Of a stretch of 64,000 nucleotides of DNA, positions 1-64,000 are shown one piece after another (position 1 is the first letter of the stretch; each line of letters opens with the position of its first letter). Origin of the DNA: Nannobrachium achirus. Taxonomy: Eukaryota; Chordata; Actinopteri; Myctophiformes; Myctophidae. The position numbers and the translations under genes were made by a program. The notes under the pieces are model-generated. The model saw nothing but the letters and a program-made list of their open reading frames with translations. It ran no database searches and was not told where the DNA came from. Where the stretch lies: assembly GCA_963921795.1 (NCBI GenBank), contig OY997642.1, forward strand, positions 32,810,693 through 32,874,692, written 5' to 3'.

Positions 1-568
1 AATTAATTATTGCACATTACACAATTATTAGGCCAAATAGGCAAGTACGTTTCTAGAGCAAGGTTCAAATTCAAACATTTAGGCTACAGCACAGCTGTAG
101 CAACATTGTAGGCAGTGAAAGTCCTGCTAGATAGTAGTACTATGATCTTCCTCAACAGCACTCTAGATTAAAATAGGAAAATAGAAATATTTTGGCCATA
201 TAATCTCTTAGCAGAATCTGTCAGCACTACTGCCTTAGACATGTAATGTTGTAGTTAGTAGAAATAAACAAAGCACCCAGAAGGAAGTGGACAAAGAAAG
301 GGGAGTAGCCAACCCTGAGTTCCTGCTAATTATTACTATTATTATTATTATTTACTGAATGGGTTCCAAGATTGTAGGCTATATTGTTCAAGTAAGATAC
401 CTGAACCTTTATTGTTTTATATTGTCATTTATTATGAAGCTCTTTGACAAGGCGATATATTATTTTGCAATACTGACATTAGTGTGTCAGTAAGGCAGCT
501 TTGAAGTGGAATTAATTAAATATAGGTAAACAATGTACGTGTTACAATGAGGAGGGACATGTACTCAC

Positions 569-1896
<1,328 letters not shown>

Positions 1897-1958
1897 GTTG
1901 GATTGTTGTAGTCTCCAAATTAGCGCAGCAGACTGGTTCAGTGACAATATCCTACTGG

Positions 1959-1966
1959 TTTTTATA
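1959..1966 (-). promoter_or_regulatory. TATA box of the transferrin gene
   Basis: On the minus strand the sequence reads CTATAAAAAC, ending about 63 bp upstream of the ATG at 1896. This spacing leaves room for a transcription start near 1930 and a short 5' UTR, as expected for a strongly expressed liver gene. Position and match only; no experimental support. Confidence 0.6.
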
Positions 1967-3490
1967 GAAAACGTCAATGTGGGCTGATCAAACAGAGAAG
2001 GGTCATAGTTTGTTCAGTGTTTCCTAATGCAGTTGTTCACTGTGAACACCCTTTCATGCATGATGAAAGAGAGGCTGAAAATTCTGATATTTCATCATAA
2101 TGGAAAGTAAAATTCCAGAAAGGTATACACTGGAATTATTTAATTTGGAATCAAAAGCAAAATGTCTTCTTAGACAGAACATATATAATATATTAATAGA
2201 GAACAAACAATCATCTATCATATACATTTTAAAACATGAATGTATGTATGTGGGTCAAGTATTGATATACAGTAGACATAAAGGAACATTGAGCAATTCT
2301 GAATATGTACAGTAATTCAAAATAATCACTGGCAGTTGGCCAACCACTTCTGTCTCTTATTGATTTACTTATGGTTAGACAAAAGAGTGGACAAATTCAC
2401 CATAGCAAGTCTTTTCCCTCCAAAAAGACACGGCATGACCCATATAATGCAGTGTTTGCTGAGTCAACATTACCTAACAGTAGAAAGTACATGTTGATCT
2501 CTAAATTAAAGCTAACTTATTCATGAAGACCTGCACAGATTTTCAAAATATTCAAATACCATACGCACTTTCACAAGAAAAGGGCAGGTGAAGCCACAAG
2601 TCATAGGAGGTATCTGTCCTTGTTTCACCAACTACTGTTTGTAAATTAAGGACACAGTTTCACCGAAACCACTTATATTTTCCACTGTAGAATTATTGAA
2701 TGATTTTGTTTGTTTCTGAAAGTGTGATGGAAAAGGTTAAAAATAATAACAAAACCAACAATAATAAAGTAACTAAAACAAGTACGATTTTGTGTGGTCC
2801 GTGAAGGTATTTCATGTGGTCCCTGGACATCCATTCACGTGATTGTTTTATTTTGGAGAAACTTAGTATTTTGGTATTTGTGTGATATGAGGACAGTGAA
2901 ATTCCAAAGGTACTTCAAGCTTGTAACAGAAGAAGATCAGCTCATTGTCCACAGACTCTTTCAAGAGACATGTACGAATGAAACACCCTGTCCCTTGTGA
3001 AGTAGTTTTCAGACAGTAAAAGCTAAATGTAATATACCTTTTGTATTGATGTATATCTCAGAGTGGCATTTCCACACTGGTATACCTGAAGAATATGAGT
3101 AGCCTATTATATAACAGTATTTTGTACAGGGCAAGGTTGGAGCCAGAAAATGACATGAGACCACTATAGCCAAGAAAAGACAGGCATAGACCACCTGTAT
3201 TCATGCCATAGACCATTAGTGGGCCATGGACCACTACTTGAGAAGCAGTGCACTAAATGACCCGGTGACCTAAAATGATGAGTCAATGCAGTCAGTTACT
3301 GGAAAGTCTGAGTTCAAGCCATTCCACATTGAGTTAGAACCTCAAAAAGGGAGAAGGTGTCATCATTATTAGGATTATGTGTCTGTTAAATGGCATGTGT
3401 TTGCTCACTCATAAATGTTACACATCAGTATAGTATCAGTTAACACGAGTGAGTTTAATATGGAAGGTTGGATAAAGTAAGATAAATGGA
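1967..3490. other. Intergenic, nothing recognised
   Basis: AT-rich sequence upstream of transferrin. The short ORFs here have no family resemblance, no splice support and ordinary length for chance. Liver promoter or enhancer sites may be present but none can be called by eye. Confidence 0.5.
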
Positions 3491-3491
3491 T

Positions 3492-3685
3492 CAGTGGTTG
3501 GTTTTCAACCTTTTTGGAGCTCTGGACCACTAACATATTTCAAGCAATCTTCAAGGGCCAGTGCCACCCCAACCCACCTTTAACTAAACTTGCACATGAT
3601 ATCCCCACCCAACACAACAGTGGTCCCCAGGTTGATTGTTAGTCAGGGTTGTGGTCCCTGGTTCACAATCAGTTGAAAACCCCTG
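3492..3685. mobile_element. hAT-like nonautonomous element relic
   Basis: Ends are imperfect inverted repeats, CAGTGGTTGGTTTTCAACC on the left and the complement of CAGGGGTTTTCAACTG on the right. Internal text of the form 'ggaccac' and 'gtggtcc' resembles the elements at 51009-51418 and 62090-62545. No clean target duplication is visible, so the copy is old. Confidence 0.5.
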
Positions 3686-4289
3686 GTATTATACAGAATC
3701 ATGTGAACTTTGACTCCGACCACTGACTCAGCAGTGATAGTGTAGTGAAACCTCTGTTAACTACTACACAGTAACATTATACTTCCTTATGGGAACATAA
3801 AGATAATATTTTTACACTAGGAATTCAATTTAACTTGAATCATCACAATTTGTCTCTAGACACTTTGCATACAGTATAGAGTAGAGACCAGTTGCCCTCC
3901 CTGCCCTGAGAAAGCATTTTATTAGTGACTGTGGTGAGGAAAATGAATAGAAACCTCAGGCAGAACCAGGCTGTAGCGTTGGCAGCAATCTGCCTTGAAT
4001 ATAATAACAATTTTCCTCAACCTTGACCAATCAGAGTTAAATTAATCTGTGTAACCGACTGTATGCTTGGTCATTCTGATATATAGACAAACTGTACACC
4101 GGTAGGCCTACTGGTAATTCCAAAGTTACACTTGACTTACGTGGGGCTTTAATAAAGCCACAGTACCTGCAGAGGGGAAAGTGTTGGGGGCAACACAGTA
4201 GGTTTCCATCTTTTAGGGCTTCAAATTTCAAACCCTGCATCTCTGGTGCATTATATGGCCTCATTTAGAGGGGAGGGGGGAGGGGGGGG

Positions 4290-4432
4290 GGGGTTCTAGT
4301 ACAGTAGGTAGACAGGAAACAGGGAGAGAGAAATGGAGTGACATGCGGCAACGGTCGGCGGGGTTGGGATTTGAACCTGTGACACACATGCACCTGGACC
4401 GCTATTGGCCAGCAGGCACCCCTGGAAATCTT
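4290..4432 (-). repeat. tRNA-derived SINE
   Basis: Read on the minus strand, a good RNA polymerase III B box (GGTTCAAATCC, plus strand about 4368-4378) is followed by CCGCATGTCACTCC and a CTCTCTCCCTGTTTCCTGTC tail, the layout of common fish tRNA-derived SINEs. The 5' part (A-box region) is diverged. Orientation follows from the B box. A G-rich run abuts it at 4267-4291. Confidence 0.65.
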
Positions 4433-4494
4433 AGAAAGTTCTTAAATTGTATATGTCCAATTTCTTTCTTTTTTTTAACATGAAGTATAATTCA

Positions 4495-4880
4495 AACTTA
4501 AGTGAATATCTGTATGAAGTATTGCCCCCACCCCTAAAGCGGGAGTTCTGGGGGTCCTCCCCCAGAAAAAAATGAACATAGTAGATTTAATTTCCTGTGT
4601 TCTGGTGAATTTTGTGCATGTTTGATACTTTTATCAGGCTTGCTTTACTAGCATGGGTACCATTTCAGCCTTAAAATGCCAAATATAGGTGTACAGATGT
4701 GATGACTGAAGCAAAGTAAGACATCATCTTTAATAATGACTTCTCATCTTTAAGTCATTACTTAAGTGAATATCTGTTGCATGCATTTTCCCCAACCCTA
4801 AAGCGGGGGCTCTGGGGGTCCTCCCCCAGATTTTTTTTACATAGTCTATGTAATTTCCTGTGTTCTGGTGAATTTTGGGA
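4495..4880. repeat. Two direct copies of a ~125-bp repeat
   Basis: Segments 4495-4620 and 4757-4880 share 'aacttaagtgaatatctg', 'ccctaaagcgggggctct', the inverted-repeat core CTGGGGGTCCTCCCCCAG (about 4549 and 4812) and 'aatttcctgtgttctggtg'. They lie 262 bp apart in the same orientation. After the second copy, several degenerate copies of 'atccaggaga' follow (4890-4970). Probably a fragmented retroelement; family unknown. Confidence 0.6.
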
Positions 4881-5209
4881 GTTTGATCCCAAATCCAGGA
4901 GATTTGCCAATCCAGGAGATTCCCAGGAGATGGGGTCAAAATCCAGGAGACTCCTGGGAAATCCAGGAGCATTGACAGGCCTGTCATTATCATGTATGTT
5001 ACACTCAAAGATAAACGCTTTTTACAAAATCTGGGAACTTACGTACTTAACGTTATTGGAAAGCTGGACTGCTGCTGTGCTTGGGGGATTTTCATGCCGG
5101 CCTTGAGCTCCCTATCAGTGTTCTGGCTTGTTGTCATCTCTGGGCTATTGCTGAATAATGTTCCTATGGATACCATACTGACTTGGGTAGGGTTGTCTGT
5201 CCTCTAGAG

Positions 5210-5420
5210 GTTCTTAGGGGCCAGGGATTGAGTTTGTAATTCATCTATCCATAACCTTTTTCATTTTATTCTATGGTGTTATGTCTGAGCTGTTATTGTG
5301 TTTGTTGCTGTTTTTGTTTGTTGTGCCGTTTTGTTTCTTGTATGTCAGGTTTTGTTGTTGTCTATATTTTGTTAGAAAAAGATTAATAAACATATTCTTT
5401 AAAAAAAAGCAATATAAGAA
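5210..5420 (+). mobile_element. Probable 3' end of a LINE
   Basis: A T-rich stretch ending in AATAAA-like sequence and a short A run (5393-5408) resembles the 3' tail of the LINE at 36827-37668 in composition. No coding remnant is certain (the open stretch 4992-5207 is short). Weak call made from composition and the A tail only. Confidence 0.3.
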
Positions 5421-5619
5421 CCCCAGTAATTGACAATAAACACCACTCAATTAAAAGGACACATAGCCACTTTCTCGTATTGGAGAAAAGATAGACACAC
5501 ATTTGTGAAGATCAGAGAATGGATAGTGAAGCTATGACAGTACAATTGATCAATAATCCATTACTGTCTACTGTTCTTTTACTGTAATCCTTGTGGTGAT
5601 CTAAGACACAACACTTCCT

Positions 5620-5872
5620 GGTAAGCAGTGATGTATCGTATCCTGTTACACTGTGCATTTAGCATAGGTTTAGATAGGGTTGGGATGGGAGTGACATGTT
5701 CTTATCAATGTCAAATGAGGGAATAAGGTGACAAGGTCCAAAGATATATATGATGGCCACACAGGGCTGATCTATGCATCTGTTGACTCCGCAGCATAGA
5801 CTATGTTAATGTAAATTCCAAATTGGGGGGTTGTCCCCGGGTGTCCTCATTCAGGGATTAAAAGTGTCTTCT
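5620..5872. repeat. Dispersed duplicated segment, copy 1 (copy 2 at 8612-8830)
   Basis: Both copies share 'gtaagcagtgatgtatc', 'gtttagatagggt', 'gggatgggagtgacatgttc', 'ctgatctatgcatctgttga' and 'taggctatgttaatgt' in the same order with small indels. This implies an old duplication or two copies of one unnamed repeat. Copy 2 continues into a 'gcaagttggcacct' motif repeated three times (8818, 8896, 8938). Confidence 0.7.
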
Positions 5873-6779
5873 TCACATCATACTATTCAGTATACTTGAC
5901 GAAGGCCACAGAGGCTGAAACTTAGTTTTTTTCTGACCGCTCTGGCTGGAGAATTTTGGGAGCATTTAAGACAGTGTGCAGACCTGCTGAGTCAGGCTTA
6001 ACACCTTCTATGATGGGAACGCGAACATGCTTGTGATTTTACGTTCAACTAGCAGCTGTCCGCATTCGTCGGCAATGCACCCTTCATTGATTAAAAAGGG
6101 AACATTCCCTGCGTTGACGATGATGCGACGCCCGATGGCTGCAGTGGAGCCCTGGCGTTACATGCTGCTTGGTGAATTGCACGTCAGTTGTTGCTTACAC
6201 ATATGGATTTAGTCCCTTTACTTTATTTACACATTATTAACGGTCAGATTAGTGAATCGGGCCCAGTATCTCTGTAGTCAGGACTCAAAGTTGTGATTCA
6301 AAAATTCTTTGTTTTTGTTTTTTAAATGCAGAAAAAGAAAAAAAGGGATGTTTACTCGTGACCCGACCCATACAAATCTGCCCGCGACCTAAACATGGGT
6401 CCCTGCAGCCATCCAAAACCAGACCATAGTCTTATCATCAAGTATATATTCCTGCATTTAACCATGTGCTCTACGTGGTGTTTTTAGACAGAGGTTGTTG
6501 GGGTTGGATAACCTAATGTGATCCTGGAATATTGCTAATGTTTGGTTTTCTTTGGAATGCCTATGTTGTAACACTGATTATGGAAAAAACAAATAACTGT
6601 GGCTCCCCTGTGTAATTGAAAAGGCTTTCAGATAGTTAGCTAAATGAATGATCTGTTAAACATGTTGTCCTGGCCTGGTGTGAACTAGAGCTAGTAGTGT
6701 GCAGGCCCAATGGTTAAGGCAATTCTGTGGTGGCTAGGAGGATGGTGAATGCCTAGTGGTCTGTCCTTCAAGTTAATTT

Positions 6780-7190
6780 GGAACATGGGTACATGTGTCA
6801 GCGCTCGCATGCCCAGAGACACACCAGAGCCTCTCACGGGGTTGAGGGAGATGGAAGTGTATGTTGACAAGGGGTGAACTGAGATGGGACTTCAGGAGGG
6901 ATACAGAGCAAACTGGCGTCCAGAGCCAGGGCTCACCATTAGCTGGGGGCAGAACAGAGTCCAAAAGCCATATGAGTGTTGTGGAAAACCGCCTTGCAAT
7001 GCAATGAGGTTGTGGTTCTCTGGTTGTAATGGAACCTGTAGATAGTCCTGGCGGAGGTCCAATTGAGAGAATTGCAAACCATGTAGGGGGATGAGCACCC
7101 TCTATCATTGGCAGGGAACCTGATGGATATGATGGCCTTATTCACCACTCTCAGTTCCACCTGCACCACCACCAGGTTGAAGCATTAGCT
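6780..7190 (-). pseudogene. Ty3/gypsy-type retrotransposon reverse transcriptase remnant
   Basis: Three overlapping minus-strand frames each carry part of a gypsy reverse transcriptase palm region: ELRVVNKAI and IRFP in one, FSQLDLRQDYLQVPL in a second, MAFGLCSAPS back in the first. The family order is kept but the frame changes more than once, so the copy is dead. No LTR, integrase or gag was seen nearby. A second gypsy-like remnant of opposite orientation lies at 9640-9950. Confidence 0.7.
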
Positions 7191-7819
7191 GTAGCTCAGA
7201 TGAGATGTCATGCAGAGTAAGGGGAGAGCAGGTGAGGACATACTAGCTGCACATACAGTACACAATGCAACGCACACTCAACCTGAACAGCTGTCGGAGC
7301 ATTAGAAAACGTAGTTCATCATTTTCCATCAATAGTTTTGCTCCAATCTTGTCATGGTTCATATGCTAAATTAGTTCTGTCTGTACTGGCTCACGTGATG
7401 CTACTCTACATTCATGTCAAGTCAACCAATTCCTCTGTACACCCAGTTATCAAGTAATGGCCACTGCGAAGCACATCCACCAGAGTAACATTGACATTTT
7501 AGAGGCTCATGGTGAAGGGAAGATCAGCAGTAGTTCTTCAAGGGAGAGAAGGTATTTTTCATTCACCTTCTCACCAAGATTTTCCCCAAACAGCTGTTTT
7601 GTGATTGTGAACTGGAAACTCTATTGGCTAATCTGCTTCTGTCATTTTTAGGTTACTGACTATGAGAAAGCACAACCATGACTTCCTAAAGCAATAGTGT
7701 GTCATTTTGTGGTGTGCTGTTAAGGAAATCTTTACATTTTTCAATTTGTCTAATTTAATGTTTCTGTGGGGAGTAATTCTTTTTGCAGGAAAATATGACA
7801 AAGCATGACTTGTTTGACT

Positions 7820-8215
7820 TGTTCTCTCTTCGGCAGTACATGGTATCTTTCTCTTTTAAGGATTTTGTGCGTTGCTATATATTTGACCTGTACTAGCCTT
7901 AAGTCTCCAGACAAGTTATTGACTGCTGAGAATGAGAGGTGCATGCGGGGTGAAAAGCTCAACAGTCTTTTTATGCAACATAAGACCATGCAAACAAGGT
8001 GGATTTTAGTGCAGCTGGTGGAGATTTGGTGGTTGTAGTAGTGTTAGATTTGATCTTATATACTGTATTGTGGCCCAAATGCCACCTTTGTGCAGTTTTC
8101 CTCCATTATCGTAACTTCAGTTCATGACCCTAGCTTGTCTTGTGCTTGACAAAAAAAAAGAAGAAAAAAAAGGATTTTCAGAATGATCTTCAGAAAGACC
8201 ATGCACAGCTAAGCG
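7820..8215. repeat. Old duplicated segment, copy 1 (copy 2 about 10555-10960)
   Basis: Shared landmarks in the same order: 'gctatatatttgacc', 'ctccagacaagttatt', 'gagaggtgcatgc', 'tttttatgcaaca', 'aacttcagttcatc' and 'gatcttcata/gaaag..ccatgcac'. Divergence is high, so the duplication or shared repeat insertion is ancient. No coding content was recognised in either copy. Confidence 0.6.
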
Positions 8216-8427
8216 AATACAATAGAGTTAGTAGCCTCATCTGTTTGATCAGCTGCAGATTTCTCTTCCAGCTCTGACCTTTATCCTACTCAGATGTTCT
8301 ACTTCTAAACATCAACTTGATGCACTCAACTGACCTTTTTTCCCCCAACAGTGCTCTTGTTCTGTCTCTAAGATGTAGTAGGTTGTCTAGCTACACGTTA
8401 AATATTTAAGTGGGTATTTGGTCTGGG

Positions 8428-8504
8428 CAACATATCAATATCAATTATATTGTGACATGAGAATAAAATCTAATCTCATGTCACAATATAATATTGATAT
8501 GTTG
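8428..8504. repeat. Near-perfect hairpin 1
   Basis: Left arm starts CAACATATCAATAT and includes TTGTGACATGAGA; right arm is its complement (TCTCATGTCACAA ... ATATTGATATGTTG). Arms are about 35 bp with a loop of roughly 8 bases and small internal differences. It lies 10 bp from a second, unrelated hairpin. Confidence 0.85.
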
Positions 8505-8514
8505 CTTATGTGTT

Positions 8515-8595
8515 AAGTGTTGTATTTTCCTGGTTTTAGTCCTTATTTTATACCTAAGTTTATGTATAAAATAAAACCAGGAAAATACAACACTT
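8515..8595. repeat. Near-perfect hairpin 2
   Basis: Arms of 24 bp or more: AAGTGTTGTATTTTCCTGG on the left and its complement CCAGGAAAATACAACACTT on the right. The centre is also nearly self-complementary (tttatacctaagtttatgtataaa). Sequence is unrelated to hairpin 1, so this is two separate inverted repeats side by side. Confidence 0.85.
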
Positions 8596-8994
8596 AGGCC
8601 CTATCCTGCCTTTTGGTAAGCAGTGATGTATCCTGTTTACACTGTGCATTTAGCATATAGGTTTAGATAGGGTCGGGATGGGAGTGACATGTTCTTATCA
8701 ATGTCAAATGAGGGGAATAAGGTCCAAAGATACATATGATGGCCGCACAGGAACATTAAGGGCTGATCTATGCATCTGTTGACTCTGGCATAGGCTATGT
8801 TAATGTCAATTCAAAATTGGCAAGTTGGCACCTCAGCAGAGTCGCCAGCAAAACGCGCAATTACTGTGCATTCAGTTTTTCTGTTGTGTCCTCTGTGGCA
8901 AGTTGGCACCTTGACAGAGTGCCGAGGTGGCAAAGCGCAAGTTGGCACCTAAACAGAGTGCAGGAAAATGGGTCAGACAATGGGTTATGGTTGT

Positions 8995-9400
8995 TATTGC
9001 GCCAATAGATTGCTACTTAGTATGAAAACCTCCAGCTCATGTCTGTCTGTCTGTCACACCTCATGCTCTTGCACTGACCTGTTCTGACATCACAATGATG
9101 CAAATGAATGGCCAAGACAGAATTCATTTGCACTGACCTGTTCTTACATCACGACACTTCATCCCAGTTCCGCAGAAGGATATTGCTGATCTGTTCTGAC
9201 ATCACAATGATGTTGCAAATGAATTCCGTCCTTGTCCCTTTTATCCCGTTGTCATCAATATCATCTCAGCTCCGCAGATAGCTGTTCTAACATCACAATG
9301 TTGCAAATTAATTCCGTCATTGTCCCTTTTAAGCCCATGTGGGTCACAGTGCGTGACACCTCATCCCAGCTCATCCATATTTGGGAAATACGGCCACATT
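8995..9400 (+). repeat. Repeat with conserved head and tandem 'gacatcacaatgatg' tail
   Basis: The head reads 'cttagtatgaaaacctcca', then (gtct)n, then 'cacacctcatgctctt'. The tail repeats 'ctgacctgttctgacatcac' and 'aatgatgcaaatgaatg' several times with drift. The same head and tail occur inverted at 34740-35035, and a head with a different tail occurs at 54495-54640. The element type is not known to me. Confidence 0.65.
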
Positions 9401-9639
9401 TTGGCCAACTTGAACAACCAACCGCAACGCAAGTCACACTTGCGAATTAATTACATCCCTTCTATGCCCATATATGGGCCCATTAAGCCCATATCTGGGA
9501 ATGCCCATATGGGCATATTGTGTCAGTCTCATGTGGTCTATGACATCAGACATCTATGATGTCAGACGTTAGTGATGTCCATATTTGGGGGAAAAAATTT
9601 ACACATTTTGTCCTACTTAAACAACCAACCATCTATGCA

Positions 9640-9950
9640 TTTTTTTTTAAATCAAAGTTGATCCCATGCCAAAGAGCCAGCGGTCGCCCAGCAGTCTGCT
9701 GTCACCCAGGCGGAATTCGTGCACACGCCCATGTGCAAAACAGGGAGTACCTCTCTCCCACACAGTTCCACCAGCTATGGGACCTACTGGATCAGAGTCC
9801 CGACATTTGCACTGCCCATGACAAGGACTGTGGTCCAACATGAGATTGGACCACAGCACTGTCCGTCGGACAGTCCTAGGCCTGCAGCTATTTTCAGACC
9901 CTGGGAAGAGACACAAAACTGCTTTCCACCAGCTGGTGAGTCGTGACTAT
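9640..9950 (+). pseudogene. Ty3/gypsy-type pol remnant (region just upstream of reverse transcriptase)
   Basis: One frame reads YLSPTQFHQLWDLL and then DICTAHDKDCG, typical of the segment between protease and reverse transcriptase in gypsy elements. The expected VQHEI then follows in a different frame, so there is a frameshift near 9830. Ends are lost. Opposite orientation to the remnant at 6780-7190, so the two are separate insertions or a rearranged one. Confidence 0.55.
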
Positions 9951-10959
9951 ATTAGAGTAATGATAAGCTAATGCTGCTGGCTAATGTACACTGTTTGGGC
10001 TTGTGGCTACGGAGAACCAGAACCACGGATTCCAAACACTGGGGTCGGGACCCATGCGTGGGTCACATCGCGGACACATTGTATATACACACACACACAC
10101 ACACAAACCCACATGGTAATCTCAGAATTTGTAGCTTTTTTTCTTTTTGTTGAAAGAAGTGAAAAATAGAAATAAAGCTGGCACCCCCTAGTGGCGGCCA
10201 AAAAAGACACCCAGGGATATCAGAAGAAATAAGTCATGATAAGTCATTGGCACCCTATGAGTTAACGTGCACACACTATTGACCTGATGGGAGTTCAGCC
10301 GCTACCTACCCTGTATCATGGACAACAGTTCTTGCTCTGAGACTGATCATGTCACCAACATGGCTCCTCAGCTTGAGCTTGTCCTCCTGAGGTTGCCTGA
10401 AAGAAAGGTGGCCCATTGATTTAATGTTTCTGAAGATTTCTATGGGGTGTCAAAAGTATAACCTCACTTTTGCATTCAAATATGACAATGACAACAAATG
10501 ACTGTTATTTGCTCTACCCTGGGTACAGATATCTTAAGACTGTGGTTTAGTTCTATAGGACTTGGTGCTTTGCTATATATTTGACCCTTGCTGGCCTTAA
10601 GCCTCCAGACAAGTTATTAGTTATACATTAACTTCCATTGACTGCATTCTGAGAATCATTAGAGAGGTGCATGCTGGGTGAATAAGGTCCAACATTCCTT
10701 TTATGCAACAGAAGACATTGCAATGTGGGGGTTACAGACAGTACTAGCATTTTACCTTAGACTGTATGTTGTCACACATTGTGGTCAACTGACACCTTCG
10801 TGCTTTCTAATTCCTAGTTAGCACTCTTAACTTCAGTTCATCACTTTAAAAGTATGCCCAGCTTGTTGTTGTGATTATCAATAAATGCAGGAGTAGACTG
10901 TAGTGGAATGATCTTCATACAGTCCATGCACGGTTACAGCAAGCGAATAATTAGTCAAA

Positions 10960-12290
10960 AATCAGATCAGACATATTCAGATGTTCTAAACATCAGGGGT
11001 ACATCAATCGATTGAGACCAAAAGAAGATACTTGTAATTGATAAAAGTTCAGTATTCAATAATTGTCCAAACTTTTCCGTCCTAATTAATCTTACAATGA
11101 GAAGAGGAATACCACCAAACCTGAGCCAGAACAAGGCATGTCTGGTGTGTCACAAGAACAGGACAATCAATGGTGTAAATGAACTAATTACATTTACACA
11201 AGTAATGTACTTTTGAGGTATTTTGACTTCACTGGACAGTTTTCCATACTGTAAGGGCACAGTCACACCACTTTTGTTTCTACCCATGTGGGTGGAAGCG
11301 TTCCTTTGCAGAAATCTGCAAATGGCAGCAAACCACTCCATTCACTCCATTCCCATTGAAATGCATTGGCATAATCCGCCTTAGGCCTACTTCTACTACA
11401 AATATTGTACTTTTACACCACTACAACCAGTAAGACTCCCTAATCGGGAGATAAGCGTCCGTCAGGTCGCATACAGAAACTTTAGAAGGCAATGGTAGGC
11501 AATAAGGAGGGAATATGGGAAATGGGAGAGATCGACATTTGTAGGAGCAGTGTCCAAAAATGTGCTTTGCAAAAATCAGCCTGATGGTGGCACTAGATGG
11601 GACAGATGCATGTTGATGACATGGCTGTAGAGATACTGTGTACCGCTTTGCCTGATTTTAGGTAAGGTAAAGAAGTTAAGGCATAAGGCATAAGACCTGG
11701 ATCATAATAGGGCCCCATAAGTCTAAAATGCATCCATAGCAGATGCTTTAAAAGTACCATAATAAATAAAAGGCTTTGCCCCAAGGGTGGGGGCTAGTGT
11801 AGATAAATGTCCATGGAGTGACAAAATCAGTAGGATTTCTCCTCCAGGAAGCATTAAGGTGCTCACAAAGTGTCATGGCCAGCCACACATTAGATAATGT
11901 CTTGTGTGGAAGTGGAATTTAGGTCCAAATGGCTGTAATAGAGGAAAGGGGTGTGTGGGCACAGGGTCACCAACATCAGTGGGGGCCATCATCTGCAAGC
12001 ATGGCAGCAGTTTGAGGTATGTTGTTTGGGACGCAAGTGGACCAAGAGACAATCTTCCTTAGAACCCTGTCTTAACAAAGATTAGATGCTAAACATGACC
12101 TGTTCAGGTCAGTTCAATTATCATTTTGCAGTGAAACCGCATTATTTAATGAGCTAGTAGCATGTATTATACAAACCATTTGAGTGGGAAAATATGGATC
12201 TCATAAAGGCTACTTCATCATTACTATTATTATTGTTCCAGTAGAGGCCAGGCAGGAGGATTAGGGCACATTATAATGAAGTGGCCGTGA
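10960..12290. other. Intergenic, nothing recognised
   Basis: No exon, RNA gene or clear repeat end was found. The short ORFs on both strands show no family motifs. Confidence 0.5.
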
Positions 12291-12294
12291 TTAA

Positions 12295-12473
12295 AGGGCC
12301 ATTTCACCTCTGGGACAACCAGATCTTATTTTATTGTTGTTTTGCATCATATGATGCAAATTGCATCACTAGTACATGCTGAAATACTAAAATATCTCAA
12401 AACGGATGATCGTTGATCGTGTCCCAAAGAACAATAAAATAAGATCTGGTTGTCCCAGAGGTGAAATGGCTCT
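12295..12473. mobile_element. MITE with TTAA target duplication (piggyBac-type)
   Basis: Terminal inverted repeats of about 45 bp: AGGGCCATTTCACCTCTGGG on the left, its near complement CCCAGAGGTGAAATGGCTCT on the right, both followed inward by a shared AACCAGATCTTATTTTATTGTT block. TTAA flanks both ends (12291-12294 and 12474-12477). Too short to code for a transposase. Confidence 0.8.
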
Positions 12474-13974
12474 TTAACTTAACTGATCTCTTTGTTGACA
12501 TATACTTTGCACATAACACAGGAGTGAGATAACCGTGACAGACCCTGTACTCACCCAAGGCTCAGACAAAGTCGGAGGCCTTTGATATGTTTATGAAATT
12601 TATGAATGTAATGAACAGGTTCTGCTGTTCTCTGCATTTTTCTTGCAGCTGTCTTGTGGGGAATATTATATCCACAGTATTTCTGGTTTTGCAAAATCCA
12701 CACTCAGCAGTACCTGACAGTACCTTAGCCAAAACCTTACCTGCTGATGACAGTTGCAAGATTCTCCTGCTATTGTCACAGGTAGTTTTGTCATCTTAGT
12801 TTACGCAACGGCACATGACAAAACATTTTCCTATCCCCTGAGGTACTCCGGTCAGCAAAATATAAAGTGATTTACATATAATCAGGGACTAGCTACACCT
12901 GGGTGTAGATGAATGCAAATAAGTTAGAATAGCATACCAGTTACATACCATGGACACATACTGACAGATACAGAACAAGGCATGTAACAGAAGACCAAGC
13001 CAATATACCCTTGATTTGATGGTTATATTTCAGCATCGGCATCTTTTCTTGGAAATTGGGCAGCATATAAAAAAAGAAACAGAATGACTACAGCTAAATA
13101 TCAATCTCTCTACACCATCACTGTACAATGCAGGTCTGTTCAATGCATTGAACAACCCTCTCATTAATCCACTTCTGTATCAAAAGTCAACCCCCGAAAA
13201 CTCAAAAACAATCCACTTGTGTTGTCTATTAGTTTACCCATATAAACCTGATTAAAAATATGCAGATCTTCCCAATCTTTTTCGATCTATGTCTCCAAGG
13301 TGATAGTAGACATGTTTGATTTGTAGTTTGCGGTTTGCGGAGCCTGTGTCTCCTTACCCACCACAATGCCTCCATTACTGAACAAGTGATAGAGCAAATG
13401 TGGAACAAAGTAAATTAAAAAACAAAATAAAGCCCTCCTTGACCTGTCCGCAGGTACAGAAAATATAAACAAGGACTAGAAAATAAATTCTGAAATCTGA
13501 AATCCTTGCAGCTTTCAGGGGGGAGGGTGAAAGTTTTTTTTTTTTTCTTTTTAGTTTTTTTTTGTTACAAGTCTCCGATGCCTCATTTATCATTTAAACA
13601 TTATTCAGTCCTTTTTAATTTCACGTAGGCCATATAAAATGTATTCCATCCTGATGTGCTTTAATATATCAGAATATGAAAATGTAGCTCAGGCCAGAGA
13701 TTACGTTAAAAAAAAGTGTGCTAGCGTCAATAACACTTTACTGGTCAGATTTTGAGCACTACAATTATTTTAGGGTATCAGTAGAGACATTGGTCGAGTA
13801 TTCAGAATGGCGGGAAACGCAATCCATCCAATATCAAATCCTGGCAACAGGGGGCCTAACTCCAGGAAAAAAGGTTAAGGGGCCGTGGCCAGTAAAGTCA
13901 TCCAGGTCATTGTTAACAGGGTGAGGTCTATCAGAGAGATAAGGGGACGTGGGTAGTGAGTGCGGTTGAACGGG

Positions 13975-16900
13975 CTAGTTCCTCTCCTGCACAAATACAG
14001 TCTCCTGTGGACAAAGCCCTGCCTCTTGCAATGTGATGTCATAGTCCAAGTGGGCAAGCTTCCGTCTGGGGAAGTTAGTGACAAGTTCAAAGCGTTCATT
14101 GGGGTAGCCTTTTGACTGGACGTGTCTCACCAGCGCCTGTGATAGGAGAAAGTAATACAGTGATTGTAAGAAAGATTGTTATAACAAATCATACAAAAAA
14201 CATGAATTGACCACCATGTATATAGTCAGAGAATTTTATCAGAATAATGTCAAATCTGGGAATAAATTCCTTACCAAGAAATGTCTTCACCAATGTGTGT
14301 GTCTAGGAAAAGTTGTCTAAAAAAGTTTGAAATTCAAAAATCCTAGGAGAATCTTTTACAGCTGCTGAAAGTTGGGCTCAGGAAGAAAATACACAGAAAA
14401 AAAATCTTCTTTAAGTAGCATGTGAGGGGTCTAACTAGGTGGTTGTCATGATTCTGAATCCATTGCAAGCATTTGTTTTGCACAAACTGTGAAAAGTGAC
14501 GTCTCATCACTAATCCATCGTTTAGTAGTATTGTGTATAGAAAGTCAATGGGAGCCCAACTTTCAGCAGCTGTAAAAAATTCTCATAGGAATTTTGAATT
14601 TCAAACTTTGTTAGATGTGTTACTAGACACCTTTTACACACACATTGGTGAAGACATTTCTTGGTAAGGAATTTTAAACAGATTTCATTAATATCCCGAC
14701 TAATAGAGCAGAAGCACTGATAAGAATAGATAAGTTGTCGTCTCACCATAAGCTTGGCTTTGGATGACAGAGCAATCTGTTCTCTCTGCCCATCTGGGTA
14801 ACGAAGCATCAACCTTGCCTTGGGACCTAGGATTAAAAATACAAATAAAACATCAACATCATAGAGAAACAACAAACAGTATTTGTTCAACTACATGTGG
14901 ACTCATACATACAAACAGGGACACTGGGGCTTACCATTATCATCAAGGCAGTCAGAGGGTTTGCTGTCACTGGCATTGGAAGGACCAGCACTTTGGGTTG
15001 CTGCGTTACAGTGGTTCTTTCCAGAGTCTGGGGCGGGTGGAGAACGACTTGGGCCTGCAGCGGAGGAGGGCTCTAGGTGGTTCTTTTTGCTCTCCTCTTT
15101 TCTGTGGCTGTGGTTGTTTTCTTTGTGTGGGGACTTTCTGTGCTGTGTGGGGGGGCTGTCGGGATGGAGAGGCTGAGGGGCCGGGGCCGTGGGAGGGGCT
15201 GGGGCGTGTCTGACTGAGGAGATCTTCTCCTCCTGGGCATCTGGCGTGTCGTCGTCAGAGCCGTCGACGGAGATGAGGCCCTCGCTGTCCGAGAAAGGCT
15301 CTGCGTCCGAGTCGTCCTCCGAGCGCGGGGAGTCAGGGGCCTCCGCGGCGGAGCCGGACTCGTAGTGGGTCTCCTGTAGAGATGCTCGGATGGCTGCCTC
15401 CAGCTGGCTGTCCTCACTGGCATCGATCAGACTCTCCTGAGACAGGAGGACAGACAGTATGCAGATGTTAAGAAGCTGAATGACAGCAAAGTGAAACAAC
15501 ATAGAGAGCCTTTTTTAAATCTGTCCCAAAAGCGTAACTAAACGATGAACACTAGCTTAGGTGAGCAAAGTGTGTTCCATGTAGACAGACAGGCACAGAG
15601 CTAGACAACACAACATGGGTTGTAAACTATTATGGAATTTGTCTCATAGAAGTACAAAACAATCGAAGAAAAAAAGTAAAAAACAATACATGTTTTTACA
15701 TTAATACTAACTTATAACCTATCCATGGCATATTGAAACACGTTGGGGAGTGGCGTGCTGACCTGTAATGTCACCCCCTTGCGAATTGTTATTTTACATC
15801 ACACTCTCCTCGTTCTTCTTTTCTCCAGTCTCCATCAACAAGAAAACACCATACACCTTGACTGTCACTATAGCTCCCCCTTGTGGAAGGATCAGAAACT
15901 CACCAGCCAAATGCCAATATCAACCATTTTCATTTCTCCTAGTACAATGACTGAGGACATTTGTCATTTAAACCAGTGGTTCCCAAACTTTTTAACTTGT
16001 GACCCAAAGAGAAATTAGACGTTTGCCTTGGGACCCAAACTAGTGAAAAATTATTCATGGAATTTTAGATTTGTTTGTTTTAAAATGTATGAAATCATTT
16101 ATTTTTAAATATTGAATAGAAAATGTAGACCTTTTTCATGTAGGAAAAGAAAATGGGATTTTTATTTGAGTCATGACCCATAAAAATTGGTCCGTGACAC
16201 ACGAATGGGTCCTGACCCAGTGCTTGTGAACCAGTGATTTAAATGAGTCACTGAGGAACCACTCACCTCCTAAAACAAGGATATATTGAGTGTTGGAGTA
16301 AATGCCAATTAATGCTGCTGACGTGTCATTTCACATCATTGATCCTGGCATCAGCATTTTGTAGAGAAATACTCAGTAGACAAGGTTTTATTTGCCACAC
16401 TAATCTCTTCATATCAGAACAAAGGGATTTAGGTTTAAATAGGTTCCCTTTAACTTTTTCAATTGCAATTTCCATTTTAGCGATTGCGGTCATCATGTTT
16501 TTACAGAATGCCTCCTTTGGGCCGAGCTGAAGAGGGTCAGTGAAAAAAAACATTTGGAAATCTCATAGCATCACACACTACAGGATAATCTTAAAACATT
16601 CTCTAAAACACAAAAGGATTTTATTGAGATTATCGGACTGCGCCTCATTTCATCTCACGTGATCACAAAACATGCGGAAACAGTAGCAGAGTAGCAGACA
16701 TAACGAACGAAACATTAAACTTCCAATGGTGACTGGAAAGACAAGTTATAGACAGTGTTCTTGCCACATGACATCCAAGCTGTCCTACAGGTTGATTTGG
16801 CCAGTCGCCATGCCAAAAGTCCACTTATTCACTTGAATCACTTCACATCTGTCTCCTTGTAGAACGCCTTTCTTTCTCTCTGTCGTATGTGAGTGCCTCC

Positions 16901-19900
16901 CACCTTGCTGTTCCACTTTAGAACTGTCTCCACCAGGCTGAAGGCGTGGAAGAGACTATGATTTTGCCACCGACCGTCCGTCCGTGTGGGTGTCCATCTG
17001 TCTATGTACAGCCAACTGTTCTATATCTGGCAACGTTTGGCCCAATTAACGATTCCTTGGATACAGAGCAGAAACCCCACCTTTTTCATATCGGCTTGTC
17101 ATAGCGCCACCAGGAGGCCATTTTTTTTTTACATGACTCATACAGATTTTTTCCAAACATCACGCAAATCGGTACACATTATAGTCATGTGATCAAGACG
17201 GATCTGTCCAATTCTTCATATTTCATCCTGATTGGCTAAGATTGACCCAAGGAGTGTTTTATAAGGAGGTCAATGGCAGTGGGATTTTGCTGAAACCATA
17301 CCCAGATATGGAAATTACTGACTTCATAGAATGGCCACATGACTGAGATATGCATGGACGCAGTGCCATTATAAGCCTGTCTTGTTTGTTTTATCATCTG
17401 CCTCATTTGTATGGCACTTTGGGTCCACTGTGCAGTTTTTAAATGTACTACATAAAGGTGACTTGACAGACAATTATTGCAGATCATGTAGATTTTCACC
17501 CGATTGCAATCTCTCTCGTGGAAGGTTTCCGCTCAGTTTATGAAAATTATATACATCTCTTTTATAATGTATTAGTGGCTAAGCCATTGCTGAAATCTAA
17601 GACATGGGAAGCGAAGGTTGCTTCACTTGGATTTTTCCAACTGGGGTGAAGATACTGAGGCGACCGTTTGTGTCGACCTGCTTGCGCCGTACGTCATTTC
17701 GTCTTTGCATTCACTTTGTATGTAATCGTGCTGCTCGAACTATCCAGGTTTGAACGCACCATCAGCCTTGTTCAGACTGCATAAAACAAATCCGACTGCA
17801 AACAGGATAGGAAATCAGATTTGGGCTGCCAGTGAGTCTTAATAGGGCCTAAGTATAAAGGGTTTAGGTGGTTACGAATGTCTAGTTAATGTCAAGCATT
17901 ACCCGACAATCATTATCCAAATAAAGACAGCAATCAAATACTCACAGAACGAGCTCGTTTTGCAGGGGGCGCGTGGCAGGATGGTCCATCTAGTTGTCCG
18001 TGCTCTGCCAGGAAGCCCGACACCTGCTCCAGGAACGACGCCACATCCAGCTGGTTCCACTCCACCATTTTTTGACCTAGGTTGGATGCCAAGACACAGG
18101 TATCAGAACCTTTAACATGTCTCCAAAGGCGTTACATGTAGCTACGCTAAAATTATATTTATTATATTATATTATTTAAGCTTAGCAAATGTCAGATTCG
18201 CAAAACATTCAAATAAAATGGGAATGGGTCATCACATCAGTGGTTCTCAAAGTAGGGTCCGGGGACAGCCAGGGGTTTACCACAGCTGTTTTACCACTTT
18301 AACCCAATTATGCTTCAGCGTTCTAAGAATAGCCAATTTAAAAACAAAAGAAAATCTTATGTTTCCATGCATTCATGGCTGTGGTTGATATGCTGTTGTG
18401 TTAAACCATTGGTTTAAACCTCCGACCAGTGCAACCACTAGAAGCAGTGTTATACCTTCAGAAGAAAACAAAAGCGCCTTTCAGACGGAGCGCGGTCGCA
18501 GCTTCCTAGTAATTCATTTTCAATGAGAGGCGGGCAGTTATTTTGGCCGTGCGGGGAAGTTTAGGTGCGGCGAGGCCAGCGGGCGCGGTTCCGTGAAATT
18601 CCCCCTCGCGTGCTCGTTCGTGGATGCGCTCGAGGGTGGCGAGAGCTGGATTGTGGTCAGCTTTTCTTTACACGCTTGGCGGCTGGCGCGCTGAGGACAC
18701 AGGCGTAATATCGCCCGGCATTTACTCGCGGAGCGATTGTGTTTATCGAACTATCCAGGTTTGAACGCACCATCAGCCTTGTTCAGACTGCATAAAACGA
18801 ATCTGACAGCAAACAGGATAGGAAATCAGATTTGGGCTGCTAGTGAGTCTTAATAGGGCCTAAGTATAAAGGGTTTGTCTCCACATGAGACCGCAGCGCA
18901 GCCCCTGTGCCCCGTCTGAAAGGCGCGAAAGGCTTCCCTGAATAGCCTACTACAGAGCAGATTATAATGCATATAATATACACAAACATTGAGGAAACTT
19001 AACTTCAGCCAATTATATATCCCCTTCAATAATACCAATAGCTATTGTGTTTTATATAATCTTTATCATGGATTAGACACCTTTACAATGGTGTACAGCT
19101 TGTAAGCATCAGGCATTCATGGAATGAGCAGCAACGTGTGGGTAGTGCCCCCCAAATGTGCCAAAATGGCCTGCAATAATTGTAAAAACGTATATATGTG
19201 GTTTTTCTTCTCCTTATTACTGTGGGAGAGTGCAATCATTTAATGCAACAAGAATGAAGGGTGTGAAGAATCACAGGCAGAAAGACAGACAGATACAGAG
19301 ATCTCCATATATGGGCATAAATTGGACACAGTCAGACAGATGGGGAACGGGTACAACGAGCATTGCATAACCAGAGGGGCATGCATTCCCAACAGGGATC
19401 GACCTGTTAAAATGTAAGATGAAGTAGGGAGATTTCTGCCTGTCAGTGACAATATGCTGCCATGTCCTCCAGTCAGGACTCACCTGTGCGGGGGTCCAGG
19501 ATAGATATGTATGGGAATTTTGACAGCTTGTAGAACTGGATGTATCTCTGTCCCTCTTCACTGTCATGATATACCTGCAGTTTGTAACAAGCAGATAAAG
19601 TGGTGTAAGGCAGGCATACAATGGGTGATTTTAGTTTTTACTACCACTCATGCTGTACAGGTAAATCGTTCGCAACATGTTCACAATGTATGTGCTGCGA
19701 CCGATGTGTTTGAATTGGCTTGGTGATAAACGTGACTGTTGACAGTTTTTGCACATGTATTGATTACTCCTACTAATAAACACTTGGAGATAAGTATTTT
19801 TGCAATATTATTGAAATTCTGTAAGTACATTATAATGGCCAACTTGTTAAAGGGTAGTTTTATAATAATTGCATTGTGCATTTTTCCCTTCTTTTTTAAA

Positions 19901-22900
19901 TTTAATTATTTTGCTGTTTTTTGTTTCTAAACATTAATGGTTTGAATTGTGTTTAAACATTTACACAATGAATCCCACCTCTAGTGTCAAGGCTAGGTTT
20001 ATGTAGCCTGTGTACCAGCCTGCTATGCTACGTTCCGTGGATTTGTTTTGTCACTTTGTCGCTTCTCAGTCTGGCAAGCCCTCCATTTGACTTGTATTTC
20101 CGAAAGTCACCTGTTACATAGGTGGCGTTGTTGCTTGGATGTTGTTCCAATGAATCAAGAGTAGGGTTAAGCCCTTATCAAAGTCTGCGGTGAAGAGCCT
20201 ATCACCGCAAATTTTAGGTGATAAGCTGTCCACCTAAAGTGAGAAAACAAGTGGAGGCCATCATAGTCAGTCACGGTGAAGTCCTATCACTGTCACTGAC
20301 TGGTCTAGATCGACCAATCAGTCAACGGGGTGATGGGCCGATCTGTCTGAAAGTAAAACAGAGAGATGTGTCGGGGTTCAGTGCAGTGTCGTTCGGAAAT
20401 CCAGTGCGCTGCGCACTGGGTGTGCTGAGTGCACGCACTGAACAACTCTACTCAGAAGATGGGGTTTGGCGGTGTGGTGCGTCAGTACGGTGTTTTGATT
20501 CATTGGTTTTCATGGCTATGTCTTGAGCGCTTCTCAGCTTTGAACAATGGAGGAAATGATCGCGAAATGCCCCATTTGCAGCTTGATAGGTCCTTTTGGG
20601 GTTTATTGTTAGACAAGCATCAACGTGTAAACTAACAGCAGGAAGGCCATTGTTATGAATTAAATTACCTTTCAATAGTAACGTTACGTTAGCAACTGCT
20701 GCTTTTCAGGAAGTTCTCCTTCAGAGTTCAGAGTGAAAAAGCACACAGCTGCCCCTTAACTGGTCGTTTCGTAAATAAGCCACACTGAGTGCACTCTACA
20801 ACGTCACCGCCCACTGCACTCACTACACTGAGAGCACACCCGGTGTGCATTTCCGAACACACCCTATGTCATCAGCCAGCCAAAACACAGTGGTGTATTT
20901 GTCCCACCCCACACCACAGACCAATCGTAAGCTGCAAGTGTTTCCACTTGCTTTCTATGTCCCACCTCCCTTGGAGATAGAAGCCTGGCCAGACTGAGGA
21001 GCGAAGTGACAAAACAAATCCGACGGAACGTAGTGTAGCAGGCTGGTATCCAGGCTAAGGTTTATGAGACATACAGAGTCAAGCAAAGTGAGAGGGTGTT
21101 AATTCACACACCTGCCAGAAGATGAAGTGTTCTCTGATGATGGTCCTGACAGCATCGTTGCTCCATACGTCCCTGTTCAGACACTGGCAGGCAAAATCCT
21201 GCACGTTCTGGATGTTGATCATCAGCCACTTATTCTCTAGCTGACCGCAGTCTTTTGCCTATGCACAGAGGAACACAACATCATCATCAGAGGGTGTAGC
21301 GGTTCAAGGGTTGAAACACCTGATGACGATGGCTATTGCCTGAAGACATCAACTCTTCCTGGCCAAGGCTACATTCACCAAACGTGAATGAAGAAGAAGC
21401 ATCTTTAGATGCAATTATAATCATGGGATCTAGTGTTAAGTAAAATCCTTTTGACTATTTCTTTTTACCGTTAGTGCACCTAAAAGCTCTAGTAACACAC
21501 CAATTACCACTTCCCCGGCAGTGCGAGGGCCAAGCAAGATTTCTTTAGCATAGTAATCTTTTCCTAATCCCTGTGCAATACTGTCCGTTATCCTTTTTAA
21601 TTTTTATATTAGTATTATTTGTTACTCCTCCTAGCTGTATCTCTTTTTCTTTATCTGTTCTGTCATTCGTAACTGTATTGTCATAACAACTGAATTTCCC
21701 CCACAAGATCAATAAAGGTCTATCTAGTATTAATTTAACACTGAAGAGTGTGCAAGTGCAAATGGAACAAAATGGACCCAGTCCATTAGATTACAAATGT
21801 AAGAATAACAAAAAAAAACAATGGCAACGCAATATCACACTTTAGATAATAAAAACAACAAAAGCACGAATCTGGGATATAGTCAGAAAACAGGGTAGAA
21901 ATCCCCACCAAAAAAAAAAAAAAAGAAATCGGCAAATGTATGGTAGAGAGAAAGATTACATTAAAGAAACAGCTGTATATTAGCTGATGTACCGACAACA
22001 GAACAGACATGCTTGTTGTCACATCCACCATCAGAATTATCATTCAACATTCAGAACCCGCGTAGAGTGAGTAGAGTAGTGTAAAAGATCCAGCGAGTGT
22101 GTGCTCACCGTCTCAAAGCTGCCTTTGTGCATGAGCTCAATGGGGGGGCGGAAAAGGTCTGCCAGGGTGCTCAATTTCTTATCCACTGCGCTACCATTGC
22201 GCAGCTCCTGCTCCTGGCGAACTGGTTAAAAAAACATGGATACTTAGCCACTACAGGAGGAAACAGTACAGCTAGGAATACAATGACAGAGAGCAGACAT
22301 ACAGAGAGGGAAACCCCAAAAGAGACTGAAAGAAAGACAAGAGATTTTTCCGTCTAAGTGCATTATCCAATAGCATTTTCTTTACTAGGCTTGCTCTTAA
22401 AAAGGCAGAAGAGAAAAAGGAGACATTAAAGGGATAGTTCACCTCCAAAATGTTTTTTTTTCTTTCTTTTTCTATCGATTACTCACCCCATGGAGACTCG
22501 ACATTTCTTGTCGCATTCCTAAGGCAATAATGTGAGGAGACTCAGTGTCTCCATAGGGGACAAAGCAGGTTCTTTGTGTCTCCATAGTAAACCACTGCTG
22601 GTCATCAAATTATTGGCTTAGGAATGCGAAGAAAAATAATCATAATAATAAAAACTATCCCTTTAAAGAGACTCACTTGTTTCAGTTTGGAAGTCACGGA
22701 AGCCATCAAATATGGATCGAGCAGGTCTCCGTCGCTTTGGCACTGCAATTATAATGGACATGGAAAGCACATTCAGACACTGAACAAAAGACTGACTGTT
22801 TGAAATGACTGAAATGAATTATGTGTGAACTTTCAGTCAATGGAAAGACAAAGTAGAGTTCAGTACATAACATCACCTCCAAACATTGGTTCCGGTTCCA

Positions 22901-25530
22901 CCAATATGTCTTGCTTCTGGGGAATGGGTGCTCGTACCTCACTGAAACACAAGACAACAGGCATTAACTCATTCACTGCCAATCCTGTTTTTCAGGAATT
23001 TGATGTTTTGCCCACATCGCCAATCACATGTTTTTCACTTTTTTTGCATTTTTCACACGTTAGCGTTCAGCCCCATCTTGTGTTGTTCTTCTAACCGTCA
23101 GCTCCGTCTCTTGCCAGTGCCACCATGGAAATGTTTAATGCACAATGCATCACCACATCATGAAGAAAAGGCTTCATTTCATGAGCAATGCCTGGCCTTT
23201 CTTCCAGGAATGCCTTGCTTTCAAATGTAAACCTCCAAACTCCATGGCAGTGCTTCTCATGTACCGACCTCCCAAACCAAATCCATTCTTCCTCCCTGAG
23301 ATAAATGATGTACTCACCTCACTCTGCACCATGTCATCCATCATAGTGATCTGAATATTCATGTGGGCAATACCTTGTCATTTTGCAACGCGAGGAGCTC
23401 ATTCGGCTTGATTTTCTTGCAGGTGGGATTTATGGCTCTTTGAAGTGAGCCGAGCCGGATATCTGCGATCCGTTCCTTTTCAAAGAGCCGTTCAAAATAC
23501 TACATGTAAAAAGTACAAACATTCTTTACTACAATGTACAAAATACACAAGTAGAAGTGTAATTAAAATGTACTTGAGTAAAAGCACTAAAGTATTGGTA
23601 TCAAAATGCACTGAGTAGTCCACCCCCCAAAATGACTTTTTTTCTATTGATTACTCGTGCCATGGAGACTTGAGTTCAATAATGTGTTGTAGACTATTTG
23701 TCGCATTCCTAAGACAAAAATATGATTATAGCACATTTAGCCCCATATTGAATAGAAAGTACTCAATATGCAGAACGTCACATTTCACAGGTTTTCCAAT
23801 TAATAACATTTGGAAAAATCATTTGACAATAGCAGATCTACAAGCTCACAATGTGTCGCAACGTGACACATTGTGAGCTTGTAGATCGGCTAATATTTTC
23901 AAATGGCGGAAATGTATATGGCCAAAATGTAGGCCTATATAGGGTTGAAGTGATTTGTAATTATAATCAAAATCTAGAAAGTAACAAAATAACTAAAAGT
24001 AACTAAAATGAGACAGTATTTTGAACGGCTCTTTGAAAAGGAACGGATCGCAGAGATCCGGCTCGGCTCACTTCAAAGAGCCATGCAAGAAAATCAAGCC
24101 GAATGAGCTCCTCGCTTTTGCAACAGAGTTCCTGAGTGTGCTTGGAGTGTCTTGGCCTGCAGCAGCACATTGAGGTTCCTACTCACATCAAGGGCAGGGG
24201 TGCACCCTTGACCAAGTTATCACCGACTCTGCCCCCATTAAAGGGGAAATTCAGACCAAAACATATCCCCCCCTAAATGTACCTTTTTTATACATGATCC
24301 TGCCTGGTTTGGTGGATTTCACTCATTGTTACTCCTCATCTGAGTTTTGACAACCCCTCCTCACAGCTAAAATGGGGCTTGTGTGACTCCAATCGCTTAT
24401 TTCAGGCGCTCCAAAATTCTGCTAGAATAGTGATCTACGCTCACGTAGTACGCTATTCTAGAAGCTTACTACGCTAGAAGCGTACATATGTTCTCATTCA
24501 TATTACTGGATTCAAGCGATCAACAGCCTAACTAGATTATATTCGTATGATGCAATTTTTTCTTATTTATACCACAATGACGCGTTGTGTATATACTGGC
24601 TGTAATAACTCCAGGAAAAATACTTCTTTACGCTACAGAATAGTGCTGGGCGATTCTTGCTAAAATGACAATCTCGATTTTCTTCCTCAAGAATCTAGAT
24701 CACGATTCTCTCACGATTTTTTTAGAGCATAAAATGAAACCAAATAAGGGTTCATTTGGGTTTATAAAAAAAAAAAAGTTTGATCAAGAAAAAAAAACAT
24801 TTATTTTGAAGTCTGCAGACCGGGAAAATGCGCCAAAAAAAGTCCACTGACAAATTCAAGAATTGACAATTGTCTAACTTGACAAATGCTATGTTGCTTG
24901 CTAGTGCTACATCTTCCTTCAATCACATGTTAACATCTGTCGGACAGACAGTCACAGGGAACCACAAAAAGTCTAGCTCTGCAGGTGTTTTTATTTTTAA
25001 TATATAGCCCAGGGACTCATTCATGTCATGGTCCTGGGGTCCGGGGGATGCGCCTCCATTGGAGTCCATGTTAAAATAATTTACCGGGTCGCGGTAAAAG
25101 AAAAACATTTTAAAATTCCACAGACACCACCATTGTTCATGGGTGAAAGCATCCTACTTTACCCTACGTTAACACAAATAAAATCCACGTAGAAAGTCTT
25201 AAACAGGCGATAGAAACGTCAATGTTTTGATTCCACCGACGTCCGACGCCATTTTGCACGCCCAAATTCATTAGGGGCACATGTTTTAGTAGTTTTAGTA
25301 GTTCTAAGTTCAAACATTAGCCAAATTGTAAAATAAATAGAAATAGGCATACACTTTGAAAATAGCCGATCTACAAGCTCACAGCGCTCGAAAACATTGT
25401 ATTGAGGACTCATAAAACTTTTCTGGGACCCATTTGAATCACCACCTGGAGTTAACGCTATGGACCAGAGCTATGTGTGTGTGGTAGAGAGAGAGGAGAC
25501 GGCGATGGAGACAGAGCTTTGACTGCGTGC

Positions 25531-25582
<52 letters not shown>

Positions 25583-28500
25583 GGGGGGGGGGGTGATAGA
25601 GAGAAGGGGATACGGTGAGTTTTGCTCAAACGTAGTGTGTGCGGACTGTTGCATTTTTATTTCTCATGACATCATAAAATCGCCGTAACTACATAGGAGT
25701 CTGAATCGAGATTGCAATCCATTTCCGATTCATCACTCAGCACTAACTACAGAAGTTACGCTGTAAGCGAAGTCGCCGGAAGTCTCGCGATACGCGAGAA
25801 TCTTGCCTAAGCTATGGAAACAGTAAACACAGCCGTGTTCTCATGGATTACTGCATGTGGTGGTCCAACAGCACGTCGGTGTCTTTGAACTATGAATAGA
25901 CGATTGATAAAGAAAAAAACAATTGTGGAGCTCCTGAAATAAGCGATTTTGGGAGAGTCGCACAAGCCCTATTTTAGCTGTGAGGAGTTGTCGTCAAAAC
26001 TCGGATGAGGAGCAACAATGAGAGAAATCCAAACCAAATCCAAATGTATGACAAAAGGCTCATTTAGGGGGGATATGTTTTGGTCAGAATTTCCCCTCTA
26101 ATAACCTGAAGGACTACAGTCTGGATGTCATTGTGTCTGACCGACCACAAGGTCAGACACACCAGAGACAAGGTCTCAATGACCTTGACATTTTTGCTGC
26201 CCCCTACTAGACCTAATCATCAAATGGTTTTCTGAAACTGGAAAAGCATTGACCCAGCCCCCATGACCACAGATCTGGAAAAGCATTGACCCAGCCCCCA
26301 TGACCACAGATCTGGAAAAGCATTGACCCACCCCCCATGACCATAGATCTGGAAAAGCATTGACGCAGCCACCATGACCACAGATCTGGAAAAGCATTGA
26401 CCCAGCCCCATGACCATAGATCTGGAAAAGCATTGACCCAGCCCCCATGACCACAGATCTGGAAAAGCATTGACGCAGCCACCATGACCACAGATCTGGA
26501 AAAGCATTGACGCAGCCACCATGACCACAGATCTTCCGCAAATCTCTTGGGTCCTTCCCACTTCTCAGTCTCTGCATCAATGGATGAAATAGTGGCTCAC
26601 TATAACACCTCATCCGCACTGCACGCGAGCGAGTGACACAACGTCCTGTGAAATAGTGTCCGCATTTACAGCATCGGACATTGCTCAACCTTGCTCAAAT
26701 AGAGGCTCCCGAGCGAAAACAGGAGGGGTGGACGACATCGCGACACAACGCGTTGTTGCTCACGGTAGGCCAGGACGTCCTCATTGAAACAAATGTACCG
26801 GTATTTTAATGAGATTTCGTCGCTCGCGTCGCGTTGCATCGCGGGCAGTGCGGATGAGCTGTAACACATCCCTGAGCAGTAGGAGTGTAACGATACATTT
26901 AATAGCGATACGATATGCATCACGATACATGGTTGACGATACGATACATGGACTATATTGGTTCATTCATGGCGATACAATACAATATGATTCAATGATT
27001 TTGAATCGATGTAGGAACTATTTAGCAAAGAAATTAAATCTGTGTGAAACGTGTCAATAGTGCTGTTTTTTGGGATCTATTATTATGGCTATAATTGTAA
27101 GTAAACACTGTAATTCTCTACTAAATGCATGGACATTATATTCAACACATTATTATGGACAAAGCCTCACCTTGAAATGAATATAGAGATTACACACATT
27201 TATCGATAGACCAAGAGTAGCTATATGGAATGTTAAAGTAATTAGACCCCTCTTTTTCATTTTCCTTCTTAAAATTGCTAAATACAAGTCACAAAATAAT
27301 ACTTTGTTTCTATACAAATCAATTATTTGCATTGCAAAACTATACAAAGCCAAACAAATGTAATATTTTGCTTTTGCATATCGATATAGTAGATCATTGC
27401 AAATTGAAATCGATTTTTCAATTCAGTTACATTATCGTTACATTCCTACTGAGCAGTGTTTTTGACCTCCATGACCCTGTTATGATGCATGAGGTGAGAT
27501 TGTCCTGGAATGACGTTCAGACACTCACGGCTCACTGTGCATAAACTGGCTTTCCATGAACTTCAAAAGGGTCCCTTAAAGATGCTCAGTCTCAGGTCTA
27601 CTCCAACCTAACAAATAAATAAACAAACTTAAAATGTCCCCTTCTTTGACTATCTGTAATACCAATCCAATTGATATTTGCTTAACCCGGTCTTCTACCC
27701 TGAGCCATCTCAAACAAGCAAAAGTGTGTTGCAATTGGGTGGGTCATGGAGTTAAGGCCAGGCCAGACAGACAAACCAAACCATTTGTAGACCTCTTGCC
27801 ACAGAGCCATGCCATAAAAACAATCCAGTGACAGTACATGGAAAAACAAGGTTTAAGTAATGAAAGGACACCGTCCCAACTTTAAAATCTTGGATACAAC
27901 AGGTGAGAAGGGAGAACATCATCTTACTCTTCAGGAGGAGGACCTCTGCTGCTTGAAGCTGCTGTCGAGCCGGAGCTGGTGCTGGGCTCCTCTGCAATCC
28001 CTCCTCCATCTAAAAACATGGTCACTGCCATCTCTAAATTGTTGTTACATGCCTCTAGCATGTGTTGTCCTACGCTCTCTGTGGCCCCTGGAGGAAACAA
28101 AACGTTATTTTTCTATGCACATATTATTTAAATTAATACTATAAATACAATATACAATAAAAGACTATACATAGAAACTGACACCATTCACAATGTATTT
28201 GTATATATTATGTAGGCAAGCCCCCACAAACCCAAACAAGTCCATAATGCTCAAATAGCTTTGACCGTGGCTTGGTGAACAAGGTTCCACAATATTCTGT
28301 ATTACATTATTTATTAGGGGACTAAAAATGGAAGTTGATCGCTGTGCAAACAAATATTCAAGGCATGTTGTATGTATGTCGGTTATGTATGTGGTGAGTG
28401 AGTGCACAGTCCATTATCATCAGTTTCCTGTTAACTGCGCATGTCCGTATCACTTTCCCAAGTCTTGCTCTACAAGCAGCCCCCATCTGGCTAAGCCATT

Positions 28501-29184
28501 CGCTTAAATACATTGATGTAGTTTAAACTCAGCACAATGCAATACAACGCACTCGCATTATTAGGCAATTTATAGATTAGATGGCGATTTCGATCGAGAT
28601 GCCGACACGCGAGGCGAGAGCAGGCAGGGATGTTTGATTCGCAGCCAGCCAGCCAGCCACCACTAAACATGAGGCGGAGCTTCCACAGACACAGCGCAGG
28701 CTGGCTGATGGAAGGAAAATGTTAACGTCCATAATGATTCCACATACAATACAATCAAACCTACAACACAAAAGGCAACAGGCCAAGCCAATCTCGCGGT
28801 AATCAATAATACCAATCTGAAAGGCAACCTTAGCAGGTATAACGCCTCCGCCTTGTGGTTTTAACATGCCTTTTTGTTCGGAATTTGGTGTAAAGTTGAG
28901 CAGCTAAAGCTGCACATACTTGTCGGCCCTCCTCCCCGGCTGGCTGCTCCTATGTTCCCCATGTACAGGAGCACTAACAGGGGGCAGTGCAACACTTCAT
29001 GCCCGCTCCGTTTCCTGGGGGAGCCGCTTCGCTGCGGGAGCGAAGTGGCTTTTAATGAAAAGCGTCCCGTGACGACTCCATCAAGCAAAAGCAAAAGGGA
29101 ATGTTTTTGCTTACCTGTAATCGCTGTGAATTGTTGTATTAACCCATTCACCCCCGGAGCTGATGCGTCTCCGAGCGCCGCCAT
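13975..29184 (-). CDS. ubxn7: UBX domain-containing protein 7 (UBXN7)
   Basis: Adaptor linking p97/VCP to ubiquitinated substrates and cullin-RING ligases. Coding exons: 29184-29115, 28087-27928, 22941-22877, 22742-22677, 22221-22109, 21258-21112, 19574-19484, 18076-17946, 15436-14935, 14826-14747, 14136-13975. They sum to 1,587 nt, 528 aa, in frame, against about 489 aa in human. In order: N-terminal UBA-like domain (GLIQQFTAIT, HMLEACNNNLEMAVTMFLDG), VRAPIPQKQ and RRRPARSIFDGF, UAS (thioredoxin-like) domain (LINIQNVQDFACQCLNRDVW, FIFWQVYHDSEEGQRY), UIM (DSQLEAAIRASLQET), an acidic stretch plus a Pro/His/Lys-rich insert that explains the extra length, and a C-terminal UBX domain with the TNFPRR p97-binding loop, ending VFVQERN. 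The largest intron (27.9-22.9 kb) is stacked with transposons. Start matches the family MAA..GLIQQF start. Confidence 0.96.
15974..16236. mobile_element. hAT-like nonautonomous element, ubxn7 intron
   Basis: Begins CAGTGGTTCCCAAACTTTTT and ends with the near complement GAACCAGTG. Flanked by an 8-bp target duplication with one mismatch (atttaaac at 15966-15973, atttaaat at 16237-16244). Internal 'gggacccaaac' and 'cgaatgggtcc' form further inverted pairs. Related text occurs at 6350-6425 without ends. Confidence 0.75.
17736..17865. repeat. 130-bp direct repeat, copy 1 (copy 2 at 18747-18876)
   Basis: Both copies run from 'cgaactatccaggtttgaa' to 'aagtataaagggttt' with identical length and only about four substitutions. 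They lie 1,011 bp apart in one ubxn7 intron. Copy 2 sits inside an inverted-repeat-bounded, GC-rich element (18474-18926); copy 1 shows no such ends. Confidence 0.85.
18474..18926. mobile_element. GC-rich element with 15-bp terminal inverted repeats
   Basis: Left end GCGCCTTTCAGACGG, right end its exact complement CCGTCTGAAAGGCGC. The interior is CpG-rich (18500-18740) and includes copy 2 of the 130-bp repeat. A target duplication could not be found, so the class is not assigned; the end sequence resembles hAT-type MITEs. Confidence 0.6.
20004..21057. mobile_element. 1.05-kb foldback element with 9-bp target duplication
   Basis: Long imperfect inverted arms of about 70 bp: left TAGCCTGTGTACCAGCCTGC..., right ...GCAGGCTGGTATCCAGGCTA. 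Both arms continue with 'tacgttccg' and 'ttgttttgtcac'. Flanks are an identical 9-bp duplication, aggtttatg (19995-20003 and 21058-21066). Nine bases fits Mutator-like elements; no transposase is encoded. The right end lies 54 bp from ubxn7 exon 6. Confidence 0.8.
21640..21730 (+). mobile_element. LINE 3' tail (L2/Rex-like)
   Basis: The text 'aactgaatttcccccacaag' followed by 'atcaataaaggtctatct' is the common 3' end of fish LINEs. Upstream sequence to 21460 may be part of the same 5'-truncated insertion but is not recognisable as coding. Confidence 0.5.
22430..22662. mobile_element. MITE with TTAA target duplication
   Basis: Starts AGGGATAGTTCACC after TTAA (22426-22429) and ends AACTATCCCT before TTAA (22663-22666). 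Short terminal inverted repeat and TTAA flank indicate a piggyBac-type nonautonomous element. It ends 11 bp from ubxn7 exon 4. Parts of its interior (gattactc..ccatggagac) recur at 23650. Confidence 0.75.
23390..24115. mobile_element. 726-bp foldback element with ~115-bp inverted arms and 9-bp target duplication
   Basis: Left arm starts GCGAGGAGCTCATTCGGCTT, right arm ends with its complement. Both arms contain 'ggctctttgaagtgagccga' and 'gaacggctctttgaaaag'. The 9-bp flank ttttgcaac is identical on both sides (23381-23389, 24116-24124). The interior holds sequence of the ACTTGAGTA hAT family seen at 36098 and 43536, including its palindrome (23826-23893), so this is a composite. Confidence 0.85.
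24241..26098. mobile_element. 1.86-kb DNA transposon with ~180-bp terminal inverted repeats
   Basis: Left arm 24241-24420 begins AAGGGGAAATTCAGACCAAA; right arm 25915-26098 ends with the near complement. Both arms share 'catatcccccctaaatg', 'cattgttactcctcatc' and 'ctcacagctaaaatggggct' (one strand each). TA lies at both junctions (24239-24240, 26099-26100), fitting a TA-targeting element. No transposase ORF. A second element is nested inside (24641-25746). Confidence 0.75.
24641..25746. mobile_element. hAT-like element nested in the 24241-26098 transposon
   Basis: Begins TAGTGCTGGGCGATT, ends ATCACTCAGCACTA(A), with the 8-bp duplication ctacagaa on both sides (24633-24640, 25747-25754). It holds an arm of the GATCTACAAGCTC palindrome (25368) and a compound (GT)n then about 27 G tract (25532-25593). 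Confidence 0.75.
26230..26538. repeat. 37-bp minisatellite, about eight units
   Basis: Unit reads atctggaaaagcattgaccc followed by agcccccatgaccacag, with 36-bp variants and a/c switches at fixed positions ('gacgcagccacc' versus 'gacccagccccc'). Because 37 is not a multiple of three and no frame has a stop, the minus strand is open in all frames, giving spurious 90-170 aa ORFs. Lies in ubxn7 intron 2. Confidence 0.92.
26600..26868. repeat. Foldback sequence around the minisatellite's right side
   Basis: 'acctcatccgcactgc' at about 26607 pairs with 'gcagtgcggatgagct' at about 26847, and 'acgcgagcgag' with 'cgctcgcgtcgcgt'. Flanks 'tataacac' and 'tgtaacac' may be a decayed 8-bp duplication. 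CpG-rich for this region. Confidence 0.5.
26880..27448. mobile_element. hAT-like nonautonomous element, ubxn7 intron 2
   Basis: Starts TAGGAGTGTAACGATACATT and ends ATCGTTACATTCCTA (inverted). Exact 8-bp target duplication ctgagcag (26872-26879, 27449-27456). The left third is full of 'cgatac' repeats, likely subterminal sites. No coding capacity. Confidence 0.88.
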
Positions 29185-31462
29185 CTTACCGCCACAAACA
29201 ACAACACAAATGTTGCGCGTGCGTTCCGTCGTCCCTTCCCCTGGCGCAAAAGGCCTGACGTCACAAGAGAGTCGTGTTGAATTATGGGTAATGTATTTTT
29301 TTCCCCCTGGCCCTACGTGATTGCCACTTGTTTTAGACTCGATGGAGTTGTTGTTCAGAATGTAATATCAGAATTTATGAGATACATGAAGTGGTTCCTG
29401 TGTAAATGAGCTGAAAAGCTTACTAGGATTTCCTTTTAGTTCACCTTGTACCAGTGATTTGTCCTGTCAGTGAGCTGTCATGAAACTACTTTTCCTATGC
29501 AACCTACTAATAAATTCTTCAATCAATCAACAATAATTTAATTCATCATTAAAACAATGATAATACTAACAAATGTCCCTACTCCCTAGATTCAAGTTTG
29601 TTGGAGGTCACTATTTGAAGACATTATAGGAAAATAGGCCTACATGTTTTATACTGCCATTATTACTACTCTATTAGCTACTCATATTTTTTTTACTTTA
29701 AATGTTTAATTGTAGACCAGGGTCAAAGTTACGTATTTCATCAAAGAGTAGCATGTCAATACTAATCTATCTTTCTTGACCCACAGTTAATTTGATTTTT
29801 CTTTTGAGATTATTTTTTTTTTCAGTTCAACAAAATAAAACAGCCAACTGGATCCAAATACTGAGAAGCAAAACAGTATCTTCATTACTTTACAACCAAT
29901 CATGCATTACTTGCATGGATCAAAAATGTAAACTGAACACAGTTCACCCCCCATATTACATGCAGTTTCATTACCATGATTCACAACTTTTTTGTTCTGA
30001 AGCAGAAACTGAGTCATGTATAAAAGATGTATCTCTTTTAATTATAACAGGGAGTAAATCAAGTGCACTCAAGCATTATATATATATACACGACAGACCC
30101 CATGGATGAGTCAATTATTATTTGTGTGTGGTCAAGTCAGTAATTCAGTACGGCAACCATGGCCAGCTACCATAAACAATACTATGTAAGCAACATAAGT
30201 ATGTGGGGCAGTTACAGGATATTACAAACAGCAGAGATCACCTTAGCCTTTATACACTGAAGAATTCTTAAAAAGATAATAAATTGCTCTGAGCCTGACA
30301 TAAAACGTCTGTGATTATTTTTTAAATAAATATCAACAACTCCCATCCAAAGTGTGAAACCAGAGAATAAAGCCTGTTAATTGGAGATGCTTCACAACAA
30401 AATATTGAGGTCAAGTATTTTACATAAATTTGCTTTTACATTTTAATTTAATTAATTACAACACTGAGATCAACCAGAAAGAGGCAGTATCCAGTAAAAT
30501 GACTCTGGGCTTATGTCAAAGCTGAGCTCCACTCCAGAATTCGATCGATGCTGCTGACTTTACAGGTTTCTCAGCTTTGGATAAGCCTTGGAGATAACTA
30601 CTGACTTTCCCAGACCAAAGAATAAAGTTTCAGCATAAGGACTTGTTCCTTTCTGTTTCTACCTTGATGCCCTCTGTCTCCACCTGGTGGCTTTAATGAA
30701 TGCAAACTGTCCATCTGCAAGCAACTTTCAATTGCCACAATCCTGCTTAAAAGGTTGAATTTCTACACTTTATCAGACATATGTACATTAGTTGAATATG
30801 GTTAGGTATCGAATGTTATTTCCTTAAAAGAAACTGGCGGTATGATAATCACTTATTTCAAAGTGCTACTTTCATGGCATTAACCCAAAAGTGTGCCCTC
30901 CCCCCCTTACAAATGATGTGTGTACCTTGTGAGACCACATTCATCCTCTTAGAAGAGCAGTTGACCAATACTCAGTATTTCCCTTATAAAGTATGGTAAC
31001 GCCCAAGACTGCAGAGCAACTTCAATAATGACGCAATAAGCTCAACTTGTTTTTCTAAGGGAATTCCAGGGATGACAAAATAAGCATCCATCCCACATCG
31101 CCAACATGCAAAGAAAAAGGTCAAAGAGTAAATGTGAGCAGGATTAAGTTAGATTTCTTATACGTTCTATTCACAGCCCATATCCAGCCAAATAAATTAA
31201 TAAGCTTTCATAAAACAGCATACAGTATGTTGTGCATGGATGTCTACATGTGCACATGTACGTTCACATGTTACATGGATGAGTCATAGGTGAATGGCAG
31301 AATGTGTGCATGTATATTTATTTATAAGCAAATACGATTGTGTGTGCATACGTCAGTGTCTGTGAGGCCAATATATTTGAAATGGAGGTCCTTGTTGTGG
31401 GAAGGGCAGACAGGGTGGTGAGGGTCAACACTGGGTGGGCAGGCAGAATGTGAGCCAGCAGC
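29185..31462. other. Region between ubxn7 start and ppp1r7 stop
   Basis: The first ~250 bp are CpG-richer than the surroundings and probably hold the ubxn7 promoter and 5' UTR. The part from about 29800 to 31462 is AT-rich and may be ppp1r7 3' UTR; an AATAAA on the minus strand lies at 31317-31322, about 140 bp after the stop codon. A ~100-bp repeat at 29427-29530 ('ccttttagttcaccttgta ... ctactaataaattcttcaat') recurs at 35366-35461. No other gene seen. Confidence 0.5.
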
Positions 31463-34400
31463 TCAAAAGCGGATAAAGGTAGCGTCGATCTGGCGTACGG
31501 TGGGCAGGGCCAACATGATCTTTCGCCGGTACTGAGGGTCCTTCTGTAGCGGGTTCCTCTCGAGATAGACCGTCTCCAGAGATTTGGCATTCTTCAGCTC
31601 ATCGAGATCTGACCAGTTCTCGATCTGATTATCATTCATCTGCGAAAAGACATGACTAGTTTTTATCTTTGCTTAGGTCTGACATGTCCAAAGTCCGGCC
31701 CAGGGGCCAATCGTGGCACGATGGCAGATTTTATATGGACCGCAGCTTCCTTCCTCAAATGTATTATTTATGGCCTACCAGTAGACTTCATGGGAAATTC
31801 ATACATTGAGTTTTGTGTTTTGAAATTAACATGGGCAGATAGACCATTTCTCAGTAGAATTCGCAAGGATTCCTAACTGCTTGTTCCTTGTGTCGTTTCA
31901 TTCTCAGGATGTGAAAGGAAGGCTATTTTACTTTATTTCTTATTTTTGTACGTACCTTTTAGGTAGATACATTGGGCCATTTGAACAATTTACTGGGCTG
32001 TCAATATAATAGCAATGCAGTGCATGCACAAGAGAACATACAGAAAAAAGGCTCAATTCAGATTGTCTCAGATTTATTGAAGGGATAGCCCCTTGAGATG
32101 CAGCATCTTATTTTTGAGGGGGTCCCATATTGGTTTTGTTCACAGCAGTGACTTTCATTTGGCCACAGTGCCACCAAAAGACCATTGATATTGCACCGGA
32201 ATTAAATCAAATTCTTGTAATGCGATGCATTTTTATGTGACTTTGTTATGGTCCAAAGGTACAGTATGAGGAGATGCAGTTGGCCCCAAACTATTTTCAA
32301 ATATGGCCCCCTTTTGGACACCCCTGGCTTACAACATGTAGCATCAAGTATAATACTCCCACTTTATAAAGTATAATTCTCCCACTTCATACTACAAATA
32401 TACATACCCAGAATTCCTGTAGCTCTGTTAGATGGCTGATGTTTTCAATTTTCTTTACTCGGTTGGCTGCAATGTCCAGGGTTGTGAGCTTTTTCTGTAC
32501 AGGCATAACAATAATGTCATTTAAGCACGCTGCAAAATAGCCTGTTATACGCTTTGTGCATGATGGTTAGTGCACAGTATCGATTAGTAGAAGAAATGTA
32601 AACAAATGGACCATTAGGGGTCCATTTTACAGTGGCTGTGGCAGAGCCCTTTCAGAAATAGGCTTTTGTGTTGTGTTGTGTTGTGTTGTGTTGTACTGTA
32701 CTGTATGACTCACATTGTTCTCCAGGCCTTCAATAACCTCTATGCCATTGTGACTCAGATAGAGCTCTCTCAGGTTGCACAGGCTCTGTAGGCCCTCAAT
32801 TTTAGTGATGCGGTTACTCTGGAGATAAAGACACACATATAACACACATTCAATTAATTTGTCATGAATATAATAATAACTTTCGTCCCCAAGATAATAT
32901 TATTTTTTTGCAAGTATTGCTTGCCTTGCTATTGCCAGTGAATTTGTGAATATATACCTGGATACTTAAAACGGTCAAGTTGTGCAAGCCTTCTAGTTGC
33001 TGAAGCTGCGTTATCTTGTTGGTGCCAAGAAACAAACTTTGCAAAGATGTGAGCCCATCCAAGTTCTCTATTACCTATGAACAAAACAAAAAATACAACA
33101 ATACACATACAAACATTATTTAATATACGATTCAAAATGCTCTTCTGTGCTTTAGGTTTTATTTGTCCTAACCGCATCCAAAATGTGGATAGCAACAACT
33201 AAAACCTTTCATTCTATAACTGATTTACGGAAAGCTTCAAAGGATCATTTCTCTCGTCTCACTCGGATGCGGTTGGATCCCAGCTCCAGCATTTCCAGGC
33301 CTGTGAGGTGATCCAAGTTGGCAATTGTGCTGATTTTGTTATGTAGCAGGAAGAGCTTCTTCAGCTGAGTCAACCGCTCCAGACCTTCCACCTTCCTCAG
33401 GATGTTGAAGGACATGTCAAGCTGCCTGTCAATCAAATGAATCAAACATATCGTCACCGTCAGGCGGAAAACTCTTAAGTCCTCCAAAACAGTTACTTTT
33501 CAGGAAATGGAAAACATAATCAGTGTTCCAACTTCCAATGGATCCAATGTTATTTAGTCACAAGCTCTTGTTGATACATTTCATTGGTTAAATATTTATA
33601 AAACCCACAGACAAACCCACTTTCACCAAAAGACAATTCAAAAATAGACGGTCTAACAGCTCACAACGCACTGGTATTCTTCGTTACTTTTGTATGACAC
33701 TGTAGTATGAAGAAGCAGGGCACTAATTATGGAAAAACACAAAAAGTTGAAAAATGGAGATACATGGTTTCTGTCAAACAGCAACGATATCCATCCATCC
33801 AGATTAGTAGAAGACGTAAAAACACACAACCAAAGATCAATCTGTCGTTATCACACCATCTCTATAATGTTCTCTGAGCTGTGATGGAACCACATAAAAT
33901 GAGGAGAGGAATACAAAGTGTTTTTTGTTCAGTAGTCCTACAGGACACATTTCAGACTCACTCCAATTCTGTGAGGTTCTGCAGGCTCTCCAGTTTGCGG
34001 ATCTGATTGTCATAGAGATCCAGTTCCCGCAGTGAAGTCAGACTCTCAAGGTTCTCTATCTTTTTGATGAGATTCTGTCGTAAGGATAATGTCTGCAAAA
34101 ATACACACAAATAAACATAAAACAAATTTCAAAAATCTAAACAAATATTGATCACTCAATACTGTGTCAAGTTGTTTTGGGGTAACCCAACAGACAATTA
34201 TAAACCATGTTACGACAAGAAAGGAAATCGGCCCAAATACAAATTTGTTGCCAATGTCAAAAACAAAAGCAGCAACCCCAAGACATTTAAAAACGTAAAA
34301 CATTAATAGCCCATAACTTACTTTAGCCTTCTGTAGCACCTCTAATCCTTCAATCTTTCCAATTCGACAGTGAACAAGATCAACATCCTTGGAACAACAG

Positions 34401-36048
34401 AGACAGACATCAATATTAAACACACAATGTTGTAGTAACATGTACTATTTCATAAACTGTGAAAAGGTTTAACCACTTTTAAAATCATAACAGGTGACTA
34501 ACAGAACAGCAGACCTTCCTAAAAGCCATCCACTCACCTCTTCATCAGGGTCGAGGGTTATTGTCTCCATATCAACAGGAGACTCTTCGTTACCTAAAAT
34601 GGTAACAAGAATAAATAACATAATTCTGAGACGTCATTATAGCCCTACGTTCACATATACACCAGTAAGACGCCCTAAAGGGCGAGAACTGACCTCGCCC
34701 TAACGGGGCCGGACCAGGCCTTAATTTTCGGGCCCGTTGAGAATGCTGAGCTGTTCGAGTCATCATTGTTATGTCAGAACAGGTCAGCTATATCCTTCTG
34801 CTGAGCTGGACGAGTCATCACTGTGATGAACAGGTCAGTGCAAATGATTCTGTCTTGGCCATTCATTTGCATCATTGTGATGTCAGAACAGGTCAGTGCA
34901 AATGAATTCTGTCTTGGCCATTCATTTGCAACATCATTGTGATGTCAGAAGAGCATGAGGTGTGAGACAGACGGACGGATGGACGGACAGACATGAGCTG
35001 GAGGGTTTCATACTGAATAGCGATATTCAGTCGCAACTACACAGCACTGACACACAAATATTGTACAGGCAGGCAAACGTACTTGTGGTAACGGGCTTAT
35101 TAGGGTCCACGTCGCCATTGATGCTCTTCCTTCGGGTCTCATCATCACCAGACTCCTCTGATTCACCCCTTCGGTCCACTAGACAGGAAACAATGACAGG
35201 AAAGGTTTCATTTAAAGACCTGTTATAATGTGTGACACGTTTAGCTGGAAATTGAGACAGAGGTGATCTCAACTGCAAACCTGACTACTTTCAGTGGAAT
35301 GCAAGTCCTTGCCATCCCCACATAAAAGCCCCTTATGGAAACAAGCCTAAAAACTTTCTTGTGGTCTTTATCCTTTTAGTTGACCTTGTATCAGTGAACC
35401 GTACCGTCCTGTACTTTTTCCTGTGCAAACTACTAATAAACTATTCAATCAATCTCAATCAAAATGTTCAAATAATTTCAACACATTTAAAAAACGAGAA
35501 CAGCAAAAGAAACATGGGTCTATTGTCTTAGAAAGGTGTCTACAACATTTTTAATATAAAAGAAATTGCGCTATCGTGAAGGAAATTTCCTTCACGATAG
35601 CTTGATGAAGCTAACAATTGCTAACACATTAGCTATATCATATCTCTATTTCAATGAAAATTACTCTTGAAACTAAAAAGAAACTAGAAAATGTGTTATC
35701 ACACATTTGACAACACCATATAAGCAACCTGATCGTTGTAATGATTAGGGTAGGTTAGGCTCAGAGAAATTAGCCATCGATTAGTAGGATATGACAAATG
35801 CATAACATTGTCATTAGCTAACGGGTGCATGTTGTTAGCATATTAGCTAGTAAGCCAAGGATGAAAGTATGGCCAGTAAATAGTGCAAGTTAGCAAATAG
35901 AAGATTATGTTTTCTTTATTTAGGTGTATGTTCGACTAGTTTAATAACGGTCCATCAACTGCCACAACAGTGAACGGAGGCACCGCTGTTATGAAGGAAT
36001 TTCCTCACCTTCCATGTCTTGAGGCTCTCCTACAGTCAGGGAAGCCAT
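31463..36048 (-). CDS. ppp1r7: Protein phosphatase 1 regulatory subunit 7 (SDS22)
   Basis: Leucine-rich repeat protein that binds PP1 catalytic subunits and controls their assembly and nuclear or mitotic activity. Coding exons: 36048-36009, 35178-35083, 34593-34538, 34387-34322, 34092-33962, 33425-33263, 33074-32958, 32818-32714, 32494-32408, 31639-31463. They total 1,038 nt, 345 aa, all in frame; the mammalian protein is 360 aa. The N-terminus is acidic (ESEESGDDE, SPVDMETITLD). About eleven 22-residue SDS22-type LRRs follow, for example LRELDLYDNQIRKLESL, LKKLFLLHNKISTI, LEMLELGSNRI, LRELYLSHNGIEVIEGL. It ends in the LRR cap (ETVYLERNPLQKDPQYRR, RQIDATFIRF). Start MASLTVGEPQDMEG is the only ATG in the first exon and lies about 50 bp from a hAT insertion. 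Confidence 0.96.
34740..35035 (-). repeat. Inverted copy of the 8995-9400 repeat, in ppp1r7 intron 2
   Basis: On the minus strand it reads 'cagtatgaaaccctccagct', (gtcc/gtct)n, 'cacacctcatgctctt', then three drifting copies of 'gacatcacaatgatg' and 'caaatgaatggccaagacag'. Same order as at 8995-9400 in the opposite orientation. Confidence 0.75.
35366..35461. repeat. Short dispersed repeat (second copy at 29427-29530)
   Basis: Shares 'tccttttagtt.accttgta', 'cagtga', 'tttttcctgtgcaa' and 'ctactaataaa' plus a 'caatcaatc' tail with the other copy. Probably the 3' end of a truncated non-LTR element. Confidence 0.55.
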
Positions 36049-36097
36049 GTCTCCTGGAAACACTGTCCTGACGACCGCTCAGCCAATCAGGTGGCAG

Positions 36098-36499
36098 CAG
36101 TGGTGTAAGTATCCAAGTAGATTTACTCAAATACTGTACATAAAAACATAAAATGTTGAGGTAATTTGTACTTTACTCTGGAGTATTTCCAATTTTCAAT
36201 ACTTTAGCTTCTACTCCACTACAGCTTCAGAGGCAGATATTGTAGTTTTACTCCACTAAAGTTATTTGAAAACTTTGGTTGGTTACTATACTTTTTTGTT
36301 TTTGATTACAAAACATACATTTACCACTTGAAAATATCCAATCTACAAGCTCACAATGCGTCGCGATGCGACTCATTGTGAGCTTGTAGATCAGCTATTT
36401 TCAAAAGATTTGTATTCAATGGGACTTCACGCCCTGCAATTTACTCAAGTAAATTTTGAAATCCGGAACTCTAAAGATAAGAGTATTTTTCCACCACTG
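36098..36499. mobile_element. hAT-like element just upstream of ppp1r7
   Basis: Starts CAGTGGTGTAAGTATCCAAG and ends TTTTTCCACCACTG, with an exact 8-bp target duplication ggtggcag (36090-36097, 36500-36507). The interior carries ACTTGAGTA-type text and the GATCTACAAGCTC palindrome at 36333-36399. The left junction lies only 42 bp upstream of the ppp1r7 start codon, so the element probably occupies the 5' UTR or core promoter. Confidence 0.9.
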
Positions 36500-36826
36500 G
36501 GTGGCAGAACATCTTGTAGGCATAACGCTATTTGTCACAAGGGGGCGCTAACAGCCGGCCCTCCAACAGTTTGATGCAAAGGTCCTTAATTTACCAAGTT
36601 GAAAATAAAATGTTTGACTAAGTAAAAGTATCAATATTGCAATGTATAAATACTCAGTTACAAGCAAACGTCCAGGATTCAAAATGTACTTGAGTAAAAT
36701 TAAAAAATATTGTCATAAAAATGTATCAAAAGTAGAAAGTAGGCCTACTCATTATCCAGAATGTCCCATTTCACAAGTTTTCAAATGTATACATCTTTTT
36801 TGGGGTAAAATATCAGATCTACAAGC

Positions 36827-37668
36827 ATAACATAGATAATGTAATATCAAACTGGGAGAAGGATCTGAAAACTAAATATGAAATAGCTGACTGGAAGGCG
36901 AGCATTCTTTCCAGCAGTAAAACATTTTGCTGTAACAGACTCAAGGAAACTCAGTACAAAATTAAAATTCTACATAGACAACATAGGACACCATACATTT
37001 TAAATAAGTTTGACCCCACAAGATCTCCATTATGCTCTAAATGCAAAGATAAAACTGGTACATATATGCATTGCTTTTGGGACTGTCCCGCAATCTCCAA
37101 ATTCTGGTCCTCAATTTCCAAAGAGATAAACAATATGTTTAAATGTAATATCAAGATGAAACCAGGTTTATTTCTGCTTAGCCTTCCAGACCGGCCCATA
37201 TCCCCGAACCTGAACTCATCTAATGTTATGCTTCTCCAAAAATTGCTAGTTCTACTGGCCAGGAAATGCATCCTGTTTAATTGGATTATGGATAAACCAC
37301 CAACAGTGCCAGGATATAATATCTTACCCATGGAGAGAATGAGTGCTAGGTCTAAAGGCAATGAGAACTTCTTTACCAAAATATGGAAACCTCTACTTCA
37401 TCACTTACCACCAATAGAGGGAAAACCAGACATGTCTGTGGACTGTTGTGACCCCTTTCTTTCTATCTGTGACCCCTTTTTGTTTTGTTTTGCTTTGTTT
37501 ATTTTAGTATATTTGCTTTTATTTCATGCATATTCTGTCGCATTTGTTTTATGGTGTGTCCGGTTTTGTTAAACGTGTAGGTGGTGTTTGTAAAAAAAGG
37601 GGGAAGAAAAGGGACAATGTTATGATACATGTAACCTGCTGTACCCAAATAAATAAATATGAAAAAAA
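36827..37668 (+). mobile_element. 5'-truncated LINE (L1/Tx1-like) with open ORF2 C-terminus
   Basis: An uninterrupted reading frame runs from about 36841 to 37572 (roughly 243 codons), resembling the C-terminal part of an L1-type ORF2: NWEKDLKTKYEIADWK, a Cys/His segment CSKCKDKTGTYMHCFWDCP, then LARKCILFNWI. A T-rich 3' UTR, AATAAA repeats and a short A tail end at 37668. It is bounded by a 12-bp target duplication agatctacaagc (36815-36826, 37669-37680), and the target is itself a copy of the palindromic repeat. Reverse transcriptase and endonuclease domains are missing through 5' truncation. Confidence 0.9.
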
Positions 37669-37924
37669 AGATCTACAAGCGCACAATGCATCGCATCGCG
37701 ACACACATTGCCACTATTAAGTTTCATACAGTACAAATGTTATTTGGTCTCTTAGAAGTGCATGTCAGATACAGGATAATACTGGTGGTCAGCTGACTCA
37801 ACACAACATGTAGGTGATTGTATGTGTACTTCACTGTCTGATCTGGCAGAGCTGGCAATGCTCGAAATATCACGTCCAACTAGTAATACTATTCCTAAGA
37901 AACAGTGTGGGCTTGCATGGAACA

Positions 37925-38060
37925 CCATGTATGGGCATAAAGATTTACCAAACGGGCACTCCAACATATATGGGCATAAAGATCTGCCCAACGGGCACTC
38001 CAACATTACTTCTGAGACTCCTACATTCAATCCCTCAGATACTGAGGGATTGAATGGGTC
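37925..38060. repeat. Two-unit ~39-bp tandem repeat and a small hairpin
   Basis: 'tatgggcataaagat' followed by 'gggcactccaacat' occurs twice in tandem (37931 and 37970). A perfect hairpin follows: cattcaatccctcag and its complement around 'atact' (38028-38058). An ORF of 145 aa spans it but has no other sign of being real. Confidence 0.7.
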
Positions 38061-39305
38061 TCTCTTCCTCTCTCTCCAGACTCATTTCCCATTGGAAATG
38101 CACTGGGTGATTAAAGTTAAATATTTCACTACAACTACAAAAGATTTCATGTGGGTGTTGTTGTTATTTACTGTATGTCAGTCAGGTGTTGGTGGTGATG
38201 TCACCAAAAACGCTGCTCCCTCATTGACATTTGTACTGTCGGACAGTTTTTTGAGGTGAATAAACTTACTAAAAATTTGGGAGAACATACTGTACGCGTG
38301 CCTGCTTTCAGCGAGCCCACAGTGATGGTGTAAACTAACCAATACATTATTTACTTTGAGCATGACCCCCCTTCCTCCCACCCAAGGATCACTTTTTGTC
38401 TAGGTCGATCAGCAAGAGTGAATCATGGATGTAGGGATCTAACATTTAACACATCTAACGCTAACATTATTGTACCCAGTAGTATGCACATAAACACACA
38501 CAGCGAGAGACAGCTTCCAGTCCCAGATAGTTGAAGTCATATCTAATCTCAAGTTGTCTTTGTAGGCTTTTCAAACTTACAGAAAGATATAGCTGCCTAA
38601 AAAAGAACATGGCATTCATGCAACTGCTATATATTCAACTGACCACATGCCTACTGATACCCTTGGTAGGAACAAGATGTTCATGTTCTGCATTCACTGA
38701 TGCATAGGGATGTACTAACATAAACAATATAAAGCGTGTTGTGATAGCGTGTTGTGATAGTCAACGTTTCAACTACATCTTTTGTACTAGCTCTAACACA
38801 AATTAACAGACCTTGACCCACTTCACACTTGGTGGGTGTATTGCTGAGGACCCATGGGGTCAACCATGAAGTCGGCCAGAGGAACGGTTTTGAGAAAGCT
38901 TCACACAGCAATACTGGAGGCCAAGTAAGCCCTTTCTGAACATGCAAGTCTTGAACGGGCTCTGCACTAGTATTATTGCATCCCATCAAAACAGCTAAAT
39001 TGAATTGCACTGTACACAGTGTCCTCACTGGCCTTATCGGTCAGAGGTCCTTAAATGAATTATAGATATGTGTCTAATAATAAGCATAATGTTTACAATG
39101 TCTAAACTTAAAGGCAAAACACAATTCCCTTAAAGTATTTAGTGAAAAATCTTCAGCACAAATACAGACTTGTACCAGCCAGCATGGAATATGACTCTTA
39201 TCAGGAAATTCAAAGTTGCTTTATGAAACAGATTTGTTTTACCACAGATGGTTTTACCACAGATGGTTGTGTGCTTTGACTTTTACTTTGATCTCTTTAT
39301 TGATG
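38060..39305. other. Intergenic, nothing recognised
   Basis: No exon-like structure with family similarity, no RNA gene and no element ends were found. A minus-strand ORF of 115 aa (38681-39028) shows no motif. Confidence 0.45.
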
Positions 39306-40320
39306 TAACGTGGGTCAGTGACGTGACGCCCCAAAAAATGTGTTTTTAAAAAAACTTTAAATTGCAGGCATAAAAGTTATTTACTTTTGTTCTACTCACT
39401 CTCAACCTTATGGAAATACATTTTGTTTTTAGATATTTTATTGGAATCAGACTTTATTCAGCAGTTTGTTGTACTTGTGCCTAAAATCGTCATATGGTGT
39501 GACATGAAAATAATTGTTCATAAAATGAAAATGGAGTACATCTTTCTTAAGTTACTCACTTTATCAAAGTCCTTTATCATAACTAACCAGTGATCCACTA
39601 TAGTTTTTTGAAAATGAATTATTAATTAATTATATTATATTTTTTTCATAATCGACACTCTGTGTGAGGCCCATGTTCATGATCTTACAACATATTTTAA
39701 ATGTATTCTGTCAAAACTTTCTCTAAAATTACACAAATATTTGTGACTCTTCCTGATAATATTCTCTATGTAATCCATAAACATTTTTTTGGTTTAATCA
39801 TTAATAAAGGTATGATTTTTCACTATATGGAATGTCACACCAAATGATTTAGTGTCACACCGTATGATCATATCTTCATGTGTCAAAGCAAACTGTGTTT
39901 TAACCTACCTATTAGTGAGTACTGAACTTTACTGATTGATTAAACAATTACCCAGGATAACATGGCCTTAATATTTCTGAACAGGATATTATTGTAGGGC
40001 TTTAACATGGGATAAGAAAGAATTGTAGTAGTAGATGGATGATGAGGATGTGCACAGGAATGCTACGCACACCTCAGTCTTCTGCCGGCCCAAGGCAGAA
40101 GGATCCTAAAGAGACAATAAGGCGCATAGCCACACTTGGAGCCAAGGCAACATTTTATTAACACCAATTAGTGGAAACAGAACTCAGCATTCAGGTAAAT
40201 TGCTTTTTTCCGAAGTCTCCTGAACTTGAACACAGCATTTTGTGTTGAACAAATGTAATTAGGAATCATGACATTACACCACATCTCCACTAGCTAAAGA
40301 GTGCTGGGTTGCGCAACTCC

Positions 40321-40385
40321 GAAAATAGCTGATCTACAAGCTCTCGCAGCACAACGTGTTGAGAGCTTGTAGATCAGCTATTTTC
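40321..40385. repeat. Perfectly paired copy of the GATCTACAAGCTC palindrome
   Basis: GAAAATAGCTGATCTACAAG and its exact complement flank a centre of 'ctctcgcagcacaacgtgttgagag'. Other copies: 23826-23893, 25368 (one arm), 36333-36399, 36808-36826 joined to 37669-37715 (split by the LINE), 43785-43846, 44745-44790 and a decayed one at 56512-56570. Confidence 0.88.
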
Positions 40386-40478
40386 GCTAGTTTTGTCTCG
40401 GGTCCTACCTTAACACTGTCCACTGTCCAGTCCAGTGAGTGAAAGTACAAAAGTATTAGATCAGATTAGATTATACAT

Positions 40479-40673
40479 TTAGACTGTATTGTACATCAGC
40501 CAGTCGTATTTGGTGAGGGTAGCAAACCGGCTGCCTTGTTGCGGTTCTGCTATGCCACAGACAACCTCCTGCTCTTCGTAGAAAATGCAGTCTCGCCCCT
40601 TTGGCTCCTCTCTCCTTGCTGGGTCATTGTTTAGTTTCTCCCTGTACTTTCTCGTTCTCTCAGCACTTGTCAT
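40479..40673 (-). pseudogene. 64-aa ORF inside the 39.3-41.7 kb element, probable internal-deletion product
   Basis: Begins MTSAERTRKYREKLNNDPAR, which resembles the N-termini of a group of multicopy fish hypothetical proteins of the form 'S.AER.RKYREKL..DP'. The second half (FYEEQEVVCGIAEPQ ... DWLMYNTV) looks like a C-terminal piece, so the ORF may join both ends of a longer protein after loss of the middle. That similarity is from memory and weak. It has no introns, and its position in the centre of the repeat-bounded block suggests it is the element's own gene remnant. It could also be non-functional chance. Confidence 0.4.
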
Positions 40674-41835
40674 TTTCCAGCTGACAAAAGAAAATGGAAT
40701 GTATAGTTTAAGACAAAGAGAAAATATTGTTTAGATTGAAACAATATGTTAAGGTTTCTGTGAAGGGGTTTCTGCTCTGTCTGATGAATTTGAAGTATCA
40801 CTGAATGAAGCTAAATTACATTTTATGTAAAAATGTTTAAAACAAATGTTTAAATGTACAAAAGAAACATGGAACTTTGTTATTTATTGTTATATCTGTA
40901 GTTAAATACAGTATAAATCATATGGTGTGACAATCAAGTCATATGGCGTGACAAGCAGACATGTCACACCATTATGATTAAGTGTCACACCATATTACAT
41001 TTTCTGCATTTAGGTTTACCTTGAGGCTACTATGTACACATTAGCATGCTAACAGCATGCTAGCTATAACAAAGCAACCTAGATCTACATGGAAATATGA
41101 CCAAAACTTCAAATAACTTAAGCTTTTTTTAATGAAAAGGTGTCACACCAACAGACATCCAAAGTGGTGAGTTTGTCAAAGTTACAACAAGATGGCATTT
41201 CATGAAAATGTTAAAATCATAACTCACCTCAGACACCTGTCTTGCAGTTGTGCTGGGAGTGCTGAATAGCCTTACAGAAGAAGGACCTCTCTAGCCAATA
41301 AGTGTCCAAATAATTGCCTGTTTAATTTGTCCAAACTAGTGTCACACCAAATGATTTTGGTTTGGGGGACAAAATGTTTTTGATCAGAAATGACTGAAAA
41401 CATTATGCTTTGACTTTGAAAAGATATAGGCTCACAAATAGACATTTTTTTAGCCTAAATTCATTTTCAAATGATTTTTAGCAATTCTTTTTCTTAGTTT
41501 TATTCAAGTTCCCACTTTGAGAAACAAGGTCAGGACAGTCACACCATATGAGTTTTGCCATGTTTGGTTGAAAATTCTGAAGAAATGAGGAATGAAATGT
41601 TTTAATCTTGAGTAAGTTCACATAAAGCTTAATGTCCTGCACAATATTCAGAAGGTTTTTGACAAATATATTTTTTATTTATACATGTTTGACACCGAGG
41701 ACAGTGAAAACGTTACGTCACGTCACCCACCCACATATGTAAAATACATACCACAACATAATAAAAACACAAAAATGACAGCTGCTATTTCCATTGTGGT
41801 CCTTTGAACTGTATGTGCAGATTCATGATGTGATG

Positions 41836-42960
<1,125 letters not shown>

Positions 42961-42965
42961 CACCA

Positions 42966-42997
42966 ACCAATCAAAAGCCTAGTCCTTGCATATAAGT
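42966..42997 (+). promoter_or_regulatory. CCAAT and TATA boxes of the MHC-like gene
   Basis: AACCAATCAAAAG at 42966-42978 and CATATAAGTG at 42989-42998. The TATA lies about 165 bp upstream of the proposed ATG (43160), which would give a 5' UTR near 135 nt. The spacing between CCAAT and TATA is short, so one of them may be chance. Confidence 0.4.
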
Positions 42998-43159
42998 GCA
43001 TTTAAAGAAAACATTGAGAAAGTGCAGGCTGCAGGCAGCAGTGCGTAGTATTTTCTTGCTGTCTCTCTCTGGTGATCAACTTGAACGGATTAAAGTAATC
43101 GCATTAGTCTATTCTACTCTAGGGCAGTCGTCTCGTATATTGCAACTAAAGTGCTTCAA

Positions 43160-45790
43160 ATGTATTCATCATTTACCATCATTTTGTTGTGCCACTTATC
43201 GTGGGGTTTTTCAATTGGTAAGTATAGCCTAAGTAGCCTATTATTGTACTGATTGCCCTAATAATTAGGGTCTTATTACGACGTGTTGTTAACGTGATTT
43301 GTATTTTCTTTTTAGACACGGTGATTCAGATCCAACACACGGGAGTGGTCGGCAGGGCGGAGACCGTAGACCAGGTCCTTGTCAACGGAGCGTCTCTACC
43401 GAGCAGAAGCACGGAAGTCTCTGATATTATAAAGACGCTGTTGACCGGTTCTCCCCTCAGAACGCTCGAGACTGAAGTGATCGATGACGATGAAACAAAC
43501 AGGACTGCAACAACACCAGGTAAGCAGCATCTCATCAGTGGTGGGAAAAGTACGTACTCGCATGTTTTACAAGTATCAATAATGAAATGTAGAACAACAA
43601 AATATAGGTCTACTCTGTTACAAGTAGAGGTCCGGAATCCAAAATGTACTTGAGTAAATGTAGGCTACAGAAGTAGCCTATCATTAGTACTAAAATGTAC
43701 CAAAGGTAGAAAGTAGACTACTCATTATGCAGAATGTCCCATTTCACAACTTTTCAATTGTATTAAAATGTATAAATATCTTTTGAAAATAGCAGATCTA
43801 CAAGCTCACAATGCGTGACGCATTATAGATCTTCTATTTTCAAATGGCCAAAATGTATAGGGCTGAAGGTGGCTAATGTATGTTTAGTAATAATAAAATA
43901 AATCTACAAAGATACTAGTAACTAAAGTTGTCAGAATGTAGTGGAGTAAGTAGCTACAATCCGAGATGTAGTGGAGTAGAAGTAAAAGTATTGGAAATTG
44001 GAAATACTCAAGTAAAGTACAAATGCTTCAAAATTGTACTTAAGTATAGTATTTGAGTAAATGTACTTAGTTACTTTCCACCACTGCATCTCATTTTGTG
44101 GCTGCCATCAGTTGATAGCCTGCCCTAGAATAATGTGCAGTTTGATTTAGACGTTTATTATTCCACAGACAACCACACTTTTATCCGTTTGCGTGAATGC
44201 AAACTGGACGGGTCACAGGTGCTTTTGACCGACAGTCTCTTCTACAACGGAGCGATATACTTGATTTTGGACCGAACCACAGACACATGGACAGCCCAGA
44301 GACCCCAAGCAGTACCACTCAAAACAAGATGGGACCAGGAACCAGAGCGCACCAGAAAGGAGAGGATTCAGCTTCTGGAGGGATGCTCTAAGCTTATGAA
44401 AGTGTTGATGCTTTCTGAAGACAAAGCAGGTAGTATAGGTATATCCTAATATTCTTTCACATTTCACTGTCTAATTCTGCACACCATATTCCCTAGCAGG
44501 GGTCTTCAACGTTTTCAGGCCAAGGACCCCTTAGTTGAGAGAGATGAAGCAGGGACCCCCACAACCTCTTCATAGATTCCATATAGTTTCATCATTTGAC
44601 AGCACTATCATCAGTGTATTTTGGATTCATTTCAATTTTTTGTTTTCAGATATTTAACTACTGAGCCATCATTAGCTAATAAACTTGACCTTTTACTCTG
44701 TACTTAGTCTGCTCTTTGTCCCCTCTACACCAAACCTCTTTGCCGAAAATAGCCCATCTACAAGCTCAAGCTTGTTGATCTGCTATTTGTGGCTACTCAG
44801 AATATGGACACTAGGGTTCAAGTTGTTAATATAAAAATGATTGGAAGATTTGGAGGACCCCCTGTAGTAACTTTGAGGACCCCTAGGGGTCCCGGACCCC
44901 CTGTTGAAGACCCCTGCCCTAAAGAGTCATGGGAAGAATTCTTTATTCACCCATCCACCACCCATGCATTGATTCAACTCTGTCTTGGAACGAATTAGGG
45001 CACACAATCGTAGTTTACAAGTTTCTCCAGTCTTGTTGGAGTTGGCCATAAGCTCATGAACATAACCAATTGGCTGGCCCTGGGGTGTATATGTATATGC
45101 TAAACAGTGAAAATGTATAGCCATTTTACAGACCTGTTACCCCACATTCTGAACTGTGACCTGCAAAACTAGTTGTATACAAAGTTCTATAGTTCTATAT
45201 GTTTATTAATTGGGAATATTGTCTTAGTTCCACAGATGGCTATGCCTGCTATTTTGGTACCAATCTTGGCACTGCTGGCTTTTATTGGGCTAATCTTGGT
45301 CAGCCTACTAATCTCTAAAAAGCGAGGTGAGTGAATGTGATTTACCTTTTTAAATTAGTCTTATCTGTAACTATAAAACTGAATAGTTATAGCCCCGCCC
45401 AAGACAATTTGATTCACTCTATTGTTCTATAAAGTCAACAAACATAAAGAATAATCTGTAACTCAAATAATTGGGGTGTTTTGCTTTTGGACTCTTTGTT
45501 ATGATATTATTGACCCAGTCCTCCCCTGTGTAATAACACAAGCTTCATTATAAACATGTTGTGGTATTTGAGGTCACATGAAGTCAAGTCTCATACCATG
45601 TGAAAAATGTTCTGTATGGTCATGGGACTTTCTTTTCTGCTTCCAGGAGTGAGACACCCTGGAGGTAAGCACAAACACTCATTCTCATTTTGTTAGCCGT
45701 TTACAGTTAACAGGCATGGGTGAAGATTGATAGAAAATTAAAGATTAAATATCCACCTCACAATAATTTAACCACAGGGTGTGTGTGTGT

Positions 45791-45821
<31 letters not shown>

Positions 45822-46187
45822 GATCTGTCACATGGGTGTGCAATTCCTGAATGACTGTCCTCAATCACATTTTTATTATGAGTTAAAGTGACTGTGCGAT
45901 TTCACCCAGTGAAGTGGTAGTGTGCCCGTAGTAAAATAATTCATACTTGCAGTCAGATCTGTGAGGCGGCGTCCAAACATTTGCGACAGCTATCGTGTCA
46001 CGTGGTTTTTTGTCTCTTGCAAATCTCTTGGCCAAAAGACAGCCTTCGGTTGAGCAAGAGACACGGCAATGACATGAAACCACGTGACTTACATTGAAAA
46101 TGAATTGGACCCCCCCTCATTCTCAAACGATACAGAGAAGATATCTCACGCATATGTGTGATTGTGGCCTGAGGCTGTGGCAACTCA

Positions 46188-46262
<75 letters not shown>

Positions 46263-46358
46263 TTCCTCACAGGTGTCATTGGCTCAGTTATACACTATCC
46301 TCAGGATATCACAGAACTGCATCAAGATGGAAAGGGCTATGGTTACCAGGCCTTGTAA
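43160..46358 (+). CDS. MHC class I-like single-pass membrane protein without an alpha3 domain
   Basis: Six exons: 43160-43217, 43316-43519, 44169-44429, 45228-45326, 45647-45664, 46273-46358. All introns are phase 1 with GT/AG; total 726 nt, 241 aa. Signal peptide MYSSFTIILLCHLSWGFS. Exon 2 (about 68 aa, alpha1-like but short, no Cys) begins DTVIQIQHTGVVGR and has sequon NRT. Exon 3 (87 aa) resembles MHC-I alpha2: RECKLDG and LLEGCSKLM give the disulfide pair, YLILDRTTDTWTAQRPQAV matches the conserved strand and loop, KTRWDQEPERTRKE the helix. Exon 4 is a membrane segment (AILVPILALLAFIGLILVSL) with KKR stop. An 18-nt exon follows, then a tail ending GYGYQAL. No Ig-type alpha3 exon was found in intron 3. 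Architecture and length resemble PROCR or ULBP-type proteins, but orthology is not established. Function unknown. Confidence 0.8.
43536..44086. mobile_element. hAT-like element in intron 2 of the MHC-like gene
   Basis: Starts CAGTGGTGGGAAAAGTACG, ends TTACTTTCCACCACTG, exact 8-bp target duplication catctcat (43528-43535, 44087-44094). The interior has 'gtacttgagtaaatg' type repeats in both orientations and the GATCTACAAGCTC palindrome (43785-43846). It begins 16 bp after the donor site of exon 2. Confidence 0.92.
44497..44916. mobile_element. hAT-like element in intron 3 of the MHC-like gene
   Basis: Starts CAGGGGTCTTCAACGTTTTC and ends GTTGAAGACCCCTG (inverted). Flanks 'ccctag' and 'ccctaa' may be a partly decayed duplication. 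A copy of the GATCTACAAGCTC palindrome sits inside (44745-44790). It fills the place where an alpha3 exon would be expected in a classical class I gene. Confidence 0.8.
45780..46260. repeat. Microsatellites in introns 5 of the MHC-like gene
   Basis: (GT)n followed by a G run at 45780-45822 and (TG)n at 46190-46260. The second ends only 12 bp before the last exon of the MHC-like gene, overlapping its polypyrimidine tract region. Confidence 0.9.
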
Positions 46359-47270
46359 TTCAAAGACCCATGTCATCCTCAGTTCTTGTATCAATTTCCT
46401 TTTCCATATTGACAATAGGTCAGTGACAGTGAGTGTAACCAAAGTTTTCCTCAAAAATCTGCTGTAACGTCCAGCGTATTGGACTTTCTGGGCCTCTTCA
46501 CAAGTTTGTTTCACGCACTTTAGAATGTTGTACAGTATGTGTCTACTCCTTGCTGAACATTTGTGCATTTGAATATACAGTATTTATGTGTGTGTGTGTG
46601 TGTGTGTGTATATATTCTTGATCTACAAGATTTGTTCAGCTTTTTCTTTATTCAGAATTAACAGCGCTTATATATTCATAATATTCATAATTTCCATAAT
46701 GGTTTGTCCGAAAAACTGCAGAAACTATGAAAGAATAACGTTGGATCCACATTTTTATTCACACAGATTGCCTTACAAACATGATTCAAAATTAAGCTTT
46801 TAAATTTGTTTTGTTTTTAGAATCTATAAAACACTGGAGTGACAGTTTGGTCTGACTTTCTGCTGATCCAATTGCTATATTGATCAAATATTTTTAATAG
46901 ATATACCTTTTGTTTCCTGTTGAAATGTCTTTGTATACATTTTATTGAAAATTATATTAATAAATTGTTTTTTATGAAATCTTTCGTGTTTTCATTGACA
47001 GGCCTCTAGGTTTATCTGGTAAAAATGTTGTTCACCTGTTGTCAAGACCCAAGGTTGAACTAATAGATGGGCATAGGTATGCCTACATCCATACTAAAAC
47101 TCTCCCACAGCTAATGGAGGGTTGTTTTTTATTCCTTTTCCAGTTTTACTTGATGGACCAGAAACTGGACCGTTGTTGGCAGTGGCACATAATTTATCCA
47201 ATAAACGGCCCAAAGTTGTCAGAACAATGCTCATATCAGCTTACAAACTAGGCTCTACTCAATTTTATTG
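46359..47270 (+). other. 3' UTR of the MHC-like gene and downstream sequence
   Basis: AATAAA at 46959-46964, about 600 bp after the stop codon, is the first good polyadenylation signal. It is followed by a short T-rich stretch. A small (TG)n tract lies at 46588-46608. No other feature. Confidence 0.5.
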
Positions 47271-50110
47271 GTGAAACATTTTTACACTCAAAAATATTGA
47301 GTAAATATTACTGTTATGAAATCAGGTAGATGATACTCAATTAATTTGAGTAAAAGTAACCAAAACTTTTACGTACTTATTAACAACTAAAATTGAGTAC
47401 AATGACCTAAAGAAATTGAGTAGATATAATTAAATTATTCAGTCAATGCCACAAAAGACTACAAGTAAATACATTGAAATATTAAGTAGATCTAATTGAA
47501 TATTAGAGTATGATTTAACAAAACAAATATGTCACATTTACTTTATTCATTTACTTTTATTGATTTAATTCATATAGTACCATTTACCCCTTTCATTTAC
47601 TTTACCTTTTACTCCAGGAGTACATGATGTCAAATGAATACACATGAAATAATTATGCAGATAATTATGTTTTTAATCAACTAATTTTGACCAGTGTAAC
47701 ACCACATCAAGTATGAACATTCAACATACTTTAGTATGTAAATGACATGCAACAATGCCTGCAAAAACAATATGTTTAAAGATAATGATCAGGAAAGGGG
47801 TATCCCTGACACTTTTAAAATTCTGTTTACTAAAGAGCAGTGTGTGTTCACAATACTGTAATAAGTACCTCTAATTGAACTGTGCATACTGTAAGTAAGC
47901 AGTCTGTCAAACATTATGCACCATAAGAACAATGAGCCCATCAAATGAACAGTAAGTCATAACCACAAAATACATTAAAGACAGTCAGAGGCCATTTGGC
48001 ATGAAAGAAAATCACAACTTGGAATATGAAATAATAAATAAGCATTTACAGTAGCTCAACATTTAAACATATTGACTATGCACACGTGTAATGTCTATAT
48101 GCTAAACTGACCTGTTTGCATTATGACTCGAATGCACCAGAAACAAACACTTTACATTAACTAATTACTATCAGCAACAAATACCATTGCAAAAATGCTG
48201 TTTTGACAATAAATCCACTTTCATTAGGTTATACCCACTTTCTGAGAGCATCTTGCTGAACAGTAGTCGGCAAGCAGACATTTTTTCAGTCTCTGAACTT
48301 TGGCTGAAAGGTGTCCAGGATCCAACTCAACTAGTACTTTTTGGAACATCTCAAGACCATATCTGAGGTTCTTGGGGTATCTCAGATTAAAGGCATAGAA
48401 CAGTCCCAACAGATAGCAGCAGACCCCCAAGATTGTTGAGGGCAGTGATGCCCTTAATCACTGCCCTCATTCATTGAGTCCTCTTGGTTCTGCAGCAGGT
48501 AGATCTTCATCTTCATCATCACCTCCTCTGTCAACTTCTCTTCTACTCTGACAGGTGCACCAGCAGCTTCCTTCCTGCACACATTGTGAAGATAATTGTT
48601 TAGAGCTCACTTTCAGGCTAAATGTTACAAGACACACAGACACACATTGAGCAATCCTAGCTGTCTCCACACATGCAGCCCTGGGCATAATCTTGAATCA
48701 GTTGGACCAGACATGCAACGGATGCAACAGCCATTCAGCCAATGTCACAACCTCATTCTCTGGACATCACTATGCTGTTCCTTTGCATGTGATGGTCTCA
48801 TCCACGATGACATTAAAACGTCAAAACATTTATTTTACTAACTTGAAAGTCCTTGATCTTGACACTATCTTCTTCCAGATGGTCGATGAGACATCGGATG
48901 ATGACCTCTCGTGTTCGTTGATTGGGGATTCCTCTCTGCAGAATAGAAAAATAATTATTTGAACAATAAAGAAAAAGTATGACTGCACTTTCATAACTAA
49001 CATAAACTTTGGCAATACAATTGTTTCCACAACCCAGTTTTAGCAACGGAAGCTGGGAGACTGTCCTTAGTAGCTATTAAGACATACATTTAGAAATGAA
49101 TAATCAGGAGAGAGAGAGTTGCAGGGGATAAAGATGAGTTTAGCATAAATTAATATAGTAATTATTGTCATTAGCCAGGTGAAATATAATTAAAGCAGTT
49201 AGAGTAAATGAAAGTTTCATACCTGAAGTACAATACTCATTTGTGCCCAAACTGCCCTTCTTGGACTGGAACATGGACAGTAGTTTGGGGGTATAGAAGT
49301 CCAACATTGCCATACATTTTGGCTCAAGATTCAGTGTGGTGATCATCCTGAACTTTGCACTAACCTGGAAGACAGAGATGAGGGGAAGAGAGTAAAAAAG
49401 AAGACATGTAGATAATAATGTAGGCCTATACCTGTGCATTTTATCTTCATTGTACACACCATTGTATGCAGCTGTGCATAGCTTGTAATAAATGCAAAAA
49501 GTCACAATGACTAGAGGGCTTGCACATTCCTCTCACTGTAACCTTAACTAGCTGCAAACCTTTGTAAAGAACATAAGTTATACCCAATACATTTGTGTAG
49601 CCTATATGCACAAAGATACAGTAAATCTACTTACCAATATTTGCAAACACTCTCCAGGTTTCTTGTTGAAGAAGATGTGTGCTGCTGCTGTTTGTTGACA
49701 GAATGTTCCAGTAGAACTTTCCCATGAACCCTTGTGTACAATTTTGAATCTTAGTCATATCTACTCAATTGTTTAAGTTGTTGTGAGAGATGAAAGATTA
49801 TTAAGTTGGAATGAATAATAATTAAGGGTCTTTTTAAATTGATCCATATAAGTACTCCATACTCAAATATTATGAAGGAAAATTACCAAAACAAATTGAG
49901 TATAATTCATGAATAAAATCAGTTGGTCAAATACTAATTTATTCTCATGAAATTAACTCAAATAATATATGTACATCTAACTCAAAAAGAACAGTTGGAT
50001 TTTTACTCATTCTGTTTGGTGTGACCTACTCAAACAATCACATACATGATATTCAGTGATTTTATTGAGTAAATATAACTTTTTCTAATAGTGCTATTTA
50101 CTCGGTCACA
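47270..50110. mobile_element. Block bounded by TTGAGT/ACTCAA repeats carrying a broken gene
   Basis: Both flanks (47270-47560 and 49750-50110) are crowded with TTGAGTA or its complement, about a dozen copies, for instance 'atattgagtaaatatta' at 47291 and 'ttattgagtaaatataac' at 50073. The middle holds minus-strand gene fragments (48229-49725). Exact ends and target duplication could not be read. The symmetric subterminal repeats suggest one mobile element that carries the gene; alternatively two independent repeat copies flank it. Confidence 0.5.
48229..49725 (-). pseudogene. Broken multi-exon gene of a multicopy fish hypothetical family
   Basis: Three or four exon-like pieces in minus order. 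First, 49725-49635, reading TAAAHIFFNKKPGECLQIL. Second, ending 49229 with a good donor, reading VSAKFRMITTLNLEP and MAMLDFYTPKLLSMFQSKKG. Third, 48937-48846, reading RGIPNQRTREVIIRCLIDHL. Last, 48575-48229, with [20 protein letters not shown] and [20 protein letters not shown]. In the last piece the frame is broken: [11 protein letters not shown] lies in a different frame and is preceded by a stop. The style (YLLGL.YA.NL.YP..L...FE..QKVL.EL) recalls repeated fish hypothetical genes, from memory. No start codon or full-length frame can be built. Confidence 0.5.
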
Positions 50111-50614
50111 GAATTCTTTCTTAGAGGGCTTCCACAGATCGAAAGCCCTTCCATTTTTCCACAAGAGATCTTTCAGGGAAAACATTTATTTTATATTCTT
50201 TTAAGCATGGACAAAAGCCATCCAGGCTCCTGGTGAATCATAGCCATAAAGCATTTGAATCTGTGTCAAAACATATTTGAAAACTGCAAAAAAGGGTAGG
50301 CCTATATTTATTAAATCTATAGTATATGATAATATTCAAATATCTTTTACACAGAAATATGGAATCAAATGCTTTATGGTTATTTTCACAAGAAGGGAGC
50401 CTGGATGGCATGGTTCCAGGCTTGTAATATTTAATATTAATATTTTTCTGAATATTATTATTATTAACACTGCCCTGTCACCTCCCGTTTCCGTCAGAGT
50501 CAAATTACATTATATGGCCAATAGGCGGCGGTACAAATGTTGTCTGCCACCTTTTCGAGGATGGGAGGCACCATTTTTGTCTGGTGTCGTTTGTTCGGGG
50601 TTTGGGTTTTTTGA

Positions 50615-50746
50615 CCAATCATATCAATCTATACTGACGCACGGTAGCGTCACGCTGAGATTTTTGAACGGACCAATCACGAGATCGCTGCTGGACATTT
50701 AAAGCAGGCGTTGTTTCTTTTGGCGAAACGTTTGAAAATTCATTGG
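50615..50746 (+). promoter_or_regulatory. cdc20 promoter: CCAAT boxes and a CDE/CHR cell-cycle element
   Basis: CCAAT at 50615-50619 and 50673-50677, inverted CCAAT (ATTGG) at 50742-50746, CHR (TTTGAA) at 50663-50668 and 50731-50736. The second CHR is preceded by TGGCGA and a 4-nt spacer (50721-50736), the same spacing as the classical CDE/CHR tandem of G2/M genes. TTTTGGCGAAA here is also E2F-like. A non-coding first exon probably ends at the donor 50778/50779. Confidence 0.7.
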
Positions 50747-51008
50747 TTCTTATTGCAGGAGCGACGTTTCGTACAGAGGTAACTTTACGGTTTATTATGC
50801 ATTATATCATACCGAGAGATTAGTCAAACGTTTTGTTTTTGCAGTAATATTCACATATTCACGCTTTGTTTTGAAAGAAAGCTGGACCGTTGTGTTGTAA
50901 CGTTAACATAATGTTGGCAATGTTGTAGCCAACTGACCTTTTGTCTAATCAATGCTAATGCTAATAACAAGACTTGGTAACGACGCCATTTATCCGGTAC
51001 CGTTTAAC

Positions 51009-51418
51009 ACTGGTTTTCAACCCTTTTCATAATCAAGGTCCATTATTTATTTGCCATTTAATTGAGCCACGGACCACCATTTGTTGAGATTTAGCCTCAG
51101 ACCCAAATCGTAGAATATCTTTCTTTGGATACGATTTTGTCTACAATTCCATGCTGTAATGCTGTATGTATTGATGTTGGTACCATAGGAGAGAGAAAAC
51201 AGGCAAAATACAATTCTTTAATTGTCTAGACTGCTTGTAAATTAAGTACTGTAGATGTTTAACAATAATTTAACTATTGAGAGCGTAAATGAAACCAAAC
51301 GGACCATTGGGCAACCATGATTTGATTTAATTTTACACTCAAGAATGAAAGAGTCCATTTGGTTACCAACTCCATTGAGCTGAGGACCGCTGGTGGTCAC
51401 CAGACCACTAGTTGGAAA
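51009..51418. mobile_element. hAT relic in the cdc20 5' intron
   Basis: 'actggttttcaaccc' on the left and 'ccactagttggaaac' on the right are decayed inverted ends; the interior matches the element at 62090-62545 ('ggaccattgggcaacc', 'gaatgaaagagtcc'). No clean duplication. Confidence 0.5.
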
Positions 51419-51498
51419 CACGGAATTAACAGGTTAATGAAACGTTGTTTAAATTAAAGTTGTGTTAATATGGGCTTGTGATCTTTCGTACAGTTGCC

Positions 51499-54400
51499 AT
51501 GGCTCAGTTTGGATTTGAGAACGACATTCAAAGCATCATGAAGCTGGACATGCCGATCACCAACGCACCCATGCCCAGGTGGCAGAGAAAGGCCAGCTCT
51601 TCAGGCTCAGCCCCGTTGAGTAACAGTAGCAGTCTTACGCCAGGGAAATCTGGTAACAAGTCGCAGAGTATCTCAAAAACGCCTAGCAAAACACCAAACA
51701 AAACGCCAAACAAAACCCCAGGTAACTTGCTCACTGTAACTCTGAGAGGGGCTACTGTGACAAATGGAGGGTCCATTTGGTTACATGTGTGCACTGAGTA
51801 AATGCATACGTTAAAATTGATTGTACTCACATTTCATGGATGTGATTTTGAACGATTCTTTGTTCCTAGGTAAAAATGTGAAATCTACACCATCCAAAGT
51901 AGGGGGGGACCGCTTCATTCCTACCAGAAATGGCAAGCAGATGGATGTGGCAAGCTTCCTACTTACAAAGGAAAATGAGCCTATGGAAACAAACGAATCC
52001 ACAGCTTTGGCAGTAAGTTGGGTTTTATCCCATTGTGTTTGCTGCTCATATATTTTCAAAGACCGTTTGTTAATAAAGTTATGTGATCTTTGAAGGAAAA
52101 CCGGAAAGCTTGGTCTGTCGCATTTAATGGCTGCAACATTGAAGACTCTAAGATCTTGCACTTTGGAGGAAAGCCACTGAATGCTCCAGAAGGTAACGTA
52201 GTTACAGGTACTCATTCCCTTTTATATGGATATAGAATCAAGAAGCAGGGTTTTATGATTATACTTTCTCCAATTCCACAGGTTATCAGAACAACTTAAA
52301 AGTCCTCTACAGTCAAGGTTCGACTCCAGGCTCCTCCAAAAAGACAAGATACATATCTTCGGTTCCTGACAGAATCTTGGATGCTCCTGATCTCAGGAAT
52401 GATTTCTGTGAGAATTTATCCCTTATGTTCAATAACGTGCATTGTCAGAAACGTACATGGGCAAAAATGCCCCTGAAATTTGTCGGAGGTGGCAAGAATT
52501 GCCCTTTTCTATGTTATGCTAATTTAAGTAAATCTCCCAAGATGCAGCAGGCATAATGAGGGGTACATTAATATTAAGATGTACAAACTCTTTGGCCATT
52601 CATTATTTACATTATCTGTATTATTTATTTTGCCTGAATTCTTGTAGATCTGAATCTGCTTGACTGGAGCAGTCAAAACATGCTTGCAGTGGCTCTTCAC
52701 GACAGCGTCTATCTGTGGAATGCTTCTGCGGGAGATATCACGCAACTGATGAAGACGGAGAATCCAGAGGAGTACATCTCATCTGTGTCTTTCACCAAAG
52801 AAGGCCACTTCCTAGCTGTTGGCACAAGTGACTGCAAAGTTCACGTGAGTATGCCATACAACAAACACAAATCGTTTAAATTTGTTCAGGATCACATGAC
52901 AAGATTAATTTGCTGCTCTCCATGTTGCCTTATTTTTCTTGCTTAGTTGTGGGATGTAGCAAATGAGAAGCGTTTACGCACCATGGTCGGCCATTCAGCC
53001 AGAGTTGGAACCTTGAGTTGGAATGAGCATGTATTGTCCAGGTAAAATTTAAATGTCTACATATTGAGTTGTGGTTGCCTTACAGTTATTTGGACATGGT
53101 GTAAAGGCCTGTCTCCATACTGTCTCCAGCCAACAAACCTTTCCTCAGAGGTCCGGTTAAACTACAAAATGATGTCACTCGCTACTTCTGAAAAGCATTA
53201 CCCCAAATTTGAGTTTGCAAAGCTGCACATCAAAGTTGGAACTCTCTGAAAAGTTTGGTGGTCGGAGACAGTATGGACAGCCCTTAATGCAAGCAAATGA
53301 TTCTGCTCTTGAGTGAGCACACAACATTGTTCTTGGTTATTTACTGTAATCTTCCTTGTAGTGGCTCGAGAACAGGACACATTCACCACGATGATGTAAG
53401 GGTGGCAAAACATCACATTGTTACATTGAGCGGCCATTCCCAGGAGGTGTGTGGCCTGAAGTGGTCCCCTGATGGGAGATACCTAGCTAGTGGAGGCAAT
53501 GACAACATGGTGTATGTGTGGCCTGGCGTGGCAGACGGCAACAGCAACGGAGGCCAACCCATCCGCTCCTTTAATCAACACACTGGAGCAGTCAAGGTCA
53601 GCAAAAACTTAAAAAAAAATGTTTAACCTTGAATCTAAGCATTTAAGTGATTGCAATTCTTTAAAAACGTTTAAGTAGCTCTATATTCCCATGGTAATAG
53701 TCCTGTTCAGGATTTAGAAAAAATGCATCAAGTCGGGATACACTTGATCCAATAAGTAGAGAAGATTCGATGCAGAATCTGATTAGATGAAATTGGTGAC
53801 CCACCAGAGAATTATTTTAAGTGTACATCTGAATATAGAGACTACTTAAATAATTAAAATGAATTTGAGGAACAAATGCATCTTGTAGCCTACTGCTAGT
53901 CTTTTAAATGGCTATCAGTTAAATGAATTTGTGTTGTAATTTCTCCTCCCTTAGGCTTTAGCCTGGTGCCCATGGCAGTCAAACATTCTTGCATCTGGAG
54001 GTGGTACCAGTGACAGATGCATCCGCGTCTGGAATGTCAATAGTGGATCCTGCCTCAGTTGTCTTGACACTCAATCGCAGGTAATGGGACACTCCTACTT
54101 CAATGCTGCAAGTCTTAACGCAATCTTGAAAGTGAATTTAAAAGGTTTTTATTTGATGGCATATCTGGGACATGGGTAAAAGTCTGCATTTTGGCAATTT
54201 ATCTCAAAATGACTCCTTGATGAAAGCATGTTTGCTTTGCTGACTAAGCACAATTTACTGAGAGTGTGTCCGTTTAAGTCCTTTTGCAGGCCAACTTGGA
54301 GGCTAATGGTTTTCCAACTGCAGATTTCAATGGAAATGTTTTCTTGGTTTTGTTTAAATAAGTTGGAATTTTTGTTGACCAGAAAAACCTTGTCTGCATA

Positions 54401-56932
54401 AAACATTTAACTGTATCACGAAGCGAGATAACGAGATGAATAAATGGACAGGTGGCTCCCATAATTCCCCATTTCTGTCTGAAACTATTAGTTATTGCGA
54501 CCGTCAGGTCGCAGTTTAGTATCAAAACCTCCACCGGCCGTCCGTCCGTCGGTCACACGTCACACCTTTGCCCTGCTCATATCTCCGCATCAGTATGACA
54601 TCACACTGCTGACATCAGTATGACATCACACCATATATGGAGGGATGTGTTGGTTATCTCCATATCTGGAGATTCAACCTTCAACGATTTTGACATCTTG
54701 TTACTAATCTGTCGGTAGATAATGCCGGTCTTATATAAGGGTCATTTGTGTATGGTGTGATGTCATACTGATGTCAGCAGTGTGATGTCATACTGATGTC
54801 AGCAGCTATGTCTCTATATATGGAGTTATATGTTGTTCGTGTCCAAATATGGGGCTTGTGAGGTCAGACTTGGTGAGATTCGTCGGTTATCTCCATATAT
54901 GGAGGGATGTGTTGGTTATCTCCATATCTGGAGATTCAACCTTCAACGATTTTGACATCTTGTTACTAATCTGTCGGTAGATAATGCCGGTCTTGTATAA
55001 GGGTCATTTGTGTACGGTGTAATGTCATACTGATGTCAGCAGTGTGATGTCATACTGATGTCAGCAGCTATGTCTCTATATATGGAGTTATATGTTGTTC
55101 GTGTCCAAATATGGGGCTTGTGAGGTCAGACTTAGTGAGATTCGTCGGTTATCTCCATAATATATGGAGGGATGTGTTGGTTATCTCCATATCTGGTATT
55201 GAGATTGATAGGAACTACAGTGTATGCACGCTGTGTGGCTGTTACAGCTATGGCTTTCCTCTAGCTCAGGGGAGTCCAAAGTGCAGCCTGAGGACACATT
55301 TTATACAGCCTGCGGCTTCGTTCCTAAATTGTATTATAAACCACCTGCCAGCATGTCAAACAAGAATATTTATTATTTTCTGAGTATAATTCAGGATTCC
55401 TTGTTCCATACTGAAGGGATCCAAGAAATGCTATTTTATTGTATATATATTTTTTTACCTTGCATGTCAGGTTACATTTGGTAATGTGAAATAAGGTGGC
55501 GTTATTTGAGTTTTGATAAATAAAATTGTTTAAATGCGATGCATACATTATGTACTGTATGTGACTTATGATGCCTCGAGTCTTCGACCGAAGGAGCTAG
55601 TCGGCCCTTGGGTGTTTTAATATTTTCTAATGTGGCCCCCTTAGAAGAATGTTTGGACACCCTGAATGATGAATGATGACTCTGCCTTTCAGATATCATC
55701 CCTGGTGTTTGCGCCAAATTACAAGGAGCTTGTGTCTGGCCATGGATATGCTCACAACAACGTAGTCATCTGGAAGTACCCATCGTTTTCTAAAGTTGTG
55801 GAACTCAATGGTAAGTTATGAACTTAAATTTATTGTCCCAAAACATTTACTGCTTTCTATCGTTTTAGCCATTTTATTTTGATATCAGGGGGTGCATACA
55901 AGTAGATAAAATGTCTTGGTGATTTCTTAAATACTATTTACAGTAACACTGCTAGCCCCCATAAGTCACATCTACACGTGAAAGATTGCGGTGCATCTTG
56001 GGAATGGTCTTGTGTCTAAAACGACACACATAGAGCCACTTGTATGAAAATCATTAAAATCCCTAAAACGAGGAGAACATTTTAACAAACCTTTTATTTT
56101 CTCCATCTCTAATAACAATCAAAAGTATGAATCCTTGTTGTAAAAAAACAAAGTTGTCCTTTAAGAGAATAAGTAAAAAATCAATGTGTAGTTTGACTGG
56201 AAGAAACTTGTATCTCTATTTCTTAAAGGCCCGCTGTCAGCCCTGAAATTATTATAGTATGATACAGTAGGTCATGTGGTCTCTCTCCAGTGTGCATACT
56301 GAAATAGTCTGAAACTGTCTCAGTGTAATCTGCCCAACAACAGCTGACCAGTACAGTAAGTAGTCATACAGTCAGGCTATACAGACAATTAATTTGATTG
56401 GCTTATAATTGCGCATCCCCACAATGACATCATAAAAATATTAACTTGTTTTTTAAGATGGAACTTAAAGTGACAGTAACCCTTTAGGTGACAGGCCCCC
56501 TTTAGTAGCTTATCTACCAGCTCGCAATGTATGAAGTTGTGCTGAGCTTGTACATCTGTTTTTGAGAATGAAGTGGTCTGTTTTTAATAGCTTGTCCATT
56601 GGAACAAATTTTCTTTTCCCTTTCCTGAACTGTTTTGTGTATACAATGTTTTCACCCAGCAGAGAGACTATTGCAATATCAAATGGGTCAATGGAAACCC
56701 ACAATGCACTTGTTATGTTGTGGTCTCAGCAGATGTAATTCTCTTTTTAGGCCACGAGGACCGAGTTCTGAACTTGATTCCTAACCCGGACTGCTCTGCT
56801 GTTGCTTCTGTCGCTGGGGATGAGACCGTACGCCTCTGGAAGTGCTTTGAGTTGGACCCGATTAGAAAGAAGAACAAGGACAGGGTTACCAAATCTACCA
56901 CTGGTGTCCTAAATCACCACACCATCAGATAA
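51499..56932 (+). CDS. cdc20: Cell division cycle protein 20 (APC/C activator)
   Basis: Substrate-recognising activator of the anaphase-promoting complex and target of the spindle checkpoint. Coding exons: 51499-51721, 51870-52012, 52096-52192, 52282-52407, 52648-52844, 52947-53041, 53362-53596, 53955-54080, 55693-55810, 56751-56932; 1,542 nt, 513 aa, in frame (human 499). Start [10 protein letters not shown] is the family start. Seen in order: [14 protein letters not shown] basic repeat, C-box DRFIPTR, KEN box (TKENEP), MAD2-binding [21 protein letters not shown], seven WD40 blades (for example [63 protein letters not shown]), and the C-terminal Ile-Arg tail that binds APC/C. The mammalian CRY box has Thr in place of Cys. 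Intron 9 contains a ~264-bp tandem repeat. FZR1/CDH1 is excluded by the N-terminus and the MAD2-binding site. Confidence 0.97.
54495..55195. repeat. ~264-bp tandem repeat (two full units) with a conserved head, cdc20 intron 9
   Basis: 'tatggagggatgtgttggtt' recurs at about 54638, 54901 and 55164. Between them the units are nearly identical, each holding two 'gtgatgtcatactgatgtcag' sub-repeats. The left end (54495-54560) has 'attgcgaccgtcaggtcgca', 'tttagtatcaaaacctcca' and (gtcc)n, the same head as the repeats at 8995 and 34740. Confidence 0.85.
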
Positions 56933-57365
56933 TGGTGAAGATAAAAGTTCAGGTTTAAAGGGATATTTCACTTTCAAACATGTTTGGGGTAATTTAAGAG
57001 CACCACCAGACAGTTTAAGTTGTTTGCTTCAGTATTTTGATTTTATTATGAGACGCCCCTTTTCTATATATGATGGATTAATCAAACGCCAACCTTGGCT
57101 ATCACTTCACACTGGGGGATTTCTATTATCTAAAAATAACAAACATGGCTTGTATTTAGAGGGGCAGTATGAGTCACCAAAACAGTTATGATGGGTTTTT
57201 ATAGGAAGTGTCTGATAAAATGAATATCTAAATACTGATGCAAGCCAACTGTACAGGCTGCTCACAAAAGCCTGAGTAAGCGTTTAAATGACCCCAAACA
57301 TGTTTTGAAGTGAAATGTCCCTTAAGGGTTTTATTCAATTGTGTATAGTTTTTAATCTCGCTAAA

Positions 57366-57722
57366 AATAAAGGGTTTATTTTTTTCTGTTTACATTTTAC
57401 ATTCAGAGCTGCTGTTTCTCATAATTTCAACCAGAAGTGGTTATGACAACTACCGTGTCAGTTTTTGTTTTTATGCAGTCCCAAGGCCTGCCTAATTTGT
57501 TAGGAAATTCATTGCACAAATGTTTGTGGATATTAGAACTTGTTGTTTTTGTGATTCTCAGTATGCAATATTAAACTTAAACCAATGCCTCTTGCCATGC
57601 AGATGTATCTTCAGCTAGTCCTTACTCCTTAAATGGCCTAAAGTAATGTCAAACTGTTAGCTTTTGTTTCCTAGCAGTTAAATGCCAATCTGTAATTGCA
57701 ACAATGTCTCGACTACAATAAA
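57366..57722 (+). other. cdc20 polyadenylation signals
   Basis: AATAAA at 57366-57371 and again at 57717-57722, about 430 and 785 nt after the stop codon. Either or both may be used. Part of the 3' UTR at 56960-57330 contains an inverted pair ('gggatatttcactttcaaac' and 'gaagtgaaatgtccc'), which may be a TTAA-type MITE. Confidence 0.55.
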
Positions 57723-57849
57723 GACCCATATATATATACGTACCCTCTGTGTCAAATAACTTGACAGTCATCAGTTGCTAAAACAGAAAAAAAAGAAGCG
57801 CTGCAGGGATCAGTTGGCTCTGAAAGACAGGTGCTCTTTGGTGATACAG

Positions 57850-58060
57850 GTAGGAATATATGAAACAAAAGTTATTTCAAGGAAGTACTGCTAGATTCCC
57901 ATGGTGCAGAAAGCAGACTTACAGAGAAAGGGACTCCAAGGCACTCCATCAATGGTGAAAAAATGTATAATTTATTTTCTGAGCAAGGCAACAAGTTGAC
58001 CAACGCGTTTCGACCTTCTAGGTCTTCGTCAGGGTCTCAGGGGTCATCAGTTGCTGTCTT
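57850..58060 (-). ncRNA. Hammerhead-ribozyme-like core in a retroelement fragment
   Basis: On the minus strand CTGACGA (58032-58026) is followed by a short stem GACC...GGTC, then GAAAC (58011-58007) and GCGTT. This fits the hammerhead consensus CUGANGA - stem II - GAAA. The adjacent AACGCGTT is self-complementary. Such cores are known in Penelope-like elements and retrozymes; the surrounding sequence is not recognisable as one. Weakness: the first base after CTGACGA does not pair cleanly, and the stem I and III partners and cleavage site were not identified. It could be only a conserved repeat motif. Confidence 0.35.
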
Positions 58061-59084
58061 AACACCAGGGACTAGTTTTTAATGGGTGGGCAGAAGCTCT
58101 ATTGGCATCCCAATTCTAGGTGCAAACTATTAGAAAATGGCTGAGCTACCAGCATGTGAGCGTGGCTATTTTGTGATTAGTATGCAGAGAACACCTCGTA
58201 GAACCCTGGCAAGTAAACTGTTGTAGCTTTACAATTATGCTGTATGCACAACTGTTTTATTTGACATTCTTTAAATCAAACTAGCAGAAGCAAGGTGGGA
58301 ATCTACACTTGGCTAACAACCTTACTGGCATAAGTGGTTTCTTTTCAAATTAAAATGTAATCCACTCTTACCAAAAATTACTGCTTCAAACTGAACTGTC
58401 AGGGAGATGAGTGGGTTGAGTACGATAATGATCATTTATCCTATTGAGAAGGTTAATTAAGGTTATGTATGTAGCCTATGGACAACCAATCTAAACATTT
58501 AGTTTTGATGGTGTCAAACCTAATATGGCACACTCAAGAAAATAAACCTGGCAATTCACGTCAAAGGTTGCAGGCCTCCAGTCTTTCATTGCAGGCTCCA
58601 TCTTTTTATCTTGTGTGGATTAATGAAAGCCTTTGAGAATCACCAATTCATTAACATTTCTATTTCTGTATTAATCAACAAAGTCAGTAAGTAAGTAATT
58701 CATTAACATTTCTATTTCTGTATTAATCAACAAAGTCAGCAATTTAACTAAAAACATTTTTATTTCAAGATAAATAAGAACTTTTTGACCTTAATCCTGT
58801 ACAGGTTATTTACAAATGCCAGTCTTTTCAATAAATGTATTACGTTTCCAAGGGTCACAACGCCAAACTCCCGTGTTGATCTTCTGAATACCATCTAACA
58901 CCAGACTAATTATCTTCAACGTACAGTTAACCACTTGAACAACACCAACGTGTCAATTTGTTAAATCATTTATGCCATACATTAAAAAAACAAGGCATAA
59001 ATACGTGTATGAAAGAAACAATACTATGTACAGTTCAATGAGGCTCTCTGGACAGTCATTTATCGCTCCTCCTGTGACAACAGG
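58060..59084. other. Intergenic / elovl1 3' UTR
   Basis: Between the convergent genes cdc20 and elovl1. A 44-bp direct duplication ('taattcattaacatttctat' and 'ttctgtattaatcaacaaag') lies at about 58645-58738. A minus-strand AATAAA near 58759-58764 could end elovl1. No gene seen. Confidence 0.45.
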
Positions 59085-61889
59085 TTAGACTTCCTTCACT
59101 TTGCCAAGGACAACTTTGCCATTAGTGCAGTGGCCATTAGTGGAGTGGTGTGCTGACCCATTCTCCAGCTGCTTGCCATTGGGCATCACTTCGACTTGGC
59201 GTGGTAAACCATTCTGCTTGGACTTGGGGTCCTCCAAGTGGATAGGAAGGCGGTTTCCCTTTATATAGGCCTGTACCCAGAAGTGAGAGAAGAGGAAGAA
59301 AAAGAAGGTTCCATATATCCAGATGAGGTGGATCCAAGCAGGATTTTGGTAGTCGCACTTCTCCATCCAGTAGTACTGGCTGATGTGAAGAGAGACCAGA
59401 ATAAACTGGGTCTAGGAAGGGAATAGGATAATAGTGTAGAACAGAAATGTTAAGAATAATACATTATGCAATTCAGCTTTGAGCTATGAATGGTACAACG
59501 ATGCTGCTCATTTCTGCAACTTAAAAATGTATGCAAAAATAGAGAAAAGAGACATACCAGCTGGATTGCGGTCATGTACTTCTTCCACCACAAGTACTTC
59601 TGGAATCGAGGTCCCGCAGCAGACAATCCATAGTATGTGTACATTATTACATGGACCATTGCATTCACCATGCAGTGGAAGGTGCCCATTCCCGATGCTG
59701 GCGACAGAAGGAAAAACACCCATTTATTAAGAGACCAATTTTCACAGCCTATTCTGGTGATGGGAAATCCCGTTCATTTCGGTGAACAAAACATTTCGTT
59801 AACGGCAATGATCCGTTCAAAAGATTCGTTCACCGTTCATAGTGCGATCTCCCCTGTGAAAACCACTATCGCGGGAGCGTTTTCATTACGTCGAGCGTAC
59901 AGCCGGCCTCCCGTCCTGTGTGCCGGGGGCTATTATTTGGAGGGGAAGGGGGTATGAACGAAAGCGAGGATTTGAACGAATCGTTCACAAGTCTTGCAAA
60001 TGATTCGATTTTTAGGAACAAATTACTCATGAACGACATCACTAGCCTATTCAGATTCTCCCCTTACACCTACATGTATGTTTGGCTAAGTATTTTACAC
60101 AGACACACACGATTACAATAATTCAGGACAAAAATGGTGGATTTGAATGATCAGTAAAACGCCCCCAAGAAATGGTTAACCTTTGGGTGGAAAATAAATA
60201 AATATAGTAAGTATAACCAGACAATAAAATCAATGTTAACACATTGCAGACTAGAAATCATTGGACCTTTCTAGTTTATGATAACGATGATGTGCAAAAT
60301 GTTTATGTACTTCTGATAATGAATATACTTCCCATTTCAAGCTGTCACTGCTTTTCACTCTTTGTCAGTGTATCATTTCACACAAAGTCAATACATGAAA
60401 ATATCCAGCTTACACTATGTTTGTGTTGCATGCCATTATACATAATATTGTGGGAAGCTTACCAGGAGTCAAAGTGATACCCCACCACCAGGTCCAGGGC
60501 ATAAAGGAGTGGTGGAACACATGGAGAAATGTGATTTGGCTTTGTTTCTTTCTCGCCACAAAAAATACCTAGAATGAGACGTTACAAAGCTCAGGTTACT
60601 TTCTATAGTCTATTAAGTATGGAAAATGAATGCAATATATCTTTTGACACAAACAGAAAACATACTTACTGTGTCAAGGAGTTCAATGTATTTTGAAAAA
60701 TAAAAAATCCAACACACTCGAATCATCTGGGTAAGGAATGACAAAGATCAGTCAGGCAACAATAACTGCTATTCAATGTTTTAAATGAAAGCTTACATTT
60801 TAACAAAACTTCAGGTTGATAAAAACAACACACTTTAGATTTTTGGGTCACAATGGACACAGTGAAGGAAATCAATCCTGAGATCCATTATCAAGTTGGT
60901 ACAGGAAGTGTTAGCTTACCCTTAGAGCAACTGGACTGCTAGAGGTGTCAATAAGGTCACATCTCCAGGTAAAGGTGGTGCCCCATCCAGACAACAAGTA
61001 CTGATTAGCAAAACACACACACACATTATAATACATACATATCAAAATGTGTGTATGTATGTACACACACACGCACATAATATACATACTGTATATGTAG
61101 ATAGATAAATATCATACTCACCTCACACACTATGTATGCATTCAGTGCAACCATAGAAAAATTATAGACAATCATGGCCGTGTTGAGACGAAAGGGCTTG
61201 CGGTTGGCCATTAGGCGAGGCCCAACATACACAGAAAAAAAAACATAGGCCAACAGGATGGTGGTCATCTCTAGGGGGCTCTGCATTAGAGGATAGTTTT
61301 TCACCCTGTCATCTGAAGACAAAGTTAACACACGTCAGTATCTCCGCGGCAAAGGTTACATGAGATCTATAAATGAACAACACAAGAAGCTTAAAGGACA
61401 ATATTCTTTTTTTACAACAAGGGTTCATATTTTAGATTGTAATTAGAGAAAAGAAAAAGTGAGAGTTCGTTCTATTGTTTTATCACATTTACCGTGCTAA
61501 AATGTGGGGCATGCGTACGCATGGGGGTATGCGTACAAGTGGCTAAATATGTATTTTTAGACACAATAAGCCAGCAGTTTCTTTATTGCTATTTACAGTA
61601 ACACTTCTAAAGGTTGCGTTGTATCTTGGGAATGGGCTTATTCTGTGTAAAATTACATATTTAGCCACTTGTACGCATGCCCCCAACCACTGAAATAAGA
61701 ATCTCTAAAACAATAGAAAGAAGTAAATGAAATAATTTTAATACTCATCTTTTATATTCTTTTTTACAATCTAAAATATGAACCCTTGTTGTAAAAAACT
61801 AAAGTTGTCCTTTAAAGACAATACTCACCAGTTCTTTTCAGGATATAGTCATGCAATTCTAAACCCTTTGATACGACTTCTCGCAGCAT
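59085..61889 (-). CDS. elovl1: Very long chain fatty acid elongase 1 (ELOVL1)
   Basis: ER membrane condensing enzyme that extends saturated and monounsaturated C20-C26 acyl-CoAs with malonyl-CoA. Coding exons: 61889-61829, 61312-61122, 61000-60920, 60726-60670, 60568-60463, 59697-59558, 59411-59085; 963 nt, 320 aa, in frame (human 279). Start [19 protein letters not shown]. Family marks: [45 protein letters not shown], the catalytic histidine box [39 protein letters not shown]. Hydrophobic stretches fit seven membrane spans. The extra length is a polar C-terminal tail rich in Asn/Gly/His, ending GKVKEV, a KxKxx-type ER retrieval signal. Teleosts have elovl1a and elovl1b; which one this is cannot be told here. 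ELOVL7 is the nearest alternative. Confidence 0.95.
59755..60044. mobile_element. hAT-like element in an elovl1 intron
   Basis: Starts TGGTGATGGGAAATCCCGTTC, ends GAACGACATCACTA. Exact 8-bp target duplication gcctattc (59747-59754, 60045-60052). Contains repeated 'cgttca' and 'gaacgaatcgttc' motifs. Confidence 0.87.
61395..61811. mobile_element. MITE with TTAA target duplication, elovl1 5' intron side
   Basis: TTAA flanks at 61391-61394 and 61812-61815. Arms of about 50 bp: left AGGACAATATTC..TTTTTACAAC and 'aagggttcatattttagatt', right their complement. Ends 13 bp from the donor side of coding exon 1. A partial relative occurs at about 55960-56165 in cdc20 intron 10. Confidence 0.82.
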
Positions 61890-62089
61890 GTTGATCCCTG
61901 AAATACACCAAAAGACAAACAGTCAGAATCTCAAAGTCGCCCCGGGGGAAGAGGCTGAGCTAACTGGGAGGGTGGTATAGACAGGTGAGTACAGTAACAG
62001 AGCGACCTGTCCAGCTGCTTGCACACTGACTGAACAAACATGAGACAGCTGTGCAGGCTCATCAATCGGGTCACACTGACTCCATACAC

Positions 62090-62545
62090 TAGTGGTTTTC
62101 AACCAGTGGTCTGGGGACCACCAGTGGTCCTTGAAGGGATTCCAGGTGGTCCCCAGCTAAATGAGCTGAGAGATGGTAACGCCAAAAGGACCCGTAAAGA
62201 TCTGTAATTCTTGAGTGTGAAATGAAACCAAATGGACCCTTACAGGTGCATTTAGTTTCATGTTACACTCTCAAGAGTTATTGTTAAACATGTGCATTAC
62301 TTAATTTACAAGAAGTCTACACAATCAGAGCATGTTGAAGAATTGTTATTTTGATCAACGTTTGCCTGTTATCTCTCTTATCTACCAACACCAATACAGC
62401 ATGGAAGTGTGAACAAAATCATATCCAACAATAACAAAATATTTTAAGTTTTGGGTCCGAGAGGCTAAATCTCATCAAATGGTGGTCGTGGCTCAAATGC
62501 TGAATAAATAATGGACCTTGATATATAAAAGGTTGAAAACCACTG
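62090..62545. mobile_element. hAT-like element upstream of elovl1 coding exons
   Basis: Starts TAGTGGTTTTCAACCAGTGG, ends GGTTGAAAACCACTG. Exact 8-bp target duplication ccatacac (62082-62089, 62546-62553). Same family as the relics at 3492-3685 and 51009-51418. Confidence 0.9.
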
Positions 62546-63022
62546 CCATACACCAAATAGTTGGTAAACAAATAAATAGGGAAACCTGTAAAGTACAAGT
62601 TAAGATTGTGATTTACAAAACTGATATAGTAAGAATTGAGCAATAACTATCACTCACAGTACTTCACTAACAGTTAGTCAAATTATAGTACCAAAGCTGT
62701 GCTTGGCTCGTGTAAAAAAATAAATAGAAAAGTATCCTCAGAGTGGTGCCAGCCCAACAATGAGGCACTTTCATTCACTAACAGAGCAAGTTGAACAGGT
62801 GAGGCAGAGGGGCAAGCCTATATGGTTAGTCAACCTATATGGCCTGATGTGTCATCATCTCACAAGAATGGAGCCGATAAAACGTTAATCCTCAACAAAA
62901 ATGATACAAACACAACATAAACACACAAAGTGTGAATGTTTCCTTGACAACCATGATAAGAAAGCTGATACAAAATACACTGGTCTGACCACAATACAGA
63001 TATGAGAAACATGCCCTACTCT

Positions 63023-63650
63023 AACCGCAAATTGCAACACTAGATTTTTTTTAATCGGTTGAATCTAGGGTTGCAATACCTCCCATAGGCAGCCAATATA
63101 ATCAACAGTTTTTTGCTATCTGATTGTGTTAAACGACATCAAACTCACCAATACAGGGGCTGTATGGAAAGCTTGAAGTATCCTCTTTCTATCCGCAAAG
63201 TGTTTGTTTCATAAAAACCCAGCGTAGACATGTTATGAGATATGTGTCAATAAATCCGAGCAGACATGTTTTTAAGACTTTTTCTAAGTGTTGAACTTTG
63301 GAAGCGTTCGTCTTCTATAATGCCATGTCCCGCTGACTCCTGTATTAGGCTATGTGACATTTAGAACCAGCTGGTACACTGGACTGCTGAGTGACTTCCC
63401 ACGAGCGCTTCCAAACTCCAGCACTTAGAAAAAATAATCACCTGAACTGAATTTCTTGATAGAAAGTAACTCATAACATGTCTACGGTGGATTTTTATGA
63501 AACAAATACTTTGCAGATAGAAAGAGTTTGAAGTCGTTTAATACAATCAAATAGCAAAAAACTGTTTTGATGCATTGGCTGCCTATGGGAGGTATTGCAA
63601 CCCTAGATTCAACCGATAAAAAAAAATCTAGTGTTGCAATTTGCGGCCAT
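63023..63650. mobile_element. Foldback element with >150-bp arms and 9-bp target duplication
   Basis: Left arm 'ccgcaaattgcaacactaga', 'gttgcaatacctcccatagg', 'acagttttttgctatctgat' returns inverted on the right with few changes. Arms extend at least to 'tttcataaaaa' near 63215 and 63500. Exact 9-bp flank ccctactct (63014-63022, 63651-63659). Duplication length fits a Mutator-like nonautonomous element. Confidence 0.85.
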
Positions 63651-63767
63651 CCCTACTCTGTGAAAAACTCAATGCCCATGTTACAACACTACTGTGGATG
63701 GACATCTGGTGGCATCACTGAAACACCCGATGTATCTTTTGCTGTTGCATTAGCAAGGCACTCACCT

Positions 63768-63960
63768 GCTGAGTTCAAGTCCAAAGCCCTCTTGTAATTC
63801 TGATGGCAGTTGAAACACTCACGTAGGCAGCTCACAGTGTGCCAACACGGTACAGTGAAAATTATGGACAGAAATAAATAATGATAGTCCTTAGGCTGTA
63901 GTTTCCGGTTGTTCTCAAGTCCTTGTTGAAATCCTTTTCCGAATTATAACCACCAAGAAC
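63768..63960 (-). other. Possible non-coding first exon of elovl1
   Basis: A donor consensus on the minus strand (CTCAGCAG then GTGAGTGCC, junction at 63768/63767) and an acceptor before the start codon (TTTCAG then GGATCAACATG, near 61899) would join a 5' UTR exon to coding exon 1. Only splice-site quality supports this; the true first exon may lie beyond the window. Confidence 0.25.
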
Positions 63961-64000
63961 CTGGAACACACGAGTATGAGAAAGGGAATGTCATGAGAGA

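Follow-up and report, generated by a model that had tools for sequence, protein, structure and literature searches.

What kind of gene encodes a membrane protein of the MHC class I type that has no immunoglobulin alpha3 domain, and which part of such a protein would do the work? The question is raised by a gene on the forward strand (43160–46358) of a 64,000-nucleotide stretch of the Nannobrachium achirus genome (contig OY997642.1; hereafter the window). The original prediction placed this gene between ppp1r7 and cdc20 at a locus unlinked to the MHC, and saw in it an alpha3-less class I-like gene, perhaps of a lineage of its own.

Gene structure and the alpha3 site

Read from open frames and splice borders in the genomic sequence, the gene has six exons (Table 1) joined by GT/AG borders throughout, with every intron in phase 1 and a spliced frame of 241 amino acids. 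The donor of exon 3 is ambiguous: GT at 44430, 44433 or 44439 would keep the frame in each case, the two alternatives putting the end of the exon at 44432 or 44438, and the product would have 241, 242 or 244 amino acids, respectively. The gene looks real and is apparently intact.

The alpha3 exon is missing from the genomic sequence. Intron 3, where it would be expected, is 798 bases long and its longest forward-strand open frame has 81 codons, so no intact alpha3 exon fits; the other four introns contain no open frame longer than 61 codons. When five of the seven forward-strand frames of at least 30 codons in intron 3 were scanned for an Ig alpha3, none matched any Pfam family at E ≤ 10. In the corresponding control, C1-set was found at all four of the other class I places that were scanned in the genome (1.7e-12, 2.5e-11, 3.4e-9, and 0.0022, the last below the curated cut-off in a slice that was cut short). 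Six phase-1 exons, an alpha3-less class I-type membrane protein (given the MHC_I match of its alpha2 exon, described below) and the absence of an Ig alpha3 exon had all been predicted, and all are borne out by the genomic sequence.

Intron 3 also holds a dispersed repeat of ∼420 bases (44496–44917) with perfect 15-base inverted ends, which recurs at no fewer than 39 places elsewhere in the genome with 87–91% identity (40 scored of 6947 candidates). Its appearance is that of a short, non-coding DNA transposon, sitting at the would-be alpha3 site.

Table 1. Coordinates of the gene and its neighbours in the window, with the basis of each assignment.
Feature	Position	Strand	Basis
ppp1r7, flanking gene	31463..35284 (approximate)	-	One exon against PPP1R7 chains, 3e-37; LRR families; ends by eye
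Exon 1: start codon and signal peptide (MYSSFTIILLCHLSWGFS)	43160..43217	+	Signal peptide by eye
Exon 2: alpha1-position exon, short (68 codons), degenerate; sequon N81	43316..43519	+	Position, phase, length
Exon 3: alpha2 domain; Cys98 and Cys160, Glu97, sequon N89	44169..44429	+	Pfam MHC_I, PDB class I chains, shuffle test
Intron 3: site expected for alpha3 exon; contains dispersed repeat	44430..45227	+	Frame scan, repeat search
Exon 4: connecting piece and membrane span; Pro186, Ser200	45228..45326	+	Span by eye
Exon 5: 18-base tail exon	45647..45664	+	Gene model
Exon 6: tail with H motif, tyrosines 222/236/238, C-terminal YQAL (last four residues), stop codon	46273..46358	+	Translation; motif from PMC6769792
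cdc20, flanking gene	51469..56932 (approximate)	+	Pfam CDC20/Fizzy WD40, 2.8e-25 (fragment); CDC20 chains, 1.4e-39; ends by eye

The two ectodomain exons

By sequence, exon 3 is the only exon recognisable as MHC. With 261 bases it has a near-normal alpha2 length, and it retains the cysteine pair and the class I core. Homology to class I alpha2 is given by its match to Pfam MHC_I (1.5e-7, which passes the curated cut-off; profile positions 93–169 of 179), and a PDB search matched it to solved class I chains with a best value of 1.2e-4. Against alpha2 exons from four other places in its own genome it beat all 1000 shuffles in four of four cases. The clear alpha2-like exon with a cysteine pair that had been predicted is thus confirmed. 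Glu97 directly precedes Cys98, whereas Gly stands there in the four class I exons read elsewhere in this genome; in HLA numbering, Cys98 would correspond to Cys101, which would put Glu97 at position 100.

Modelled alone with AlphaFold2, the alpha2 exon gave a weak prediction (mean pLDDT 50) of four strands and then a long helix, an alpha2-like order. A Foldseek search of the PDB with this weak model returned 533 matches at E ≤ 10 and none at E ≤ 0.001, and no class I molecule is named among the best 50 of the 533.

Exon 2 (204 bases) is a shortened exon in the alpha1 position, in which no homology to class I alpha1 was found. Its score against three alpha1 exons of its own genome was matched by 766, 757 and 370 of 1000 shuffles, whereas a comparison between two of these alpha1 exons gave a score above every one of the 1000; the one Pfam match in exon 2 is to an unrelated family (0.13, below the cut-off). 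Against four alpha2 exons, between 30 and 127 of 1000 shuffles reached its score, a slightly better result that we do not read as signal. The AlphaFold2 model of exon 2 alone, also weak (pLDDT 54), has three strands and a short helix. We count neither single-exon model for or against an MHC fold, both being too weak for that. Because its scores against alpha1 exons are like those of shuffles, exon 2 is called alpha1 by place, phase and length only. What stands of the predicted short alpha1-like exon is its shortness, position and phase; the alpha1 likeness itself is not seen in the Pfam and shuffle comparisons, and a full alpha1-alpha2 platform is unsupported, exon 2 being short and not recognisable as alpha1.

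Tail motif, lineage and locus

The most telling part of the gene is a motif in its last exon, of which the original prediction made no use. Residues 214–223 read GVIGSVIHYP, the codon of the first glycine being split between exons 5 and 6, and a genome search with the tail exon matched only itself. This stretch agrees at every position with GV(I/L)GS(I/L/V)(I/V)HYP, the tail motif reported in 2019 for the sixth teleost class I lineage, H, in which alpha3 is lost and alpha1 shortened (PMC6769792). The authors of that paper know of nothing like this tail motif in other proteins, and the legend of its figure 4 covers 25 teleost species plus bowfin and spotted gar. A near-normal alpha2 with a short alpha1 is described there for teleosts outside Characiformes, Siluriformes and Gymnotiformes, and further H marks include an acidic residue at position 100, a serine in the span (304) and, in part, a proline (290). 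Among the fish papers surveyed, the term "H lineage" occurs in PMC6769792, PMC7853315 and PMC6970960.

The gene in the window carries the tail motif, has no alpha3 exon at the genomic level, combines a short exon in the alpha1 position with a near-normal alpha2, and has the acidic residue. Pro186 and Ser200 lie 14 residues from each other, which is also the distance between the published Pro290 and Ser304; this spacing is weak by itself because it is found in one of six possible pairs (three prolines, two serines). The full match of the tail motif is what leads us to identify the gene, very probably, as HAA of the teleost H lineage, a likeness judged by the published motif and described marks and not by residue-level alignment with H sequences. 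The suggestion of a lineage of its own holds in that H is a separate lineage; it is not a new one, having been described in 2019 (PMC6769792), and the gene extends a known kind to a further fish.

The predicted place between ppp1r7 and cdc20 proved correct, both being the nearest recognised genes. The four best PDB matches of the ppp1r7 exon are all PPP1R7 chains (from 3e-37); for cdc20, five many-repeat WD40 proteins rank above the CDC20 chains, without any single stretch of theirs passing. In pike and in the salmonids studied, every H region is flanked by TOX and PPP1R7 (PMC7853315, 2021), and cdc20 is unnamed in the portion of that text consulted. PPP1R7 adjoins the H-type gene here, as in pike and salmonids. 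TOX was not found near it by an HMG-box family search, which can miss split exons: the 70 HMG-box matches in the genome include five on the window's contig, the nearest ∼7.7 Mb off.

Other features of the window were also recorded. Between ppp1r7 and the H-type gene, a 278-codon forward-strand frame (36736–37572) matches zf-RVT weakly (5.1e-5, under the curated cut-off) and probably belongs to the end of a LINE-type element. A minisatellite at 26238–26534 (37-base unit, 8.1 copies, 94% matches) has reverse-strand open frames running through it, and a tandem array at 54631–55196 (262-base unit, 2.1 copies, 97% matches) lies, by position, inside a cdc20 intron. On the reverse strand, 914–1754 and 13975–15514 hold transferrin-family exons (9.6e-22 and 0.0018) and then a UBX-domain gene (1.2e-14), the latter with a weak UIM match (0.0052, below the cut-off) and perhaps ubxn7. 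Downstream of cdc20, also on the reverse strand, is an exon of an ELO-family (elovl) fatty-acid elongase (59450–59773, 1.3e-15).

One strong copy of the H-type gene was found in the 1.66 Gb genome, a count that, like all copy counts from genome searches, is a lower bound. The search with the alpha2 exon returned the gene itself (1.3e-52) and then 11 weak places with E from 0.024 to 4.1 (17 candidates scored). These lie on contigs C4, C10, C24 and C262, and none is on the window's contig, in keeping with the prediction of a locus not linked to the MHC.

Possible function and comparison with known systems

An H protein encoded by this gene would be a small membrane glycoprotein independent of beta2-microglobulin. 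Pairing with beta2-microglobulin is unlikely because alpha3 is missing, and peptide presentation is unlikely because alpha1 is unrecognisable. The span and tail, more than the ectodomain, may do the work, because the tail motif has a ds/dn of 14.60 in other fishes, indicating purifying selection, and because some fishes have lost whole alpha1 or alpha2 domains and kept the tail motif (both from PMC6769792). The conserved tyrosine of HYP could then be phosphorylated or bound by a partner. We put this tail-centred mechanism forward tentatively, with a little less than even confidence. YXX-hydrophobic is a general sorting signal, and the terminal YQAL, which fits it, may act as one. It seems to us rather improbable that the remains of an MHC platform have become, in effect, a tail-signalling receptor in which GYGYQAL, with YQAL as the sorting site, forms a second C-terminal signal beside HYP so that the protein both signals and cycles through endosomes.

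The same gene could instead work through its ectodomain, with alpha2 engaging a lymphocyte receptor as a stress-type ligand, much as ULBP/RAET does with NKG2D. The cysteine pair and class I core kept in alpha2 speak for this, and the comparison has been raised in PMC7853315; it is nonetheless unlikely, given that fishes lacking a whole alpha1 or alpha2 retain the tail motif (PMC6769792) and that exon 2 here is unrecognisable. Far less probable is a decaying pseudogene. Decay would suit the degenerate state of exon 2 and the ambiguity of the exon 3 donor, but all six exons are open, with intact splice borders in a single phase, the tail motif is intact, and its purifying selection is published for other fishes (PMC6769792).

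Orthology to PROCR (EPCR) or ULBP, with a two-domain ligand-binding platform, is the least credible reading. The original prediction had likened the gene to these proteins, and the domain plan is indeed equal (two ectodomain exons, a membrane span and no alpha3), but nothing beyond this layout agrees. Such an orthologue is hardly to be expected because of the H tail motif, for which the authors of PMC6769792 give no counterpart in other proteins, and that paper reports EPCR for birds, reptiles and mammals. A complete recognisable alpha1-alpha2 platform was not found at the sequence level, where alpha2 is recognisable and alpha1 is not, and neither PROCR nor ULBP is among the best 60 of 232 PDB matches.

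We thus favour an H gene, very probably HAA, whose tail may be its working part. With it, a further fish genome has an H gene next to ppp1r7 that is apparently intact, in agreement with the published description. The question around H genes is what role falls to an MHC molecule whose ectodomain is wasted and whose tail is strongly conserved. In the tissues and species covered by PMC6769792, H transcription is low to medium, with its highest level in Atlantic salmon ovary; we found no functional study of the H lineage in the part of the literature on it that we surveyed.

Compared with known systems, the gene shares an alpha2 core with other class I genes of this genome, on C4, C10, C24 and C262, which are 27–39% identical to it over the matched part of the 11 weak matches. 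Unlike it, the four of these that were read in detail (L002, L005, L007 and L008) have a C1-set exon nearby (that of L005 below the curated cut-off in a cut slice), and three of the four also carry an alpha1 exon, as judged by eye. PROCR (EPCR) and ULBP/RAET resemble it in having two ectodomains without alpha3; likened here by description and not by alignment, they belong to other lineages (PMC6769792) and are not known to carry the H tail. The closest likeness is to teleost H (HAA), with which the gene shares the tail motif, the lack of alpha3, a short exon in the alpha1 position, a near-normal alpha2, an acidic residue just ahead of alpha2's first cysteine, and PPP1R7 next to it. It differs from published teleost H in that TOX was not found near it and that cdc20 lies on its other side.
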